Assembly (NCBI GenBank): GCA_030041095.1
Contig: JASHON010000018.1
Coordinates: 1-64,000 of the forward strand
From: Terriglobia bacterium
Lineage (GTDB): Bacteria > Acidobacteriota > Terriglobia > UBA7540
Direction of reading: 5' to 3'
Length of the DNA stretch: 64,000 bases
In this document: positions 1 through 64,000 of the stretch, one piece after another
Layout: each line of letters starts with the position of its first letter
Numbering within the stretch: the first letter of the stretch is position 1
Notes under the pieces: model-generated
What the model was told of the DNA's origin: nothing
The model's input: the letters and a program-made list of their open reading frames with translations, nothing else
Database searches by the model: none
Translations under genes and position numbers: made by a program

Positions 1-1632
1 GATTACCTCTGCACGCTGCCGGAAGTCGATGCGAGCAAGATCGGAATTACCGGCCATTCTCGCAACGGAAAGCAGGCGGTGCTGGCGGCCGCCTTCGACG
101 AACGGATAGGAGCGGTAGTGGGCTCGAGCGGCACCACGGGTGAGTGCCTTCCCTGGCGATATTGCACCATGGATTTTTGGGGTACGGGAAGCATTGAAGC
201 TATTACGGAAGACCCCTGGAACATGAACTGGTTTCATCCCCGCTTGCGTTTCTTCGCCGGCAGGGAGGATAAGCTGCCCGTCGACCAGAATCAGCTCATG
301 GCGCTGATCGCCCCGCGCGGACTTATGATGTACGCCGGTTACAGCGAGCATGAAGGAAACGCCTTCGGATACGAGCAGGCCTACCGTTCGGTGCGGAACG
401 TCTACCGGTTTTTGGGCCATGAAGAAAACGTGCAGCTTCACCTGCGGATTGGCGAGCACGACATTGTGCCTGGCCGAACGGAGGAATTTGTGAACTTCTT
501 CGATTCGGTTTTTGGGCGGCGCCATTTCCCGAAGTCGGAGACTTGGATCAACGGTTACACTTTCGAGGGCTGGCTGAATGCCAGCGGCGAGCGGGTCGAC
601 CCGTTGCAATATCCACGCCGGACGCTGGCTGATTATCTGCCTGCTCACCCTTCTGCTTGGCCGGCGCGAAGGGACGACATCAAAAAGGACATTCTTTGGG
701 CCCTGGGAGATGAGCCTGCCGGTCTGCCTTTTGCCGGAGTGCACAAGCTGCCCGCCTCTGAGACCGTTTATTGGGTTCATCCGAAAGATCAGCCTCTGGT
801 TCTGCTATTCCGCCGCCCGTTGAAGCTCCCGAATGCAGGATCCGCCGTCGTTCCCTATGGGGATGGCCTGCGTGCTGACCTCTACTATCCGCTCGGCCCG
901 GACGGGAAGCAGAAGCCGGGCCCTATGCCCGTGGTCATCTGGCTCCACGCCTATGCTTACGCCCAGGGGTATTCACAGTGGGTGCATGCGGCGTTTGATG
1001 ATCTCACCCGCAAGGGTTTTGCTGTCCTGGCATTTGACCAACTGGCTTTCGGCACTCGCGGACCTGATTTCCACGACTTCTACCAGCAGCATCCTCATTG
1101 GTCGTTGATGGGCAAGATGGTTTGTGACACGCGGGGAGCCATCGACGCCCTATGCGATTTAGATTGCATCGACCACGCCCGCATTTATTTGATCGGCTAC
1201 GCGCTGGGAGGCAAGGTGGGATTAGTGACAGCGGCCTTGGACGAACGGGTGAAAGCGGTGGCGTCAGTCTGTGGATTCGATCCCTTGCAACACACCGCTC
1301 CCGGAGATGGTACGGAGGGTGTCGGCCATTATTCACTTCTGCATGGGTTGTTGCCCCGGCTCGGTTTTTTTGCCGGAGAAGAATCGCGTCTGCCTTTCGA
1401 TTACGACCGAGTGCTGGCGCTGGTGGCGCCGCGGCCCGCACTGCTGGTCGTGCCTACTCTCGATCGGTACGCCCATGTTGAGGCGGTGCGGAGTGAAGTC
1501 GAAGAGGCGCGGAAGGTTTACCACCTTCTGAGCCGTGATCAGGCGCTGCAATTCGAAACCCCGCTCGATTTTAACCGGTTCACAGTGGACCGGCAGAAGC
1601 AGGTAATCGACTGGATCGCCCAGCAAGGATGA
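1..1632 (+). CDS. Tandem alpha/beta hydrolase (glucuronoyl/acetylxylan esterase-like), 5' partial
   Basis: The reading frame is open from the first base, so the gene starts upstream of the window. The first visible domain has a nucleophile elbow GHSRNGK at residues 19-25, resembling the GCSRxGK elbow of CE15 glucuronoyl esterases, and ends near GEHDIVPG. A second alpha/beta hydrolase domain follows (about residues 295-543). There the elbow reads GYALGG, with Ala where the nucleophilic Ser should be, and the usual catalytic-His segment reads DFNRF. The second domain is therefore probably non-catalytic. Family knowledge points to a secreted carbohydrate esterase acting on plant polysaccharide, but the signal peptide lies outside the window and the substrate is not shown. 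It could also be a peptidase-like hydrolase of the S9 or acetylxylan esterase type. Confidence 0.75.
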   Translation, partial: DYLCTLPEVDASKIGITGHSRNGKQAVLAAAFDERIGAVVGSSGTTGECLPWRYCTMDFWGTGSIEAITEDPWNMNWFHPRLRFFAGREDKLPVDQNQLMALIAPRGLMMYAGYSEHEGNAFGYEQAYRSVRNVYRFLGHEENVQLHLRIGEHDIVPGRTEEFVNFFDSVFGRRHFPKSETWINGYTFEGWLNASGERVDPLQYPRRTLADYLPAHPSAWPARRDDIKKDILWALGDEPAGLPFAGVHKLPASETVYWVHPKDQPLVLLFRRPLKLPNAGSAVVPYGDGLRADLYYPLGPDGKQKPGPMPVVIWLHAYAYAQGYSQWVHAAFDDLTRKGFAVLAFDQLAFGTRGPDFHDFYQQHPHWSLMGKMVCDTRGAIDALCDLDCIDHARIYLIGYALGGKVGLVTAALDERVKAVASVCGFDPLQHTAPGDGTEGVGHYSLLHGLLPRLGFFAGEESRLPFDYDRVLALVAPRPALLVVPTLDRYAHVEAVRSEVEEARKVYHLLSRDQALQFETPLDFNRFTVDRQKQVIDWIAQQG

Positions 1633-1674
1633 GTGGCAGGTGGCCTGGCCTGCGCGAACCCCCCAGCTTCGTAG

Positions 1675-1699
1675 CGCAGACCGCGCTTTTCGGTCTGCG
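1675..1699. terminator. Perfect 9-bp hairpin, possible terminator or REP-like repeat
   Basis: CGCAGACCG (1675-1683) and CGGTCTGCG (1691-1699) form a perfect 9-bp stem with a 7-nt loop, 43 bases after the hydrolase stop. The run that follows is only moderately T-rich, so it may be a terminator or a dispersed hairpin repeat. The GTAGCGC entry sequence also occurs inside the MITE-like element at 6919-7049. Confidence 0.45.
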
Positions 1700-1900
1700 G
1701 CCTTTCTCTCTTTGGGGGGAGAGGGCGGCGCGCAGGTGCCGGATGAGAGGTCACCCAACCACTTTTCAGGGTACGGCTTGAGGCAATCCCGCGACGCGTC
1801 CTCCACCGGCCCGCTGGTGCCCTATGAAAATCGCACTTGAAAGCCGCTGCCACAGTGGTAGTATGACCGTCTCGGTATGGAGCCCGAGAGGAGGTTCAGA

Positions 1901-2083
1901 ATGGAAAGGCGTGAGTTTACCAAGCAAATTGCCGCTACTGGAGCCATTGCCTCGGCTGCTGCGCTTTCTTAATCGAGGCTGCTCGGCGCGAATGACCGCA
2001 TTGAGCCTGCTTTGGTCAGCTACGAGCCGCGCCGGGGCGTGAGTCTTGCCGACGGCCAAGGAGGACCGGGGAATGAAGATTGA
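1901..2083 (+). pseudogene. Remnant of a Tat-exported Gfo/Idh/MocA-type oxidoreductase N-terminus
   Basis: From ATG 1901 the frame reads MERREFTKQIAATGAIASAA followed by ALS, then a TAA at 1970-1972. The same frame then continues as SRLLGANDRIE before drifting into unrelated sequence and a TGA at 2081-2083. In intact acidobacterial Gfo/Idh proteins a twin-arginine-like leader of this kind runs straight into an S-R-L-L-G-A-N-D-R-I segment and then the Rossmann fold. Here the leader has a nonsense codon and the enzyme body is missing. The family assignment rests on the leader alone and is an inference. A short leader peptide for the following SDR gene is the alternative. Confidence 0.5.
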
Positions 2084-2828
2084 GCTGAGCGGCAAAACCG
2101 CGGTTATTACGGGCGGAAGTCGCGGATTAGGAGAGGCAATGGCGAAGGCGCTTTCCGAGGCCGGCGCCCGTGTCCTCCTTGTGGCGCGGGACGCAAAGCG
2201 TCTGCAGGCTGTGTGTGATGATATTACGACGCGTGGAGGCATGGCCGAGTTCTTCCTGACGGACGTTACGCAGGAAGAGCAAGTATCCACGCTGGCCAGC
2301 ACCGTAACCGAGCGGTTTGGCCATCCCCAAATTTTGATCAACAATGCGGGAACGAATCTCCGCAAAAACCTCGTTGACTTTTCGGTTGAAGAATTCCGTA
2401 GCGTTGTTGACTCGAGCCTGCTATCCACATTTCTGATGTGCCGCGCGTTTGTGCCGGGAATGATCGGCTCAGGATACGGGCGCATTTTGAACATGACCTC
2501 GATTATGAGCCATGTCTCGCTGGCGGGGCGGACTGCCTACTCGTCCGCCAAGGCGGGGCTTCTCGGCTTAACGCGAGCCCTCGCTTTGGAGCTGGCTCCC
2601 GAAGGAATTACCGTGAATGGCATCAGTCCTGGACCTTTCGCAACGGAAATGAATACGGTTGTGATAAACAACCCCCAGGCGAACGCGCAGTTTCTAGCCA
2701 GCCTCCCAATCGGGCGGTGGGGCAAAGTCCAGGAAGTCGGTGCGTTGGCCTGTTATCTCTGCTCAGAATCGGCTGGATTCATTACAGGAACTGATATTCT
2801 GATCGACGGCGGTTGGACAGCCAGATAA
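2073..2828 (+). CDS. SDR-family NAD(P)-dependent oxidoreductase
   Basis: This is a 251-aa classical short-chain dehydrogenase. It shows the cofactor motif TGGSRGLG near the N-terminus, NNAG, a catalytic Ser in the MTSIMS segment, YSSAK (the YxxxK pair) and a C-terminal DGGWT typical of the gluconate 5-dehydrogenase / KDG-reductase-like branch. The start is ATG 2073 because AAGGAGGA lies 7 bases upstream; a TTG at 2046 would add nine residues but has no such site. The exact substrate is unknown. It follows a carbohydrate esterase and an oxidoreductase remnant, so a sugar or sugar-acid substrate is plausible. Confidence 0.85.
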   Translation: MKIELSGKTAVITGGSRGLGEAMAKALSEAGARVLLVARDAKRLQAVCDDITTRGGMAEFFLTDVTQEEQVSTLASTVTERFGHPQILINNAGTNLRKNLVDFSVEEFRSVVDSSLLSTFLMCRAFVPGMIGSGYGRILNMTSIMSHVSLAGRTAYSSAKAGLLGLTRALALELAPEGITVNGISPGPFATEMNTVVINNPQANAQFLASLPIGRWGKVQEVGALACYLCSESAGFITGTDILIDGGWTAR

Positions 2829-2911
2829 GCTGAAGGTGTGAAAAATCCGTCCGGCAGTCGAAAAATCTCAGGCACGGCGCTCAATGCTTCGGGCTCCGCA
2901 AAGAAACTAAA

Positions 2912-3145
2912 CGGGTCAGGCTTTGCGCTCCCTTTGCGGCTTAGCGCCTTTGCGAGAGGCCGTTGATTTTTTCCCGGCTCCGCTCCGCCGTGAATTCGAA
3001 TGGCGTGTTGCTCACGTTCCATAGCGCGCAATTTGGCTTAGCCCGGAATGAGTTCACAGGACAATTCGGAGGAACAGGCTCTAGCGATGCGTTCTCCTAG
3101 ACGGCATGCGTTCTTTGGCGCAACCGGGCTGCTCGCAGCAGTGAC
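2912..3145. repeat. Tandem duplication, copy 1 (234 bp) with a truncated gene start
   Basis: Copy 1 of a 234-bp unit that recurs immediately downstream at 3146-3379, with about 19 differences by eye (roughly 92% identity). It carries a duplicate of the first 33 or so codons of the following cytochrome c gene, starting at ATG 3048. That frame runs into the second copy and stops at a TGA near 3226, so it cannot encode a full cytochrome. The first 45 bases are a low-complexity tract built around repeated TTTGCG motifs. Confidence 0.85.
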
Positions 3146-3379
3146 CGGGTCAGACTTTGCGCTCCCTTTGCGGCTTAGCGCCTTTGCGAGAGGCCGCTCA
3201 TTTTTTCCCAGCCTCGCTCCGCCGTGAATTCGAATGGCGTGTTGCTCACGTTCCGTAGGGCGCAATTTGGCTTAGCCCCGAATGAGTTCACAGGACAATT
3301 CGGAGGAACAGACTTTAGTGATGCACTCTCTTAGACGGCATGCGTTCTTTGCCGCAGCCGGGCTGCTCGCAGCAGTGAC
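3146..3379. repeat. Tandem duplication, copy 2 (234 bp) containing the live gene start
   Basis: Copy 2 of the 234-bp unit. It contains the ATG at 3282 and the first 32 codons of the intact cytochrome gene, exactly 234 bases after the equivalent ATG in copy 1. It also carries the upstream sequence expected to hold that gene's promoter and ribosome site, so the promoter region is present twice in direct orientation. Confidence 0.85.
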
Positions 3380-4202
3380 ATTTCTTGCCGTCTACACCTT
3401 GCTCTTCGGCGGGCAAGGCGCCGCGGCAGGCTCGCGCGGCGCAGCACAGACGCCAGCCCAATTGAAGGAAAGCGGAAGGGCTCTCTCCACCCGAAGGTTT
3501 CTTGGATTGGGGACTCTCCCGAATCCAAAGGCCGCCGCCGCAGGCTCCAGGATTTTCGCGCGAAACTGTAGCTTCTGCCACGGGCCCGATGCACGCGGCG
3601 CGGAGGCGCCGGACCTGCTGACGTCCGAAATCGTCCTGGACGATAACGCGGGCGAGAAGATCGGGTTGGTGATCCAGCATGGCCGGCCGGGACACGGGAT
3701 GCCTGCTTTCGCCTCCTTGACGAAAGAGCAGCGATACGATGTCGCGGAATTTCTCCACGAGCAGGTTGAGCTCGAAGCGAACAGGGGCACCTATAAGGTC
3801 CTCCATATCGTGACTGGCAATCCGCAGGCTGGAGAACGGTTTTTTGACGGCGCAGGCAGGTGCAACACCTGCCACTCCGTCAGGGGCGATCTGGCGCACG
3901 TCGGATCGAAGCTTTCTCCGGTCGAAATCCAGCAGGATTTGCTCTATCCCCGAATTCAAGATCGGAAGGTCACGGTGACCTTGCCTGACGGCACAAAAAT
4001 AGCCGGCAGGCTCATTCATCTCGACGACTTCAACGTCGTGTTCCGGGGCGCGCACGGGCAGTATCATTCGATCGCCATGAGCAGCGGCGTCAAGGTTTGC
4101 TTGGACGCGGATGACAGGCTGGCTTTCCATCGCGAAATGCTTGGGAAATACACCGATGCGGAAATGCACAACCTCACGGCGTATCTGGTGAGTTTGAAAT
4201 GA
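3282..4202 (+). CDS. Dihaem cytochrome c, membrane-anchored, partner of a PQQ dehydrogenase
   Basis: A 306-aa protein with an N-terminal hydrophobic anchor or signal (about residues 18-40) and two haem c sites: CSFCH near residue 97 and CNTCH near residue 194. A C-terminal domain of about 80 residues (DGTKIAGRLIHLDDF) follows, as in cytochromes paired with acidobacterial quinoproteins. It should take electrons from the periplasmic quinoprotein encoded next; the two genes overlap by ATGA at 4199-4202. ATG 3282 has a poor ribosome site. A GGAGG at 3302-3306 sits about 14 bases before Met14 (ATG 3321), which is a possible alternative start just before the LRRHAFF anchor. Confidence 0.8.
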   Translation: MSSQDNSEEQTLVMHSLRRHAFFAAAGLLAAVTFLAVYTLLFGGQGAAAGSRGAAQTPAQLKESGRALSTRRFLGLGTLPNPKAAAAGSRIFARNCSFCHGPDARGAEAPDLLTSEIVLDDNAGEKIGLVIQHGRPGHGMPAFASLTKEQRYDVAEFLHEQVELEANRGTYKVLHIVTGNPQAGERFFDGAGRCNTCHSVRGDLAHVGSKLSPVEIQQDLLYPRIQDRKVTVTLPDGTKIAGRLIHLDDFNVVFRGAHGQYHSIAMSSGVKVCLDADDRLAFHREMLGKYTDAEMHNLTAYLVSLK

Positions 4203-5812
4203 AGGACTCTCGCATTTTCTCAGCCTTCTTCCTTTCGCTGGTCCTGCTGCCGGCTCGATCGGGCGCGCAAATGCTACAACCGCAAGTGCTCCTTCAAAAC
4301 GCGCCGTCGAGGACATGGCCGACTTACAACGGGGATTACTCAGGCCGGCGCTTCAGTCCATTGGCGCAGATCCGAGCGCCCAACGTCCATTCTTTGAAAG
4401 TGGTTTGGACGTTTCGCAGCGTGGTTCCGGCCGGCATTCGCGGAGCGCCGCCGGTTATCAAATCAACGCCGTTGATGGTCGCCGGAGTTCTCTACTTCAC
4501 GGTCCCCAATCACGTCTATGCGGTAGACGCGCGCACGGGGCGCGAGCTGTGGCATTACGACTGGGTGGCGCACGGCGGTCATCCCATGAACCGGGGTGTC
4601 GGCATGTACGGCGATTGGCTCTATTTCATGTCGACCGATGACTGGATCATCTCTCTCGATGCCAAAACGGGCAAAGAACGTTGGCGAAAGAAAGTGGCCG
4701 ACGTGAAGATGCAGTATTTTACGACGACGGCGCCGATGGTTGTCGGAGACCACGTCATCCTCGGCGTCGGCGGCGACGCCATGGACGTCCCGGGCTATCT
4801 TGAGTCTCGCGACCCGGTCACGGGCGATCTGCAATGGATTTGGTACACCGAGCCCAGACCCGGTGAGCCAGGGTCTGAAACGTGGCCGAACAACTCTGCC
4901 ATGGAGCATGGCGGTGGTATGCCTTGGTTGCCCGGTACCTACGATAAGCAGCTCAATCTTCTGTACTGGGGCACGGGCAATCCAAACCCGGTGATGGCGG
5001 GGCAGAGCCGGGCAGGCGCCGATTTGTGGACCTGCACGATTGTTGCTCTGAATCCGGATACTGGGAAGATGGTTTGGTACTTCCAGGGATCTCCGCACGA
5101 TACCCACGATTGGGACGAGACGGAAACGCCTGTCTTGATTGATGCGACGATTGATGGAAAGCCACGAAAACTGCTCGCGCAAGCCGCACGCAACGGCTAT
5201 TTCTTTGTATTGGATCGAACGGACGGGAAGAACATCCTCTCCAAGCCTTTTGTTCCTCTCGATTGGTCCAAAGGAGTGGAGGCGAATGGGACGCCCATAC
5301 CCAACTCGACGCGACAGCCGACAATTAACGGATCGCTGCTGGCGATGTCTGCAGGAGGCGCGACGAATTGGATGCCTCCAAGTTACAGCCCGCAGACAGG
5401 CCTGTTCTACGTGAACGCTACAATCGGCTATAGCATTTTTTATCTGACAGACGCGGGCAACAGGCCCGAAGGATACGGAGGTGAAGGTCGCACCTTGTGG
5501 GCCCAGCATGTGCTGGAAGCGATTGACATCAAGACAGGCGATATCCGGTGGCGTCACCCCTATACAACTGCGGATAGTGTGGGCGCGTGGCTGGCCTTCC
5601 CGGGAACTCTGACTACGGCTGGCCATCTCTTGTTCACGGGCGACTACAACGGAAACTTGATCGCTTATAATGCCGGGAATGGGAGGATTTTGTGGCATTT
5701 CCCAATGCGGACTTCGCTCAGCAATGGCCCCGAAACGTACATGCTCGGCGGGCGCCAATATGTGGTCGCCGGAGCCGGCGATACCCTGTATGTTTTTGCG
5801 CTGCCCCGCTGA
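4199..5812 (+). CDS. PQQ-dependent dehydrogenase (quinoprotein alcohol dehydrogenase-like)
   Basis: A 537-aa protein with a Sec signal peptide (about residues 1-24) and a beta-propeller of WxxD/TGK-type PQQ repeats such as DARTGRELW, DAKTGKERW, NPDTGKMVW and YNAGNGRILW. It should oxidise an alcohol or sugar in the periplasm and pass electrons to the dihaem cytochrome encoded just upstream, with which it is translationally coupled by ATGA. The propeller segment where methanol/ethanol dehydrogenases carry two adjacent cysteines reads GVGGDAMDVPG, so that disulfide is absent. The segment usually holding the catalytic Asp reads GADLWTC rather than GDNL. Substrate and metal (Ca or a lanthanide) cannot be read from the sequence. 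Confidence 0.85.
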   Translation: MKDSRIFSAFFLSLVLLPARSGAQMLQPQVLLQNAPSRTWPTYNGDYSGRRFSPLAQIRAPNVHSLKVVWTFRSVVPAGIRGAPPVIKSTPLMVAGVLYFTVPNHVYAVDARTGRELWHYDWVAHGGHPMNRGVGMYGDWLYFMSTDDWIISLDAKTGKERWRKKVADVKMQYFTTTAPMVVGDHVILGVGGDAMDVPGYLESRDPVTGDLQWIWYTEPRPGEPGSETWPNNSAMEHGGGMPWLPGTYDKQLNLLYWGTGNPNPVMAGQSRAGADLWTCTIVALNPDTGKMVWYFQGSPHDTHDWDETETPVLIDATIDGKPRKLLAQAARNGYFFVLDRTDGKNILSKPFVPLDWSKGVEANGTPIPNSTRQPTINGSLLAMSAGGATNWMPPSYSPQTGLFYVNATIGYSIFYLTDAGNRPEGYGGEGRTLWAQHVLEAIDIKTGDIRWRHPYTTADSVGAWLAFPGTLTTAGHLLFTGDYNGNLIAYNAGNGRILWHFPMRTSLSNGPETYMLGGRQYVVAGAGDTLYVFALPR

Positions 5813-5857
5813 ATTGCTGGGGCGGAACTCGAGATTCATTCCGGCTTCCTTAGTCCA

Positions 5858-6805
5858 ATGAATCGATCTAGGCGCAACACGCTTTCGCTTTTGGCGGCCG
5901 CGGCGCTCTTCCCGGGTGCGGCCCTCATGTTTGCGCAGGCGGTTCCGGCATCCGAAGGCCATCTACTTCCATACAGCGCGGCGTCGCCGGATAATTGTTG
6001 CATGTACCAACCGCCTCCAGCGGAAGCTCAGAATCCGAATGGTATGCACATTTTTATCTTTGCAGGTTTGAAGTCGCATGGGCCGGGTGAGCACGATTAT
6101 CCACAGTTCCTGGCCGATTGGAGCAAGTTTCTTACGGCGCACGGCGCGGTGGTCAACGGCGCGCTGCAGGCGCCGTCGGCGGAGGATCTGGCCTACACGG
6201 ACGTCGTTGTGATCTATAAGGGCGATGCCGGTTTTATGACTCCGAAGGAACATGCAGCATTCCTGGCCTACGTCAAGCGCGGTGGCGGCTTAGTGAGTAT
6301 CCACGATTCGCTCTGCGGACCCGACCCCGAAGATATGGCCGAGTTCGTCGGCGGCGGCAAAAAACACGGCCAGGTCAATTATACTCTCCTCGCGCGCCTC
6401 ACCTACGACGCAGTGGACCGATCTTCTCCAATCATGGAAGGTTTCCCCAACAGGTTCTCAACTGATGATGAAGCTTTCTACCGCATGACGTGGGCGACCG
6501 ATCCCAAGATTCACGTTCTGGCGACCGTGAAGATTCCAAACACTCCGTCTGCCCGGCGGGGCGGCGGGGTGGGACAGGTGGTTCCTCAAATCTGGACGTA
6601 TGAGCACGCGCTTGACGGTGGCCGGCCGGCCCGGGCGTTTGTCTGGATGCAGGGGCACGCCTACGAGAATTTCTCCAACCCGGTGATTCAGAATATGCTG
6701 CTTCGCGGCATCGCCTGGGCGGCCAAGCGTCCGGTCGACGAGCTCGTTGATTACAAGCCGCGCGTCAAGCCGCGTTCCGCTTTTATCCCGATGCGCAAGC
6801 GATAG
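5858..6805 (+). CDS. ThuA-like domain protein, exported
   Basis: A 315-aa protein with a positively charged, alanine-rich leader (MNRSRRNTLSLLAAAALFPG), possibly Tat or Sec dependent. A ThuA-like fold (class I glutamine amidotransferase-like) follows, with HIFIFAGLKSHGPGEHDY, VVVIYKGDAGFM, GGGLVSIHDSLCG and WMQGHAYENF. ThuA-like proteins are common next to quinoproteins and Gfo/Idh enzymes in Acidobacteriota and Planctomycetota, and their reaction is not established. It lies 45 bases after the PQQ dehydrogenase on the same strand and probably belongs to the same transcript. Confidence 0.8.
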   Translation: MNRSRRNTLSLLAAAALFPGAALMFAQAVPASEGHLLPYSAASPDNCCMYQPPPAEAQNPNGMHIFIFAGLKSHGPGEHDYPQFLADWSKFLTAHGAVVNGALQAPSAEDLAYTDVVVIYKGDAGFMTPKEHAAFLAYVKRGGGLVSIHDSLCGPDPEDMAEFVGGGKKHGQVNYTLLARLTYDAVDRSSPIMEGFPNRFSTDDEAFYRMTWATDPKIHVLATVKIPNTPSARRGGGVGQVVPQIWTYEHALDGGRPARAFVWMQGHAYENFSNPVIQNMLLRGIAWAAKRPVDELVDYKPRVKPRSAFIPMRKR

Positions 6806-6812
6806 TGGCGTC

Positions 6813-7250
6813 CTTACGCGCCATACGCTGATCACTGAATTGGCGGAAAGCGGCGCAGGTAACGAAATGATGATGGACATAGCCGGCCATGTATCCCGCC
6901 GGACGCTGAGGCACTATACAGGCTGCGGAAAAACTCTTTCGGGAGTTGACGTAGCGCCGGCTTCCAGCCGGCAACTCCCTTCAATTCAACGGAGGCCGGC
7001 AAGATGCCGGCGCCACGTTCGCGGCGTCGTCGAGCTTTTCCGTAGCCTGTATAGCCACATCCGAATGCAGCCCAAGCGGGAAGCTCTCGAGGCCCTCTTA
7101 CAGAAACAGCGAGCCACGGCAAACAAGGAAGAAGCGGAGCAAGCGCAGCCGTGCCTACCAATTGTACCGGTTTCTACGGCTATAGAAGGAGAGCCCTTCC
7201 AAAATCCCGTACATAGCCTGCAAGAACCGAGGCAAAATTGGTGTCAGTAG
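6813..7250 (+). pseudogene. Tyrosine recombinase C-terminal remnant, split by a MITE
   Basis: The frame reads RHTLITELAESGAGNEMMMD, then IAGHVSRRTLRHY, the box-II part of a tyrosine recombinase (R-H-x-L, GHVS, HY). It breaks at 6919 and resumes after 7050 as YSHIRMQPKREALEALLQK. If the insert is removed, the junction codons read H-Y-S-H-I-R-M, so the catalytic Tyr region was intact before insertion. The N-terminal two thirds of the gene are missing; only ThuA coding sequence lies upstream. It lies just outside the left att repeat, so it may belong to an earlier element at the same hot spot. Confidence 0.75.
6919..7049. mobile_element. 131-bp MITE-like insertion with terminal inverted repeats
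   Basis: The left end CAGGCTGCGGAAAAACTC and the reverse complement of the right end CAGGCTACGGAAAAGCTC match at 16 of 18 positions. Both flanks read TATA (6915-6918 and 7050-7053), fitting a TA or TATA target duplication of the kind made by IS630/Tc1-type transposases. Removing the element plus one flank restores a continuous recombinase frame. There is no coding capacity. The inside holds GC-rich hairpin arms (GCCGGCTTCCAGCCGGC and GCCGGCAAGATGCCGGC). Non-autonomous mobilisation is an inference. Confidence 0.8.
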
Positions 7251-7272
7251 GTTTCTAAGCTCCTGAAAAGAA

Positions 7273-7317
7273 ATGGCTCCTCGGGCAGGACCCGAACCTT
7301 CAACCATTCGGTTAACA
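7273..7317. repeat. Left att-like repeat: displaced 3' half of tRNA-Asn
   Basis: These 45 bases match 42 of 45 positions of 17467-17511, the 3' half (CCA end, acceptor, T arm, anticodon loop) of the intact minus-strand tRNA-Asn. Identity ends at the anticodon loop (TGTTAACCG), a common crossover point for tyrosine recombinases in tRNA genes. Beyond it the sequence no longer folds as a tRNA. Confidence 0.85.
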
Positions 7318-7450
7318 CTAATACCATCAATACTTTGAGCGAGCCGCAGGATTGCGACATGTTACCCGACCTTGAGAACTTAATCGGGCCGTCGTGATCG
7401 CAGCCTTGCGGGCCGTTGATCGTTTTTTGCACTCATTTTGAAAGAGCACT

Positions 7451-7468
7451 CCTACAAAAACCCCTACA
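7451..7468. repeat. 18-bp direct repeat near the left att, copy 1
   Basis: CCTACAAAAACCCCTACA matches the copy at 7559-7576 at 17 of 18 positions, and each copy holds two CCTACA halves. Short direct repeats 130-300 bp inside an att site fit integrase arm-type binding sites; that role is an inference. Confidence 0.5.
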
Positions 7469-7558
7469 CTTTTTTGCTGCAAAATGGTGCAACCGTCTTT
7501 GTGCTTTCGCCGAGAGTTTCCGGTTTGTTGAGGCCGGCTTGCCTCGTGCGGCAAAGTC

Positions 7559-7576
7559 CCTACAAAAATCCCTACA
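7559..7576. repeat. 18-bp direct repeat near the left att, copy 2
   Basis: CCTACAAAAATCCCTACA is the second copy, 108 bases after the first, in the same orientation, with one substitution. Confidence 0.5.
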
Positions 7577-7677
7577 GTCGGTGCGCAAGCGGCCGATAGT
7601 TGCCAACCTCTGAATTCCTGGTGGTGCATTCCTTTTAACCGGTGGTCTTCCTCATAAATTTCTAACCCGCTCTGCTA

Positions 7678-7706
7678 TTGACTCGGCGGAGCATCTCAAG
7701 TTGAAT
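7678..7706 (+). promoter_or_regulatory. Candidate promoter of the helicase-nuclease gene
   Basis: TTGACT at 7678-7683 is a good -35 element. A weak -10 (TTGAAT at 7701-7706) follows at 17-bp spacing, 24 bases before the ATG. The -10 is poor, so this is tentative. Confidence 0.3.
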
Positions 7707-7730
7707 ATATGGTAACGGAGGGGCGCTGCC

Positions 7731-10700
7731 ATGACCACGTCGCTGTCCGGGGAAACAGGCCTCGAAGGCTTGATCCGCGACAGAGCTACTCGTCTATTCA
7801 TTTATCTCAAGGAACTGACCGAGCTACGGAGTGAGGTCAAGCGGAACTGCGACGAATACGAGCAAGTCATTTGGTGGGGTGAGATTCCGCGAGAAAAAGA
7901 GTGCTATTGCGCCGCGTGGGACCTCGGACGCGAGAGTGCTTACGAGGATTGGATCAGAATAGAGCGCCCGCACCGGAAGGCGCCGCCAAACCCACCGCCC
8001 ACTTTAGCTCCCTGGTTAAGTCGGCGTGATCTCGCTGATTCTTCGCTAGACGCCCCTGCGCTCAAGGAGAGCATCGTTGAAGATCTCGGCGCTGGTGCTT
8101 CCGGGGCCCAAGTCGAGCGGCAGACGGTTATTCGGAGATTGGAAGAATGTCCGACCATCACCCGACAGTGGGAGCTTTACGTTGAAAACCTGTGGTGGCC
8201 GTGGGCTCTGGAAGATCGTCGGTTGGAAGCGATCCAGTCGAGCTACAACCAACTATTTGCCGCCTACCAGATGCAGGACCGGCTGGGAGAAGCATACGAG
8301 GTGGTGGTTGGAACGGGCCTTCTCGCATGGAAGCCGGCCCATGGCCCGAACGTCCGCCGTCACGTCGTCGTCTCCCAGGCCACAGTCGAATTCGACTCCA
8401 AGACCGCAGTAATTTCAGTGACACCCGCCGCGGCTGGAGCCCGTCTTACGCTTGAGCAAGATATGCTTGAGCCTCAAGACCGTCCCTTGCCTGAGGTCCA
8501 GAACCAAATCCAACAGCAGCTATCGGGAATTGGTGACGAGATCTGGTCCAGGCCTGAGTTGGTCAACTCCCTCAATGCGTATTTTCAACAACTTACCCCA
8601 GAGAATGTCCTAAGCCTTGCCCTGGAGCCGTCCAATGGTACCGGCGAGCTTACGCGTCCGTCTATGACTCTTGCCCCGGCGTTGATCGTTCGCAAGCGCA
8701 CAGAGGGAAATTTGGTTCGGGTCTTTGATGAAATTGCAAGTCAACTCAGATCCGGCGGGCTAGTTCCTCTCGGAGTAGAGAGTCTAGTTAGCATAAGCGA
8801 CGACACGGCTTCTGGAGAAAGTGGCGACGCTCTCGGGGAGGATTCAGTCCCGGAGGAACTGTATTTTCCTCTCCTTGCGAATGAGGCACAACTGCAAATC
8901 GCCCGCAAGCTCCAGGGTCGCCAGGGTGTGTTAGTGCAAGGGCCGCCGGGCACGGGTAAATCACACACGATTACGAACCTAATCTGCCATCTGCTCGCGA
9001 CAGGTCAGAAGCTGTTGGTCACCAGCCATACTGCCCGCGCACTGCGCGTCTTGAAGAATTATTTCCCTGCGGATCTTTCTCCGCTTTGTGTATTTCTCAT
9101 GGGAGACGACACCGCAGCGCTGAGCGAGCTTGAGGAGTCTGTCCAAGGCATTTTGAATCGCTTGAACACGTGGGACACAGGTACAAGCCGCGCACACATC
9201 CACAAACTACAATCTGGCCTGGATCACTCGCGGCGCGAACTGGCCGAAGCCCAGACAAGTCTGAAACAAATCCGCGCCGGCGAAACCGAATCTGTTGACC
9301 TCGGCTATGGTGGATACCGGGGAAGTCCGCAAGCTTTGGCAGAAAGACTGGCAGAAGAGGCGGCCGAATTTGAGTGGGTGACCGGAGCCGGTCATTTTGA
9401 CGGTCCGCCTCCCTTAACCAACAGCGAGGCGCTGGAATTGCTCTCATTAGCGCGAGAGTTCGGTAGCGGCGCGGACAGCGATGTCACAGCAGGGCTTCCG
9501 GAGTTGAGTTCTCTATTGGAGCCGCAACTGTTCAATGATCTAGTTCTGAAAGAAAAAGAAATCGTCGCAAGGATCCAATCTGTAGAGGAGCAGGATAGGC
9601 CCATCTTGGGATCGCTCGCTGATCTGGACCGCGCAACGAGAGAAGAACTGGCCGTGGCCTTGCGAGACCTGTGCACCGCACTCGACTCATTTGCGCAGAG
9701 GCCGGAAGCTTGGATAGGCACTGCCGTGCGTGACGTTGTCCTCGGTAAACACCACACCTGGGACCAGCTCCGCACGATCACGATGAACAAGGTAAAGACT
9801 GTGGCAAGCCGCATCTCTAAAGTTTCGGAGATGAAGCTCTCTGGTTTGGAGCAGCGAGACCTGGCCAACGTAAGGGCTGACGCTGAGACGCTCCAGGCAC
9901 GCCTGGGGTCAGGGAAGGGTGTCAGCTCCGCAGTGAAATACAACCCGTTTGCGCCCAAACGGGTGAGGGCCGCATTGTACTTGGTAGATGAGGTGAGGGT
10001 CGACGGACGGCCGTGCGATTCCTCGACCGCTATCGGCGATCTTTTGGATTTCATTGAAGTGACGAAGGCGATTGAGTACGTCGACCAGCAGTGGGCGCCA
10101 TACGTCCAAGCGGTGCCCGCCCCTGTCCTGCTAAGTTTTCGAGAGCACGAGCGGCGCGCGGATGTGCTCGCGGAGATCTTGCGATTGCGCCAATTGGTTC
10201 CTGATTTGCGAGCCGGACTGAGCCGGGCTCGTGGTCTCTCTGTCGTAGATTTATCCGATAGGCAGGCGATCTCCAAAATTCTTGGTCTTCTGAAAATCGC
10301 AACGCTTGAGGATGAACTCAGCGACCTTCGGCAAGGGTTCGCTAGGATCCAGAAACAGCTGGGTTCGCTTCAACGAGGATCTGGCACCCACCCGGTGATC
10401 AGCGAGTTGAGCGCTGCCATAGAAGCCCGTGACCTATCTCGGCACTCGCGCGCATTTGAGCAGCTCGTCAATGCCTGGAGACTTTGGACGCGCGCTCAAC
10501 GGCATCAGTTTCTCAACGAGCGGCTTGGCACGTGCAATCTTGGAGAACGGATTGGGTCTAACCCCCTCGACAACACCTGGGACAAGCGGCTGGCACGTTT
10601 TGAGTCCGCATGGAACTGGGCGCGAGCCGACGCTTGGCTTCGCCTCCGGTCGGATCCCGGCAGAGAAAGAGCAGTCCTCCAAAAGATCGACATCGCCCAG

Positions 10701-12926
10701 GAAAGAATACGTCATGACCTTGGCGAGCTTGCCGCCTGCAAGGCATGGGAGTACGTTCTGGCGCGTCTGAAACCCGAACAGCGGGAACATCTGATGGCCT
10801 GGAAATTAGCTGTCAAGAAGATCGGAAAAGGGACGGGAAAATACGCAACGCAGCATCGGAAGGAAGCGCGCTACCACCTGGAGTACTGCCGCGAAGCGAT
10901 CCCGGCTTGGGTCATGCCCATTTTTCGTATTGCCGAGACCACGAAGCCCCGGCCCAATATGTTCGATGTGGCCATAATCGACGAGGCCAGCCAGTCTGGC
11001 CCAGAAGCGCTATTTCTCTCTTATATCGCGAGGAAAATTGTGGTCGTCGGTGACGACCAACAGATCAGCCCCGAGTCGGTAGGCCTGGATCGGGAAGCGG
11101 TAGACAGCCTGCGACAACGGTACATCAGGGACGTGCCACATTGGGATGCCCTCGGTGTTGACGACAGTTTCTTCAATCAGGCGCAAATTCGTTTCTCGGC
11201 CAGAATTCGGCTCAGGGAGCATTTCCGGTGCATGCCCGAAATCATCCAGTTCTCGAACAATTTGTGTTACCAAGCCGAGCCGCTCATTCCGCTGAGGCAA
11301 TATGGGTTGGGCCGCTTGGTGCCGGTCATTACGCGGCACGTACGGGATGGATACGCGAAAGGCACCGGCGACCGAATCGTAAATAGACCAGAGGCTGAGG
11401 CCATTCTGGATCAAATTGTCCACTGTATTGCTGATCCGGCCTACGAGGGAAAGACCTTTGGGGTCATTTCCCTCCAGGGCAGCGCACAGTGGAATCTGAT
11501 TCGTGATTTGCTGTTGGATCGAATCGGCGCACAGGAGATGCAGAAACGCCGTTTAGCGGGCGGTAACGCCTACGCATTCCAGGGTGACGAGCGAGATATA
11601 ATTTTTCTGTCGATGGTTGCCGCAACAAACGACGGCCGGCATGTCGGTGTGCTTTCAAAGGAGCCTGATAAGCGAAGGTTCAACGTGGCTGCAAGCAGGG
11701 CTTGTGACCAGATGTGGCTGTTTCATAGCGTGACCGTGGAGGATCTCAGTGTACATTGCTTCAGGCGTCAGTTGCTTGAGTATTGCCTCAATCCGACGGT
11801 TAAGCACGAGACTGTTGGAAACGTCGACGTCAGCCATCTCCGTGAACGAGCGCTGCAGGCGGGCCGGGCGGATTCTCGACCATCACTGCCGTTTGATAGC
11901 TGGTTTGAAGTTGACGTTTTCCTTCGAATTGTTGATCGTGGTTTTCGCGTAATCCCGCAGTACTCAATCGCTGGCAAGTTTATCGACTTGCTGGTAGAAG
12001 GTATGCAAGGGCGGCTGGCAGTGGAGTGCGACGGGGATGAGTGGCACGGCATCGAGCAGTGGGATGCGGACATGGATCGCCAGCGAATGCTCGAAAGGTG
12101 CGGACTAGAATTTTGGCGGATAAGAGGCAGCGTGTTCTACCGGTCCCCGGATTCAGCACTCGACCCTCTGTGGCGGCGTCTTCGAGATCGAGGAATCCAT
12201 GCGAATGCGGCTGACGCACAGATCGCTGTGGACGAGCCGTCTTGCAAGCCGCCGGACCAACCGCGAAATGGCGATTCGCAACAAGGCAAATTTGACGACG
12301 AGGTATCGTTATCATCGATCGCCGACGAGTCTGCTGCGAATGGCGCGGACCTTGACTCGGAAGTCGAAGTTATCGACCAGGCTCCCGGTGAGAGCCAGCG
12401 GCCGCTCTTCGGATCGGACTCGCACGGAGACCTCCCTGTTGTGCTGGCTCCGTATGTGCCTTGGGTTCCCGACGCCGCTCCTGATCCTAATTTGGTATCG
12501 CTTCCTGAATTGATGGAGGGCCTGATCGATATCGTGACGGTCGAGGGACCGATGATTTGCCATCGAGCATATTTGCTTTACAACAGAGCCGCAGGCAATG
12601 CCCGCCTCGGCAGCCAGATTGTCCGCCTGATGAATCGCGCCATGTATCGCGCAGTCAGATCAGGACGCTTAGAGCAGAGCGACGAGCGCCGAAGGGGTGG
12701 CCAAATAAACCAAATCGTTCGAATCACCGGGACACCCGAAGCAGTTGTTCGGCAACGCGGCCCCCGAAAACTCGAAGAGATCCCTCCCCTGGAAATCAAG
12801 GCAGTCCGGGAAGCAATCTTGAGCAAGAATCCAAACGTCGGGGAAGATCACCTTGTTCGCCGGCTAGCGCGCGTATATGAGGTCGGGCGGATAACCGCGC
12901 AAACCCGGAAACTGCTTCTCGGGTGA
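7731..12926 (+). CDS. 1731-aa SF1 helicase with C-terminal Vsr/MTES_1575-type nuclease, probable phage-defence protein
   Basis: The start ATG has GGAGGGG 7 bases upstream. An uncharacterised N-terminal region (about 1-390) is followed by Walker A GPPGTGKS (about 405), a long helical insert (about 460-1070), Walker B IIDEAS with GDDQQISP (about 1081-1110), then FQGDERD (about 1282) and NVAASRA (about 1317), which complete a superfamily-1 core. Residues about 1390-1490 form a PD-(D/E)xK nuclease of the Vsr/DUF559/MTES_1575 kind (IDLLVEG, VECDGDEWHG, FWRIRGS). A C-terminal DUF3320-like domain covers about 1565-1731. This order resembles the DUF4011-helicase-Vsr-DUF3320 proteins (Hhe) reported as single-gene anti-phage systems; membership of that family is an inference. 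All motifs look intact. Confidence 0.85.
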   Translation: MTTSLSGETGLEGLIRDRATRLFIYLKELTELRSEVKRNCDEYEQVIWWGEIPREKECYCAAWDLGRESAYEDWIRIERPHRKAPPNPPPTLAPWLSRRDLADSSLDAPALKESIVEDLGAGASGAQVERQTVIRRLEECPTITRQWELYVENLWWPWALEDRRLEAIQSSYNQLFAAYQMQDRLGEAYEVVVGTGLLAWKPAHGPNVRRHVVVSQATVEFDSKTAVISVTPAAAGARLTLEQDMLEPQDRPLPEVQNQIQQQLSGIGDEIWSRPELVNSLNAYFQQLTPENVLSLALEPSNGTGELTRPSMTLAPALIVRKRTEGNLVRVFDEIASQLRSGGLVPLGVESLVSISDDTASGESGDALGEDSVPEELYFPLLANEAQLQIARKLQGRQGVLVQGPPGTGKSHTITNLICHLLATGQKLLVTSHTARALRVLKNYFPADLSPLCVFLMGDDTAALSELEESVQGILNRLNTWDTGTSRAHIHKLQSGLDHSRRELAEAQTSLKQIRAGETESVDLGYGGYRGSPQALAERLAEEAAEFEWVTGAGHFDGPPPLTNSEALELLSLAREFGSGADSDVTAGLPELSSLLEPQLFNDLVLKEKEIVARIQSVEEQDRPILGSLADLDRATREELAVALRDLCTALDSFAQRPEAWIGTAVRDVVLGKHHTWDQLRTITMNKVKTVASRISKVSEMKLSGLEQRDLANVRADAETLQARLGSGKGVSSAVKYNPFAPKRVRAALYLVDEVRVDGRPCDSSTAIGDLLDFIEVTKAIEYVDQQWAPYVQAVPAPVLLSFREHERRADVLAEILRLRQLVPDLRAGLSRARGLSVVDLSDRQAISKILGLLKIATLEDELSDLRQGFARIQKQLGSLQRGSGTHPVISELSAAIEARDLSRHSRAFEQLVNAWRLWTRAQRHQFLNERLGTCNLGERIGSNPLDNTWDKRLARFESAWNWARADAWLRLRSDPGRERAVLQKIDIAQERIRHDLGELAACKAWEYVLARLKPEQREHLMAWKLAVKKIGKGTGKYATQHRKEARYHLEYCREAIPAWVMPIFRIAETTKPRPNMFDVAIIDEASQSGPEALFLSYIARKIVVVGDDQQISPESVGLDREAVDSLRQRYIRDVPHWDALGVDDSFFNQAQIRFSARIRLREHFRCMPEIIQFSNNLCYQAEPLIPLRQYGLGRLVPVITRHVRDGYAKGTGDRIVNRPEAEAILDQIVHCIADPAYEGKTFGVISLQGSAQWNLIRDLLLDRIGAQEMQKRRLAGGNAYAFQGDERDIIFLSMVAATNDGRHVGVLSKEPDKRRFNVAASRACDQMWLFHSVTVEDLSVHCFRRQLLEYCLNPTVKHETVGNVDVSHLRERALQAGRADSRPSLPFDSWFEVDVFLRIVDRGFRVIPQYSIAGKFIDLLVEGMQGRLAVECDGDEWHGIEQWDADMDRQRMLERCGLEFWRIRGSVFYRSPDSALDPLWRRLRDRGIHANAADAQIAVDEPSCKPPDQPRNGDSQQGKFDDEVSLSSIADESAANGADLDSEVEVIDQAPGESQRPLFGSDSHGDLPVVLAPYVPWVPDAAPDPNLVSLPELMEGLIDIVTVEGPMICHRAYLLYNRAAGNARLGSQIVRLMNRAMYRAVRSGRLEQSDERRRGGQINQIVRITGTPEAVVRQRGPRKLEEIPPLEIKAVREAILSKNPNVGEDHLVRRLARVYEVGRITAQTRKLLLG

Positions 12927-13052
12927 GCACTAAGCATCAGGAAGGCCCGGGAGAAGCGGCGGTGTCGGCACCCGTCTGGAGACAGTCATTTTCGGGTACA
13001 AGCCTCGACCACCGCAAAACAGTCGGCACACAGTCGTGCCTGCCTAACCATA

Positions 13053-14588
13053 ATGACAAGCCCACTACTCAAACATCGCGAGGGGATCCGTAAACTCGCC
13101 AAATCCCTTCGGAAAACCGACATATATCACTGGCTTGTCGAGTTTGGCTACTTTCCTGAAAACTACGTCCTGCCGCCGTGTTTCCGCGTAGCAAGAAGAC
13201 CGACCAAACCAAAGTTGCTCTTTGTGGTAACAAAGAACGGAAAATTTTCTCCAGACCGGACCCAGTGCGTGAATGTTCATTTTCCGAAGACGGCTCTCAC
13301 AGACAGGACCTTTGGTGTTATTCACCCCAAGATACACAATGACATTGCTTACCATCTCTCTACAAATTGGAGCACGGTCGTTCGAGCGATGTTCCCCTCT
13401 GATAGCCAAGTTTGCTCCTACGGCTTTCCAATTCCAATTGACGCTAAATCTCCTGCCCGGATCGGCTATTTACGAAGTGGTTGGATGATTTACGAATACG
13501 TCGGCCAAATGGAGGGAGACGTGACAGCCGCTTAGTACAGCTATACTCACATTGTCAGGACCGACATTAAGAATTTCTATCCGTCGATCCACACTCACAG
13601 TATCGCGTGGGCAATTCATGGTAAGGACTACGTACGGAGACCTGCGAACCGGAACAACCCCAGGTTTCTGGGTAACCGGCTGGACAGACTGTTCCAGAAT
13701 GCCAACGACGGGTGCACAAACGGGGTTCCAATTGGACCTGTAGTTTCAGACATGATAGCGGAGATTGTTGCCTCGGCCGCGGACCGGCTGTTCTCCACGC
13801 GGCTAGCCAGGAAAAAGATCGACTGCGAGGTGGTTCGGTTTAAGGACGACTATCGCATTCTCACAAAATCTGAAGAGGCCGCCAAGTCGGCGGTGAAGCT
13901 ACTCTAAGCTTCCCTAAAAGAGTACAACCTAGAGCTGAGCGATGAGAAGAGTACGATCTCGGCCCTTCCTGACGGATTGTTCCGCGAGTGGGTTTCTATG
14001 TATCACGCCGCAAACCCAAAGAGGAAAAACCAATATAACTGGAAGGATTTTAGGGAATTATATCTGTCGGTGCTTCGAATTGACAAAGCCTGTCCGGGTA
14101 GCGGGGTCATCGACCGATTCTTAGCGGACCTCGTGACAAAAGGGGGAAAGCTTCGGGTCACTGTGGGAAAATTCAACCTCCAAAAAGTAATCAGCATGCT
14201 GCTCATGCTAGGGACGCTCCGCCCGAAGGCTTTTCCAAAGATTGTGGCGATTCTTGAGGCGATTCTTTCGAGCCGCTTCGGTACACTTCATCGAAAGCTC
14301 ATAATCGATCATCTTGAATCCTACGTCAGTTCATTATGCGGCGAGGAAGAAAGAAACAAGTATCTCATCTCATGGATCGGGTACTTCTTGGTGAGTAATG
14401 GCTTGAAGAATAAGCTCTCACGGAATCCACAGCTGAAAGACACAATCACACGGTCGGTGTTTAGCAACAGGGGACTACTGTTTAAGGGATGCAAGGAGTT
14501 TAAGCTTTTCGTGGGCTGCCGGAGCGCCAGAAGGAAAATGTCGATGCCAGAGCACCTTGATGTCTTTCACCCTCCCAAAACCGCTTAG
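13053..14588 (+). pseudogene. Defence-type reverse transcriptase, interrupted by two in-frame stop codons
   Basis: One continuous frame of 511 sense or stop codons encodes an unknown-group (UG/DRT-like) reverse transcriptase. A TAG at 13533-13535 and a TAA at 13905-13907 interrupt it without any frameshift. The segment between them carries motif A (RTDIKNFYPSI, Asp at 13563), motif B (GVPIGPVVSD) and motif C (RFKDDY, Asp pair at 13845-13850). The N-terminal 160 codons resemble the FP/IPH entry region of such enzymes. The C-terminal 200 codons are alpha-helical. Both stops would arise from Gln codons by single C-to-T changes. Neither the N-terminal peptide nor any restart could contain motif A with motif C, so the gene is probably inactive. 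Which DRT class it belongs to cannot be told by eye. Confidence 0.8.
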
Positions 14589-14793
14589 TCCACTAGGATG
14601 GCATTTGGCTGTGGTTAGAGAAGGACCTCGTGCGCAGAGGACAATGATCGGCAAACCTGACACTGAAAACCATCAAAACACGCCTGCTTCCAGCCTATAC
14701 CGGGGTTCAAATGGACGCCACGTAGGGTAGATTGTTGCGATTGTCAACAGGGTGCAGCTTCCAAACAACTGGTCGCCTGAAGAAGTGGGATGG

Positions 14794-15450
14794 CTAGAGG
14801 GCATACCCGAAGTCGTGTGACTGCTGATGGGCAGGTTGTCTGGGCTGGGTCTGAACCTGCTCTTGATGGTGTTCCATGGCGGCGCGCTTTGAGATTTTGC
14901 GGGTTAGCTCAATTCCCACGCCTCGTGAGTTGTCGGTGCAAATCTTGGCTTCGTAGCGGGCGCGGGAGATTGAGACGTACGCGAAGCGGCTGTTCAAAAG
15001 CTTCTTGTGGGCTTGGCGCGTATCAACGTTCACCAGGACACGGTCCGCCGTTAGGCCCTGGCTGCTGTGGCTGGTGACTGCGTAGCCGTAATCAAGATGC
15101 GGATGCTTTCGCATTGAGAATTCCACCGTTCGGCTCGAATCGAGTTGGATCGAGAGCATTCTGTTGGATCGAAGCTCCTTGATTCCGCCGAGGTCTCGAC
15201 TGGCAATCCGTTTGTCCCGATAAGGGGCCGTGAACTGGATGTGGTCGCCAACTGAAATACTGCGCTCGACCTCCTGGTATACGGTCACCCCTTGCAGCCG
15301 GCGGGGATCGTAAGTCACTGTCTTGGCGTTGGCCCTCTTGACTGTCACGAGATTTATGCGGCGATCGGAATCGACCACGCGAACATATTCCCCCGCCTTG
15401 AGCTTCAGGACGTGGCTGCCTTTCGTGAAGCGTACCACGTGGCCGCCCGG
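14794..15450 (-). pseudogene. MobF/TraA-type conjugative relaxase, C-terminal helicase fragment
   Basis: On the minus strand the translation from about 15440 reads VVRFTKGSHVLKLKAGEYVR, later LDYGYAVTSHSSQGLTADRV and SRFAYVSISRARYEAKI, ending at TAG 14794-14796. These are the final SF1 helicase motifs (the TSHSSQG/VALSRA-like pair) of MobF relaxases such as TraA/TraI. The relaxase and Walker A parts are missing; upstream the sequence switches to an unrelated antitoxin-like fragment on the other strand. It is a relic of the conjugative machinery of the island. Confidence 0.75.
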
Positions 15451-15495
15451 CACCGCCCGGCCCATTGCCGGTCTGCACCCGTCATTTCTTGCCGT

Positions 15496-15759
15496 GGCAC
15501 CAGCACCCTCATGATCGTCCTGCACCGTGCGTATATACCGGTTGAGGACACGCAAGAAATTCCCGGAGTGCGCTGCACGACTGCGCTGCGCACCATGATT
15601 GATCTCGCGGGGGAACAGCGCACGGACACAACGCTCCTTCGGCAGGCCGTTCGGGAGGCCCTGGCGCGCGGGCTGGTACGCCGCGATCAATTAGAGCGCG
15701 AAGACCTGCCCCCACTGCTCCGTCGCGAATTTCGAGTACTCGCTAGCGCTCATGCCTGA
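15496..15759 (+). pseudogene. AbiEi-like antitoxin / DUF559-associated protein, C-terminal fragment
   Basis: From about 15505 the frame reads MIVLHRAYIPVEDTQEIPGV, then CTTALRTMIDLAGE and REALARGLVRRDQLERED. This matches the pattern HRA-x-IP-x-D plus TT-x-x-RT-x-x-DLA plus EAL-x-RGLV, typical of the middle of AbiEi-like antitoxin proteins. The N-terminal helix-turn-helix half is missing and is replaced by sequence antisense to the relaxase fragment. No AbiEii-like nucleotidyltransferase partner is present. Confidence 0.55.
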
Positions 15760-15827
15760 ATCGAGAGAATACAAAACGGCTTCCGCCCTTCGGACCGCGC
15801 TCGAAACCCGGCACCTGCGAAGGATAC

Positions 15828-15856
15828 TTGAATTAGCATATTGCATGCAATATCAT
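15828..15856 (+). promoter_or_regulatory. Promoter with an overlapping 16-bp palindromic operator for the PIN toxin-antitoxin pair
   Basis: TTGAAT (15828-15833), a 17-bp spacer and TATCAT (15851-15856) form a good sigma-70 promoter. The perfect palindrome ATATTGCATGCAATAT (15838-15853) fills the spacer and the start of the -10. The ATG at 15867 lies 10 bases after the -10, so the transcript should be leaderless or nearly so. Autorepression by the RHH-type antitoxin at this palindrome is an inference. Confidence 0.65.
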
Positions 15857-15866
15857 AAATCGTAGT

Positions 15867-16316
15867 ATGAGGGCGTACGTTGTGGACACGGATGTGCTCA
15901 TCGCAGCATTTCGAAGCGATGCAGGCGCATCTCGGTGGCTGTTGGAGGCGGCGCGAGCTCGCCGGTTTCAGTTGCTGTTGTCGGTGCCGCTGATGCTGGA
16001 ATACGAGTCCGTTCTCACCCGCACGGAGCATTTAGCTGCTTCCGGAGCGACTCGAGAAGACGTATCTGCGGTTCTCGACGAATTGGTTTTGGTATGCGAA
16101 AGAGTTGAGCTGGCGGTCCGCCTGCGTCCGATGCTGCCCGATCCGAACGACGAGATGGTTTTGGAGACCGCGATCAACGGAAGGGCCGATGCGATAATTA
16201 CATTCAATGAACGGCATTTTCGAAGCGTTGCGGGTCATTTCGGGTGTTCAGTATTGCTGCCCGTCGAGGCCGTCCGCCAACTGGTGCGTGATGACGAGGA
16301 GGAAGCGAATCAATGA
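15867..16316 (+). CDS. PIN-domain ribonuclease toxin (COG1569/VapC-like)
   Basis: A 149-aa PIN-fold protein. Acidic positions fit the active site: VVDTDVLIAAF at the N-terminus, LEYESVLTR in the middle, LPDPNDEMVLETA and ADAIITFNERHF near the end. It belongs to the 'putative toxin component, PIN family' group and should cleave RNA when free of its antitoxin. The next gene starts inside its stop codon (ATGA at 16313-16316). There is no ribosome site ahead of the ATG, consistent with leaderless translation from the promoter just upstream. Confidence 0.85.
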   Translation: MRAYVVDTDVLIAAFRSDAGASRWLLEAARARRFQLLLSVPLMLEYESVLTRTEHLAASGATREDVSAVLDELVLVCERVELAVRLRPMLPDPNDEMVLETAINGRADAIITFNERHFRSVAGHFGCSVLLPVEAVRQLVRDDEEEANQ

Positions 16317-16597
16317 GGCGAAGCAATTTTGCGCTGCGAGTACCGCCCACGCTATTGGCCGAAGCGCGTAAAGCGGCCGAATCCGAAGGCGTAGCGTTGA
16401 ACCAGCTCATTACCCTTGCGCTTGCGGAAAAGGTCTCTGCCATGCGGACCGAAGAATATTTTGAGGAGCGTGCACGCCGAGCGAATTCAACTAAGGTCAA
16501 CCGCATTCTCAGCCGTGTGGGCAAGGGTAATCCTCCTGTCGAGGGTGACGAACTTCCTCCGGACCTAATTCGGAGGAAAAAACAGAGCAAGAAGTGA
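16313..16597 (+). CDS. Ribbon-helix-helix antitoxin of the PIN toxin
   Basis: A 94-aa protein overlapping the PIN toxin by 4 bases. The N-terminal part, FALRVPPTLLAEARKAAESE and then GVALNQLITLALAEK, is a ribbon-helix-helix DNA-binding pattern like that of HicB-type and VapB-type antitoxins (beta strand FALRVPP, two helices, the VALNQLI turn). The C-terminus is charged and probably wraps the toxin. It is expected to neutralise the PIN toxin and bind the palindrome at 15838-15853. Confidence 0.8.
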   Translation: MRRSNFALRVPPTLLAEARKAAESEGVALNQLITLALAEKVSAMRTEEYFEERARRANSTKVNRILSRVGKGNPPVEGDELPPDLIRRKKQSKK

Positions 16598-16605
16598 GGA
16601 AGAGT

Positions 16606-16917
16606 ATGTCGGTTCACAAACGAGGAAATGTTTGGTGGTACGACTTCACATTTGCCGGTAGACGAATTCAGGAGTCGACGAAATCACCCTCGAAGACAGC
16701 TGCGAAGCTGGCAGAGCAAAAACGCAAGCGCCAGTTGGAACTGGGGATTAACAGCATCGAAGATGCCCGCGAGGAATTCATCCGGCCCCTCCGCGAAGTG
16801 GCTGACGAATACTTGGAGAGCTATTCGCTTTGGTCATCGGTCTACGATCTTTGCCGAGTACGCGGTCAAGCTCGCGTCAACAGGCCCGCCGCAATAGCGC
16901 TTGATAGCAAGCAGTAA
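16606..16917 (+). pseudogene. Integrase (tyrosine recombinase) N-terminal fragment with frameshift
   Basis: The start at ATG 16606 follows GAGGAAGAG. The frame reads MSVHKRGNVWWYDFTFAGRR and continues with the arm-type DNA-binding domain and the beginning of the core-binding domain (VADEYLESYS). Around 16825 the likely reading shifts: the neighbouring frame gives HRSTIFAEYAVKLAS, the expected continuation. Both frames end by about 16917, so the catalytic domain is missing. It was probably the integrase of the island, or of a later insertion, before decay. Confidence 0.7.
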
Positions 16918-16930
16918 CAATAGGTAGTAT
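16901..16930 (+). promoter_or_regulatory. Candidate promoter of hicBA
   Basis: TTGATA (16901-16906), an 18-bp spacer and TAGTAT (16925-16930) lie directly before the ATG at 16937. As with the PIN pair, the distance leaves almost no leader. Confidence 0.45.
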
Positions 16931-16936
16931 ATAGGC

Positions 16937-17149
16937 ATGGTGTTTCACGTGACGCTTACCAGGGCCGAGGATGGATGGGTTGTGGCCGAGTGCCCAGCTC
17001 TTCCCGGCTGCGTCTCTCAGGGCAAGGACGAGCAAGAAGCGCTCAGCAACATCAAGGAAGCTATTTCCGGCTGGCTTTGGGCTGAAGACCAGAAAGCCCT
17101 ATCCGAATCTTCGAGAGCCAACCAACCCGAGATTCTCGTCTCTGTCTAA
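16937..17149 (+). CDS. hicB: HicB-family antitoxin (short form)
   Basis: A 70-aa protein with the HicB partial RNase-H-like fold: FHVTLTRAEDGWVVAECPAL, then PGCVSQGKDEQEALSNIKEA. It is the short form without a C-terminal DNA-binding domain. It should bind and block the HicA mRNA interferase encoded 5 bases downstream. The antitoxin-first order is one of the two known arrangements. Confidence 0.85.
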   Translation: MVFHVTLTRAEDGWVVAECPALPGCVSQGKDEQEALSNIKEAISGWLWAEDQKALSESSRANQPEILVSV

Positions 17150-17154
17150 TCCAG

Positions 17155-17382
17155 GTGGCCCGGCTTGCCAACATTTCCGGCAAGGAAGTTGTGAAGGCTT
17201 TCGAGAAGGCCGGGTGGCAAGTTGCCGGGCAGGTAGGGAGCCACGTGATTATGACGAAGCCCGGCTCCCGTGCCAATCTCTCCATTCCGCAACACAAAGA
17301 ACTTTCTATCGGCACATTGCGCGCCCTCATTCGGCACGCCGGACTAACGGTAGATCAATTTCTGATCCTCACAGAATCCTGA
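17155..17382 (+). CDS. hicA: HicA-family mRNA interferase toxin
   Basis: A 75-aa double-stranded-RNA-binding-like protein starting at GTG. It has SGKEVVKAFEKAGWQVAGQ, the catalytic-His motif GSHVIM, and SIPQHKELSIGTLRALIRHA, all typical of HicA. It should cleave mRNA when freed from HicB. The pair sits 85 bases from the right att site, a typical place for an addiction module that stabilises an integrated element. Confidence 0.85.
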   Translation: MARLANISGKEVVKAFEKAGWQVAGQVGSHVIMTKPGSRANLSIPQHKELSIGTLRALIRHAGLTVDQFLILTES

Positions 17383-17466
17383 ACGTGGAAAAGCACCAAA
17401 TTTTGAGGGTGAGGTACACCAAATTCCCGGTAAGAAAATCGCTCTCACGCCAACTCATTGAAAATA

Positions 17467-17511
17467 ATGGCTCCTCGGGCAGGACTCGAACCTGCAACCC
17501 TTCGGTTAACA
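17467..17511. repeat. Right att-like repeat within tRNA-Asn
   Basis: Counterpart of 7273-7317 with 3 differences in 45 bases (positions 20, 28 and 34 of the repeat). It covers the CCA end, T arm and anticodon loop of the functional tRNA. Confidence 0.85.
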
Positions 17512-17542
17512 GCCGAATGCTCTACCATTGAGCTACCGAGGA
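17468..17542 (-). tRNA. tRNA-Asn (anticodon GTT), CCA encoded
   Basis: The reverse strand reads TCCTCGG at the 5' end and CCGAGGAG-CCA at the 3' end (7-bp acceptor stem). The anticodon stem-loop CGGCTGTTAACCG gives GTT, and the T arm contains GGTTCGAGTCC. All arms pair, so the gene is intact although it carries the right att repeat. The 3' end points into the island. Confidence 0.95.
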
Positions 17543-17627
17543 ATGGAAGACCTCCAGGTACATTCCAGAGGTCCTGAGATGAAGGGTCCATGCCCGATGA
17601 CGAACTGAGGCCGTAGCCAGGAATGAA

Positions 17628-17819
17628 CTAGGGGTTCTTAGGTCCAACACTTTTTGTGGTATCGCTGCCGCCGAAACCACCCTTGACGGCATCCTTAAAC
17701 TCGCGAATCCCTTTACCGAGCCCTTTACCCAATTCAGGCAACTTGCCAGGACCAAAGATGATCAAGACAATTGCAAGAACAAAAATCATGTGGCTGGGCT
17801 CAAACAATCCATCCAACAT
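17628..17819 (-). CDS. tatA: Twin-arginine translocase TatA/E subunit, copy 1
   Basis: A 63-aa protein with one transmembrane helix ([20 protein letters not shown]), the [10 protein letters not shown] hinge and the amphipathic helix [18 protein letters not shown]. It forms the size-adaptable pore of the Tat pathway, which exports folded proteins with twin-arginine leaders such as ActB. GGAGG lies 4-5 bases ahead of the ATG, and a promoter TTGCTT-N18-TAGAAT is found at 17890-17861. tatC is not in the window. Confidence 0.93.
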   Translation of the reverse strand: MLDGLFEPSHMIFVLAIVLIIFGPGKLPELGKGLGKGIREFKDAVKGGFGGSDTTKSVGPKNP

Positions 17820-18155
17820 AAATCCTCCAGGCCCAGCGGCATAATGCGCAAGGCTCTTGAATTCTACTATAAGACTTCCGGTGGAAGCAAACAGCCTATT
17901 GCGCTTTGATGCTCCAAAGGCTGAAAAGAACCCCTAACGCTGCCAGTTGCCAGGCAGGCCACAGGTGGCCTAAACCATCTTCCTCAAACGGACGAAAAGA
18001 TTATGGTAAAGCAGCGCCAACCGAAATTATGAGGCCATCACGACAGTTTTTCAGATATGCACAAATTGGTTGGCCTCTGGAATTATATCAGGCAATCAGA
18101 CTGTCGAGGCACAGGCTTAACCACTGAGCAGTGAGCGTGCCACCAAGCGCCCTCA
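17820..18155. other. Intergenic stretch between the two tatA copies
   Basis: 336 bases without a convincing coding frame. The left end holds the promoter and ribosome site of tatA copy 1. I see no tRNA, clear terminator or repeat in the rest. Confidence 0.6.
17861..17890 (-). promoter_or_regulatory. Promoter of tatA copy 1
   Basis: On the minus strand TTGCTT (17890-17885), 18 bases and TAGAAT (17866-17861) precede the tatA ATG by 41 bases, with GGAGG between. Confidence 0.5.
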
Positions 18156-18341
18156 TTATCCTTTATTCTGCTCAGCCGGCTTGTCGCTTTCCTTGCTCAA
18201 GCCACCCTTGAGCGCATCCTTGAATTCGCGAATGCCTTTGCCGAGCCCCTTCCCTAGCTCGGGTAGCTTGCCAGGTCCGAAGATGATCAAAACGATCACC
18301 AGGATGAAGATTAGATGAGTTGGCTCAAATAGCCCGTCCAT
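18156..18341 (-). CDS. tatA: Twin-arginine translocase TatA/E subunit, copy 2
   Basis: A 61-aa paralogue of the downstream tatA, nearly identical through the membrane helix and hinge ([20 protein letters not shown]), with a different lysine- and glutamate-rich tail. GGAGG lies about 8 bases upstream and a consensus TATAAT at 18400-18395 precedes it. Each tatA therefore seems to have its own promoter. Two TatA-type proteins may specialise as TatA and TatB/TatE, but neither has the longer TatB tail. Confidence 0.92.
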
Positions 18342-18394
18342 AGGCGCGCCTCCAGGTCCGAAACTGATGCTGCCCGGACCACCGATTACTGCTT

Positions 18395-18400
18395 ATTATA
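18395..18400 (-). promoter_or_regulatory. -10 element (TATAAT) of tatA copy 2
   Basis: A perfect TATAAT on the minus strand, 53 bases before the ATG. No good -35 is seen at 17 bases. Confidence 0.4.
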
Positions 18401-18406
18401 GCATGC

Positions 18407-18967
18407 TCATGGCAAGGGCCGACGCTTCATTTTATAAATGTCCACACCAGCCTCACTGAGCAGGGTTAAATAGCTCGAAGTCACGTAATCATCTTTGCTA
18501 AAGCCAAGCTGGGAAGCCACCCTCCGGATCCACGGGCGCGGCCCTTCAAGCTCAATGTAAGTGCCGGCAGCGGTTTCGTCAAACGCCACGACGATGTGGC
18601 GCCCGGAGGGCGGCGCGTAAGTGGTGCGATGTTTTTCGTAGAAGACCACGGGGCGCAAGCCTAGCTCACTCAAGATCATTGCAACCGATTTCCCTTGCTC
18701 TACACTGCATTCCAATTCACGGCGAGTTTTGTACTTGTGAGAACGATCCGGCTTCCCCTTAAAGGTGAGCCAGTGCCGGCCGCCGGCCGACCTCAGGCGC
18801 AACGCGCACCCCGCCTTGGCGAGTCTTCGATCGGGAAAATCAAAAAGCGCATTCCACTCGTAAACACGAGGAGCGGATTGGAGGAATCCCAGCGCCTTGA
18901 GGCGCCGTTTCACTTTTCCGGGATTGGCGACCTTCAGCTTGATTTCGGTCTCGGTGCCCGACTTCAT
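18407..18967 (-). CDS. CYTH-domain protein (class IV adenylate cyclase-like)
   Basis: A 186-aa CYTH-fold protein. The N-terminal ExExK signature reads TETEIKLKV. Further basic and acidic strand motifs are ALRLRSAGGRHWLTFKG, KTRRELE, EKHRTTY, VAFDE and GTYIELEG. CYTH enzymes hydrolyse or cyclise triphosphates in a metal-dependent tunnel; class IV adenylate cyclase (CyaB) and thiamine-triphosphatase-like activities are both possible. The start is set at Met 18967, five bases after the stop of the upstream prenyltransferase gene. An upstream ATG at 18991 would overlap that gene by 20 bases. Confidence 0.82.
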   Translation of the reverse strand: MKSGTETEIKLKVANPGKVKRRLKALGFLQSAPRVYEWNALFDFPDRRLAKAGCALRLRSAGGRHWLTFKGKPDRSHKYKTRRELECSVEQGKSVAMILSELGLRPVVFYEKHRTTYAPPSGRHIVVAFDETAAGTYIELEGPRPWIRRVASQLGFSKDDYVTSSYLTLLSEAGVDIYKMKRRPLP

Positions 18968-18971
18968 TCGT

Positions 18972-19973
18972 TCAGTATTGCCGTTCCGCAATAAACTCAG
19001 CCAGCGAACGAAGCGCGTCCTTACAAGGAGATTCCGAAATCCCTACCAATGATTGCTCCGCTGTTATCGCCAGGTCCTGTGCCTTGGCGCGAGCGACCTG
19101 GAGAATGTCATAACGCTCGATCAAGTCAAGCACTTCAGTGAACTGAACCGAATGGAACCCGCCTTCGCGCAACACGCAGGCAATTTTCTCTGCTTCGCTC
19201 GCCGTGCAGCGGGCCAGAAGATAAATGAGCGGAAGGGTCACTTTGCCTTCGCGCAGGTCGCTTCCAATCGGCTTTCCCAGCGTCTTTTCGGAGGAGGTAA
19301 AGTCCAGCAAGTCGTCAATCACCTGGAAGGCCAAGCCTAAATGGGCGCCGTAAGCGCCAAGGTGCGGCTCTATCTCGTCACTCTTGTTACCCAGCAGGCT
19401 ACCCAGGCGCAAACAAGCTGAGAAAAGGCACGCGGTCTTCCGATAGGCGAGGTCCAGGTAGTCTTCCTCGGTCAGATCGATTCTCCTCAGTTGATTGAGC
19501 TGAAGCAGCTCGCCTTCCACCATCACCTTTGTGAGGCTGATCAAAATGTCTAAAATCCTGAAATCACGCTCGCCAAGAGCAATGTGGAAAGCCTGCATAT
19601 AGAGCCAGTCGCCGGCCAGTACGCTCGTATGGTTGCCCCACCGGGAATTTGTAGACGGCCGTCCCCGACGGGTTTCCGCTTGGTCAATGACGTCATCGTG
19701 GATGAGAGTGGCGGCGTGGACAAGCTCCATCGCCGCGCCCATCCGGACGGCAGACGGACCCTCGTAGCCGCTCAGTTTCGCCGCAATCAAGACGAGCGCC
19801 GGGCGCAGCCTCTTTCCGCCACTGAGCTGCAGGTATTGGCCAATTTCAGTGATGGGCCGCACGTTTGAGACACTCTGGCGGCAAAGTTCCTCTTCCACTT
19901 CGACCAGACCCGCGCGGACCAAGTCAAATAGTTCCCGTCCAGTCTGCGTTTTGACGAGTGGCGAGCTCTGCAT
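18972..19973 (-). CDS. Polyprenyl diphosphate synthase (trans-isoprenyl)
   Basis: A 333-aa all-alpha prenyltransferase with the first Asp-rich motif LIHDDVIDQAETRRG, the second QVIDDLLDFTSS, and GGKRLRPALV near the N-terminus. It condenses isopentenyl diphosphate onto an allylic primer to make long-chain (hepta- to octaprenyl) diphosphate, here probably the side chain of menaquinone used by the quinol-oxidising complex encoded in this window. Chain length cannot be read by eye. It is followed tightly by the CYTH gene. Confidence 0.9.
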   Translation of the reverse strand: MQSSPLVKTQTGRELFDLVRAGLVEVEEELCRQSVSNVRPITEIGQYLQLSGGKRLRPALVLIAAKLSGYEGPSAVRMGAAMELVHAATLIHDDVIDQAETRRGRPSTNSRWGNHTSVLAGDWLYMQAFHIALGERDFRILDILISLTKVMVEGELLQLNQLRRIDLTEEDYLDLAYRKTACLFSACLRLGSLLGNKSDEIEPHLGAYGAHLGLAFQVIDDLLDFTSSEKTLGKPIGSDLREGKVTLPLIYLLARCTASEAEKIACVLREGGFHSVQFTEVLDLIERYDILQVARAKAQDLAITAEQSLVGISESPCKDALRSLAEFIAERQY

Positions 19974-20146
19974 TACTATTTGTTCCTTGTGAAGACTAAT
20001 TGGGCGACGGCGCCAATTTCCGGCTTTTGTACCGACCGGGTAGGCGCCGCTTCCGCGGCTGTCGCGGTCCGGCCAGCGCCCCCCGATTCACCTGAAGTTA
20101 ACATACTCCCACAAAAAGGACCCGGAAAGAAAGGACGAACTGGCCG

Positions 20147-20863
20147 CTATCCGCGCTGCCACGCGGCTCCTTGGCTACAGAGTTGGTCGAGGGCCGCTTG
20201 AACTTCCGAAAGCTTTGCAACTTGCTCGTCCGGGCCGGCATCTCGATCCACGCGGATTGGCGGCGCGATAAACAACGCACATCGAGTGAAGGGACAAGGA
20301 ATCTGGAACCGGTCCCAGCTCTTGCGGAAAGTGTAAGCCCGGCGAGGAGCGATATGGAAACACAAGATGGCTGCACCGGTAGCTTTAGCCAGAATCACAG
20401 ACCCCTGCTTGGCCACAAACCGCGGCCCACGCGGGCCATCCGTCGTGAATGCGGCATCCAATCCATTCTTCAAGCAGCGGACCATTTGCGCCAAGGCGCG
20501 TCCTGCGCCGCGGCTGCTTGATCCGCGCGCCGCTCCATAGCCGTATCGATTGATAATGCGCGCAATGTACTCGCCGTCGAAGTTCTGGCTGGTCATCACC
20601 ACGATGCCGCGCTTTCTCCAAAACCACGTTGCGGCACAAATCTCCCGATGCCAGAACGTGTAGATAAGCCCGTGGCCAAAGCTTTGCGCGGCTTCCCAGT
20701 TTTCCCAACCGTGAATCTCCCATCTTAAGTTTCGTCCAACCACGAATACCATGAGAGCGCCAAGCTGCGCCGCAATTGAGATTTTCAGCCGCTCGCCCGC
20801 GGAAAAACGGCGGGAATTAGATTCCAAGCTGAACTCGGTCGTGGATTGCGCACCTGTGTTCAT
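20147..20863 (-). CDS. DUF374 lysophospholipid acyltransferase-family protein
   Basis: A 238-aa protein with the DUF374 pattern: an N-terminal hydrophobic segment (ISIAAQLGALMVFVVG), IYTFWHREI, SQNFDGEYIARIINRYGY, ARGSSSRGAGRAL, TTDGPRGPR and GAAILCFHIAPRRAY. The family belongs to the LPLAT superfamily and sits at the inner membrane. An acyl-transfer role in envelope lipid or lipid A synthesis is inferred from the superfamily. It lies 106 bases downstream of the Lhr helicase gene on the same strand. Confidence 0.85.
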   Translation of the reverse strand: MNTGAQSTTEFSLESNSRRFSAGERLKISIAAQLGALMVFVVGRNLRWEIHGWENWEAAQSFGHGLIYTFWHREICAATWFWRKRGIVVMTSQNFDGEYIARIINRYGYGAARGSSSRGAGRALAQMVRCLKNGLDAAFTTDGPRGPRFVAKQGSVILAKATGAAILCFHIAPRRAYTFRKSWDRFQIPCPFTRCALFIAPPIRVDRDAGPDEQVAKLSEVQAALDQLCSQGAAWQRG

Positions 20864-20969
20864 AGGCGTGTGCCGCTACATGCCGTTATAGGGCGGTCCA
20901 CTGCCGCCTTCCGGTGGAAGTCAGGTAATGATCTGATACGGATCCTCGATGTCGCAGGTTTTCGCTGGG

Positions 20970-23900
20970 TCATAACGGCATGGGAGACGCCGCGGTCACG
21001 AGCGGCGGCTGAGCGCGGCGAGAGTCACTCATCACCGGCATTGCAGCGAGCGTACCATTGCGCCAAACGATCTCCGTGCGGGCGAGCGGCGGCACGCGGT
21101 CGCCCGGAAGAACGATTCCAATCAGGTTCAGTGGGTCCGACGCTGAAAGCTTGACCGGCGATCCCGAAGGGCGCGCGTTTCTTGCCGCCCGCAACGATTC
21201 CACGGCCAGCGGCAGCGCGAACTGTTCGCCCAGGAATCCATCCACAAACCGGCCGCCGCGCACTTCGCCGCGGTCTTCCAGCCTGCGAAATGTCATCAGC
21301 AAATCGCGCCATTTCACTTCAAAACTCTCGCGGGCAAGCAGCTCTCGAAAAACCACGCCGTAGCGTGCGAGGAGCAGCTTGCAGATGCTTTCCAACCGCC
21401 TGTTTTCATCATCGACCGATCCTGGATGGAGCAGCGCCCATCGTCCAAGGCTGTCTCGGGGTCTTGCCATCCGTCCTCGTCCTTTTCCCGCCCGCCGCTT
21501 CGGGTCAATGAGGGCGCGCAGGTTATCGAATCCGTCCGCGGTGACCAGGCCCGCCGCCACAAGCTCCCAGAGCCCCGTTTCTACCTCAGATTTCAGCGCG
21601 CCCGTGCCGCGCACGATGTCTGCGAAAAATGATGCACCGTGTTCGGCCAGGAATTCGTAGCCAGCCCGCGCTGCATGGCTAAGACGCTCAGCGGCGCGAG
21701 TAGTACTCTTTGAGCGCGGCGTCATCCAGTCTGCTTCACCGCGCACGAAAAAAGTAATCGGAGCAACGCTCGAAGGTGACAGTCGGCGCGTTCCGGCTTT
21801 CGGCGCCCGATCGCCTCCCTCCGCTAGTCGAATCGCCGGATTCGGTGACATTCTCCCCCACCCAATCCTGCCGGCCAGGCACAGCCGGTCGAGCAACTCC
21901 GGTTGGTAGTTCACCACGCGACGCGCGAGAACGTGCGGCTCCCACGCGTTGGCGGGAATCTCAAATCCCTGCAACTGGCCGATGACCTCCAGCAAGCCGC
22001 GCTCGCCATGCGCCTGCGTGCCGGGCAAAACGTGCTGCCACTCGAGCAGCCATTGCAGGAATTGCGAAGGCGTTACGGGAGCAATCTGGGCCCGCAGCAC
22101 GCCCAAAGTCATTCGGTGGATGCGAGCCAGCAGCCGCCGCTCGCACCATTCCGTCGATTCGGTCAGTCTGAATCGGCCTCGCAAAACCACTCCGTCTGCC
22201 TCCAGGCGAAGCAGCGCCGCATCGACTTCGTCTCGAGATAATTGAAGGATTCGCGCAAGCTCAAGAACCGTTACGGGTCCAAGGTGGCTGATCCAGCCTC
22301 GAACGATTTCGATGATTGCGTCTTCGCGCGATGGGACATCACCGCCCAGCTCCGCGGGGTCATTCTGTAGCTGGGCATCCGGAAAAACGGCAAGGAAAGC
22401 ACCTCGCTTCTCTGCCAGCACCCACCATGCCGCCTCGCGGCAAAGGGCGCGGGCGGCACGGCGTCCGGAGCGCAGCGAATCCATATAGGCTTGCCACACG
22501 TCGAATCCGCTTCTCTGCTTCAAAAAGCTTTCCGGCAATGCAACGAACGTAGTCAGCACGTCGGCCAGCTCATCGGCGTCGCGAGCGTCCGGCCAGGCGG
22601 CTTCGCGCACCGCGCGAATCGCTTCGGGATCGAGCCGGCCCAGGCTGTCAAGTGCGGCTTCAGGAAGAGCGCGGCGCATTTCAACAGCACGAGCCCTCCG
22701 CTCTTCGAGCGGAGCGTCGTCAAGGTAGGCATAGGGATTTGCGTTCAGGATCTCGTGCGAGAAAAGCGAAGGCTCGGGAGTATCGACCGCGACGCACTCG
22801 ATCGTGCCCGCGGCGATCTCCGTAAGGACGCGCTTCAAGCCGTCAATATCCATGGCCTCAGAGAGCGCGTCTTTCATCACTTCCGAGACCAGCGGGTGAT
22901 GAGGGATATGAATATCGCCAACGATATTTTCCTGGCACGCAGCCGCCTCCGGGAATACAGCCGCCAGCAAGTCCGCAGCCCGCATCCGTTGAAGATAAGG
23001 AGGAACCTTGTTCCCGTTTCTGAATCGCAACACGGCCAGAGCGCGGTTTGCATCCCAGCGCCATCGCGTTTCGAAGATGGGTGACGCCAAAACGGCTTGC
23101 TCCAGGATGGAGGCAACCGTTTCCGAATTGAGAAACCGGAAAACGTCTGCGAGAGGGAAGCTGTGTTGCTCGCCAAGAGAGATGTTTAATCCATCATCCG
23201 TGGCGGCTGCCTGCAGCTCAAAGTTGAATGAGCGGCAAAAACGTTTTCGCAGCGCCAGGCCCCAAGCGCGATTGATGCGCCCGCCAAACGGCGCATGAAT
23301 GATAAGCTGCATTCCTCCACCTTCGTCGAAGAAGCGCTCCGCAATCACCGTCTTCTGCGTGGGTATCGCGCCAAGAATGGCGCTGCCCGCCATGATGTAT
23401 TCAACCAATTGCCCGGCGCCCGAAGGGTCGAGCGCGCACTCTTGCTGCAACCAGGCGGCGCGAGCGGCATCATTTCCGGGCCGGCGATCGAGTTCCACGC
23501 TGGAAAGAGATGGGCCCGGCTCCGCACGGGCCGCCTCACGCTCGCCAGGCTCTCCTTGCCCGCGTGCGAGCGAACGTAGGTCGCGCTCGCCGTTCTTCAA
23601 CACCTCTCCGATCGCTTCGCGAAGTTCTGAAACCTCCGCCGAAAGTTCGGCTGTGCGTGCCGGCGCCTCGCCCCGCCAGAACGGTACGTTGGGAGCGGCG
23701 CCATGGGCATCTTCCACCAGTAAACGCCCGCGCGCGGATTCCACGCGCCGAATGCGCCACGACGTGTTGCCAAGAAGCATCACATCACCCCGCATACTTT
23801 CAACCGCAAAATCCTCGTCAACCGTTCCGACGATGGTTCCCTCCGGCATCACTATGACCGAATACAGCGCGTGGTCGGGAATTGCGCCTCCGCTGGTGAT

Positions 23901-25397
23901 CGCCACCAGGCGGCTTCCCCGGCGTCCGCGCACGCGTCTATTGACGCGGTCGCGATACAAGTAAGCGCCGTAACGACCGCGGCGCGGCGCAATGCCTTCC
24001 GAAAGCATTTCGAGCAGTTCGTCGAATTGGGCGCGTTCGAGAGCGCGATAAGGCTGGGCGCGGCACACGAGTTGATAGAGATCATCTTCCTGCCACTCCT
24101 CACAAGCGCACATGGCAACGAGCTGCTGCGCAAGGACGTCGAGCGGAGCGGTCGGAAGACGCACGGCATCCAGCCGGCCACGGCGGATGGCCCGCACTAG
24201 GGCGGCGCACTCTGCCAGGTCGTCGCGCGTAACGGCGAAGATGCGCCCCTTCGGTATGGCGCCATGCCAGTGCCCGGCGCGTCCGATCCGCTGCATGGCA
24301 ACGGTGATTGAGCGCGGCGATTCAATCTGGCAAACGAGATCCACGGCGCCGATGTCGATGCCCAGCTCGAGTGACGCCGTCGCCACGAGCACCTGGGCTT
24401 CCCCCGCCTTCAACTTTTGCTCGGCTGCCAGCCGCAACTTGCGCGACAAGCTGCCATGATGCGCGGCAACCGCTTCTTCTCCCAATCGCTTCGCCAAATG
24501 GTGCGAGACGCGCTCCACGAGGCGGCGCGTATTCACGAAAACCAACGTGGATCGGTGCGTGCGTGCAAGCGCGGCAACCCGGTCGTAAACTTCATCCCAC
24601 ATCTCGTTCGTCGCCACGGGCCCCAACTCGCTCGAAGGGATTTCGACGCCGAGATCCATCGCCCGCCGATGCCCGATTTGAACGATCTTCGGTTCAGGCC
24701 GCGCCGTTCCGCCCAGGAATTGCGCCATCAGCTCAATCGGTTGTTGCGTGGCCGATAAGCCGATTCGTACGGGAAGGCGCCGGCAGCCGGTCGTGACCAG
24801 AGCGTCCAGCCTTTCGAGCGAAAGCGCCAGGTGGGCGCCGCGCTTATCGCCGGCGGCGGCGTGGATTTCATCAACAATCACCGTCTTGACGTCCTTCAAT
24901 ACGGCGCGGCTCTTCTCTGCAGTCAGCAGAATGTAGAGCGACTCAGGAGTGGTCACTAGAATATGCGGGGGTGTCTTCAGCATCGAGCGGCGCTCGAGCG
25001 CGCTCGTGTCCCCGGTGCGGACAGCCGTGCGAATCTCAGGCGCCTGCAGCCCTTGCGATGCCGCGAGGGCGGCAATTCCGGCAAGCGGCGTCTCCAGGTT
25101 CTTCCGGATATCGTTCCCGAGCGCCTTGAGCGGAGATACATAAAGCACTTCGGTCCGACTTTCGAGCGTGCCTGCCAGAGATTTGCGCACCAGCCCGTCG
25201 ATGCACGCCAGAAAGGCAGCAAGAGTCTTACCGGAACCGGTAGGCGACGAGATGAGGGTGTCTTCGCCGGCGACGATGTGGGGCCATCCTTGTTCCTGCG
25301 GCTCAGTTGGTATTCCCAAATTCTGCGCGAACCATTCCGTGACGAGCGGATGAGCCCAGGAAAGCGACGCGGAAGCATCAGGGATCATTGAAATCAT
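20970..25397 (-). CDS. lhr: Large ATP-dependent helicase Lhr
   Basis: About 1475 aa. Motif I is SSPTGSGKT (about residue 52), followed by VSPLKALGND, TTPESLYILL, DEIHAAAGDKRGAH (motif II), GLSATQQP (motif III), VATASLELGIDIG and QRIGRAGH (motif VI). The Lhr core winged-helix region and a long C-terminal extension follow. This is the full-length bacterial Lhr architecture of about 1500 residues, a 3'-to-5' helicase linked to DNA repair. The start is set at Met 25397 (MISMIPDAS); a further 12 residues upstream are open but look unlike the family. No ribosome site is evident. Confidence 0.92.
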   Translation of the reverse strand: MISMIPDASASLSWAHPLVTEWFAQNLGIPTEPQEQGWPHIVAGEDTLISSPTGSGKTLAAFLACIDGLVRKSLAGTLESRTEVLYVSPLKALGNDIRKNLETPLAGIAALAASQGLQAPEIRTAVRTGDTSALERRSMLKTPPHILVTTPESLYILLTAEKSRAVLKDVKTVIVDEIHAAAGDKRGAHLALSLERLDALVTTGCRRLPVRIGLSATQQPIELMAQFLGGTARPEPKIVQIGHRRAMDLGVEIPSSELGPVATNEMWDEVYDRVAALARTHRSTLVFVNTRRLVERVSHHLAKRLGEEAVAAHHGSLSRKLRLAAEQKLKAGEAQVLVATASLELGIDIGAVDLVCQIESPRSITVAMQRIGRAGHWHGAIPKGRIFAVTRDDLAECAALVRAIRRGRLDAVRLPTAPLDVLAQQLVAMCACEEWQEDDLYQLVCRAQPYRALERAQFDELLEMLSEGIAPRRGRYGAYLYRDRVNRRVRGRRGSRLVAITSGGAIPDHALYSVIVMPEGTIVGTVDEDFAVESMRGDVMLLGNTSWRIRRVESARGRLLVEDAHGAAPNVPFWRGEAPARTAELSAEVSELREAIGEVLKNGERDLRSLARGQGEPGEREAARAEPGPSLSSVELDRRPGNDAARAAWLQQECALDPSGAGQLVEYIMAGSAILGAIPTQKTVIAERFFDEGGGMQLIIHAPFGGRINRAWGLALRKRFCRSFNFELQAAATDDGLNISLGEQHSFPLADVFRFLNSETVASILEQAVLASPIFETRWRWDANRALAVLRFRNGNKVPPYLQRMRAADLLAAVFPEAAACQENIVGDIHIPHHPLVSEVMKDALSEAMDIDGLKRVLTEIAAGTIECVAVDTPEPSLFSHEILNANPYAYLDDAPLEERRARAVEMRRALPEAALDSLGRLDPEAIRAVREAAWPDARDADELADVLTTFVALPESFLKQRSGFDVWQAYMDSLRSGRRAARALCREAAWWVLAEKRGAFLAVFPDAQLQNDPAELGGDVPSREDAIIEIVRGWISHLGPVTVLELARILQLSRDEVDAALLRLEADGVVLRGRFRLTESTEWCERRLLARIHRMTLGVLRAQIAPVTPSQFLQWLLEWQHVLPGTQAHGERGLLEVIGQLQGFEIPANAWEPHVLARRVVNYQPELLDRLCLAGRIGWGRMSPNPAIRLAEGGDRAPKAGTRRLSPSSVAPITFFVRGEADWMTPRSKSTTRAAERLSHAARAGYEFLAEHGASFFADIVRGTGALKSEVETGLWELVAAGLVTADGFDNLRALIDPKRRAGKGRGRMARPRDSLGRWALLHPGSVDDENRRLESICKLLLARYGVVFRELLARESFEVKWRDLLMTFRRLEDRGEVRGGRFVDGFLGEQFALPLAVESLRAARNARPSGSPVKLSASDPLNLIGIVLPGDRVPPLARTEIVWRNGTLAAMPVMSDSRRAQPPLVTAASPMPL

Positions 25398-25433
25398 TCT
25401 AGCAGTTTGGCGGAATAGGTGTAGGGCGGCCAA

Positions 25434-25893
25434 GCCGCGACCAAAGTGTAAGTCTCGGCAACAACGTGCTCGATCCGGACATGCGACAGTCGCGGCCGCA
25501 GGTCCCCAAACTGACCGCCTTCACGACTACAGCTTCGCTGCTTGAACGCTGCGTTTGGTTTGGGGTAGATCAGTATCCATCAGGCAATTACCTTGCGCCA
25601 CCTTGCGGTGACTCGCTCGCCGTCGTCCGCCACAGTTGCACGGTCCCTGCCTTTTCGAGGCGCGCTGGCGGCTTTGCAGCCGCCGGTGCTTGCCGCCCCG
25701 CTGTTCCTCCACACCGTAGTCGTCTGAATGAACAAAATCCCCTCTTGACATTCCATCCTTTGTGGAAGTAGTTTATCTACATGCTAAGAACTCGGGACCT
25801 TGGTTACCAAAACCGGATTGAGCTGCAACGATAAAATCCTTAAGCTTCTCGTGTGATGTTGATCATGCATTCGGGCAGGCTGGAGGTGCGGCC
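25434..25893. other. Divergent intergenic region lhr / ADOP permease
   Basis: No convincing gene. On the plus strand TTGACA (25745-25750), 18 bases and TAGTTT (25769-25774) form a likely promoter for the permease. The bases directly after the -35 contain an inverted repeat TTCCA-N7-TGGAA (25751-25767) that could be an operator. No PadR-type regulator gene, which often accompanies ADOP genes, is present. Confidence 0.5.
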
Positions 25894-28533
25894 ATGAAAT
25901 ACTTCGGATGGTTCATGCACAGAAAAGAGCGTGAGCAAGGTCTGGATGAAGAAATCCGTGTCCATTTTGACATGGCCATCCGTGAGCGAATCGAGCGAGG
26001 CGAAAACCCTGCCGAAGCGGAGGCCAATGCCCGGCGTGAGTTCGGCAACTCGACCTTAGTGAAAGAGGTCACGCGCGACGTATGGGGCTGGCCCTGGTTC
26101 GAAGCGCTGCCGCAAGACCTGCGCTACGGCTTGCGACAATTGCGACGGAATCCGGGATTCACCGTAGTGGCCGTTCTCACGCTGGCGCTCGGCATTGGCG
26201 CGAATACCGCGATCTTCAGCATCGTGGATGCGGTCCTCTTGCGATCCCTTCCGTATCCGCATCCCCGGCAACTTGTTCTGATGTTTGATGTCCCGCTGAA
26301 AGAACGAGACGCACTGTCAGCAATCTCATACCGAGATTTCCGCGAGATCCGCGGCCAGAACCGCGTGTTCAGCGACGTGGCGGGCAATTCATTTCACGAC
26401 CTGACCCTCACCGGGGCGGGCGAACCATCCATCGTGAATACTGCGGACGTGACCCCGGAGATTTTTTCGGTGCTCGACGCAAAGCCTTTGTTGGGCCGCA
26501 CACTGCTGCCTGAGGATGGCAGGCGAGGCGCGGCGCCCATGGCGGTTCTGAGCGAAAGTCTCTGGCGCAGCCGGTTTGGCTCCAATCCGGCGATTATTGG
26601 CCGGCCCATTATCCTGGATATGCGCGCTTTCACGGTTGTCGGAGTTCTTCCAGCAAGCTTTCGCTATCCGGACGGAGCTGCGCATCAAGATGTATGGATT
26701 CCCATCGCGCAGGATCCGGAGTTCGGGCCTTTGCTGTGGAAGTCCGGCGTGCCTGTGCTGAGCGGTATTGGCCGGCTCAAGGCGGGTGTTTCTGTGGCGC
26801 AAGCTCAGGCCAACTTGAAGATGGTGAGTGCGCGACTCGCAAACGAATTTCCCGCCCAAGACTCAGGATTGACCCTCCGGATTGTCCCCCTCCGGCAGTT
26901 CGTCACCGGGGATGTGAAGTCCCCGCTGCTCATTTTACTGGGAGCGGTTGGCGTGGTCCTGCTCCTCGCCTGTGCCAATATTGCGAATCTGCTTCTCTCG
27001 CGCTCGACTTCTCGAGCGAGAGAGATGAGTGTGCGAATCGCGCTGGGGGCGGGGCGCGCCCGAGTTGTCCGGCAATTGTTGACGGAAAGTGCTCTGCTGG
27101 GGTTGCTTGGCGCAATTGGAGGTGTTGTTCTCGCGGTCTGTGGCGTTTGGGGCTTCCGGCCTTTCTTGCCGCCCGATGTGACCCGGATCAATTCGATTCA
27201 CGTTGGAGGTTCGGCTCTTGTGTTCGCAGCGTTATTGTCGCTTGCCGCCGCATTGGTGTTTGGCCTGGCGCCCGCGCTCCTTGCAACCCCGTCTAACTTG
27301 GGGACGAGCATCCAGGAGGGAAGTGAACGCACTGGCCAACAGCACGGCCAGCGCTTGCGGAGTTTTCTGGCGAGCGCTGAAATCTCGCTGGCTATGGTGC
27401 TTTTGGTTGCGGGCGGTCTGCTGATCCGAAGCTTTGCGCGGGTCTCAGCGGTGAATCCGGGCTTCGATCCGAAAAACGTGATCGAGGCCGAGGTTTCACT
27501 TCCGCAATTTGAATATTCTACTCCGCAGCAATGGACGGCTTTCTCCAAACAGTTGCTGGCGCGGCTCCATGCGCAACCGGGTCTTGGAGATTCCGCACTC
27601 GCAGCCCCACTTCCGATGGATCGCCAAGGGGAAGCCTCTTTCCCCTTCACCATTGTCGGTAATCCTCCGCTTCCGCCCGGCAAATCCAACACCGCCGATT
27701 ACGCAACGGTAAGTCCTGAATATTTCCACGTCATGCAAATTCCGTTGCTGCGCGGCCGTTTCTTCGCCGGGCAGGACTCCTTGTCGAATCCGAGGGTCGC
27801 CATCATCAGCAAAACGCTGGCGCGGCGTTTTTTCCCGAACGAGAATCCCATCGGAAGGCAAATGAGGTTTGGATTTCCGCCAAACACCAATGTGTCGCGC
27901 GAAATCGTCGGCGTGGTTGGCGACGTGCGAGATGCGGCGCTCAGACAGAGGCCCGGGCCCATGATGTATGTGCCGTTTGCTCAAGCGCCTCTTTGGGGAG
28001 GCGAGGTGGTTGTGAGAAGTTCATTGGGCGCAACGAGCGTGGCCGCTGGCCTTCGCCGTGCCGTACGCTCGATTGACAAAAATCTGCCGGTGACGGATAT
28101 CGAATCTTTTCCGGAAGTGCTCGGCGCATCGGTCGCCCAGGAACGATTCCGCACTCTGCTGATGAGCTCATTCAGCGCGATCGCCCTGCTTCTAGCCGCA
28201 GTAGGAATTTTTGGAGTGATTTCTTATTCGGTGTCGCGGCGCACGCGCGAAATTGGCATCCGCATGGCTTTTGGCGCGCGGCGGCGCGACGTGTTGCGGC
28301 TGATTTTAGCGCAGGGAGCGAAGCTTGCATTGATCGGTTTAGGCGCCGGAGTTGTGGGCGCGCTTCTCCTCACGCGCTTGATGGCGAGCCTGCTCTATGG
28401 TATTTCTCCGACGGACCCAGTCACATTCGTCGGTGTCGCACTCGTGCTCGTCACTGTCGCGCTGCTGGCCGCATACATCCCTGCGCGCCGCGCCATGAAG
28501 GTCGATCCCACAGTCGCTTTGCGTCACGAGTAA
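25894..28533 (+). CDS. ADOP-family MacB-like ABC permease
   Basis: An 879-aa protein starting at ATG after TGGAGGTG. It has the acidobacterial duplicated orphan permease layout: a soluble prefix of about 75 residues (EEIRVHFDMAIRERIERGE), RYGLRQLRRNPGFT, a first transmembrane segment (VLTLALGIGANTAIFSIV), a MacB-type periplasmic core, three helices with an FtsX domain, a repeat of the core, and a final FtsX domain ending AAYIPARRAMKVDPTVALRH. No ATPase gene is adjacent, as usual for these orphan permeases. The role is probably macrolide- or peptide-type efflux or a mechanotransmission function; it is not established for the family. Confidence 0.92.
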   Translation: MKYFGWFMHRKEREQGLDEEIRVHFDMAIRERIERGENPAEAEANARREFGNSTLVKEVTRDVWGWPWFEALPQDLRYGLRQLRRNPGFTVVAVLTLALGIGANTAIFSIVDAVLLRSLPYPHPRQLVLMFDVPLKERDALSAISYRDFREIRGQNRVFSDVAGNSFHDLTLTGAGEPSIVNTADVTPEIFSVLDAKPLLGRTLLPEDGRRGAAPMAVLSESLWRSRFGSNPAIIGRPIILDMRAFTVVGVLPASFRYPDGAAHQDVWIPIAQDPEFGPLLWKSGVPVLSGIGRLKAGVSVAQAQANLKMVSARLANEFPAQDSGLTLRIVPLRQFVTGDVKSPLLILLGAVGVVLLLACANIANLLLSRSTSRAREMSVRIALGAGRARVVRQLLTESALLGLLGAIGGVVLAVCGVWGFRPFLPPDVTRINSIHVGGSALVFAALLSLAAALVFGLAPALLATPSNLGTSIQEGSERTGQQHGQRLRSFLASAEISLAMVLLVAGGLLIRSFARVSAVNPGFDPKNVIEAEVSLPQFEYSTPQQWTAFSKQLLARLHAQPGLGDSALAAPLPMDRQGEASFPFTIVGNPPLPPGKSNTADYATVSPEYFHVMQIPLLRGRFFAGQDSLSNPRVAIISKTLARRFFPNENPIGRQMRFGFPPNTNVSREIVGVVGDVRDAALRQRPGPMMYVPFAQAPLWGGEVVVRSSLGATSVAAGLRRAVRSIDKNLPVTDIESFPEVLGASVAQERFRTLLMSSFSAIALLLAAVGIFGVISYSVSRRTREIGIRMAFGARRRDVLRLILAQGAKLALIGLGAGVVGALLLTRLMASLLYGISPTDPVTFVGVALVLVTVALLAAYIPARRAMKVDPTVALRHE

Positions 28534-28685
28534 GGGATGCCGTTGATCTCTCTACTCAGATATCCCTGTCCGCGCACCTGACGCGAGTCGTTATCTTCTG
28601 TAGCAATCCGACCTTACACCTACTGCAGAAATCCCAGGCACGTTGGGGGATCATCAGGCTCGGTGGCAACCTTTTGGAACCGCGC

Positions 28686-30296
28686 TTATGGCTGCCAGCC
28701 GCCGCCGAGCGCTTGATAGAGTTGCACGAGCGCGAGCCGCACGTTGAGTTGTGCCTGGGCAAGGTTCAGTTCAGCGGCAAAATAGTTCGTATCACTCGTC
28801 AACACCTGGAGGTAACTGGCGCCTCCTTGCCGGTAGAGGACAAAGGAGAGGCGGTCCGCGTCCGCGGCGGCCTTGGTCAGTAATTCTTGCTGCTTCAGAA
28901 ACTCCCGGTCTTTCTGATAGGCAATGAGAGCGTCCGAGACTTGTTGCAAGGCCGTTTTGATCGTTTGCTGGTACGTGAGCAACATCTGCTGTTCCTGGGC
29001 CTGGCTCAGTTCGAGGCCTGCACGGAGCGCGCCCGCCTGAAAGATGGTCTGGGTTGCCGAGCCGCTGATGTTATACAGGCCGGCGGAAGCGAATGAGAAG
29101 AACCGGTTGAGCGCAAAACTCTCCAGCCCACCGATCGCGGTGAGGGAGATGTTAGGAAAGAAGTCCGCCTTGGCAACACCAATATCGGCGTTGGCCGCCA
29201 TCAGATTCGCTTCCGCTTCCCGAATATCCGGACGGCGCTCGAGGAGCTCGGAAGGAAGTCCGGCGGGCACCCCCGGCGGGGCAGGTTGCTGCGCGAGCGG
29301 GAGGCCGCGAGGAATTGGGCCGGGACTCTCGCCCAGCAAGTCTCTGATCAGATCCTCTTGTTGCCCAATTTGCTGCTGGAAATTCGGAATCGTCTCTGCC
29401 GCAGTGTCAACCAATTCCTGGGACTGGCGCAGATCGAGCAAGGAAGCGGAGCCGTACTTAGCCAGCACCTGGGTAAGCCGCAATGAAGCTTGCCGCGAAG
29501 CCAAGGTCCGCTGCGAAATCTCCAGGGCTGAGTCCAGCTCCCGAAGCTGAAAGTAGGCGCTCGCTACGTCGGCAACCACTGACGCGATGACCGCCCGGCG
29601 GCCCCAAACGGTTTCGAGCACATTCTCGCGGGCGGCCTCTGTCTCTCTCCGGTATTTGCCCCAGAAATCGAGATTCCAGATGACGCCCGGGTCAAGCTCG
29701 GCGGTATTCACCTTGTATGTGGGGAAGAACGAGTTGATTTTGGGATTGCGTTCCGAGAGCAGACCGGCGGATGCTTCGACGGTCGGAAACTGGTTGGACC
29801 GTGTGAGGCGAAGCTCCGCCTGTTCCTCGAGAACACGCGTCGCGGCGATGCGGATGTCGTAGTTTTGCTTGAGCGCCGCATGGATCAGTTGCTGCAGTAC
29901 GGGATCACGGAAAATGGTCCACCATTTTTCATTGCCCAGAGACGCAGTGGGGGGTTGAGGCGGTGAGGTTGAGACCTGGCCTCGATAATTTGTGGGAAGA
30001 TTCACGACGGGTCGATGGTAGTTGGGACCCATCGTACATTCAACGAGCATCCCGCAGGCGATCATCAGCAGCGGGAGGGCGAGCTTCCAGCCTGCACGTG
30101 GTGACCTCGGAATGCAAAAATTCTCCGCTCGCTCTGCATGATGCACGGCGCTAGGCCCGTTTTGCTCAACACGCCCGTGGTGCCGGGTGTCACGATCAAG
30201 GTTGGCAGCCGAAGGATTTGCGGGCTCAAAATAACACGTCCCTTGTTTGCCGTCATGAAGCCATACTGCACATTTGGACAGGAGGCGACCCATCAT
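28686..30296 (-). CDS. RND efflux outer-membrane factor (OprM/NodT family lipoprotein)
   Basis: A protein of up to 536 aa, last gene of the efflux operon. The lipobox-like LVEC with Cys at about residue 86, then TMGPNYHRPVV, marks the mature N-terminus. Two outer-membrane efflux domains follow (RVLEEQAELRLTRSNQFPTV, RRPDIREAEANLMAANADIG, ADRLSFVLYRQGGASYLQVL). It forms the channel through the outer membrane for the RND pump. The ATG at 30296 overlaps the pump stop (ATGA), which supports this start, but it puts about 75 unusual residues before the lipobox. A downstream GTG at about residue 51 would give a normal leader. Confidence 0.9.
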   Translation of the reverse strand: MMGRLLSKCAVWLHDGKQGTCYFEPANPSAANLDRDTRHHGRVEQNGPSAVHHAERAENFCIPRSPRAGWKLALPLLMIACGMLVECTMGPNYHRPVVNLPTNYRGQVSTSPPQPPTASLGNEKWWTIFRDPVLQQLIHAALKQNYDIRIAATRVLEEQAELRLTRSNQFPTVEASAGLLSERNPKINSFFPTYKVNTAELDPGVIWNLDFWGKYRRETEAARENVLETVWGRRAVIASVVADVASAYFQLRELDSALEISQRTLASRQASLRLTQVLAKYGSASLLDLRQSQELVDTAAETIPNFQQQIGQQEDLIRDLLGESPGPIPRGLPLAQQPAPPGVPAGLPSELLERRPDIREAEANLMAANADIGVAKADFFPNISLTAIGGLESFALNRFFSFASAGLYNISGSATQTIFQAGALRAGLELSQAQEQQMLLTYQQTIKTALQQVSDALIAYQKDREFLKQQELLTKAAADADRLSFVLYRQGGASYLQVLTSDTNYFAAELNLAQAQLNVRLALVQLYQALGGGWQP

Positions 30297-33200
30297 TTAC
30301 CTCCCGCGGGCGCTTCATCCGGCCTGGAAGGCTCCATAGCAGGCGCCCTCCGGGCGCGGGCAACCTTTTCGACCACACAGAAAATGGCTGGAACAAAAAA
30401 GATGCCGATGAGACTTGCTCCAATCATGCCGCCGATGACCGTGGTTCCCATAATGCGCCGGGCAACGGCTCCTGCCCCCGAGGCGACCCAAAGCGGCGCG
30501 ACTCCAAAAATGAATGCGAACGACGTCATCAGAATGGGCCGCAGGCGGAGCCGCGCACCTTCCAAGGCCGCGTCCATCAGTGGCCGGCCTTTGTCGTACT
30601 GCCCTTTGGCAAATGCGACGATCAAGATGGCATTTTTAGCCGCGAGGCCGATGAGCATGACCAGACCAATTTGCGCGTACACGTCGTTTTCAAGCTGGAC
30701 CATGTATGCCGGCATGATTGCCAAGTCGACCACACGCCGCAAATACAAGATGCCGACCGCTCCTAGCACGGCGATGGGCGTCGAAAGCAACACACTGAAC
30801 GGCAGCGACCAGCTTTCATAGAGTGCTGCCAGGATCAGGAAAACGAACAGGAACGACATCGCAAAAATCGTCATCGGCGAAACGCCCTGCTCTGCTTTTT
30901 GTTCCTGGAACGACATGTCCATCCAGTCGTAGCCCATGCCCGAAGGCATTGTGTCCTTGAAGATTTGCCCAAGAGTCGTCATGGCTTGCATCGAGCTGTA
31001 GCCTGGGGCCGCGGTGGCATTGAGCTCGACGGAGTTGTACTCGTCGTAATGCATGATGAATTCCGGGCCATAGCGCGTTTCGAATTTGGCCAGGGCTGAT
31101 AGCGGAACCATCTGATCGAGGTTGTTTCGAACGTAATACTGGGTCAAATCCTGCGTGTTTGTCCGGTAAGAACCGGCCGCTTGCACGTACACCTGCCATT
31201 GCCGCCCGAAGCGGTTGAAGTAGTTAACGAAATAGCCGCCCATGAAGGTCTGGATAGTCTGATAAATGTCGGCAATGGGAATGCCGAGTTTCATCGCCTT
31301 CACTCGATCGACATCCACAAACTCCTGCGGCACGCTCGGGTTGAAAGAAGTACTGATACCGGCGATTTCCGGGCGCTTGCGGGCAGCGGCCATGAACTTC
31401 TCCACGTTGGCCCACAGGTAGGGAATGCCTTGGCCGTTACGGTCTTCGAGGACCATCGTAACGCCGCCGGAAGTTCCTACCCCGGGAATGGCGGGAGGGG
31501 CGAAGGAAAAAACGGTCCCTTGGGGAAGCTGCGGCAGTACTTCATTTAAGTGATGCTCGATGGCTTCATATTGCTCGCCCGGTTTCGTTCGTTGGCTCCA
31601 AGGCTTTTCGACGGCGAAAAAGAACGCGGTGTAGGTGGTCTGAACGTAGCTCAACAGGCTGAAGCCGATGACGCTCGTGACGTACTGGATGCCCGGAGTC
31701 TTGGCTATGATCTGCTCTACGACGCGCGCGGCCGCGCTCGTTTTTTGTAAAGAAGAGTCTTGCGGTAGCTGCATGTTCACAAAAACATAGCCCTGGTCTT
31801 CATTAGGTAAAAAGCCGGAAGGGATTCGTCCCCAGATGAAAAGCGCTCCCATCACAATCAGCCCGAGGAGGACCATGGCGATAACACTTTTCCGTATCAG
31901 TTGTCCCGACACGCGAATGTAGAGCTCCCGCCCGCGGGTGAAAGTGCGGTTGAACCAATCGAAGAACCAACGCAGCGGGCCTCGTGACTTTTGCGGACGC
32001 AGCAGCAACGCGGCCAGGGCAGGGCTCAGGCTGAGGGCGTTAAAGGCGGAAATGATCACGGAAACGGCAATCGTCAGGGCAAACTGTTTGTAGAGCTCCC
32101 CGGTAATTCCCGGTATGAATGCCGTGGGGACAAAGACAGAGGAAAGAACGAGAGCGATACCGATGACCGGCCCGGAAATCTCCTCCATGGCTTTGAGAGC
32201 AGCGTCTTTCGGCGGGAGACCCTCTTCAATATGGCGTTCCACGACTTCAACGACGACGATGGCGTCATCCACAACCAAGCCGATGGCAAGGACCAGACCG
32301 AACATCGTCAAGGTGTTGATGGAATACCCGAACACGGGGAACAAGATGAACGTCCCAATCAACGAGACCGGCACGGCCAGGAGCGGAATCAGCGTGGCCC
32401 GCCATCCTTGCAGGAAAACAAAAACAACTAGAATCACCAAGCCGATGGCGATGAGAAGTGTTACGACGATTTCTTTGATACCTTCGGTCACGGCACGGGT
32501 GGTGTCGAGCGATACCGCGTATTTCATGTCCTCAGGGAAATGGGGCTTCCATTGGGCCAGCAGCGTCTTGACTCCGTCTGCGGTATCGATAGCATTCGCG
32601 CCGGGCAACGGGAAGATGGCGATGATCGCGCTCGGCCTTCCGTTCAGGCGGCCCACCAGCGTGTAGTACTGCGTTCCCAGCTCGATCTTTGCCACGTCCC
32701 TGAGCCGCACGACGCCGCCATTGGGATTTTCGCGAATGATAATGTTGCCAAACTGCTCGGGCGTCACCAGGCGTCCTTGGGCCAGCACGGGGTATGTATA
32801 TTGCTGGCCCGGTGGCACCGGTGGCCCGCCGATCTGCCCGCCTGGATTCACGGTGTTTTGCGTCTCAACCGCGTTGATGACATCGGAAGCCGTGATACCC
32901 AGCCGGGCCAACGTGTCCGGGTTCAGCCAGATTCTCATCGCATACTGGCCCGCTCCGAATATCTGCACGTTGGCAACTCCCGGCACGCGCGTCACGGGAT
33001 CAACGAGGTTGATGTAAGCGTAATTGGCCAGAAACTGCGCGCTGCGGCTGCCGTGCGGGGAATAGAGGGCGACGAGCATCAGCGCATTGTGGGTGGATTT
33101 CTGGATCGTCACGCCGTATTGTGCCACTTGTGCGGGCAATTCAGGGGCAGCCTCGGTCTCGCGCTCTTGAGTAAGAATCAGGTCGGTGTCCGGGTTGGTC

Positions 33201-33493
33201 CCGACGGCAAAGTCGACGGTCATCGTCATCTGGCCGTTGGAGGTGGCGTTGACGGACCACATGTAGTTCATGTTGTCCACACCGCTCATCTGCTCTTCGA
33301 TGGGCGTGGCAACCGACTGAGCGAGGGTGTCAGCGTCGGCGCCGATGAAGGTCGCGCGAATCTGAGTTTCTGGTGGGGTGATATCAGGAAATTGGGACAC
33401 CGGAAGGCGGAGGATGGTGATAACGCCCAGGATCACGGTTAGGATTGCAATGACGATGGCGACGATCGGGCGGTTGATGAAGAACCTGGACAT
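30293..33493 (-). CDS. RND multidrug efflux permease (HAE1, AcrB/MexB-like)
   Basis: A 1066-aa inner-membrane proton antiporter with twelve expected transmembrane helices. The N-terminus MSRFFINRPIVAIVIAILTV, the TM4 proton-relay pair in LAIGLVVDDAIVVVE, and the ending GVAPLWVASGAGAVARRIMG are typical of AcrB-type pumps. It traps lipophilic compounds in the periplasm and drives them through the outer-membrane factor encoded next. It lies 3 bases downstream of the adaptor gene and overlaps the OprM-like gene by 4. Confidence 0.96.
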   Translation of the reverse strand: MSRFFINRPIVAIVIAILTVILGVITILRLPVSQFPDITPPETQIRATFIGADADTLAQSVATPIEEQMSGVDNMNYMWSVNATSNGQMTMTVDFAVGTNPDTDLILTQERETEAAPELPAQVAQYGVTIQKSTHNALMLVALYSPHGSRSAQFLANYAYINLVDPVTRVPGVANVQIFGAGQYAMRIWLNPDTLARLGITASDVINAVETQNTVNPGGQIGGPPVPPGQQYTYPVLAQGRLVTPEQFGNIIIRENPNGGVVRLRDVAKIELGTQYYTLVGRLNGRPSAIIAIFPLPGANAIDTADGVKTLLAQWKPHFPEDMKYAVSLDTTRAVTEGIKEIVVTLLIAIGLVILVVFVFLQGWRATLIPLLAVPVSLIGTFILFPVFGYSINTLTMFGLVLAIGLVVDDAIVVVEVVERHIEEGLPPKDAALKAMEEISGPVIGIALVLSSVFVPTAFIPGITGELYKQFALTIAVSVIISAFNALSLSPALAALLLRPQKSRGPLRWFFDWFNRTFTRGRELYIRVSGQLIRKSVIAMVLLGLIVMGALFIWGRIPSGFLPNEDQGYVFVNMQLPQDSSLQKTSAAARVVEQIIAKTPGIQYVTSVIGFSLLSYVQTTYTAFFFAVEKPWSQRTKPGEQYEAIEHHLNEVLPQLPQGTVFSFAPPAIPGVGTSGGVTMVLEDRNGQGIPYLWANVEKFMAAARKRPEIAGISTSFNPSVPQEFVDVDRVKAMKLGIPIADIYQTIQTFMGGYFVNYFNRFGRQWQVYVQAAGSYRTNTQDLTQYYVRNNLDQMVPLSALAKFETRYGPEFIMHYDEYNSVELNATAAPGYSSMQAMTTLGQIFKDTMPSGMGYDWMDMSFQEQKAEQGVSPMTIFAMSFLFVFLILAALYESWSLPFSVLLSTPIAVLGAVGILYLRRVVDLAIMPAYMVQLENDVYAQIGLVMLIGLAAKNAILIVAFAKGQYDKGRPLMDAALEGARLRLRPILMTSFAFIFGVAPLWVASGAGAVARRIMGTTVIGGMIGASLIGIFFVPAIFCVVEKVARARRAPAMEPSRPDEAPAGGK

Positions 33494-33496
33494 CGA

Positions 33497-34714
33497 TCAA
33501 TTTTCCCCAACCGCTGGAGTGTAGGGCACCGGCTTGACCACCGTCCCCGTCCTCACCTTTTCACTGCCCACCACGACCACGCGCTCGTTGGGTTCAAGCC
33601 CATGGGTGATGACCCACCGGGTTTTGACTTGCGGTCCCGCCTGGACGCTGCGGGTGGTGATGCGGTTATCAGGGCCGACCACAGACACCAGGTAACTCCC
33701 TTGGAGTTGCATCACCGCGGACTGGGGAACAAGAAGCGCGTCTTTCAATAGGTGAGTCACCGCGCGCACGGTCGCGGTCTCTTCAGGGCGGAGGATCCGA
33801 TGAGGATTCGGAAACGCGCCCACAATCTGAATCGTTCCGGTTTGGAGGTTCATCGCCCGGTCGGCAAAGAGGGTTCGCCCTGTATACTTGTAAATCTGCC
33901 CGTTGGACAGGATGAGCTGGAGCGATATGGGCTTGGCGCCTGAGATCAGATTCACAGCGCCTGAGCTGATCCGTCCGCCCATCCGCAGCCACTCAACTCC
34001 GCTGATCTGGAAGTAAGCCTTGATGGGATCCACTTGCGAAACTCCGGTAAGAACGCTCGACGGGGTGACCAGATTTCCCACCTGAATTTGTGTAATCCCG
34101 GCGATTCCGCCGATCAGAGAGCGAACCTCGGTGTAGCCTAGGTTCAATTGAGCCTGCTCAACCGCTGCCCCATCCGCCTGAACAGTTGCTTCCGCCTGCA
34201 GCTTCTGTTGCTGGTCAGTTTCGAGCTGCATTCGGGGAATCGCGTGAGCCTTAGCTTCCGGGATGTCGCGTTTCACGTTCAGCGCGGCTTCGCCGAGCTG
34301 AGCCTGAGCTTGCGCTAGCTGGGCTTTAGCTTGATCCAGCGCGGCCCGAAATGGACGGGGGTCAATCTCAAACAGTACCTGATTCTTGTGAACGTAGGAC
34401 CCTTCGTGATAGTCCTGCCTGATGACGTAGCCGGTCACTTCCGGCTGAATCTCGGCATTGACGTAGCCCTCCAGCGTCGCCGGCCAGCTCCCATAAATGG
34501 GGACATTCTGTTGGACTACAGGAGCCACTTCAACGATTGGCGCGTAAGACCGGGGCGCCGGAGGCGCGTCGTGCCTGCATCCGGCATAGAAGGCCGGCGC
34601 AAGCAGAGCTATGATGCCGATCCACAACGGTCCGTGCCTGGTCGCCTTCTTCGTCAATGACTGCTCCCTCCCGTGCCGCCTGGCGTCCAAACTCTGTTCC
34701 ATTTCCGGCGCCAT
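33497..34714 (-). CDS. RND efflux periplasmic adaptor (MFP, AcrA-like lipoprotein)
   Basis: About 405 aa with a membrane segment ending in the lipobox-like FYAGC. The membrane-fusion domains follow: ATLEGYVNAEIQPEVTGYVI (lipoyl), a helical hairpin rich in Ala and Gln (AKAQLAQAQAQLGEAAL), a beta-barrel domain and the membrane-proximal domain (GLEPNERVVVVGSEKVRTGT). It bridges the RND pump and the outer-membrane factor. The exact start is uncertain because several Met or Leu codons lie before the signal sequence. Confidence 0.93.
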   Translation of the reverse strand: MAPEMEQSLDARRHGREQSLTKKATRHGPLWIGIIALLAPAFYAGCRHDAPPAPRSYAPIVEVAPVVQQNVPIYGSWPATLEGYVNAEIQPEVTGYVIRQDYHEGSYVHKNQVLFEIDPRPFRAALDQAKAQLAQAQAQLGEAALNVKRDIPEAKAHAIPRMQLETDQQQKLQAEATVQADGAAVEQAQLNLGYTEVRSLIGGIAGITQIQVGNLVTPSSVLTGVSQVDPIKAYFQISGVEWLRMGGRISSGAVNLISGAKPISLQLILSNGQIYKYTGRTLFADRAMNLQTGTIQIVGAFPNPHRILRPEETATVRAVTHLLKDALLVPQSAVMQLQGSYLVSVVGPDNRITTRSVQAGPQVKTRWVITHGLEPNERVVVVGSEKVRTGTVVKPVPYTPAVGEN

Positions 34715-34756
34715 TCCGGCCCAGGCTTTCTGTGAAGCACGACGCCCGCCGCGCGC

Positions 34757-35254
34757 TCACGGATGCATGATGACCCATTCGTCCCGTGCTGCTGCGGAAT
34801 GAAACTCGCGGTGCAACGTTCGCAGTGCGTGCAAGATCGTGAGGCGCTCAGCGCAGCCGAGCGGCGCCAGGATCTCCGTCAACCGCTTCACCGTTGCCTG
34901 GCGCGCCGCAGAAAGCGTCCTCTGACCGAAAGTACTAATCGTGAGTGCCACCACTCGCCGGTTTCCCTGCCGGACTCGCCTCACGATCATGCCTTTCCGC
35001 ACCAGCCCTTCAACCAATCGTGAAGTGGCGGGCAACGATAGCCCAAGCTGTTCGGCCAATGCGGAGAGAGAAGCTCCCGCATTGGCGCCCACAAACGCCA
35101 AGGCGCGAAACTGAGGCACGGATAGGTCAGATCCCCGATGCCGGCGCATGTGGGCACGAATGTATCGCATAATCGCCGGAACCGACTCGAGGATTTCCGA
35201 CGCACACTTCGCAGCCGAGCCGGCCGGATAACTTGTTTTATGCAACGGTTGCAT
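34757..35254 (-). CDS. MarR-family transcriptional regulator of the efflux operon
   Basis: A 165-aa winged-helix regulator: SVPQFRALAFVGANAGASLS, then LAEQLGLSLPATSRLVEGLV for the recognition helix and RRVRQGNRRVVALTISTFG for the wing. The start is set at ATG 35254: a strong promoter (TTGCCG-N18-TATAAT) ends 6 bases upstream, so the mRNA begins at about this codon and is leaderless. A longer frame from 35323 would begin before the -35. It is first in the operon, 42 bases before the adaptor gene, and probably represses all four genes until a ligand binds. Confidence 0.88.
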   Translation of the reverse strand: MQPLHKTSYPAGSAAKCASEILESVPAIMRYIRAHMRRHRGSDLSVPQFRALAFVGANAGASLSALAEQLGLSLPATSRLVEGLVRKGMIVRRVRQGNRRVVALTISTFGQRTLSAARQATVKRLTEILAPLGCAERLTILHALRTLHREFHSAAARDEWVIMHP

Positions 35255-35290
35255 CGTGCAATTATAATCGCCTTCCTCACTCAGCGGCAA
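35240..35290 (-). promoter_or_regulatory. Promoter and overlapping operator of the marR-RND operon
   Basis: On the minus strand TTGCCG (35290-35285), 18 bases and TATAAT (35266-35261). The inverted repeat ATGCAAC-G-GTTGCAT (35240-35254, 7-bp arms) overlaps the transcription start and the ATG. MarR dimers bind such sites, so autorepression is likely. Confidence 0.65.
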
Positions 35291-35323
35291 GCAACCGGCG
35301 AACCGCCGCAGCCAGTGCGCCAC

Positions 35324-35700
35324 CGGTTATCCACGGACCGCGATATTATTGGCTGACATCAATTGAACGACTTACCCTATGTCCGCCACAGAAGCCCAAT
35401 GAGAATTTACCGCATGCCTCCGACCGTCTCGACCAGCTATTTCTGCCTCGGCAAGACCTCAGGTGTGGAATCGCAACATTGCGTGGCTTTGGATGGATTG
35501 TTAGAATCAAAGAAAAGTGAATCCGTCTGGAGGGTCCAGGAGACGCCAAAAGGATTCAACGGTGCCAGGGTCGACGAGTTGTTTTGTGGGTGCCGTCGCT
35601 ATGCGCCGAACTCGTCACTGGGGCGATGGAAGAAAGAGGACTCAACAGCTCGCCGTATACCCGATGTCTTCAGGTTGTCTGCTATTTGCGTAGTGCGGGC
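35324..35700. other. Intergenic region before the TPR gene
   Basis: No recognisable gene. Open frames run through it, including an upstream extension of the TPR frame, but they carry no known motif and the TPR protein has a clean signal peptide start further on. No RNA gene or clear terminator is seen. Confidence 0.5.
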
Positions 35701-36897
35701 ATGAGGACAGCGATTCTGCTGCTCGTTTCAGCTTTCTTCCTGGCGAGTGCCCGTGGCCAATCTTCAGCCACGAGTTCCAACGAAGTTCAAATTCATTTTG
35801 AGCGTGCCTTGGGCGCTTTGAAGGCCGGCGCTCCGGCAAAAGCGACGAAGGAGTTCCTCAAAGTTCTTGCGCTCGACCCAAGAAATGCAGAGGCATACGC
35901 TGACTTGGGGGTGGTGGCGTTCCTTCAGCGCGACTACTTGCACGCATCGAGTTACCTCAGCAAGGCGCTCGCAATTGACCCGTCTCTGATGAAGACACAA
36001 GCCCTCCTGGGAATCTGCGAAATGAAACTAGGAGACAGTTCGGCCTTGACTCTGCTGCAAGGATCATTTTCAAAACTGCAGGATCGAAGCCTTCGCACGC
36101 AGGTAGGCATGGCCTTAGCAAGTCTTTATTACCGGCAGGGGGCACTGGACCGCGCTGCTTCGGTCTCCCGAATTTTAGTGGACCTCAATCCAGACAATCT
36201 GAATGTATTACTCATGGCACAGCGGATTTACTATGATTTGGCCTACGAAACGATGAACAAGCTGGCGGTCCTGGGGCCGGGGTCGGCCCAGATGCAGGAA
36301 TTGATCGCGGAGCGATTGGTGAACGCTGGAGACCTCAAAGACGCTATCCAGCACTACCGAAGAGCCCTTGCTATTGATCCCTCCCTTGACGGCGTCCACT
36401 TCGAGCTTGGCGAAGCGATCTTTCAATTGGCGCCCTCAAACAGTCAAAACCAGGCGGCGGCCCGACAGGAATTTGAAACGGCGGAAAGAGCAGAAGGTGA
36501 CACAGCCGCGATTGAATGCGAGCTCGGAGAGATCGCGTTTCGCCAATCCAACCTGACGGACGCCTACGCTCACTACCACCGCGCGTTCCAAATGGATCCG
36601 GGAGGTGAGCAGGCAAATCTTGGCCTCGGAAAGGTGCTCATTATGGGAGGGAAGCTCCGTGAGGCGATCCCGTACTTGAAGTTGGCAGCGCGGATTGATC
36701 CCCTCAGTTCGGCCGCACATTACCAGTTGGCGGAAGCGTACGAGAGGCTCAACCTACCCGAGGCGGCTAAGAAGGAGTTCCAGCTTTTTAAAGATGTTAA
36801 AACGACGAAGGACCGTGTGAAGGCGTTGTACAATGAAATGAGTACTAAACCCCGGCCGCAGGTGCTTGGGAAGGACGGCCCGGCCGTGCCGCAGTGA
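35701..36897 (+). CDS. Secreted tetratricopeptide-repeat protein
   Basis: A 398-aa protein with a Sec signal peptide (MRTAILLLVSAFFLASARGQ), then at least seven TPR units recognisable by their repeats, for example FERALGALKAGAPAKATKEF, YADLGVVAFLQRDYLHASSY, YRRALAIDPSLDGVHFELGE and YAHYHRAFQMDPGGEQANLG. It is probably a periplasmic or surface protein-interaction scaffold. No catalytic domain is visible. The frame is open 39 codons further upstream, but that part is unlike a leader, so the start is set at the signal peptide Met. Neighbours give no partner. Confidence 0.85.
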   Translation: MRTAILLLVSAFFLASARGQSSATSSNEVQIHFERALGALKAGAPAKATKEFLKVLALDPRNAEAYADLGVVAFLQRDYLHASSYLSKALAIDPSLMKTQALLGICEMKLGDSSALTLLQGSFSKLQDRSLRTQVGMALASLYYRQGALDRAASVSRILVDLNPDNLNVLLMAQRIYYDLAYETMNKLAVLGPGSAQMQELIAERLVNAGDLKDAIQHYRRALAIDPSLDGVHFELGEAIFQLAPSNSQNQAAARQEFETAERAEGDTAAIECELGEIAFRQSNLTDAYAHYHRAFQMDPGGEQANLGLGKVLIMGGKLREAIPYLKLAARIDPLSSAAHYQLAEAYERLNLPEAAKKEFQLFKDVKTTKDRVKALYNEMSTKPRPQVLGKDGPAVPQ

Positions 36898-36927
36898 CCC
36901 CGGGGAGCGCTCGGCCTGACTGTTTTA

Positions 36928-37716
36928 TCAAACGCGTCGTACGTCGATCCCTTTACCAACAAAACCCGACAGCATCTCTCCGGTCGCGCCTGTGTCGGTA
37001 ATCAGGCGATTAACGTCCTGAATTGGACAAAACCGGTAGGTGGCCAGTACCCCAAGTTTGCTGTGGTCGACGACCACGATTTTCTCACGAGCCTGCTGAA
37101 CCATAACGCTATTGAGGGCAGCCTCCTCGGGGTGATAGGCCGTAGCGCCATGCTCGGGATGCAACCCGTTGGCGCCGATAAAAAGCTTGTCGACGAAAAT
37201 GTGTCGCATGGCTTCGATCGCCGTCTCTCCCACGAGCGAAAACCACCCGCCGTGGAGAAATCCCCCTGTCACAAATACGCTGATGTCCGGACGGTTCGTT
37301 AGCTCCATCGCCACGCTCACGGTGTTCGTCACCACCATAAAGCTTTTGCGTGGAGGCATGGCGCGCATGATCTGGGTGGTTGTGGTGCCCGGAGTCAGGG
37401 CAATCGTGTCACCCGAGTCGATCAATTCGGCGGCGGCCAGCGCGATGCGGCGCTTCTCGTCTGCGAACTTCTCGATCTGTTCGCGGTAGCTGGAAACGTG
37501 GGCGAACGCTTCGTAAAGAAGCGGCTCAACAGAGATGGCGCCACCGTGGGTTCGGCGCAGCCGGCCGCGTTGCTCCAGCGCCTCTAAATCCCTTCGAGCA
37601 GTGGTCACAGAGACTGTGAACTCGGAGCATATCTCATCGACAGAGACTGCCCCCGTTTTCAGCAAGCGTTCGAGTACCCACTGTTCCCGCCGGTTTATTT
37701 CATCTTTCGTGGCCAT
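36928..37716 (-). CDS. DeoR/GlpR-family transcriptional regulator of sugar metabolism
   Basis: A 262-aa protein. The N-terminal DeoR helix-turn-helix (RREQWVLERLLKTGAVSVDE, then FTVSVTTARRDLEALEQRG) is followed by RTHGGA and a DeoRC sugar-phosphate-sensing domain (LTPGTTTTQIMRAM, VTNTVSVAMELTNR, VFVTGGFLH, FIGANGLHPEHGAT, VVDHSKLG). A much longer frame upstream overlaps the isomerase gene and is discarded; ATG 37716 lies 10 bases after that gene. It is last in the isomerase operon and probably responds to one of its sugar phosphates. Confidence 0.92.
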   Translation of the reverse strand: MATKDEINRREQWVLERLLKTGAVSVDEICSEFTVSVTTARRDLEALEQRGRLRRTHGGAISVEPLLYEAFAHVSSYREQIEKFADEKRRIALAAAELIDSGDTIALTPGTTTTQIMRAMPPRKSFMVVTNTVSVAMELTNRPDISVFVTGGFLHGGWFSLVGETAIEAMRHIFVDKLFIGANGLHPEHGATAYHPEEAALNSVMVQQAREKIVVVDHSKLGVLATYRFCPIQDVNRLITDTGATGEMLSGFVGKGIDVRRV

Positions 37717-37726
37717 CAAGCGTACC

Positions 37727-38515
37727 TCACAGGCGGCTTGGAACGAAATTCGCCCAGTGCTCCTTAAAAGGCCCCGGGTCGGAGACCCATTGGACCAAGG
37801 AAGGGTCCTTCTCAAACTGCAGGTAAATTGGCGTTGCAGAATCCAACCCCAGGTCACCGTACTCGCGCGCAGGACCCACGCACAGCTCGCGTCTTTGGTA
37901 CTTCGGATTGGGCCGCCATTCGAGGCGTCCCTCCGCATCGAGCACCGCAAACCACGCCAAGCCACCGCGCGCCCGCACCTCGTCGTAAAGAAATCCATAT
38001 TCGCGGTCACACCAGGCAGCGAACGTCACCGCCTGAGCCGGGTCTGCGCTGAGGGTCGCATGCGCCCATCCCGGCGGCACCACGACAGCATCTCCTGCTT
38101 CTGCCTCCACGGCAAAACAGCGGCCTGGGTCATCCGCCGCGAACTCTTGCATATAAACCACGGCGCGCCCGCTCCAAATCTCGTAAAGCTCAGGTGGCGA
38201 CCACCCGCTGTGGCGTGAAATCTGGTGAACGTGCCCTTGGCTTCGAACAGGCTCGCTTCCCAGCCGTCCGGCTGCAAAAGTGACCAAGCCGAACAGGAGC
38301 ATTCGCGCCTTAAGCAGATCGCGGTGTTCCTCCTTGCCAACGTCCATAGCAATCGCATAGACGGGATCGGGACCGCTACAACGGGAGTCGCTCAGGCTCT
38401 GACGGATGGCATCCAGACGGCGGTATTCCGGCCTCGGCCCGAATATTCCCAACCCATACTCAAACCCCATCGGGTTGTGGATGATTTGAACGTTCAAGCC
38501 TGGATCGAAAGTCAC
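37727..38515 (-). CDS. Cupin-type (archaeal-like) glucose-6-phosphate isomerase, longer paralogue
   Basis: A 262-aa protein. GHVHQISRHSGWSPPELYEI then GRAVVYMQEF and PPGWAHATLS give the cupin metal ligands (two His, Glu, His) of the archaeal-type PGI family. It interconverts glucose-6-phosphate and fructose-6-phosphate. The start is GTG 38515, which overlaps the upstream manA stop as GTGA and has AGGAAA 6-7 bases before it; an ATG at 38551 would lie inside manA. It is one of two cupin isomerases in this operon. The C-terminal 100 residues are longer than in typical cupin PGIs. Confidence 0.78.
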   Translation of the reverse strand: MTFDPGLNVQIIHNPMGFEYGLGIFGPRPEYRRLDAIRQSLSDSRCSGPDPVYAIAMDVGKEEHRDLLKARMLLFGLVTFAAGRLGSEPVRSQGHVHQISRHSGWSPPELYEIWSGRAVVYMQEFAADDPGRCFAVEAEAGDAVVVPPGWAHATLSADPAQAVTFAAWCDREYGFLYDEVRARGGLAWFAVLDAEGRLEWRPNPKYQRRELCVGPAREYGDLGLDSATPIYLQFEKDPSLVQWVSDPGPFKEHWANFVPSRL

Positions 38516-40248
38516 GGATTTTTCCTGACGTAAGCCTTGATCGTGGCGCACCGCCCCGGCCCGGTGGGTGCAATGCTATATCGACCCACTGCCGCCGGCA
38601 CAATGAATGTCTCCGCATAGTGAACCAGAAACGGGTCAAAGGTGTTTTCCGGGCTTTCGACTACGATTTCCGGCCCCTCAACCAGGTTCAGAACGTTCAC
38701 GCCCCCATCCGTCTCATGCTTCACCTTTCCCGTAAACCAGTGTCGCCGCGTTTCGATGAATTCACGCTCCTGCAAGCCGGTCCGCTCTTCGCGCCATCCA
38801 TTCTGTTCTGCGAGCGGCACTTGACAATCGATCAAGTTCCGGCGCACCCACTCGGTGGTTCGGTCCCACTGAATATTTTGCATACCGTGCTCGATATGAA
38901 TGGGCCTCGGCTCGCCATCGAGCCCCATCCGGCCCCAATCCCATAACTTAAAAGTAAAAATGTACGGTGTCGCGCTGATCTCGAGCACCATGCAGTCTTT
39001 ACCTGAGCAGTGAATTGTCCCAGCCGGAATCAGGACGTGGTCATGCCTTTTCACCGGCCAGCGATTCACGAATTTCTCCGCTGGAAACGCGGCGTCACCT
39101 GCCTCTGCGAGCTCGAGGGCGCGCAACATCTCTTCCTTGTTAACACTTTCTCTTAATCCCAGGTAAACCGCGGCCCCCTCACCCGCGTCGAGCAAGTAAT
39201 AGCTTTCGTCCTGCGTGTAATGCATCCCAAATCTGTCCTGAATGTATTCGGTTAAGGGATGGACCTGCAAAGAAAGGTTGCCGCCCTCCACCGTGTCGAG
39301 CATGTCGAACCGTATGGGGAACTCTGAGCCGAACCGTCCGTGAACCGCCTCGCCGAGCAGTTCGTGAGGATAAGAGAGGATCAGGTCCATGGCGGGAATT
39401 TCAACTTGAGCGTCGCCAAAGGCAAGCAAGAGGCTGTTCTCTTCCGGAACGCAGTCAAAACACCAGGCGTAGTTACGTGGCCCTTCCGGAAGGCTGAACA
39501 CTCGGCGCATCCACTGCCCTCCCCATGGTCCGGGATCGAAGAAGGGCACCAGGCGGAACGGCTGGACTGCCACCTTTCCGAGCGAGCGTCGGAAGAGGTC
39601 GCCGGAGATGAGCTTAGGATTCCGGCGATCGTTGGTATCCAGCAGGAAATCCACTTTGGGCAGAAGGCGCTTCTTGAGGCGGTCGGCCGCCCGCCAGTCC
39701 ACAAAGAAGGCGCGCTTGTATTTGAGCGAGGCGCGCGCCTCGTGATTCTCTGAGCCCAGGTTGGCAATCTCATTATTTCTCTGGCGTGTCTGAATTTCCC
39801 AGCGGGCCATGTCTGCATAAACCAGGGCTTCGGGCTGCAAAGCCAGCAGAGCCGCTCCTGTCCCGATAACCAGAATGCGGCTTTGGCTTTTAGATATCTG
39901 CTCGCGTGCTGACTCAAGTTTCCTGTGATCGAAAAAATCCTCGATTTCAATCCCGTTCATTCGGCCGAAGACCGGGTCGTTACCCAGGTAAGGAGCCAGC
40001 ATGTTGTCTAGCTCTGCGGGCGCCTTCATGCAATCACGAGTATGAAAGACCCGCGAGGGCATAAGGCTGCTCACCAGGGCTCTTTCGATCTCTTCCTCAA
40101 AGACACCCGGATAACACTCCACACACAAGATCTTGCTCGCGCAGCACTGAAGACGCGCGAGCACCTCCGGCCAGCCGACCGCGCAATCCCCAGGAGACGA
40201 AGTGATCTTCACCACCGGGTGCTTGTTGTATTCGGAAGGCCTTTTCAT
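38512..40248 (-). CDS. manA: Class I mannose-6-phosphate isomerase with N-terminal extension
   Basis: A 578-aa protein. The C-terminal part holds type I phosphomannose isomerase: GGNLSLQVHPLTEYI (Gln and His zinc ligands), YTQDESYYLLD (Glu ligand), PVKRHDHVLIPAGTIHCSGK (His ligand) and the C-terminal cupin. The first 200 or so residues form an additional domain with GTGAALLALQPEALVYADMA and WEIQTRQRNNEIANLG, as in the roughly 580-residue variants of this family, where the N-terminal part resembles a nucleoside-kinase-like fold. It converts mannose-6-phosphate to fructose-6-phosphate. It overlaps both neighbours by 4 bases. Confidence 0.87.
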   Translation of the reverse strand: MKRPSEYNKHPVVKITSSPGDCAVGWPEVLARLQCCASKILCVECYPGVFEEEIERALVSSLMPSRVFHTRDCMKAPAELDNMLAPYLGNDPVFGRMNGIEIEDFFDHRKLESAREQISKSQSRILVIGTGAALLALQPEALVYADMARWEIQTRQRNNEIANLGSENHEARASLKYKRAFFVDWRAADRLKKRLLPKVDFLLDTNDRRNPKLISGDLFRRSLGKVAVQPFRLVPFFDPGPWGGQWMRRVFSLPEGPRNYAWCFDCVPEENSLLLAFGDAQVEIPAMDLILSYPHELLGEAVHGRFGSEFPIRFDMLDTVEGGNLSLQVHPLTEYIQDRFGMHYTQDESYYLLDAGEGAAVYLGLRESVNKEEMLRALELAEAGDAAFPAEKFVNRWPVKRHDHVLIPAGTIHCSGKDCMVLEISATPYIFTFKLWDWGRMGLDGEPRPIHIEHGMQNIQWDRTTEWVRRNLIDCQVPLAEQNGWREERTGLQEREFIETRRHWFTGKVKHETDGGVNVLNLVEGPEIVVESPENTFDPFLVHYAETFIVPAAVGRYSIAPTGPGRCATIKAYVRKNP

Positions 40249-40597
40249 GACAAGTAGGGAAGGCCCTGGAGCAGGGGAACGGCGTCAAGATGCGCAGCCT
40301 GGTTGCCGGGTTGAGCGCACCGAGCACTGACTTTCCCCCATGGTGTCCAAGCGTAGCGACTCGCGTAATCCTGCAGCAGCGGAAGGACCGTGGAGGCGCT
40401 GTTCATCACGCCACCGCCAATGACTCGACACCTGAGTTGCGCAGGACCTCGCGCAACGCGGTGGAGAACCGCGGCAGCACAGGCGTGAATTCGTGCGATC
40501 CCTCCGTCGTTAGCCGTCTTGTGCGGAGGACCGCACGGTCTTCGACGAGCGTGGCCTTCGCTTGACTCCCCTCCGGATCCACCGCCAGCGCCTTCAT
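40245..40597 (-). pseudogene. ROK-family sugar kinase with large internal deletion
   Basis: The first 57 codons from ATG 40597 (MKALAVDPEGSQAKATLVED, later VLPRFSTALREVLRNSG) look like the N-terminus of a ROK sugar kinase. The end of the gene in another frame (VIGGGVMNSASTVLPLLQDY, then AWTPWGKVSARCA and HLDAVPLLQGL) is a ROK C-terminus. The two join around 40415-40440, losing about 150-200 codons including the ATP site, substrate site and zinc motif. The total length of 353 bases is not divisible by three. Both ends keep ATGA overlaps with neighbouring genes, so this was once a coupled operon member. Confidence 0.78.
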
Positions 40598-41148
40598 GCT
40601 TCCTCGACCAGCGTGGCATTGCCGTTGACTTTTCGTAGCCGGGCGCTAAATCCCTCGGAGGTGATTGAGCCGTAATCGTGCCCGGAGTCGCTGGGCCAGC
40701 ACGCCATGAACGCCAATACCGAATCACCGACGTTAGCTACCCGATGCGCGGTATTGGCCGGTATGTAATGAACTGATCCTGGCTTCATTGGTGTCACTGT
40801 GGTTCGCCGGCCTTCGTCCATCAGGATAAGCGCGCCGACGCCGGCTAGAGTAACGTAATATTCGCTCCTGCTGCCATTAACATGAAAGTGCCCTTTGGTC
40901 ATGAAATATTCGTCACCGACTAAACCGGGGTAAACGAATGTTGTCCCGAAAAATAAACCGCCTTCTGTTCCTTCCGGCACGGGTTGGAATGCTTGAACAC
41001 GGTATACCGGCGTCTGAGGATTGAGGCCTTCACGAGCAGACTCGTCATGGTAATAACCCTCCATATCCCGGATGGTCCGCAACGTTTCGTAGAGTTGGCT
41101 GCCTTCTAATTCGCCGGTCAAAATGTCTAGATTGAAGTCAGTGTTCAT
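40594..41148 (-). CDS. Cupin-type glucose-6-phosphate isomerase (archaeal-type PGI), short paralogue
   Basis: A 184-aa cupin: TTFVYPGLVGDEYFMTKGHF, then HVNGSRSEYYVTLAGVGALI with ligands His, His and Glu, and YIPANTAHRVANVGD with the last His. This is the standard archaeal-type PGI length and pattern. The start is ATG 41148; a TTG at 41160 adds four residues. The start codon lies inside the inverted repeat at 41142-41159. It is first in the isomerase operon. Confidence 0.88.
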   Translation of the reverse strand: MNTDFNLDILTGELEGSQLYETLRTIRDMEGYYHDESAREGLNPQTPVYRVQAFQPVPEGTEGGLFFGTTFVYPGLVGDEYFMTKGHFHVNGSRSEYYVTLAGVGALILMDEGRRTTVTPMKPGSVHYIPANTAHRVANVGDSVLAFMACWPSDSGHDYGSITSEGFSARLRKVNGNATLVEEA

Positions 41149-41159
41149 TATTATGAACA
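41142..41159. promoter_or_regulatory. GlpR/DeoR-like operator at the start of the isomerase operon
   Basis: TGTTCAT-TATT-ATGAACA is a perfect inverted repeat with 7-bp arms, covering the first codon of the first isomerase gene. It resembles the TGTTCG/CGAACA half-sites of GlpR-type DeoR regulators, and the operon encodes a DeoR protein at its end. A lone TGTTCAT half-site recurs at 41545-41551. Confidence 0.55.
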
Positions 41160-41160
41160 A

Positions 41161-41687
41161 GTTCGCGCAAGATGTCTGCGAGCAAAGCTCATTGATCCAG
41201 ACCCGCGACAGCGCCCGGGCCGGTGAACAAACCAGACCAACAAGCGGGCAGATGTGAAGCGACAGGTCTTGCGTCTGGACTACTACGATCGATTCATGCC
41301 GGATCGAGCATCATGATAGCACGGTAACCTCCCGATCCTTCTGTTTTACCGTACTCCTTGGGAGACCGCTCTCTCCGAAATCGGGCAAATATTCCTAACT
41401 CGAAAAGGCGCCGCGTCCAGAGCCATAAGAAGAAATAAGTCACTGAATTTCAGCAAATTGCGTGCGCAGCAGTTATGGTCTTGTGACCAAATATGGACGT
41501 TTAACTCATATTCGGTTGTTTTAAATGTACGAATATACTATATATGTTCATTTTTTGCTTGACAACGGTGAATACATGAAGTACGTTGCCTGAATCGGAA
41601 TCGTATCCCTGAAAGATCGGGTGCCTTTCTCTACAACCGGAGCGGACAAACCGGCGCCGATGCTCTCAGAGGTGATTAGAGGAGAAT
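41161..41687. other. Divergent regulatory region, isomerase operon / TonB receptor
   Basis: 527 bases without a gene. The right third is AT-rich. A plus-strand promoter TTGACA (41559-41564), N17, TACGTT (41582-41587) probably drives the TonB-receptor gene, with the half-site TGTTCAT at 41545-41551 just before the -35. The receptor has an AGAGGAG ribosome site. I could not find a strong promoter for the minus-strand operon. Confidence 0.5.
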
Positions 41688-44600
41688 ATGGGAATGAAAA
41701 GCTTAGTAACTTTGAGAACAATTGCCCTGGTGACTTTACTGTTGGCGGCCGGGTCGACCGGCATTCTGCTCGGCCAGAACGCAAATACTGGCGAGATGCG
41801 CGGGGTTGTAAGCGACCCTTCGGGCGCGGTGGTGCCGGGTGTCAACGTAACGATCACCAATGTGCTGACCGGCGTGACTACCCGGACGACGACCAATGCA
41901 AGTGGAATCTATGATGCGCCCACCCTCTTGTCGGGGACCTACTCGATCGCTTTCTCGAAACTCGGATTCCGCACCTTTGTCAGAAATGGGATAACCTTGG
42001 GAGTCCAGGTGATCGAGGTGAATGCGACGCTGAGCGTGGGGGCTGTATCGCAACAGGTTACGGTGACAGGAGCCACCCCGCTTCTTCAAACCGCGACCTC
42101 GGAGAGTAGCACGAGCTTATCGACCAAGGAGGTCTACGACCTGCCGAACGTGAGCATGCAGTGGTACAGCTTAACCAACTTGATGCCCGGAACTGCGCCG
42201 GGTCCTATTAGTAATTTTGGCGGAACTGCGGCGGCCGTGAACGGATCCGCGCCCTACACATCGAATTGGCTGGTTAATGGAGCCAGCGCAATGTACACTT
42301 CGGACAACAATAATCCGGACGTCGTCAACGACACCCCCATGGACTACATCTCGGAGGTTAAAGCGAGTACCAACAGCTACAGCGCGGAGTATGGTCTGGG
42401 ATCTTCGGTGTTCAATGTGATCACGAAGACGGGCACAAACCAGTGGCACGGCTCGCTGTTTGAGTACCTGCAGAACACTTCTTTTGATGCCCGAAACTTC
42501 TTTGAGCCGACGACCTCTCCCTACCACTTTAATGAATTCGGCGGAACTGCTGGCGGCCCCATCAAACACAACAAGGCGTTCTTTTTCCTCTCAGTTCAGG
42601 ATACGCGCTATGTCACTTATTCCCCCACGTTCGCCACAGTCCCAACCGCGGCCGAGGAAAACGGCGATTTTAATAGCTCGGTTTACCCGACCGTGTATAA
42701 CCCGTATAGTCTGGTCAACGGCGCCCGAGCCCCGCTAACTAATAATACGATTCCCTCTGGAGACATTTCACCCTTTGCCGCCGCGGCTCAGCAATATTTT
42801 CCGAAACCGAATCTGTCCGGTTTGTTTAACAACTACTTTGACGATGTGATTTCCCCGAACACCGTTGCCTGGGTCCAGGGAAACGTACAACTTCACCTTA
42901 CCCCCAGCAACACGCTCTCAATTGACCCGAATTACTCCAAAGTGTTTCTTCCGGAATTCAACATATTTCCGACCGAGTCCTATACCGATCATTATTATGA
43001 GGAACAAGACACGATCTCAGACTCCTGGACCATCAGCCCGACGAAAGTGAACGAGGCCCACTTGTCGTACTTGTTTTCCCACGAAGGCTGTGCTCCGGTT
43101 AGTAACAACGTGGACTACCCCTCGAAGTTGGGTGAGCTGAATGCAACCTCGCCCATTCTGTACCCCGACGTCACGATCAACGGTTACATCTCAACCTACA
43201 TTGGCGGTGGGACCACCTGCCGCATGGGTGAGGGTTCATATGGTCCTTCTGACATGCTGACCATAGTGAAAGGAAAGCATATTCTCAACATGGGTGGTGA
43301 GTTTGACAGGCTCTTCGGCAATATCGGTGGGTGGTCTTCCACCCAGTCGGGCAGTTTCACTTTTAGCGGTACTATGACCGAGAACCCCGCCAATGCATCG
43401 AACCCCGGGGGCCTCGGGTACGCAGATTTTCTCTATGGCCTGCCGGAAACATGGTCCACCTCGATTACGCCGGATACGGGGTGGAGATCCTGGGACACCG
43501 GTATGTTTATCCAGGATGACTACAAGATCCGTAAGGATCTCACGTTGAATCTGGGTTTGCGATGGGGGGTTCTAGGAGGCTGGGGCGAGGAGGCGAACAG
43601 ACTCTCCAACTTCGACCCGAACATTATCAATCCGGCCACGAACACGCCCGGCGCATTATGGTACGCAGGGCAAGACGGGCGGAATACGACTGAAGGAACC
43701 GACGCTCGCGGCTTCCAGCCACGCGTAGGATTTGCGTGGTCGCCCCGCGGCGACACCAATTGGGCGGTTCGTGGCGCCTTCGGAATTTTCGACCAAGTCT
43801 GGTCGGGTGCGCTCTATTCCGGGGCGATGGGTCAGGGCTGGGACACCAGTGGCTATGAAACTTCTCCCGACTTGTACACCCCGATTTTTAGCATGTCCCC
43901 TCCCACCGCGGCGTTGTTGGCAGACTATCCCACCTTGACGCAAGGCCCTGGGCTTCCCATATTTCCATCGGCGAAGACGCGTACTGCATCCCTCCTCAAC
44001 GGCGACTCGATCGATTACTACCCCTATAACGCTTCCATTCCCTACATTCAGCAAGCTCACTTCGACATTCAGCGCCAACTGCCGGATGGCCTTTTCGCCG
44101 ACGTTGGTTATGTTTGGACGCGAGGAGTCCATCTTCCTTGGTTTGCGAACTTCGACCAAGTTCCTGAAAATCGCCTCGTGGCGGGCGAAGCGAACGAAGA
44201 GCTTGAGGAGCCTTACCCGCAGTACACGGGCTTGTACGGAAACTTTTACGATGGCGTGTCAAATTACAATGCGCTTGAAATAACCTTGAAGCGCAAATTC
44301 TCAAACGGTCTTATGTTTGCGGCCAACTATACGTGGTCAAAGAACGAGGACACGCAAACGGTCTCAAATTGGGCTTACGGCGATTCCGGACTCGTGCAAA
44401 ATAGCTTCGATACCATGGCTGACTACAGCCTCAGTAACACGGATATGCCGAACATATTCAATTTTTCTGCCATCTATCAGCTTCCGTTTGGAAGTGGTAA
44501 GCCGTTCGTCAATCGAGCGGGAATTGTCAACGGATTAGTCGGGGGATGGCAACTTTCCGGCATCCTCTGGCTGCATTCAGGATCGCCATTCACTCCAACC

Positions 44601-44987
44601 ATGGGAACAGCCAACCTAAGCGGATCACTGCAGAATGATTGGTATCCTAATCGGGTTGCCAGCGGAACCATTGCGAATCCATCGATCAGCGAATGGTTCG
44701 ACACAGCAGCGTTTGTTGAACCCGCCCCGTTCACCTTTGGAGACTCGGGACGCGATCCGCTGCTTGGTCCCAGCTATAAGGACCTCGACCTTTCACTCCA
44801 CAAGAGTTTCCCCATTAGTAAACTGGGCGAGGGCGCAAGCTTTGAAATCCGGGCCGATGTCACCGATATTCTCAATAATCCAAACTTTGGCGAGCCCGAT
44901 GCAAGCATTGGAGCCGCGGGAGCAGGGGTTATTTCATCGGCTGACAGCGAGAGGGAAATACAGTTGGGCGCGCGCCTGAGCTTCTAA
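41688..44987 (+). CDS. TonB-dependent receptor with carboxypeptidase-regulatory-like N-terminal domain
   Basis: A 1099-aa outer-membrane protein: signal peptide (about 1-29), a CarboxypepD_reg-like domain at about 35-120 (GEMRGVVSDPSGAVVPGVNV, SGIYDAPTLLSGTYSIAF), a plug with ESSTSLSTKEVYDLPN and YSAEYGLGSSVFNVITKTGT, then a long beta-barrel ending in the terminal aromatic GARLSF. This Oar-like type is greatly expanded in Acidobacteriota and imports large substrates with TonB energy. The genes that follow encode a beta-glucosidase and a sugar porter, so an oligosaccharide substrate is likely. AGAGGAG lies 5-6 bases before the ATG. Confidence 0.94.
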   Translation: MGMKSLVTLRTIALVTLLLAAGSTGILLGQNANTGEMRGVVSDPSGAVVPGVNVTITNVLTGVTTRTTTNASGIYDAPTLLSGTYSIAFSKLGFRTFVRNGITLGVQVIEVNATLSVGAVSQQVTVTGATPLLQTATSESSTSLSTKEVYDLPNVSMQWYSLTNLMPGTAPGPISNFGGTAAAVNGSAPYTSNWLVNGASAMYTSDNNNPDVVNDTPMDYISEVKASTNSYSAEYGLGSSVFNVITKTGTNQWHGSLFEYLQNTSFDARNFFEPTTSPYHFNEFGGTAGGPIKHNKAFFFLSVQDTRYVTYSPTFATVPTAAEENGDFNSSVYPTVYNPYSLVNGARAPLTNNTIPSGDISPFAAAAQQYFPKPNLSGLFNNYFDDVISPNTVAWVQGNVQLHLTPSNTLSIDPNYSKVFLPEFNIFPTESYTDHYYEEQDTISDSWTISPTKVNEAHLSYLFSHEGCAPVSNNVDYPSKLGELNATSPILYPDVTINGYISTYIGGGTTCRMGEGSYGPSDMLTIVKGKHILNMGGEFDRLFGNIGGWSSTQSGSFTFSGTMTENPANASNPGGLGYADFLYGLPETWSTSITPDTGWRSWDTGMFIQDDYKIRKDLTLNLGLRWGVLGGWGEEANRLSNFDPNIINPATNTPGALWYAGQDGRNTTEGTDARGFQPRVGFAWSPRGDTNWAVRGAFGIFDQVWSGALYSGAMGQGWDTSGYETSPDLYTPIFSMSPPTAALLADYPTLTQGPGLPIFPSAKTRTASLLNGDSIDYYPYNASIPYIQQAHFDIQRQLPDGLFADVGYVWTRGVHLPWFANFDQVPENRLVAGEANEELEEPYPQYTGLYGNFYDGVSNYNALEITLKRKFSNGLMFAANYTWSKNEDTQTVSNWAYGDSGLVQNSFDTMADYSLSNTDMPNIFNFSAIYQLPFGSGKPFVNRAGIVNGLVGGWQLSGILWLHSGSPFTPTMGTANLSGSLQNDWYPNRVASGTIANPSISEWFDTAAFVEPAPFTFGDSGRDPLLGPSYKDLDLSLHKSFPISKLGEGASFEIRADVTDILNNPNFGEPDASIGAAGAGVISSADSEREIQLGARLSF

Positions 44988-45061
44988 TCGGAATTTCTTA
45001 CCAGTTTCGGGACGGCATGGGAGGGCGGGCTTCCCCATTCCAGTCGGGAGAGAAGCACACA

Positions 45062-47257
45062 GTGAGAACAAAAACAGACTCTGTAGCACTGATCGCCTGC
45101 CTTGCGCTTGCCATGGGTGTAGTATCTACGATGACCTTCTGTGGACGGGCCGGCGCCGGGCGCCCATGGATGAACCGGTCGCTCTCGGCGGAACAGCGGG
45201 CAAATCTACTCCTCCACGCTATGACGCTTAACGACGAGATTGCCCTTGTCCACGGCGTTTCGCGGAAGGCTCACCCTTTCGAGGGGTATGCAGGATTTGT
45301 GCCAGCGAATCCGCGCCTGGGCATTCCGGCCCTGAAGGAGGCCGATGGGCGCGCCGGGGTAGGCAACGGCGCCAAGGACGTCACGTTGCTGCCTGCTCCG
45401 TTATGCGCCTCCGCAAGTTGGGACACAGCCTTGATGAATGAGTACGGCAGCGTCCTCGGTGAAGAGGAATGGGGCAAGGGCACCAACGTTTTCCTGGGCC
45501 CAACCATCGACATCGTCCGCGTGCCGGAATGGGGCCGGGCATTTGAAACCTATGGGGAAGATCCGTATCTGAACGGCCAGATGGCTGCCGCCGAGATTAA
45601 GGGTGTCCAAAGTCAAGGACCTATCGCGAACGCGAATATGTACCTGACCATGAACCAGGAGACGAATCGCTTTCGGCAGAATACGGTTGTGGATGAGCGG
45701 ACCCTGCAGGAGATTTATCTGCCTCCGTTCCAGGCGGCCATCCAGCGAGGGCAAGTGGGTACCTTTATGTGCGCCTACGTTAAGGCCAACGGCATTCCTT
45801 CATGCGAGAACCCCGAGCTGCTCACCACTTTTCTAAGAAAGGAGCTGGGGTTTGAGGGTTGGGTGTTGAGCGACTGGGGCGCCACGCACTCTACGGTTGC
45901 TTCGGCCAAGGCCGGTCTGGACCAGGAAATGCCCACGGGCCGCTATTACGGCCAATCGCTCAAGGCCGCTGTCCAGGATGGTGGAGTGAGCCAAGCCACT
46001 CTCAATGAACTCGACCGCCGGATACTTGTCACGATGTTTCGCCACGGTCTCTTCGACAAGCACCAGCCGGGCAACTGGAATACCGATGTGGGGAGCCGAG
46101 AACATGCCCTGTTTTCCAGTAAAGCGGCCGAGGAAGGGGCAGTTCTTCTGAAGGATGAGGACCACATCCTGCCGCTAGCAGGCATCAGGTCTATCGCGGT
46201 GATCGGCGCAGATGGTGGAGCTAAGCCTTTAGCGGAAGGTGGGGGCAGCTCGTATGTGGTCGCGCCGTACGTGGTCAGCCCTGTGGAGGGAATCCGCAAT
46301 CGTGCGGGCAAGAACGTCCGCGTGACCTATGCGGATGGAAGCGATCTGGCGCAGGCGGCCAAGCTGGCTCGCGCGGCTAGCGTGGCGATCGTATTTGCCG
46401 ACTCTTGGGAAACGGAAGGAGCTGACCGCCCGAACCTTAATTTGCCCCGCAATCAAAACCAACTTGTCTCCATCGTGGCGCGGACCAACTCACATACAGT
46501 CGTAGTGCTGAACACAGGCGGCGCCGTGCTCATGCCGTGGATTAACGAAGTGCGGGGGATCGTCGAGGCTTGGTATCCGGGCCAGGAAGACGGGAACACG
46601 ATTGCCGCAATACTGTTTGGAGATGTAGATCCCGCAGGAAAGCTACCGCTGACATTTCCCCGCACGGAGAGTGCGGTTCCCACCGGCACACCCGAGCAGT
46701 GGCCTGGCGGGACACAGACGCCGCACGGGTTCCACGTGATCCCTATCCATCCGTCACGAATGTCAGGAGTCGAGGGCACGTCCGTCTACAGCGAAAAGCT
46801 GGATGTGGGTTATCGCTGGTATGATGCATCCCAGGTTCACCCATTGTTCCCGTTCGGTTATGGCTTGTCCTACACGACGTTCAAGTTGAGCCACCTCCAG
46901 GTTACTCCTACGAAACTCGATACAGCGGCTGGGCTGTTAACTCAGGACGTCAACGTACAAGTGGTGGTGACGAATACCGGCCGTCGGGCCGGGGCCGAAG
47001 TGGTGCAGGCGTATGTGAAACAGCCGGCCGAGAACGGGGAGCCACCCCGACAACTGTGTGCATTCGCCAAAGTGTTTCTAAATCCAGGCCAGACAAGCCC
47101 GGTGACGCTGATTCTCCGCCCTCGATCGTTTTCGATTTACGATACAGCAGCTCGCCAGTGGAGATCTCCGGCGGGGACTTACCAGGTTCTAGTAGGAACC
47201 TCTTCTGCGCTTCGCGATCTTCCCCTGCGCAACAACCTCGCAGTGGTCTCGCAGTAG
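45062..47257 (+). CDS. Glycoside hydrolase family 3 (beta-glucosidase/xylosidase-like), exported
   Basis: About 731 aa from GTG 45062, which precedes a signal peptide (VALIACLALAMGVVSTM). The GH3 N-terminal barrel has GIPALKEADGRAG, GPTIDIVRVPEWGRAFETYG and the nucleophile Asp271 in GWVLSDWGATHS. The GH3 C-terminal sandwich (GAVLLKDEDHILPLAGIRSI) and a fibronectin-III-like tail (YVKQPAENGEPPRQLCAFAK) follow. It hydrolyses beta-linked gluco- or xylo-oligosaccharides in the periplasm, delivering monosaccharides to the sugar porter encoded next. The frame is open upstream to 45017, but that part is not leader-like. Confidence 0.92.
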   Translation: MRTKTDSVALIACLALAMGVVSTMTFCGRAGAGRPWMNRSLSAEQRANLLLHAMTLNDEIALVHGVSRKAHPFEGYAGFVPANPRLGIPALKEADGRAGVGNGAKDVTLLPAPLCASASWDTALMNEYGSVLGEEEWGKGTNVFLGPTIDIVRVPEWGRAFETYGEDPYLNGQMAAAEIKGVQSQGPIANANMYLTMNQETNRFRQNTVVDERTLQEIYLPPFQAAIQRGQVGTFMCAYVKANGIPSCENPELLTTFLRKELGFEGWVLSDWGATHSTVASAKAGLDQEMPTGRYYGQSLKAAVQDGGVSQATLNELDRRILVTMFRHGLFDKHQPGNWNTDVGSREHALFSSKAAEEGAVLLKDEDHILPLAGIRSIAVIGADGGAKPLAEGGGSSYVVAPYVVSPVEGIRNRAGKNVRVTYADGSDLAQAAKLARAASVAIVFADSWETEGADRPNLNLPRNQNQLVSIVARTNSHTVVVLNTGGAVLMPWINEVRGIVEAWYPGQEDGNTIAAILFGDVDPAGKLPLTFPRTESAVPTGTPEQWPGGTQTPHGFHVIPIHPSRMSGVEGTSVYSEKLDVGYRWYDASQVHPLFPFGYGLSYTTFKLSHLQVTPTKLDTAAGLLTQDVNVQVVVTNTGRRAGAEVVQAYVKQPAENGEPPRQLCAFAKVFLNPGQTSPVTLILRPRSFSIYDTAARQWRSPAGTYQVLVGTSSALRDLPLRNNLAVVSQ

Positions 47258-47430
47258 TATTCGGAGAACAGGAACCTGACGGACTCAACCAGCCCCGATT
47301 TCTACCCCATTGCTGTCAATCAGGCTTTGCCCAGCCGTTGATTTGTTAGAAAGGGATGATTCTGCCCTTCCGCGCTTTCGCGAGCCGCTCCAGGCAATCA
47401 GGCAACGATTCCGGATACAATGAAACACGA

Positions 47431-48807
47431 ATGAGCCCTAAGATTTCTACGAGCGAGGAGTTCCGAAACACGCCCGGGCGCGGAATGGTCATCCTCACTG
47501 CGGGAGTGGCGGCGCTAGGCGGCCTTCTCTTTGGTTATGACACCAGCGTCATCTCCGGCGCGATGTTGTTTCTTAGAGGGGATTTTCATCTCACCAATAA
47601 TCAATTGGAGTTTGCCGTGGGGATCGCGTTGGCCGGTGCATTGGCCGGCTCGGCCGTCGCGGGATATGGCACGGACCGCTGGGGAAGGCGGACCGTCTTG
47701 CTGGCGACCGGCGTCGGATTCGGCGTTTTCTCCGTGCTCACCGGATTCTCGGCGGGGTTAGTCTCGTTTTCGGTGGCGAGGTTCTTAGTCGGCGCGTGCA
47801 TCGGCATCGCTTCAATGGTCACGCCACTTTACCTGGCGGAAATGTCGCCGGCAAAAATCCGAGGCGCTCTGGTCTCCCTCAATCAACTGGCCATCACGGT
47901 GGGAATTGGAGCCGCCTACTTTGTGGACTATTGTCTGGCGGCAAAAGGAAATTGGCGCTGGATGTTCATCAGTGCCGTCTTCCCGGCGATGGTGCTGGTG
48001 TTTGGTATTATACCACTCACTGAGAGTCCACGCTGGCTGGCGCGCAGGGGAGATCGCAACAGGGCGCTCGAAGGCTTCCGTCGTCTCGGTCGTGGAGATG
48101 AAGCGGAGGCCGAGTTGAGCGAAATCGAGCGCGCGCTCGAAGAAGAGCCCGAGAGTTGGCGTTCGTTATTTCGGCCTGGCCTTCGTAGAGCGGTTCTTGT
48201 CGGAGTAGCGCTTGCAATTCTGCAGCAGATCACGGGCATCAACACGGTCATTTATTATTCCCCTGAAATCCTGCAACTTTCAGGGTATCCGTCCGCGCGT
48301 GCCGCCATTTTCGCAGCGGCCGTCATCGGTGTAGCAAACGTTCTGGTCACGATCGTGGCCATTTTAGTCATTGATCGCCTGGGCCGCAGATTCCTGTTGC
48401 TTTTTGGCACGGCGGGCATGGCGATCACTCTGGGATTCGTCGGCGCCGCGTTCAGCCGGCATGCGGCGGGCGTGACGGTGTTTTACATGATGGTCGCCTA
48501 CGTGGTGTTTTTCGGTATCAGCCTCGGGCCCGTCGTGTGGCTGCTGCTTTCGGAGATGTATCCCACCAAGGTGAGGGGCCGGGCAATGTCGCTCGGAACG
48601 GTTTGCGTTTGGGGCGCGAACTGGTTGGTTGCCAGTACGTTTCTCTCCTTGATTCACGTGGCTGGTCCCGCGGGAGCGTTCTGGGCATTTTCTGCGACCT
48701 GTGTGGTCGGATTTTTCTTCTCCTTGAAGTTTGTCCCCGAAACGAAAGGCAGAACATTGGAAGAGATTGAGCGGGGTTGGCGCGGAAGAAGCGAAGAATC
48801 CTCATAA
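47431..48807 (+). CDS. MFS sugar porter
   Basis: A 458-aa transporter with twelve expected helices. Sugar-porter signatures are LLFGYDTSVISGAM, GYGTDRWGRRTVLL (loop 2-3), LYLAEMSPAKIRGALVSLNQ, QQITGINTVIYYSPEI, IDRLGRR and PETKGRTLEEIE. It belongs to the sugar/H+ symporter group (XylE/GalP-like). The start is set at ATG 47431; 25 upstream codons are open but lack family similarity. It imports the sugar released by the GH3 enzyme, and the phosphate isomerases of the divergent operon would act next. Confidence 0.93.
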   Translation: MSPKISTSEEFRNTPGRGMVILTAGVAALGGLLFGYDTSVISGAMLFLRGDFHLTNNQLEFAVGIALAGALAGSAVAGYGTDRWGRRTVLLATGVGFGVFSVLTGFSAGLVSFSVARFLVGACIGIASMVTPLYLAEMSPAKIRGALVSLNQLAITVGIGAAYFVDYCLAAKGNWRWMFISAVFPAMVLVFGIIPLTESPRWLARRGDRNRALEGFRRLGRGDEAEAELSEIERALEEEPESWRSLFRPGLRRAVLVGVALAILQQITGINTVIYYSPEILQLSGYPSARAAIFAAAVIGVANVLVTIVAILVIDRLGRRFLLLFGTAGMAITLGFVGAAFSRHAAGVTVFYMMVAYVVFFGISLGPVVWLLLSEMYPTKVRGRAMSLGTVCVWGANWLVASTFLSLIHVAGPAGAFWAFSATCVVGFFFSLKFVPETKGRTLEEIERGWRGRSEESS

Positions 48808-49026
48808 ACACTTTCAAAAGAGCGAAGGACATGGTCACTAAGAAGACGCAGGAATTGCTTCATCCACGCGCGTCAATTCGTAGAATGATGAAGCGTGCGG
48901 TCAAAAGCGGCGGCACACGGAAGGACTTCGACCTGGGCGATATAATTCGGGTGCTTGCCGGCGTCGCCTCCGTGGCGTCCAGCCCTGACTGGCAGCAAAG
49001 CGTGAGAACCCTTCAGTACTTTAGAG

Positions 49027-49103
49027 TGGCAGGCGTGGAGGGACTCGAACCCCCGACCCTCGGATTAGAAATCCGATGCTCTATCCGGCTGAGCTACACG
49101 CCC
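49027..49103 (-). tRNA. tRNA-Arg (anticodon TCT), CCA encoded
   Basis: The reverse strand begins GGGCGTG and ends CACGCCTG-CCA. The anticodon arm CGGATTTCTAATCCG gives TCT, and the T arm GGGTTCGAGTCCC is canonical. D and anticodon stems pair, so the gene is intact. Confidence 0.95.
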
Positions 49104-49385
49104 AAAATGACTTACCGAATTGCAGTTTTGATACTGTCCGTTTTAGCGTCAGTTCCTTCCCTGAAATCCGGCGCTTGAGCAAACGCACTGTCGCCCACAG
49201 CCCTTCGTCCGAACGATGCCAAACGGTTAGCCGTGACTTCCCCGAAATTGGGTACGCTTACTGGGTTGTGACGGTCATCGAGCCCTGGCCCATGAGCTTC
49301 CGTACCGCCTCCAATGGTACACCCATCAGGGAGAGCCGGGAGCCGAAGCTACCCTTAATGGCTCAAACACTCCACACGCCATGTA

Positions 49386-49709
49386 TCACCCGCGTGTCTG
49401 CCAGTGAGCCGTCGCAACCTTCAGTGGCTCTATCTCTCGCTCGACTTTGGCGCCTTCTTTGTCGCGAGCGGATTCCAGGTCATAGCGCGTTTGCAGGTTA
49501 AGCCAGAATTCCGGCGTAGTGTTGAAGTACCGGCCAAGTCTCAGCGCCATATCGGGAGAGACCGAACGCTCTTCCCGCGCAATCTCGTACACCGACGGTG
49601 CGGACACCCGAAGCGCGATAGAGAGCTTGTTGGCGTTGAGGCCAAGCGGCGCCATAAATTCCTCGCGCAGGATTTCTCCGGGATGAACGGCCTTCATCTT
49701 TGCGGCCAT
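49386..49709 (-). CDS. higA: HigA-family antitoxin (XRE helix-turn-helix)
   Basis: A 107-aa protein with the HigA pattern: VHPGEILREEFMAPLGLNAN, then IALRVSAPSVYEIAREERSV (helix-turn-helix) and RLGRYFNTTPEFWLNLQTRY. It neutralises the toxin encoded just upstream and represses the promoter. GAGGAGG lies about 10 bases before the ATG. The toxin-first order is the usual higBA arrangement. Confidence 0.9.
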   Translation of the reverse strand: MAAKMKAVHPGEILREEFMAPLGLNANKLSIALRVSAPSVYEIAREERSVSPDMALRLGRYFNTTPEFWLNLQTRYDLESARDKEGAKVEREIEPLKVATAHWQTRG

Positions 49710-49724
49710 GTTGGTGATGCCTCC

Positions 49725-50003
49725 TCAGTGGCAGTCCGTGATCTCCACGTTGAGAGCGTCGCCGTCTCGCCACTCAAAGCAGAGGCGCCATTGATCATTG
49801 ATACAAATTCTGTATTGACTCTTGCGGCAGCCGAGTCTCTTCACAAGGCGAAGGCTCGGGACCGCCTTGAGATCGCCCAGTTGCCGCACCGCATCGAGCA
49901 TCGCCAGTTTCCTTTGTGCGGCTCGCTCGATCCGCTCGAATTTTCTGACCCATGCTCGTTTGAAGAGCCGTTCCGTATCGGGCGAGCGGAAGGACCTGAT
50001 CAC
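49725..50003 (-). CDS. higB: HigB-family toxin (RelE superfamily mRNA interferase)
   Basis: A 92-aa RelE-fold protein: MIRSFRSPDTERLFKRAWVR, LAMLDAVRQLGDLKAVPSLR, and QYRICINDQWRLCFEWRDGD, then VEITDCH, matching HigB/YoeB-type ribosome-dependent endoribonucleases with the C-terminal His. It is 15 bases upstream of the antitoxin gene. Confidence 0.9.
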   Translation of the reverse strand: MIRSFRSPDTERLFKRAWVRKFERIERAAQRKLAMLDAVRQLGDLKAVPSLRLVKRLGCRKSQYRICINDQWRLCFEWRDGDALNVEITDCH

Positions 50004-50014
50004 CCTCCCAAGAT

Positions 50015-50038
50015 ATAGCGCATCACATTAAATGTCAA
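50015..50038 (-). promoter_or_regulatory. Candidate promoter of higBA with an inverted repeat
   Basis: On the minus strand TTGACA (50038-50033) is followed by TATATC at 15 bases or TATCTT at 17. The inverted repeat ACATT-A-AATGT (50025-50035) overlaps the -35 and spacer and may be the HigA operator. Confidence 0.45.
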
Positions 50039-50911
50039 ACGATAGAGCCTGCCCATCGCATCGTTCAATCACATTTGACAGGATTCGGAGCGGCCTGTAT
50101 ACTACCCTGTGCTTAGGTCAGTATTCGCTCAGGATCAGATCGCTTCTGCCAAAAAACAGAGCAGTTTCTCTTGCCGGTTAGGGTGAACGGGTGGGGCGGG
50201 AGCGCGTGTAGATTGGGAGCGAGCTCTTCGCGCGGCGGCGGTTGGGCCGCTGGGCCAAGCGGCTGATCGTGGCGCTTGACGAAAGTGAGTTCGGTAACGT
50301 ATCGTAAGTAGTTCGTCTTGGCGGCTCGGGTTCAACCTGCGCACCGCTGAGGCGCTAGCGGTTTCGAGGCTACGTTGTTTTTGAAATTAGCTGCGAGCGC
50401 AGCGTGTTCTCGATAGGCCGAAGGGTTTGAAAAGGGGGAGTGGGAATCTTTCCCGTTCCCTCCGGCGAACCCTAAATCTTCTCGTTCGCTGCGGCGAAGG
50501 TTTATTGCCGCGGGTTGCCTGTAGAACGAGAGGCGTTGCGAGGCAACTTTTGAGGCAGGGTTGCTGGCTCCTGCCCGCCGGACGTTACTCCAAGACCTCA
50601 TCGATGTTTGAGGATGAGGGATCGGGAGACGGACGAGGACGCTCTCAGAAGGAATGGACCTAAGCTTTTTGGCCACCCTCCACCTCGTATCTTCTCTTCG
50701 ATCGATGGGTCAATAATCTAACAAAGCCTGGCGCCGGACGTTTTGCGTCACCCCTAGGGGTGCCGGAGCCTGTGTATTTCCGAGCAGAACCGGCCCCGGC
50801 GGATTGGGACAGCAAAGGCGGGCGGATTCGATCCGAACGCGTGAGTTGTCTTTGCCCGCCTCGAAGTTCTCTGCGCCGTATCCGGCGATTGTCTCGGTTT
50901 GAAACTTCGCT
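50039..50911. other. Gene-free region upstream of the act operon
   Basis: About 870 bases between higBA and the act genes without a convincing coding frame. A hairpin-rich core is listed separately. The right end probably holds the act promoter, but I could not pick one with confidence; the actA ATG has no strong ribosome site. Confidence 0.5.
50422..50547 (+). ncRNA. Candidate structured RNA or hairpin repeat cluster
   Basis: Hairpin 1: AGGGTTTG (50422-50429) pairs with CGAACCCT (50466-50473) and encloses GGGAA-TCT-TTCCC (50442-50454). Hairpin 2: TCTCGTTC (50480-50487) pairs perfectly with GAACGAGA (50524-50531) and encloses GCGGC/GCCGC. A further GTTGCCT / AGGCAAC pair (50514-50520 and 50541-50547) competes with it. 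It matches no RNA family I can recognise. Strand and transcription are unknown. Confidence 0.3.
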
Positions 50912-51568
50912 ATGGCTCAGGTTTTCAAACATTACACCAACACTGTCGCCAAGGTAACGATAGCGGTCGTTATTCTTCTGATCGTTGGCGGTGGGGTTGC
51001 CGCGTGGGAAGTGAACAACAGTTATAACGTTTACCGCCGTGAAGCCGTCACCCAGCCTGTTCCGTTCAGCCACAAACACCACGTAACGGATGACGGAATC
51101 GATTGTCGCTTTTGCCACACGACCGTTGAGACATCGTCTTTTGCCGGGATTCCCAGCACCCACACCTGCATGACGTGTCACTCGAAAATATGGGTGAACA
51201 GCCCCATGTTGGAACCGGTGCGTGAAAGCTATTTGACCGATGCCTCGATCGCGTGGGTGCGTGTGAATGCGCTTCCGGATTTCGTGTATTTCAACCACAG
51301 CATTCATATCGCTAAGGGAATCGGCTGCACAACGTGCCATGGGCCGATCGGCGACATGCCCATCACTTACCGGGAAAACACACTTTACATGCGTTGGTGC
51401 ATCAACTGCCACAAGCATCCGTGGCGCTACGTCCGGCCTAAGAAAGACGTGTTCAGCGTCACTTACAAGCCGCTTGCAGACCAGGATGCCCTGGGGCATC
51501 AGCTTGTGAGGGAGTATCACATCAAGCCGCCACTGGTGATAACAAGCTGTTACACGTGTCACCGGTAG
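50912..51568 (+). CDS. actA: Alternative complex III subunit ActA, pentahaem cytochrome c
   Basis: A 218-aa protein with one N-terminal transmembrane helix (AVVILLIVGGGVAAW) and five haem c sites: CRFCH, CMTCH, CTTCH, CINCH and CYTCH. Several additional His residues (FSHKHH, FNHSIH) can serve as distal ligands. Five haems is the number known for ActA. It carries electrons from the iron-sulfur subunit of the quinol-oxidising complex towards the oxidase. Confidence 0.93.
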   Translation: MAQVFKHYTNTVAKVTIAVVILLIVGGGVAAWEVNNSYNVYRREAVTQPVPFSHKHHVTDDGIDCRFCHTTVETSSFAGIPSTHTCMTCHSKIWVNSPMLEPVRESYLTDASIAWVRVNALPDFVYFNHSIHIAKGIGCTTCHGPIGDMPITYRENTLYMRWCINCHKHPWRYVRPKKDVFSVTYKPLADQDALGHQLVREYHIKPPLVITSCYTCHR

Positions 51569-51600
51569 CCGGTGCGGATCAGGAAAAGAGAGAGCGCTTA

Positions 51601-54600
51601 ATGAGCTGTACAGACCAAGCGGACAACTGCCACGACGCGGACGCCGTCAGGAAGCAATTCGGGGAAGCAGGGGACGGAGCGTTTTGGCGAGGCATCGAGG
51701 AGTTTGGTCCGCCCGAAGAACACCCTGAAGAGCCGGGAAGCGGGGACCTGCCGGCTCAAGATCCGACACAGCGGCGCGGAATGAGCCGGCGCGACTTGTT
51801 CAAAATGATGGGTGCTTCGGCGGCGCTAGCGGGGCTGACGGCGTGCACCAAGCTTCCGCTCGAAACCATCGTGCCTTACGTGAATCCGCCTGAGATCATT
51901 AAGCCGGGCGAGCCCTTGTTTTATGCCAGCTCCATGCCTTGGCGCGGTGTTGCGCAGGGAGTTCTGGTATGGAGCTTCATGGGGCGGCCTACAAAGATCG
52001 AAGGGAACAATGATCATCCCGGCAGCATGGGCCGTGCGAACGTCTTCATGCAGGCCTCCGTGCTGGATTTATACGATCCCGACCGGTCGCAGGTGCTCCT
52101 GCAGAACGGAAGAGTGGGTGACTGGAATGACTTCATCATTTTGACGGAGGAGCTTCGGGCAAAGCATCTGAGAAACAAGGGTGAGGGGCTGCGCTTTCTG
52201 ACGGGCACGATCACCTCACCGACGCTCGGCGACCAGTTGCACGATCTTTTAACGCAATTCCCACACGCTCAGTGGCATCAGCACGACCCCACAAGCCGCG
52301 ACAACGTGCGCGCCGGCGCGCAAATGGCTTTCGGAGAAGTTGTCGAGACCGTGTACCGGTTCGACCAGGCAAACGTTGTGGTTGGTCTTGATGCAGATCC
52401 GTTTTTCGCGATGCCGGGCGGCGTTCGTTACGCGTGGGACTTCGGCAACAAGCGTCGAGTTGCGCGTCCTGATTCTTCGATGAACCGCTTTTACGCGGTT
52501 GAGGCGATTCCGACCATCAGCGGAACACAGGCCGACCACCGGCTTCGGCTGCGCCCGAGCGAAGTCGAGACTTTTGCTCGCCTGCTGGCCCAGGCCGTGG
52601 GGGTGAATTTGCCCGGCCTTGAATCGGAATCGCTTCCCGGCGTTTCCGCAGATTGGCTCGCTGCCCTGGTGAAGGATCTGCAGCAGCAAAAAGGCGCCAG
52701 CCTGATTGTTGCGGGTGACTCGCAGCCCCCAGTCGTGCATGCTCTGGCCCATGCGATGAACGCGCAGCTCGGCAACGTTGGGAAGACGGTTTATTACACG
52801 AATTCGATCGAAGTGAATCCCGTCATCCAGGCCCAGTCTTTCCGCCAGCTCGTTTCGGACATGGAAGCAGGGAAGGTAGAGACCCTGATCATCCTGGGTG
52901 AAAATCCAGTCTATACCGCGCCCGCGGACGTCCCCTTCGCGGAAGAGCTTCCCAAGGTTCCCACGCGGATTTATCTGGGAAACTATGAGGATGAAACTTC
53001 GGTCCTTTGCAACTGGCACGTGCCGGCGGCTCATTATCTGGAGTCGTGGGGCGACCTGCGCGCGTACGACGGAGCCGTGAGCATGATTCAACCGCTTATC
53101 GCTCCCTTGTACCAGGGGAAAACGGCATCGGAGATACTGACGTTCTTTCAGGGCCAGCCGGGCAGGACCTGCCACACGATCGTGCAGGAATACTGGCAGT
53201 CGCAGAACCCCAAGCTGACCGCACAGCAGTTTGGAGTGCAGTGGGAAATCTGGTTAGCGAAAGGTATTATCGCCGGCACAGCGTTTCCTGCAAGAACGGT
53301 AGCTTTAAGCAAAACTTTCAATGTAGCCCGTACGCCCGACACGTCGACTTCATCCGGACTGGAGATCGCATTCAAGCCCGATCCTTCGGTTTGGGACGGG
53401 AGTTACACCAACAACGGCTGGCTGCAGGAGCTGGCACAGCCGTTCAGCAAGCTGGTGTGGGATAACGCGGTGATGGTGAGCCCGGCAACCGCCGAGCGTT
53501 TGAGACGGGCCAAGACATCGCTGGGCGATCCGCCGCAGAATCCCGTACCGGCAGGCGCGCCCTCCATTCCCAGAGGTCTCTGGCCCGCGAACTCGACGGC
53601 TTTGCCGAACGCAGGTGAGGAGGGCGAGTACTACAACGCCGGCGAAACCATGGGTATGCAAAACGCCGTGGTTGAACTCAAGCACCGGGGGCGCATGGTA
53701 TCGGGGCCCCTGTTGATCATGCCGGGCATGGCGGACAATTGCATCGTAGTGACGCTCGGTTACGGCCGCACCCGCGCGGGACGGTACGGGACGGGCGTGG
53801 GCTTCAATGCTTACAGCATCCGCACTGCGGACCGGCCGTGGATTGATACCGGCTCGATCGTGGGCAAGACACCGCGACGACACAAGCTGGTGACATTACA
53901 GCGGCACAACGTCATTGGACCGCCGGGAAAAGAAGAGGATGCGGAGGCCGTCGCGGCTTTCCGGCGCAATCTCGTTCGAGTCGCCACGATGGACGAGTAC
54001 CGAGGCAACCCCAACTTCGCCAAAGACGCGCCGGATATGACCAGCGATGCGCAGTCGCTCTATCCTGTGCTGCCTTCGCCTTATGACTTCAAGAAGGGTC
54101 CGCAGTGGGGCATGTCGATTGACTTGAGCTCGTGCATCGGTTGTAACGCATGCATCATCGCCTGCCAGTCTGAAAACAACAGCCCGGTGGTGGGCAAGGA
54201 TCAATGTGCGCGCGGGCGCGAAATGCATTGGATTCGCGTGGATACGTACTTCCGCGGCAACGTCGAGCAGCCGGAGTTTTATAACGAAGTTCTTCCCTGC
54301 ATGCAGTGCGAAAACGCACCGTGCGAATATGTTTGCCCGGTGGGCGCGACGATGACTGGACCTGAGGGCATCAACCAGATGATTTACAATCGCTGCGTTG
54401 GCACCCGCTATTGCTCCAACAATTGCCCTTACAAAGTTCGTCGCTTTAACTTTTATCTTTATTCGGACTGGACCACGCCCAGCTTTTACGCACAGAAGAA
54501 TCCTTGGGTAACAGTGCGCAGCCGCGGTGTAATGGAAAAGTGCACCTACTGCATCCAGCGCATCCGTTGGAAGGAAATAAAGGCCGAAGTGGCGGGAACC

Positions 54601-54858
54601 GAGGTGAAAGACGGTGAGATTCTGACCGCCTGCCAGCAAACCTGTCCCACCAACGCCATTGTTTTCGGAGATATTCGAGACCCGAACAGCGCGGTGTCGA
54701 AGGTAAAGGCGCAGTCGCGGAAATATGGATTGCTGGAGGAATTGAACACGCGGCCGCGTACTACCTATCTGGCGAAGATCTGGAATCCCAATCCCGAAAT
54801 CGGAGAGCCGTACCCGCTGCCTGCCGGCGTCCAGGATACAAGCAAGCAGCGTAGTTGA
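51601..54858 (+). CDS. actB: Alternative complex III subunit ActB, fused molybdopterin-like and iron-sulfur protein
   Basis: About 1085 aa. A Tat-type leader, SRRDLFKMMGASAALAGLTA, lies unusually about 60 residues in. A molybdopterin oxidoreductase-like domain (B1) that normally lacks cofactor follows, then a ferredoxin-type domain (B2) with CIGCNACIIACQ, CMQCENAPCEYVCPVGA, CVGTRYCSNNCPYKVRR and CTYCIQRIR...CQQTCP, enough for four clusters. ATG 51601 is chosen over a GTG at 51556 that overlaps actA by 13 bases. It is the peripheral, periplasm-facing electron-transfer subunit. Confidence 0.92.
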   Translation: MSCTDQADNCHDADAVRKQFGEAGDGAFWRGIEEFGPPEEHPEEPGSGDLPAQDPTQRRGMSRRDLFKMMGASAALAGLTACTKLPLETIVPYVNPPEIIKPGEPLFYASSMPWRGVAQGVLVWSFMGRPTKIEGNNDHPGSMGRANVFMQASVLDLYDPDRSQVLLQNGRVGDWNDFIILTEELRAKHLRNKGEGLRFLTGTITSPTLGDQLHDLLTQFPHAQWHQHDPTSRDNVRAGAQMAFGEVVETVYRFDQANVVVGLDADPFFAMPGGVRYAWDFGNKRRVARPDSSMNRFYAVEAIPTISGTQADHRLRLRPSEVETFARLLAQAVGVNLPGLESESLPGVSADWLAALVKDLQQQKGASLIVAGDSQPPVVHALAHAMNAQLGNVGKTVYYTNSIEVNPVIQAQSFRQLVSDMEAGKVETLIILGENPVYTAPADVPFAEELPKVPTRIYLGNYEDETSVLCNWHVPAAHYLESWGDLRAYDGAVSMIQPLIAPLYQGKTASEILTFFQGQPGRTCHTIVQEYWQSQNPKLTAQQFGVQWEIWLAKGIIAGTAFPARTVALSKTFNVARTPDTSTSSGLEIAFKPDPSVWDGSYTNNGWLQELAQPFSKLVWDNAVMVSPATAERLRRAKTSLGDPPQNPVPAGAPSIPRGLWPANSTALPNAGEEGEYYNAGETMGMQNAVVELKHRGRMVSGPLLIMPGMADNCIVVTLGYGRTRAGRYGTGVGFNAYSIRTADRPWIDTGSIVGKTPRRHKLVTLQRHNVIGPPGKEEDAEAVAAFRRNLVRVATMDEYRGNPNFAKDAPDMTSDAQSLYPVLPSPYDFKKGPQWGMSIDLSSCIGCNACIIACQSENNSPVVGKDQCARGREMHWIRVDTYFRGNVEQPEFYNEVLPCMQCENAPCEYVCPVGATMTGPEGINQMIYNRCVGTRYCSNNCPYKVRRFNFYLYSDWTTPSFYAQKNPWVTVRSRGVMEKCTYCIQRIRWKEIKAEVAGTEVKDGEILTACQQTCPTNAIVFGDIRDPNSAVSKVKAQSRKYGLLEELNTRPRTTYLAKIWNPNPEIGEPYPLPAGVQDTSKQRS

Positions 54859-54868
54859 GGAGTGGTGA

Positions 54869-56305
54869 ATGGATCCCGTCGATCCCAACAATACCATCGT
54901 TGCAGAAGAGGAAAAGCCCGCGTTTGTATCGCCCGCGGATCCGTTCCTTGCAGGCGGACACAGTTACGCTACTGTAACACGGGATATCACGGGCGTGGTG
55001 CTGAAGAAGACGCCCAAGGGCTGGTATTTGGGATTTGCCGTCGCGATTTTCCTGCTTTTGCTACTCAATTACGGGATTACCTACCTGTTTGCGATTGGCG
55101 TCGGCAACTTTGGGATCAATATTCCCGTCGCCTGGGCATTCGCCATCACCAATTTCGTTTGGTGGATCGGAATTGGCCACGCCGGCACCTTGATCTCGGC
55201 GTTTCTGCTATTGATGCGGCAGAAATGGCGAACCTCCATCAATCGCTTCGCGGAGGCGATGACCATCTTTGCTGTCATGTGCGCGGGCATGTTCCCCATG
55301 CTCCACATGGGGCGCCCGTGGCTCTTCTTCTGGTTGTTTCCGTATCCGGACACGATGGGGCTGTGGCCGCAGTTCCGAAGCCCGCTGGTTTGGGACGTTT
55401 TCGCTGTCTCGACCTATTTCACAGTCTCGCTGCTGTTCTGGTACACAGGGCTGATACCGGACCTAGGGACGTTGCGAGACCGGGCCAAAGCGAAATTCGC
55501 TAAAGTCACATACGGCTTCTTCTCGATGGGATGGCGCGGTTCAGCGAGGCATTGGAGGCGATTTGAAGTGGCGTCGCTCCTGCTGGCCGGCATTGCCACG
55601 CCGCTGGTAGTTTCCGTTCATACGGTGGTGAGTTTTGACTTCACCATCGCGATCGTGCCTGGCTGGCACAGCACCATCTTTCCTCCCTATTTTGTTGCCG
55701 GAGCCATCTATTCAGGCTTTGCCATGGTGGTGATGCTAGGCATCCCGATGCGGCGATGGTATCACCTGGAGGACTACATCACGGTTCGGCACCTCAACAA
55801 CATGGGCAAGATGTTGCTCGCGACCGGAATGATTGTGACTTACAGCTACGTGATGGAAGCCTTCATGGGGTGGTATAGCGCTGACAAGTACGAGCGATAC
55901 GTCATTTGGAACCGTTACTTCGGTCCGGGATATGGATGGCTGGGCATGATTCTGGTGACGACGAACATCCTGATCCCCATGACCTTTCTCTGGTCACACT
56001 GGGTTCGGACTCACACGGTGCCTCTGTTCCTCGTGGCGACGTCGGCACAAATCGGGATGTGGCTCGAGCGCTTCGTCATTATCGTGCAAAGCCTGCATCG
56101 CGACTATATGCCATCTATCTGGGGCATGTTCTATCCCACGCCCGTAGACTGGGCGGTGTTATTCGGCTCGCTGGGTTTGTTTTTGACGTTATTTTATCTC
56201 TTCGCCCGCTTCCTGCCGTCGATCTCGATTTTTGAATTGCGCGGTCTCGTTCATCAGACTGCGGAAGAGCAGGGAGTGATCGAGACGCCGGCGGAGGCAG
56301 ACTGA
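54869..56305 (+). CDS. actC: Alternative complex III subunit ActC (NrfD-like membrane protein)
   Basis: A 478-aa integral membrane protein of the NrfD/PsrC family with about ten helices (WYLGFAVAIFLLLLLNYGIT, AFAITNFVWWIGIGHAGTLI, SVHTVVSFDFTIAIVPGWHS). It binds menaquinol and passes electrons to ActB clusters. The ATG is 10 bases after actB, with GAGGA ahead of it. A homologous subunit, ActF, is encoded downstream. Confidence 0.94.
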   Translation: MDPVDPNNTIVAEEEKPAFVSPADPFLAGGHSYATVTRDITGVVLKKTPKGWYLGFAVAIFLLLLLNYGITYLFAIGVGNFGINIPVAWAFAITNFVWWIGIGHAGTLISAFLLLMRQKWRTSINRFAEAMTIFAVMCAGMFPMLHMGRPWLFFWLFPYPDTMGLWPQFRSPLVWDVFAVSTYFTVSLLFWYTGLIPDLGTLRDRAKAKFAKVTYGFFSMGWRGSARHWRRFEVASLLLAGIATPLVVSVHTVVSFDFTIAIVPGWHSTIFPPYFVAGAIYSGFAMVVMLGIPMRRWYHLEDYITVRHLNNMGKMLLATGMIVTYSYVMEAFMGWYSADKYERYVIWNRYFGPGYGWLGMILVTTNILIPMTFLWSHWVRTHTVPLFLVATSAQIGMWLERFVIIVQSLHRDYMPSIWGMFYPTPVDWAVLFGSLGLFLTLFYLFARFLPSISIFELRGLVHQTAEEQGVIETPAEAD

Positions 56306-56376
56306 AGCGCCAGGTTTTCCGGTTCATGCTGATAACCTGGCGCCTGAGACGTATGACGTGATTCTCTTGAGGTTTT

Positions 56377-56910
56377 ATGGCGGAACGTCCCATTTACGGC
56401 GTGATGGCGGAATTTGACAACACCAAGGATCTGCTCGCGGCGACGCGGGCCGTCTACAATGCCGGATACCGGCGATTCGACGCGTATTCGCCATTTCCTG
56501 TGGAAGGGCTGGCAGAAGCACTTCATTTCCGCACGCGCTTGCCCGTACTGGTTTTTATTGGTGGGTTGATCGGCTGCTGCGGAGGATTCTTCTTACAGTA
56601 CTATCCCAACGTGATGGGCTTCCCTCAAGATTTCGGCGGCAAGCCTTTTGATAGCTGGCCGGCATTCATCCCGATCACGTTCGAACTCACGATTCTCTGC
56701 GCTGCGGTTACCTGCTTCGTGGGAATGATCTGGCTGAACCGTCTGCCTACGCCGTACCATCCCGTGTTTAACGTGCCGCGGTTCAGCTTGGCGAGCCAGA
56801 GCAAGTTCTTCGTCTGCATCCAGTCCAAGGATCCGAAATTCGACCTAGAGAGCGCGAAGAGCTTTTTAGAAGGAATGCACCCGCACGAAGTGAATGTCGT
56901 TCCGGTGTAA
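56377..56910 (+). CDS. actD: Alternative complex III subunit ActD (DUF3341)
   Basis: A 177-aa protein: soluble N-terminus IYGVMAEFDNTKDLLAATRA, then YRRFDAYSPFPVEGL, followed by two transmembrane helices (LVFIGGLIGCCGGFFLQYYP, PITFELTILCAAVTCFVGMI). DUF3341 is the ActD subunit of alternative complex III. Confidence 0.93.
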   Translation: MAERPIYGVMAEFDNTKDLLAATRAVYNAGYRRFDAYSPFPVEGLAEALHFRTRLPVLVFIGGLIGCCGGFFLQYYPNVMGFPQDFGGKPFDSWPAFIPITFELTILCAAVTCFVGMIWLNRLPTPYHPVFNVPRFSLASQSKFFVCIQSKDPKFDLESAKSFLEGMHPHEVNVVPV

Positions 56911-57038
56911 GGGACGCGCCCGGCGAGCGGCAGCCTCATGGGAGTGAAGTCAGGAACCATCGGCGGGGCTGATGCGGGCTTTTGCACCGCCGCAACGGCT
57001 TAAGAAGGCTCAGAGCAACGATTGAGGATGGGTATGGA

Positions 57039-57704
57039 ATGAGCTGGAAACGGTTAATAGCCCGGCGCTGGTCAGTCGATAGCGGCGCAACACGCATCGC
57101 TCGGGGATCGCGGTTTCTTCCTTTCTCGGTTTTCCACTGGACGGCGCTTTGTGCCGTGTTCTTTTGCATGCTGCTTGTGGAAGGCTGCCGGCTGGATATG
57201 CACGTCGAGCCTCGTTACAATCCAGACTCGCCCAGCAGCTCCTTCCCTGACGGGCGTTCGGAGCGCCCCATGGTTCCGGGAACGGTTGCTCGCGGCCATC
57301 TGCGCATTGATGAACTTCTCTACACGGGAAAAATCAACGGACAATATGCAAATGTCTTTCCGTTTTCCATCACCAAGAAGGATCTCAAGCGCGGTCAGCA
57401 GCGCTTTGACATCTACTGCACTCCATGCCACGGCTTCACGGGCAACGCCAATGGCATGGTGGTACAAAGGGGCTTCCCGGCGCCTCCGGATTATCACAGC
57501 GCCAAGCTCATGGCAATGCCTGTCGGGCAGTTCTTTGGCGTGATGACCAATGGTTTCGGTGCCATGTACAGCTTTGCCTATCGCATTTCGGTGAAAGATC
57601 GTTGGCGAATTGCCGCGTATGTTCGGGCGTTGCAGCTCAGCCAGAACGTCAACGTGAACCAACTTTCTCCTTCGGAACGCTTGAAGCTCTTGTCGGACAA
57701 ATAG
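57039..57704 (+). CDS. actE: Alternative complex III subunit ActE, monohaem cytochrome c lipoprotein
   Basis: A 221-aa protein with a membrane segment (LCAVFFCMLLVEGC) ending in a lipobox Cys, then one haem c site CTPCH in FDIYCTPCHGFTGNANGMVV, and a distal Met probably in the MTNGFGAMYSFAYR region. The Act complexes have a monohaem ActE, and this protein fits its size. ATG 57039 is chosen (an open 19-codon extension precedes it). Confidence 0.9.
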   Translation: MSWKRLIARRWSVDSGATRIARGSRFLPFSVFHWTALCAVFFCMLLVEGCRLDMHVEPRYNPDSPSSSFPDGRSERPMVPGTVARGHLRIDELLYTGKINGQYANVFPFSITKKDLKRGQQRFDIYCTPCHGFTGNANGMVVQRGFPAPPDYHSAKLMAMPVGQFFGVMTNGFGAMYSFAYRISVKDRWRIAAYVRALQLSQNVNVNQLSPSERLKLLSDK

Positions 57705-57725
57705 GATTACTACGGATCGAGACTC

Positions 57726-58904
57726 ATGACTTCTTATTCTCCTGAATCACTCCGGCTGGAGCCGCGGGGCGTTCGAACCAAAGCATTTGCGGTCGGCGTG
57801 GTTTGCCTGGCCGTCACGCTGATCGAGTTTTTCATTAACCCGACTCAATTCTTCAGGTCCTACTTGTTTGGTGAAGTATTTTGGCTGGGAATTGGCTTGA
57901 GTTGTATGGGCCTGCTCATGTTCCAGCACCTTGTGAGTGGGCGTTGGGGTATGGTGCTGCGCCGCTCGCTGGAGTCGTCTGCCAGGACGCTGCCGTGGAT
58001 GGCGCTGTTCTTCATTCCAGTGATCTTAGGAATGCGCTATCTCTATGTCTGGACTCACGCTTCCGCGGTGGCTGCTGACCCGATCCTGCAGCAAAAGGCG
58101 GCTTATTTGAATAGTCCGTTCTTCATCATCCGCCAGGTGATTTATTTTGGCCTTTGGATCGCCTTGACGTTGATCTTGACCCGCCTTTCTTCCAAGCAGG
58201 ACGAAACCGCAGACCCTGACCTTGTAAGGAAGATGCGCAACGTAAGCGGGCCTGGTCTCGTGATTTATGGTTTCACGGTTACTTTTGCCGGCTTCGACTG
58301 GGTTCTCTCGCTGGAACCTCACTACTTCTCCACGATATACGGGATGATGTTTGTGATCACGGAAGCCGTCGGGGGTATGTCGTTCATCACGCTTGTGGCC
58401 TATTTTCTTTCGCGCCGCGAGCCCTTTTCCGAGATTTTCCGACCGGGTCGTTTTCACGATTTCGGGAATCTGCTCTTCGTGTTCACGATGCTTTGGGCTT
58501 ATCTATCTTTTTCGCAATACTTGATCACCTGGGCTGGAAACCTTCAAAATGAGATTCCATGGTACATTTGGCGGACGGATCGCCAGTGGGCTCCGATCGC
58601 CCTTGCGTTGGTCATTTTTCACTTCGCTGTACCCTTCCTGCTGCTCCTCCAGCGGTTCGTGACCTTCCGGCGTCGATACCTGGCGTGGGTAGCGGGCTTG
58701 CTCTTTGTGATGAGCACCATCGATCTGTTCTGGATTATGGTTCCCTCCTACGAAAAGGCCGGACCGCAGTTTCATTGGACGGACTGGGTGGCGTTGATCG
58801 GGCTGGGAGGGATCTTCGTGGGAATATTCGCATCGCAGCTTATGAAAAGGCCCCTGATGCCACTGCACGATCCAAATTTCGCAGGAGTCTTGCAGCATGA
58901 ATGA
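57726..58904 (+). CDS. actF: Alternative complex III subunit ActF (NrfD-like, quinol-binding)
   Basis: A 392-aa polytopic membrane protein with about ten helices (FAVGVVCLAVTLIEFFINPT, ALFFIPVILGMRYLYVW, QVIYFGLWIALTLILTRLSS, VIFHFAVPFLLLLQRFVTFR). It is the second NrfD-like subunit of alternative complex III. The end overlaps the next start by 8 bases. Confidence 0.92.
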   Translation: MTSYSPESLRLEPRGVRTKAFAVGVVCLAVTLIEFFINPTQFFRSYLFGEVFWLGIGLSCMGLLMFQHLVSGRWGMVLRRSLESSARTLPWMALFFIPVILGMRYLYVWTHASAVAADPILQQKAAYLNSPFFIIRQVIYFGLWIALTLILTRLSSKQDETADPDLVRKMRNVSGPGLVIYGFTVTFAGFDWVLSLEPHYFSTIYGMMFVITEAVGGMSFITLVAYFLSRREPFSEIFRPGRFHDFGNLLFVFTMLWAYLSFSQYLITWAGNLQNEIPWYIWRTDRQWAPIALALVIFHFAVPFLLLLQRFVTFRRRYLAWVAGLLFVMSTIDLFWIMVPSYEKAGPQFHWTDWVALIGLGGIFVGIFASQLMKRPLMPLHDPNFAGVLQHE

Positions 58905-59379
58905 ACAAAGCCATCGCCCCGAGCTGCACGCCTCCCCGAAACATGAGACGCGGGACGCAGACATTCACAAGCTGATTTTCTTTGGCATTGCTTGTATCGT
59001 CCTCATCGGTTTCGGTTTCATCATTACAGAGATCGTCTTTCATGTCTGGGTTGCGCCACGGCCGGTTTCGGCGCCTGTGACGCTGTACGCACAAGGAGGC
59101 CAAATCCCCCCGCTTCCGCGGCTCGAGCAGCAACCGGCCGAGACGATCGAGCCCTATATGCGCAAGGAACACCGTCTCCTGGATACTTATGGCTGGGTCA
59201 ATCGCCAGGCTGGGATCGTGCGAGTACCGATTCAGCAAGCCATGTCGATGCTGCTCCAGCAGGGATTGCCGATGAGGAATCCAAGCCAGGTGACGTATGT
59301 GGCCTCAGAGCCTCACACGTTGCCGCGCGGAGACTTCGCGCCACCGGCGAAAGGCGTTAGGGGCCCTGAAAAACAGTGA
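58897..59379 (+). CDS. Small single-helix membrane protein of the act/cox cluster
   Basis: A 160-aa protein overlapping actF by 8 bases. One transmembrane helix (LIFFGIACIVLIGFGFIITE) is followed by a periplasmic region with LPRLEQQPAETIEPYMRKEH, LLDTYGWVNRQAGIVRVPIQ and AMSMLLQQGLP. It has no haem or metal motif. The pattern Y-x-W-V-(N/D) plus RVPI-x-x-AM is recurrent in proteins of act-cox clusters, so a structural or assembly role is likely. The function is not established. Confidence 0.8.
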   Translation: MNEQSHRPELHASPKHETRDADIHKLIFFGIACIVLIGFGFIITEIVFHVWVAPRPVSAPVTLYAQGGQIPPLPRLEQQPAETIEPYMRKEHRLLDTYGWVNRQAGIVRVPIQQAMSMLLQQGLPMRNPSQVTYVASEPHTLPRGDFAPPAKGVRGPEKQ

Positions 59380-59516
59380 TGCTACGGTAAGATTCAGGAG
59401 CGCGAAGCAACGCACGAGGAACGCGACCGGAAGCCCGTGGGAGTCCGATTGCGTTTCGCCCGAGGAAGATTGGAACCGGTTGTTCCTGCGGCAACCATGA
59501 AAACGAAGGTTCGATT

Positions 59517-60521
59517 ATGAAAGACCGTCGATATTTGACTCGTCACCTTACTTTCGCCAGACACCGTGTTTCCCTCGTATCTCTTGTGCTGACGCTGACG
59601 AGTGTTGCGGCGCTGTTCACTCCGCCACTCGCAGCACGGACTTCGTCTGACAACATGACCATGCCCCGCGGTGAGTGCCAGATGGAGCCTGATTCGGCGC
59701 ACGGAATGCCTTCAGGATCCGCGGTCATGCCGGGAGTCCTTCGCGGCGTGGGCATTACGCAACGGCTTAACGCACAAGTGCCGCTGAACCTTGTCTTTTA
59801 CGACGAAACGGGCAAGACCGTGACATTGCGCCAGTACTTCGGAAGCAAGCCTGTGGTGTTGTCGCTAGTGTATTTCACGTGCCCCAACCTCTGTCCCATG
59901 ATGGAAAATAACCTGTTGCAGACGCTGAGACGTCTAAAGGCGTTCAGCATCGGCAAGCAGTTCAGTGTGCTGACGGTGAGTTTCGATCCCCACGATACAC
60001 CTTACATGGCCATGGACAAGTGGCGAATGTACGTGGGCCTTTATGGTCGAAACGGCGCAACGCAGGGGTGGCACTTTCTGACGGGGAGCCAGGCTTCGAT
60101 CACCGCTCTCTGCAACGCCGTGGGATACCACGTTCATTACATACCGCAGTCCCACCAATTCGCACACGCGATGGGAATCATGGTGTTGACGCCGCAGGGG
60201 AAGCTTTCGAGATATTTCTACGGCCTGACCTATCCTCCGGGCGACCTGCGCCTGGCGTTGGACGAGGCGTCGGGCGGCAAGATCGGTTCCCCGGTTGATG
60301 CTCTCCTTTTGTTTTGCTGCTCGTACGACCCGCACACCGGCAAATACGGGCTGGTGATTTGGCACGTTTTGATGGTCGGCGGCATTCTCACACTGCTCAT
60401 GATCGCGGGGCTAATCTGGACGCTGCTTCGGTGGGAAAAGAGGCATCCCAACCCTGCGCCCGGCGAAGTGGCGGCGGCCCTAGAAAATATCTCCCGGCAC
60501 GAGGTCGCCAGCAGACCGTAG
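59517..60521 (+). CDS. SCO1/SenC-family copper chaperone, membrane bound
   Basis: A 334-aa protein with a leader (SLVSLVLTLTSVAALFTPPL), a thioredoxin-like SCO domain with the CxxxC copper site in YFTCPNLCPMMENNLLQTLR, VSFDPHDTP and a distal His in SHQFAHAMGIMVL. A C-terminal transmembrane helix follows (IWHVLMVGGILTLLMIAGLI). It loads the CuA centre of the oxidase subunit II encoded next. Confidence 0.92.
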   Translation: MKDRRYLTRHLTFARHRVSLVSLVLTLTSVAALFTPPLAARTSSDNMTMPRGECQMEPDSAHGMPSGSAVMPGVLRGVGITQRLNAQVPLNLVFYDETGKTVTLRQYFGSKPVVLSLVYFTCPNLCPMMENNLLQTLRRLKAFSIGKQFSVLTVSFDPHDTPYMAMDKWRMYVGLYGRNGATQGWHFLTGSQASITALCNAVGYHVHYIPQSHQFAHAMGIMVLTPQGKLSRYFYGLTYPPGDLRLALDEASGGKIGSPVDALLLFCCSYDPHTGKYGLVIWHVLMVGGILTLLMIAGLIWTLLRWEKRHPNPAPGEVAAALENISRHEVASRP

Positions 60522-60618
60522 GCCGTGAGTTGCATGCCCGCGTGATAGACCCGGACTCGAACATTGGCTGGTGTTCGGAATTGAGAATTCAATTTTGATA
60601 GGATGATTCAAAAGAATA

Positions 60619-61614
60619 ATGCTCTGGCTGGCCACTTTTATTCCCTTCTTCGCGCGTGAAGCTTCCAGCGTGGCGCCTAATGTCGACGCCCTCTTTCTCT
60701 TCGAGACGGCGGTCACGGTGTTTTTCTCGGCGCTCATCTTCATCCTGATGATTGTGTTTGCGGTGAAGTACCGACGCCGTTCGCCGGATGAAGTGCCCGT
60801 TCAAATCCACGGCAACATTCCCATGGAGCTCACATGGATCATTATTCCGGCGATCATTGTGGCGGTGATGTTTGTGTGGGGAGCGAAGCTTTACATTCTG
60901 CTGGCGCGGCCGCCTCGTGATGCAGTTCACGTTTACATAGTCGGCAAGCAATGGATGTGGAAGATTCAGCATCCGGAAGGGGCAGAAGAGATTGATATGC
61001 TCCACATTCCGGTCGGGGAACCGATTGAGTGCATTCTCACTTCTCAGGACGTAATTCACGATTTTTCAGTGCCGGCGTTCCGTGTTAAGAAGGATGCACT
61101 TCCCGACCGTTACACGACGGTGTGGTTCACCGCTGATAAGGTGGGCCGATACCCGTTTTATTGCGATCAATACTGCGGGACATTTCACTCACACATGCGT
61201 GGATTTGTGGAAGTCATGCGGAGATCGTCCTACGAAACTTGGCTGGCTGGACAGTCCACGTCCGGAGTGTCGATGCCAGCTGAGGGCGCCAAACTGTATC
61301 AGAGTTTTGGCTGTATCCAGTGCCACGGCACAGGCAAGGGTCCATCGTGGGTCGGACTGTGGGATTCCAAGGTGCACTTGGCAAACGGGCAAGTCGTAGT
61401 GGCAGACGGCGCCTACATCCGCAACCACATTCTTGATCCCCGCGATTGGCACGTGGAAGGATACCCCAACATCATGCCGACGTTCCAAGGCCAGATCACG
61501 GAAGAGCAGATTTTCGATCTTATCGCCTATATCAAATCGTTGGCGACAACTCCCGGTCCGCAAGGCGTAGCCGTGCCACCGCCGGCGAAGAACGGGGCGT
61601 CCACGACGCCATAG
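60619..61614 (+). CDS. coxB: Cytochrome c oxidase subunit II with fused haem c (caa3 type)
   Basis: A 331-aa protein with two transmembrane helices in the first 100 residues, then the CuA domain: [20 protein letters not shown] and [12 protein letters not shown] (two Cys, His and Met ligands). A C-terminal cytochrome c domain has [15 protein letters not shown], typical of caa3 oxidases. It accepts electrons from the Act complex directly through its haem and passes them to CuA and subunit I. A 97-bp gap follows the SCO gene. Confidence 0.95.
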
Positions 61615-61628
61615 AGGAGAAGCAAGGA

Positions 61629-63281
61629 ATGGGTACAGGAAACTCGATAGCGCTCTCCAAGCCGGGTGAGGAATATCGTGTCCATTATTTGAACGCAAAA
61701 TACGGTATCAAGTCCTGGCTTCTGACCACTGACCACAAGCGGATTGCCTGGCTCTATTTTATTTCCACGAGCTTCTTTTTCGTGATTGGCGGGCTGGCTG
61801 CCACTTTCATGCGGCTCAACCTGGTCTCGCCGCAAGGAGCGCTCGTCCAACCTGCGACCTACAACAAGCTGTTCACCATGCACGGCACCATCATGATTTT
61901 CTTCTTCCTCGCGCCGGCCGTGCCCACAGTGCTGGGAAACTTCCTGATTCCGATGATGATCGGGGCGCGGGACGTTGCGTTCCCCAAGCTGAACCTGCTC
62001 AGTTGGTACATTTTCATCACCGCCGGCGCGACATTTCTTTGGTGTGCGATTTCCGGGGGCGTGGCGACGGGCTGGACGTTCTACACGCCACTCAGCAGCA
62101 CCTATACCAACACGCATGTGATATCGGCGGCGATGGCCGTGTTCATCTCCGGCTTCTCGTCGATCCTGACCGGATTGAATTTCATTGTTACCATTCACAA
62201 GATGCGGGCTCCGGGTATGACGTGGTTTCGTCTTCCGCTTTTTATCTGGGCTCTGTACGCGACTAGTATTATCTTCATCCTGGCCATGCCCGTCATCGCG
62301 ATTACGATGGCACTGCTCGTCGTGGAGCGCATCTTCCACGTGGGCATCTTCGATCCGGCCCTGGGAGGCGACCCCGTCCTCTTTCAACATCTCTTCTGGT
62401 TTTTCGGTCATCCCGAAGTCTACATTCTCATTCTCCCCTCGCTCGGGGTGATCAGCGAACTGATTGCCGCTTTTTCGCGGCGGCGTGTTTTCGGCTACGA
62501 ATTTGTGGCTTTTTCGAGCTTCGCCATTGCGTTCATCTCGTTTCTGGTGTGGGGGCACCATATGTTCGTTTCCGGCCAGTCCATTTACGCGGGCATTTTC
62601 TTCTCCGCGATGACCATGGCGGTGGCCATACCGTCTGCCGTGAAGGTTTTCAACTGGATCGCCACGCTCTACAAGGGATCCGTAGCCCTCGACGCTCCCA
62701 TGCTTTACGCGCTGGGTTTCATCGGGTTATTCACCATCGGCGGCCTGACGGGACTCTACCTCGCCTCGACCGGCCTGGACATATTCCTCCACGACACTTA
62801 TTTCGTGGTCGCACATTTTCACTACATCATGGTCGGGGGCGCGATCATGGGCTACATGGGCGGCCTGCATTATTGGTGGCCTAAAATGACGGGCAAGCGT
62901 TATCCCGAGCATTGGGCGCGGGTTGCGGCCCTCATTATCTTCATCGGTTTCAATCTAACGTTTGGGCCGCAATTCATCCTGGGCGTTGAGGGTATGCCCC
63001 GGCGGTACGCTACCTATCCCCCGAAGTTCCAGTTCTTGAACATTATGTCGAGCGCAGGCGCTTCGATCCTTGCCGTAGGTTATTTGCTGCCTGCGATTTA
63101 TCTGCTTTGGTCTATAAAGTACGGCCCGGCCGCCGGACCTAATCCGTGGGGAGCCAAAGGGTTGGAATGGACGACGGCTTCGCCTCCGCCAGTCCACAAT
63201 TTTGATGTGATACCGATCGTAACCGAAGAGGCGTACGCTTACGGACATGAGCCTGCGGTTGTGGGATCTGCAGCCTCGTAG
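61629..63281 (+). CDS. coxA: Cytochrome c oxidase subunit I
   Basis: A 550-aa protein with about twelve helices. Haem a and haem a3/CuB ligands are seen in [30 protein letters not shown] (CuB His, the cross-linked Tyr, and the proton-channel Glu), WGHHMF, and [17 protein letters not shown]. The K-channel Lys lies in [10 protein letters not shown]. The Glu in GHPEVYI places it in the A1 type of haem-copper oxidase. The start is ATG 61629, after AGAGGAG; a long open extension upstream overlaps coxB and is discarded. Confidence 0.96.
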
Positions 63282-63374
63282 CAGGAGGCTGAGATTCTGA
63301 TTCAAGTGGCGTAAGCGCAGGTCTCAATGCTGTCCGGTTTGACCTGATCGATCGAGAAGCCAAGGAGGAGATGT

Positions 63375-64000
63375 TTGGCTAACGAACAAGTGACTGTCGC
63401 GGAGGAACACCGCGGGTTGGTCAAAGAACAGTTCGACGATTCGCTGCAGCAATATCAGGCGTCCAACCTGGGCATGTGGCTGTTTCTGGCGACGGAAGTG
63501 CTGTTCTTCGGTGGACTTCTCGCCAGTCTCACCATTTACCGTTACCAATATTTCCATGCGTTTGCGATTGGCAGCCACTTCCTCAGCGTGTTCTGGGGTG
63601 GGACGAATACCGCCGTTCTGATTTGCAGCAGCCTGACGATGGCTCTGGCGGTAAGGGCCGCGCAACTCAGCAAGAGGAAAGATTTAATCGTCTTTCTAGT
63701 GTTCACACTCTGCCTGGGCATTCTCTTTTTGTTCATCAAGTTTGGTGAGGAGTGGCACCACGAGTATCTGGAGGGGTTGGCCCCGGGAGTCAATTTCACC
63801 TACCATGGCCCACACGCTCCTCACGTCGAGCTCTTCATGTTCTTTTATTTTGCTCTGACCGGCCTTCACGCCTTGCATATGATTGTGGGTTGTGGCATTC
63901 TCATCACGCTCATCATTCTCGCAGCGCGCAACCGGTTCAAGGAACATTTCACGCCGGTAGAGATTGCGGGCCTTTATTGGCATTTCGTCGACATTGTTTG
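63375..64000 (+). CDS. coxC: Cytochrome c oxidase subunit III, 3' partial
   Basis: The frame from TTG 63375, six bases after AGGAGG, reads LANEQVTVAEEHRGLVKEQF, GMWLFLATEVLFFGG, FGEEWHHEYLEGLAPG, GPHAPHVELFMFFYFALTGL, HALHMIVGCGILITLIILAA and GLYWHFVDIV at the window edge. These are the helices of oxidase subunit III. The start is the rare TTG; an ATG four bases earlier gives only three codons. Confidence 0.9.
   Translation, partial: MANEQVTVAEEHRGLVKEQFDDSLQQYQASNLGMWLFLATEVLFFGGLLASLTIYRYQYFHAFAIGSHFLSVFWGGTNTAVLICSSLTMALAVRAAQLSKRKDLIVFLVFTLCLGILFLFIKFGEEWHHEYLEGLAPGVNFTYHGPHAPHVELFMFFYFALTGLHALHMIVGCGILITLIILAARNRFKEHFTPVEIAGLYWHFVDIV

Follow-up and report, generated by a model that had tools for sequence, protein, structure and literature searches.

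A predicted single-gene helicase-nuclease from an unnamed sister family of Hhe and ProA, with an apparently exchangeable C-terminal module

The window analysed here is a stretch of 64,000 nucleotides from a Terriglobia bacterium (contig JASHON010000018.1). The gene under study lies in an element of about 10.2 kb (7274-17511) framed by a duplication of the 3' end of a tRNA-Asn gene. The tRNA-Asn (GTT; 17468-17542, minus strand) forms the right end of the element, and an att-like copy of its 3' end, identical at 41 of 44 positions (sequence match E 2e-13), the left end (7274-7317, no strand assigned). The gene thus has a mobile context, as a first-pass annotation made from the sequence had assumed. 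Its description as the only large intact gene of a decayed element also holds: apart from ORFs overlapping it, those of the element reach at most 298 aa, and the integrase remnants score below the Pfam cut-off. One of these, a weak arm-domain remnant (16594-16914, plus strand; PF12167, E 0.017), lies inside the element. The other, a likewise weak C-terminal remnant on the plus strand (6747-7247; PF00589, E 0.0011, 19.2 against 27.1 bits), lies outside the left att copy, which points to an earlier or tandem insertion at this tRNA; the remnant is interrupted (6747-7250) by a short palindrome rich in GC. Island cargo outside the system proposed below consists of a PIN_3 domain ORF (15867-16313, plus strand) followed by a HicB-like ORF (16313-16594); the two overlap end to end (15867-16594) in a toxin-antitoxin-like arrangement. 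Within the window, no recognised defence system adjoins the helicase-nuclease gene. Of 7 contigs from relatives, 6 have a tRNA-Asn close to the same polyprenyl synthetase gene, and at that tRNA a relative from the same genus (G001) carries a PIN gene (86%), another cargo gene (73%) and further partial tRNA copies. The tRNA-Asn is therefore an integration hotspot.

The gene itself (7731-12926, plus strand) runs from an ATG start to a stop codon without internal stop and encodes the 1731-aa protein originally annotated. It begins with an unnamed N-terminal domain (residues 1-380; 7731-8870, plus strand), delimited on an AF2 model. The first part of RecA1 follows (8880-9110, plus strand; placed by Pfam, the family alignment and the model) and carries the Walker A motif GPPGTGK at residues 404-410; here the Pfam family AAA_11 matches residues 384-438, with only the first 65 of its 257 model positions. 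An all-helical insert of about 600 residues (roughly 461-1056; 9111-10898, plus strand, from the secondary structure of the model) separates Walker A from motif II. The second part of RecA1, with DEASQ at 1084, and RecA2, with FQGDERD at 1283 and VAASRA at 1319, together form a UPF1-like region (10899-11795, plus strand), in which AAA_12 matches the second helicase half (1144-1330). Next comes a Vsr-type PD-(D/E)xK nuclease of the MTES_1575 family (residues 1392-1484; 11904-12182, plus strand), whose Pfam match (PF18741, E 1.7e-26) scores 92.5 bits against a gathering score of 38.2. Both the split SF1 helicase and the nuclease of the first-pass annotation are thereby borne out. The gene ends in a C-terminal module (12201-12923, plus strand; defined by clustering and profile comparison), in which an acidic linker leads into a DUF3320-like region; winged helices are probable there from about residue 1588 on.

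The motif set is complete, with GDDQQ at 1107, EHFRC at 1163 and ECDG at 1432 in addition to those already named (DEASQ occupying 1084-1088). No substitution occurs in 29 family members at G404, G407-K410, D1084, E1085, Q1284, R1323, E1393 or D1419, and conservation of E1432 and D1434 is at least 90%; the window protein retains the nuclease residues E1393, D1419, E1432 and D1434, and the catalytic columns are also conserved in an alignment of 56 members. At E<=1, Pfam found no DUF4011, HEPN or transglutaminase match in the protein; a HEPN domain hidden in the N-terminus was set aside on this basis.

Structure models were built on alignments that drew on 64 and 55 of the 67 locus rows. In the model of residues 376-1505 (56 sequences; mean pLDDT 87.4, pTM 0.67), residues 461-1056 are helical nearly throughout. 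Compared with solved structures by Foldseek, the motor matches Senataxin best (E 2.5e-11), followed by UPF1 and Dna2, and its superposition on UPF1 and IGHMBP2 gives Z scores of 20-24 across about 400 residues. The motor thus has both the SF1 motifs and a UPF1/DNA2-like fold. UvrD and HelD match it as well (Z 18-23). The model of residues 1-388 (AF2, 65 sequences; pLDDT 89.7, pTM 0.82) is a confident prediction, with a long helix at 141-188 and, directly after it, beta strands at 189-233; in the region before RecA1, where a stalk and a 1B/OB barrel were looked for, helices surround strands with no structural match. At E<=0.001, no match came from the PDB (Foldseek, best E 0.13) or from BFVD, where the best hit was to an AAA domain protein (E 0.024), and VIA-align 2 gave nothing usable (at best Z 4.3, with 44 residues at rmsd 2.2). 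The N-terminus was therefore not assigned to a known fold, which does not imply a new one, and the earlier remark that the first 390 residues hold no nameable domain stands even with a confident model in hand. Its identity as DUF4011 was likewise dropped: the match to the DUF4011-side region of ProA is faint (hhalign, 52 columns, E 3.7e-4, probability 36), yet the full-length alignment with ProA is co-linear from residue 176 to the C-terminal end.

Profile and tree comparison place the window protein in an unnamed family that is sister to Hhe and ProA. The Hhe-type label given at first pass is not supported: the SF1 helicase and Vsr-type nuclease are homologous to those of Hhe (NF042953; PADLOC PDLC02194) over residues 1058-1487, but the protein scores 135.2 bits against a curated cut-off of 2000, and the DUF4011 that the first-pass annotation had proposed to search for gives no match (Pfam, E<=1). 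The anti-phage protein ProA (NF058533) and the DUF4011-SF1 helicase-MTES_1575-DUF3320 giants have the same nuclease and DUF3320-like tail, and the alignment is co-linear for most of its length (hhalign 100%, E 2.6e-80, columns 166-1678 against 386-1823). Nevertheless, the window protein reaches 196 bits where the curated cut-off is 1500 and has no DUF4011 match, and its clade is separate and fully supported in the core tree, where one ProA row forms a long branch. The ProA cut-off is passed by 3 of 149 phylum genomes, G000 not among them. The best PADLOC match is PDC-S37 (PDLC05009; E 2.4e-61), itself a candidate system, which aligns from the second half of the helicase to the tail; the 205.9 bits on this 1550-position model are spread over two stretches, the best covering only 918-1524. 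Given this partial match and a best E among 29 members of 2.5e-72, the clade looks like a sister of the PDLC05009 model. The top NCBIfam and PADLOC matches of the 29 members tested are the same as those of the window protein.

Similar architectures have been described before. Giants combining HEPN, transglutaminase, SF1 helicase, Vsr and wHTH domains were reported in 2013, and defence without a methyltransferase was proposed for them (PMC3710099). They share with the window protein the order of helicase, Vsr nuclease and C-terminal wHTH/DUF3320, but HEPN and transglutaminase domains gave no Pfam match here, and the passages of that paper that describe the giants make no mention of tail exchange. 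In CoCoNuT type III-B, CnuH is a UPF1-like helicase that carries a large helical insertion behind Walker A and is fused directly to a Vsr-type nuclease; its wHTH is N-terminal, whereas the module of the window protein is C-terminal (PMC11090510). Pfam found none of the type III-B partners (CnuB/McrB GTPase, CnuC; McrB/McrC-type) among 17 different ORFs around the gene. Since the helicase-Vsr-wHTH order and the CoCoNuT III-B helicase have both been described, the kind of protein is known; a literature search that mostly covered journals outside subscription, without supplements, found no paper naming the clade or its tail exchange.

Members of the family differ in the region after the nuclease. 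Thirty-eight of 90 full-length relatives, a count that includes L128, a near-duplicate of L127, end at most 60 residues past the nuclease, and the other 52 carry 60 to 471 more (L081, L090, L095, L100, L107, L119, L128, L132 and L136 are left out of the tail-length lists, L128 nonetheless being counted in the 90). Pfam applied to 53 tails, these 52 and that of the window protein, found DUF3320 in 7, GreA_GreB in 6, the DNA-binding domain of Lsr2 in 3, arginase in 2 and a DksA/TraR zinc finger in 1. The window tail has no Pfam match at E<=0.01, DUF3320 included, but it falls into a 17-member cluster, and when a profile from 16 of these members was compared with ProA proteins it matched their DUF3320 end (hhalign 98.2%, E 6.3e-14); the tail is called DUF3320-like because of this alignment, in agreement with the original annotation. 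One case of exchange is given by a relative from the phylum (L034) and one from a viral contig (L125), which are 67-94% identical per 100 residues up to residue 1500; past this point their tails are unrelated (15 of 47 aligned), being winged-helix-like in one and Gre-like in the other. On a tree of 94 cores, built without L107, L128, L132 and L136, 21-23 changes are required to explain the tail types, and at least 3 changes of the Gre label fall on well-supported branches, the assignment of tails to the Gre, Lsr2 and DksA types beyond the Pfam counts resting on inspection and clustering. A second tree (IQ-TREE, 51 of the 94 rows) again requires 3 changes for the Gre label. The tail of L132, a protein outside both trees, looks Gre-like too. 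Judged at the sequence level, the region after the nuclease is thus an exchangeable module, occupied by DUF3320/winged helix, Lsr2, GreA/GreB, DksA, arginase or nothing.

Several tails deserve separate mention. Those of L053, L066, L079, L080, L090, L104, L107 and L131 share a C-terminal domain that contains an ALWVIGG-like motif and finishes in a PAW-like sequence, and for which no matching family is visible among the Pfam results; its spread over the core tree suggests that this domain, too, has been exchanged repeatedly. In two Paractinoplanes loci (L120, 14165-14932; L122, 13982-14758) an arginase-like domain is fused after the nuclease, and the close relative L089 ends without one. Targeting hardly explains why a helicase-nuclease should carry an arginase, and the domain might be an effector. 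Finally, the BREX-linked member on plasmid p3ABAYE (L216, 11920-16650) has no long tail and an apparent winged helix at its N-terminus, so that the recognition part may sit at either end of the protein.

The distribution of the family bears on what such an enzyme is for. At E<=1e-60, strong matches were found in 14 of 396 phylum genomes, which represent 13 of 211 genera and include the window's own genome; at E<=1e-3, 11 of the 61 nearest genomes gave a match. The best 80 of 390 confirmed loci in a genome scan come, by record title, from many phyla, including Bryobacterales, Actinomycetes, Bacillaceae, Clostridia, Planctomycetes, Proteobacteria, Flavobacteriaceae, Chloroflexi and others. Plasmids contribute 39 records at E<=1e-60 and viral contigs 13 loci, the latter found with the family alignment as query; a viral scan with the single window protein as query gave no match, and phage records gave two weak ones. 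By these scans the spread of the family is patchy, with members in many phyla as well as on plasmids and viral contigs. Two Rhodococcus loci each hold two members close together in the same direction (L093, 3273-8264 and 9896-14953; L096, 47-5152 and 9974-15310).

The only close copy of the window gene lies on a 3.3 kb contig from another genus (G033) and is 89.3% identical in amino acids over 868 codons, with dS 0.32. The polyprenyl synthetases in the same pair of genomes share 77% identity, and their synonymous sites are saturated (pS 0.758). This yardstick is a single housekeeping gene and therefore small, but the gap is large, and it follows that the helicase-nuclease gene moved recently; by this comparison it has been transferred between genera. 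The corresponding dN of 0.053 gives a dN/dS of about 0.16. The gene is under purifying selection, in line with the earlier suggestion that selection has kept it. Stops or split frames in some relatives (three stops in G014, a split frame in L045) mean that selection is not uniform across the family. Together with the degraded surrounding element, such broken copies would suit a passenger gene without present function that is intact only because it arrived recently; the ratio of dN to dS over the 868 codons and the retention of every catalytic motif make this a very improbable account of the window gene.

A transcription- or repair-associated genome maintenance helicase, comparable to HelD, UvrD or Mfd-type proteins, would be another way to read the family. 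GreA/GreB- and DksA-like tails would then tether the enzyme to RNA polymerase, and the nuclease would process R-loops or damaged DNA, helping the host rather than fighting invaders. The 6 GreA_GreB tails and the single DksA/TraR tail among 53, as well as the structural matches of the motor to UvrD and HelD, speak for it, although such matches are common to SF1 helicases in general. The very patchy presence in the phylum, the recent transfer between genera, the occurrence of members on islands, plasmids and viral contigs and their position inside BREX or type I restriction clusters speak against it, and we consider it unlikely. A housekeeping helicase was dropped as first choice because the spread is patchy and the transfer recent; the first-pass annotation had named such a protein as the contrary outcome, and with a strong match in only 14 of the 396 phylum genomes it was not seen. 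A DUF4011 gene of a neighbouring family is core in Pseudomonas aeruginosa (PMC10250203), so the superfamily is not always island-borne.

The neighbours of family members argue for an enzyme that acts alone, as was originally proposed. Among 1094 neighbour ORFs no conserved partner gene was found, the largest cluster covering 4 of 109 loci, and the 21 genes that follow a member within 150 bp all differ from one another. A possible lineage-specific partner is a 271-aa gene that starts within 3 bp behind a tailless member on two Streptomyces plasmids (L030, 14536-15351; L189, 13472-14287). Known defence genes are found next to several members. On the Acinetobacter plasmids p3ABAYE and CP090417, a member lies 63 bp behind brxL, in the same orientation, within a type I BREX cluster; elsewhere, BrxC lies downstream of L037 (1448.7 bits), BrxL and PglZ upstream of the distant member L136, and PglZ upstream of L079, and in L087 only 86 bp separate the member from the end of a type I restriction subunit upstream. 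When the Acinetobacter pglZ and brxL and the BrxC of L037 were compared by tblastn with 109 loci (L029-L137), BREX genes were found only in L037, L136 and L079, and BREX is therefore an occasional rather than a regular neighbour. PD-(D/E)xK auxiliary effectors are listed in a BREX paper (NAR 2026, PMC12839542). Taken across several independent loci, defence genes thus recur beside members but have no fixed place there.

A PADLOC comparison points in the same direction and is suggestive only: 100 neighbour ORFs matched 102 models and 100 control ORFs matched 48, counted as models rather than distinct proteins, and many of the 48 apparently fall on one UvrD-like protein. The neighbours were 100 of 281 chosen from 417 candidates; the controls, a weak set, were 100 of 150 ORFs from 20 random regions in only 4 genomes, and one of these regions fell on an Hhe-like gene whose open-ended ORF was excluded. 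The lists of matched families cover 25 families for the neighbours and 25 for the controls. Scanned singly, 3 of 10 neighbours gave a PADLOC match.

The same surroundings allow a narrower reading, in which the enzyme guards its island, plasmid or prophage against competing elements, by plasmid or superinfection exclusion, and not the whole cell. One intact large gene in a decayed tRNA-Asn element and the relatives on plasmids and viral contigs would fit this. The BREX-linked L037 is chromosomal, since it lies on a 6.5-Mb contig, and there is no conserved exclusion partner; the chance that element exclusion is the main role seems small to us.

We favour as reasonably probable the reading that the window protein, a member of this unnamed family, is a single-gene defence enzyme directed against phages or other invading elements, and a defence activity as such is likely. 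The nearest worked-out analogy is Hachiman, in which the helicase restrains the nuclease until damage is sensed; HamAB, a sensor helicase controlling a nuclease, serves as model for the proposed mechanism, but it is encoded by two genes and uses another helicase family, so the analogy goes no further (PMC12278908). In the defence enzyme proposed here, the tail would dock the protein on its target, which for the DUF3320-like winged helices of the window protein would be DNA. Other members would respond to AT-rich foreign DNA through an Lsr2 tail or to RNA polymerase through a GreA/GreB or DksA tail. Once docked, the motor would translocate along an exposed strand, and its ATP-driven movement, relayed via the helical insert, would release or position the nuclease, which could cut the invading DNA or all DNA, that of the infected cell included. 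The tail thus probably decides what is attacked, a role that arginase tails and the absence of a tail in 38 of 90 relatives fit poorly in its simple form.

A more tentative proposal, which we regard as possible but rather doubtful, is that helicase and nuclease form a chassis on which the C-terminal module picks the sensing principle: DNA sequence or structure for DUF3320/winged-helix tails, AT-rich foreign DNA for Lsr2 tails, and RNA polymerase for GreA/GreB and DksA tails, so that the Gre- and DksA-tailed members police transcription. These members would ride RNA polymerase and destroy DNA whose transcription looks foreign or has been remodelled by a phage. We know of no defence system that rides RNA polymerase to destroy foreign-looking transcribed DNA. 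The repeated position beside BREX is a second reason to test the family. Should the proposed reading be right, recognition parts have been exchanged many times in a widespread, unnamed defence family whose motor and nuclease stayed in place, what such helicase-nucleases sense becomes directly testable through tail exchange, and RNA polymerase itself may be able to serve as a sensing platform in bacterial immunity.

Follow-up and report, generated by a model that had tools for sequence, protein, structure and literature searches.

The locus and its tRNA-Asn island

An island of 10.2 kb, located at a tRNA-Asn gene, holds both an intact helicase-nuclease gene and a reverse transcriptase (RT) frame that is interrupted by two stop codons. 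The window, i.e. the whole stretch of DNA that was analysed, comprises 64,000 nucleotides; the features of interest are collected in Table 1. The island is bounded by 58-nt direct repeats, which correspond to the 3' end of the tRNA gene and are found at both ends. An intact integrase is missing; only a short, probable fragment of such an enzyme was detected, and a conjugative relaxase-helicase is likewise represented by a mere fragment. Two toxin-antitoxin pairs are also located in this segment. Altogether, the island looks old, grounded and decaying.

Table 1. Features of the island and of the interrupted RT gene (positions refer to the window)
Feature	Position	Strand	Basis and remarks
Att-like direct repeat, left island end, copy of the tRNA-Asn 3' part	7260..7317	+	58 nt, 86% identical to 17454-17511
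Helicase-nuclease (SF1 helicase, MTES_1575-type nuclease domain), intact, 1731 aa	7731..12926	+	Pfam AAA_11, AAA_12, MTES_1575; PADLOC; NCBIfam
UG14-type reverse transcriptase pseudogene	13053..14588	+	511 codons and a terminal stop; interrupted twice; PADLOC RT_UG14
Internal stop 1, TAG, codon 161	13533..13535	+	Ala in 11/11 orthologues
Segment between the stops, 123 codons, containing RT motifs A, B, C	13536..13904	+	First in-frame start ATG 13752, after motif A
Internal stop 2, TAA, codon 285	13905..13907	+	Gln in 10/11 orthologues, Ile in one
Debris of a conjugative relaxase-helicase, TraI/TraA type (C-terminal part)	14794..15690	-	NCBIfam TraI, only model positions 1277-1461 of 1752
Toxin-antitoxin pair: PIN-domain toxin, HicB-family-fold antitoxin	15867..16597	+	In island
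Debris, probably the N-terminal part of a tyrosine integrase, 107 aa	16594..16917	+	phrog_1 integrase, E 5e-4
HicB-like antitoxin and HicA toxin pair	16937..17382	+	In island
Att-like direct repeat, right island end, overlapping the tRNA-Asn 3' end	17454..17511	+	Repeat comparison
tRNA-Asn(gtt), integration site	17468..17542	-	ARAGORN

Two further observations concern the surroundings. A genome of the same genus contains a tRNA-Asn site (L051, G030:C274) where the att-like repeat is present in several copies, together with a region related to that of the PIN toxin; this marks the site as a recurrent integration spot. At positions 6914-7056 the window contains a 143-bp element, of which dozens of copies (91-97% identical) occur in the genome; in the same-genus genome G030, only one close copy was found. 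A single long hairpin (-83.5 kcal/mol, z -9.4) is formed by this MITE- or REP-like element, which has multiplied in this lineage.

A UG14 reverse transcriptase frame with two internal stops

Translation of the RT frame gave exactly two internal stops ahead of the terminal TAG at 14586, whereas the other two forward frames contain 22 and 26 stops across the same region. The earlier note had described the frame as continuous except for these two codons and free of frameshifts; both statements are borne out. With the stops read as X, the frame matched the PADLOC model RT_UG14 with 670 bits (E 5e-202) over model positions 3-492 of 493, i.e. better than any other UG group; the second-best PADLOC model, Drt6, reached 220 bits. 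Pfam RVT_1 matches as well. Because the UG14 match spans nearly the full model, the frame represents one gene and is not a product of chance, and the proposed defence-type RT can be assigned to the UG14 family. The catalytic motifs A (TDIKNFYPS), B (TNGVPIGPVVSD) and C (RFKDDY) were all read in frame between the two stops, exactly where the same note had placed them. Thus, the gene shares with the UG14 enzymes of the UG/Abi family the full-length match and all motifs; it differs from them in its two internal stops, as all orthologues are intact. It is a pseudogene of the UG14 family and not a working member. The score of the frame with Drt4 was 176 bits, compared to an NCBIfam cut-off of 450.

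For comparison, 11 orthologues were compiled: L012, whose genome belongs to the same phylum, and L021-L030, from a GTDB-based collection. Searching this contig collection with a single protein gave nothing; an alignment of two sequences retrieved 11 loci, 10 of which are full-length UG14 genes. The source organisms include Bacteroidota, Chitinibacter (C. tainanensis for L025), Ferrimonas, an uncultured Pseudomonadota and a Verrucomicrobia MAG; the identity of the orthologues to the RT frame is 35-63%, with 57-63% for the closest relatives. Among the viral contigs scanned no relative of the RT was found, and the phage and plasmid records searched contained only remote RTs. All 11 orthologous frames are uninterrupted and none is split into separate genes.

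An alignment with these sequences indicates which residues the two stops replaced. Codon 161 is an alanine codon (GCN) in all cases; codon 285 is CAA or CAG (Gln) in 10 of 11 and encodes isoleucine once. It had been proposed that both stops could have arisen from glutamine codons by single C-to-T changes, which is possible for either codon as such. For the second stop the alignment agrees, and the TAA appears to be a simple change from Gln. For the first one it does not: starting from any Ala codon, TAG is reached by two changes or more, or else by way of an intermediate residue absent from the sample, so that the history is not that of one recent hit.

In order to estimate the age of the lesions, divergence at the codon positions was compared between the RT frame and its closest relatives. 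The ratio of third-position divergence to the mean of first and second positions is about 2.0-2.9 on either side of the stops; in all three segments of the gene, including those beyond the stops, it resembles the ratio of intact orthologues at similar distance. The terminal branch leading to the RT is of ordinary length (0.30, compared to 0.24 for L025 and 0.33 for L027). Since post-stop sequence diverges as in intact UG14 genes, the branch is ordinary and no frameshift has occurred, inactivation looks recent, as had been suggested, a dating that we regard as modestly certain. Where the other 11 sequences all agree, the RT departs from the invariant column six times (the stop plus five residues), whereas most intact orthologues show 0-2 departures of this kind. 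These extra departures may be a weak sign of relaxed constraint; the five residue exchanges could equally be ordinary divergence. A switched-off phase, the other state considered for the gene, does not fit the lesions, which are substitutions and neither an invertible segment nor a repeat tract.

The structure of an intact orthologue, L025, was predicted instead of that of the interrupted gene (mean pLDDT 77). The nearest solved folds are UG15 (9l9s), DRT4 (9vdo), AbiP2 (7r08), DRT6 (9wy8) and AbiK (7z0z), with identities of about 16-24% and TM values of about 0.6, which correspond to a moderate domain match. UG15/DRT4-type chains and AbiK were also found by a sequence profile search. In the model, a C-terminal domain of helical, HEAT-like alpha-repeats comes after the RT domain (helices at 313-449), and the best folds all belong to class 1 of the UG/Abi enzymes. 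Members of this class are described as oligomeric enzymes whose DNA synthesis requires no nucleic acid template and is protein-primed (PMC13275509, PMC13174585). Judging from this likeness in fold and sequence, an intact UG14 enzyme would most likely resemble DRT4, AbiP2 and AbiK, that is, act as an oligomer performing untemplated DNA synthesis during phage infection. In the open-access literature searched, we found neither a paper treating UG14 RTs nor a report on nonsense-interrupted defence RTs. Mapped onto the L025 model, stop 1 lies in the helix that immediately precedes motif A, so that the product ending there has no active site; stop 2 lies in the helix after motif C, and a product ending at this point is devoid of the C-terminal helical domain.

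Interpretation of the interrupted gene

We consider it highly probable that the UG14 gene of this decaying tRNA-Asn island, which belongs to a class-1-like defence RT, is a nonsense pseudogene. According to this model, a complete UG14 gene would have been carried on a mobile island that integrated at the tRNA-Asn gene; the island would have lost its mobility genes, and two nonsense substitutions without a frameshift would have inactivated the RT. Translation would end after 160 residues, ahead of motif A, so that no polymerase could be made. RT function has presumably been lost in the cell; the assembly contains no second RVT_1 match that could replace the enzyme. Since all related copies that were compared are intact, the locus is regarded as an ordinary decayed gene of a known family rather than a new regulated or composite system.

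The only rival carrying noticeable weight, although an improbable one, is an artefact of sequencing or assembly: the organism would carry an uninterrupted gene, with consensus errors or a mixture of strains giving rise to the stops. The genome is a draft assembly of 4.88 Mb in 207 contigs (95.5% complete, 3.7% contamination), and the DNA flanking the stops resembles a gene under selection, both of which are compatible with such errors. However, two separate errors would be required, and if the original residue was Ala, two or more bases of a single codon would have to be wrong in one of these cases. Moreover, none of the 35 ABC-ATPase matches of the same assembly contains a stop, and the neighbouring gene of 1731 codons is clean.

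It is very unlikely that translation restarts on the RT pieces to give separate polypeptides, or that helicase-nuclease and RT form one composite system. With respect to a restart, the C-terminal part is covered by a TTG-started frame of 203 residues, but the first start of the middle segment (13752) lies past motif A and lacks a clear Shine-Dalgarno sequence, and no orthologue has separate genes for these pieces. Re-initiation was rejected, as the middle segment contains no in-frame start before motif A.

A composite system had been suggested because of the adjacency of the two genes, which are indeed arranged head-to-tail with a gap of 126 bp; in addition, non-homologous helicases adjoin UG14 in four loci. 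Against this stands the separate occurrence of the two genes in every other genome examined. No UG14 match was found in the examined flanking DNA of 15 helicase homologues, and the helicase of the window is absent from all 11 UG14 orthologue loci, whose flanks measure between less than 1 kb and 9 kb. For a helicase copy in a genome of the same family (G035), which is 89% identical at the protein level, DNA similarity stops at the helicase stop codon and is followed by unrelated DNA (about 706 bases beyond the codon compared). The helicase-nuclease is therefore an independent neighbour and not part of an RT system. It shares the combination of an SF1 helicase and an MTES_1575 nuclease domain with PDC-S37, ProA and Hhe; this similarity is distant, and the scores are far below the NCBIfam curated cut-offs for ProA and Hhe.

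Least probable of all is controlled readthrough or suppression, by which stops kept on purpose would allow rare passage of both TAG and TAA, e.g. during phage infection, and thus a few full-length molecules of a toxic defence polymerase: the absence of a frameshift and the conservation persisting downstream of both stops would suit this proposal of the earlier note, but none of the 42 tRNA genes read has a UAG- or UAA-reading anticodon (43 matches in the genome, one cut off at a contig end), neither stop occurs in any orthologue, losses multiply with two stops in series, and the UAA of stop 2 is followed by G. UAA followed by G is an efficient terminator. An altered genetic code was rejected on the basis of the stop-free ABC-ATPase matches.

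The nonsense pseudogene adds one more documented UG14 locus. It presents a defence RT that was apparently inactivated only a short time ago, in an island that retains mere remnants of its mobility genes; this agrees with the general view that defence genes are rapidly gained and lost, and it points to no new mechanism. For studies of UG14 function, the 11 intact orthologues are better starting points.

Helicases beside other UG14 genes

In two loci (L026, 8980-12617; L028, 1877-5541), UG14 is followed by a conserved UvrD-type helicase of 700 residues, the genes overlapping or being separated by at most 10 bp. These two helicases are 62% identical to each other, and their first residues look like a RelE-type toxin. 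Another UvrD-type helicase lies 217 bp downstream of UG14 in L021 (2141-3982), and in L022 a ResIII-type protein is encoded upstream. These non-homologous helicases resemble the usual neighbours found in defence islands; at most, there could be a partner in the L026/L028 subclade. A UvrD-type helicase is possibly a UG14 partner in part of the family; it is absent from the window, and the UvrD- and ResIII-type neighbours elsewhere do not make the pair described here a recurrent system.

A homologue of the helicase-nuclease itself (L034, G036:C180; 37% identical, from a genome of the same family) contains in-frame TAG codons at 658-660 and 2764-2766 and no frameshift. In this defence-type gene, too, nonsense codons are the only interruptions.
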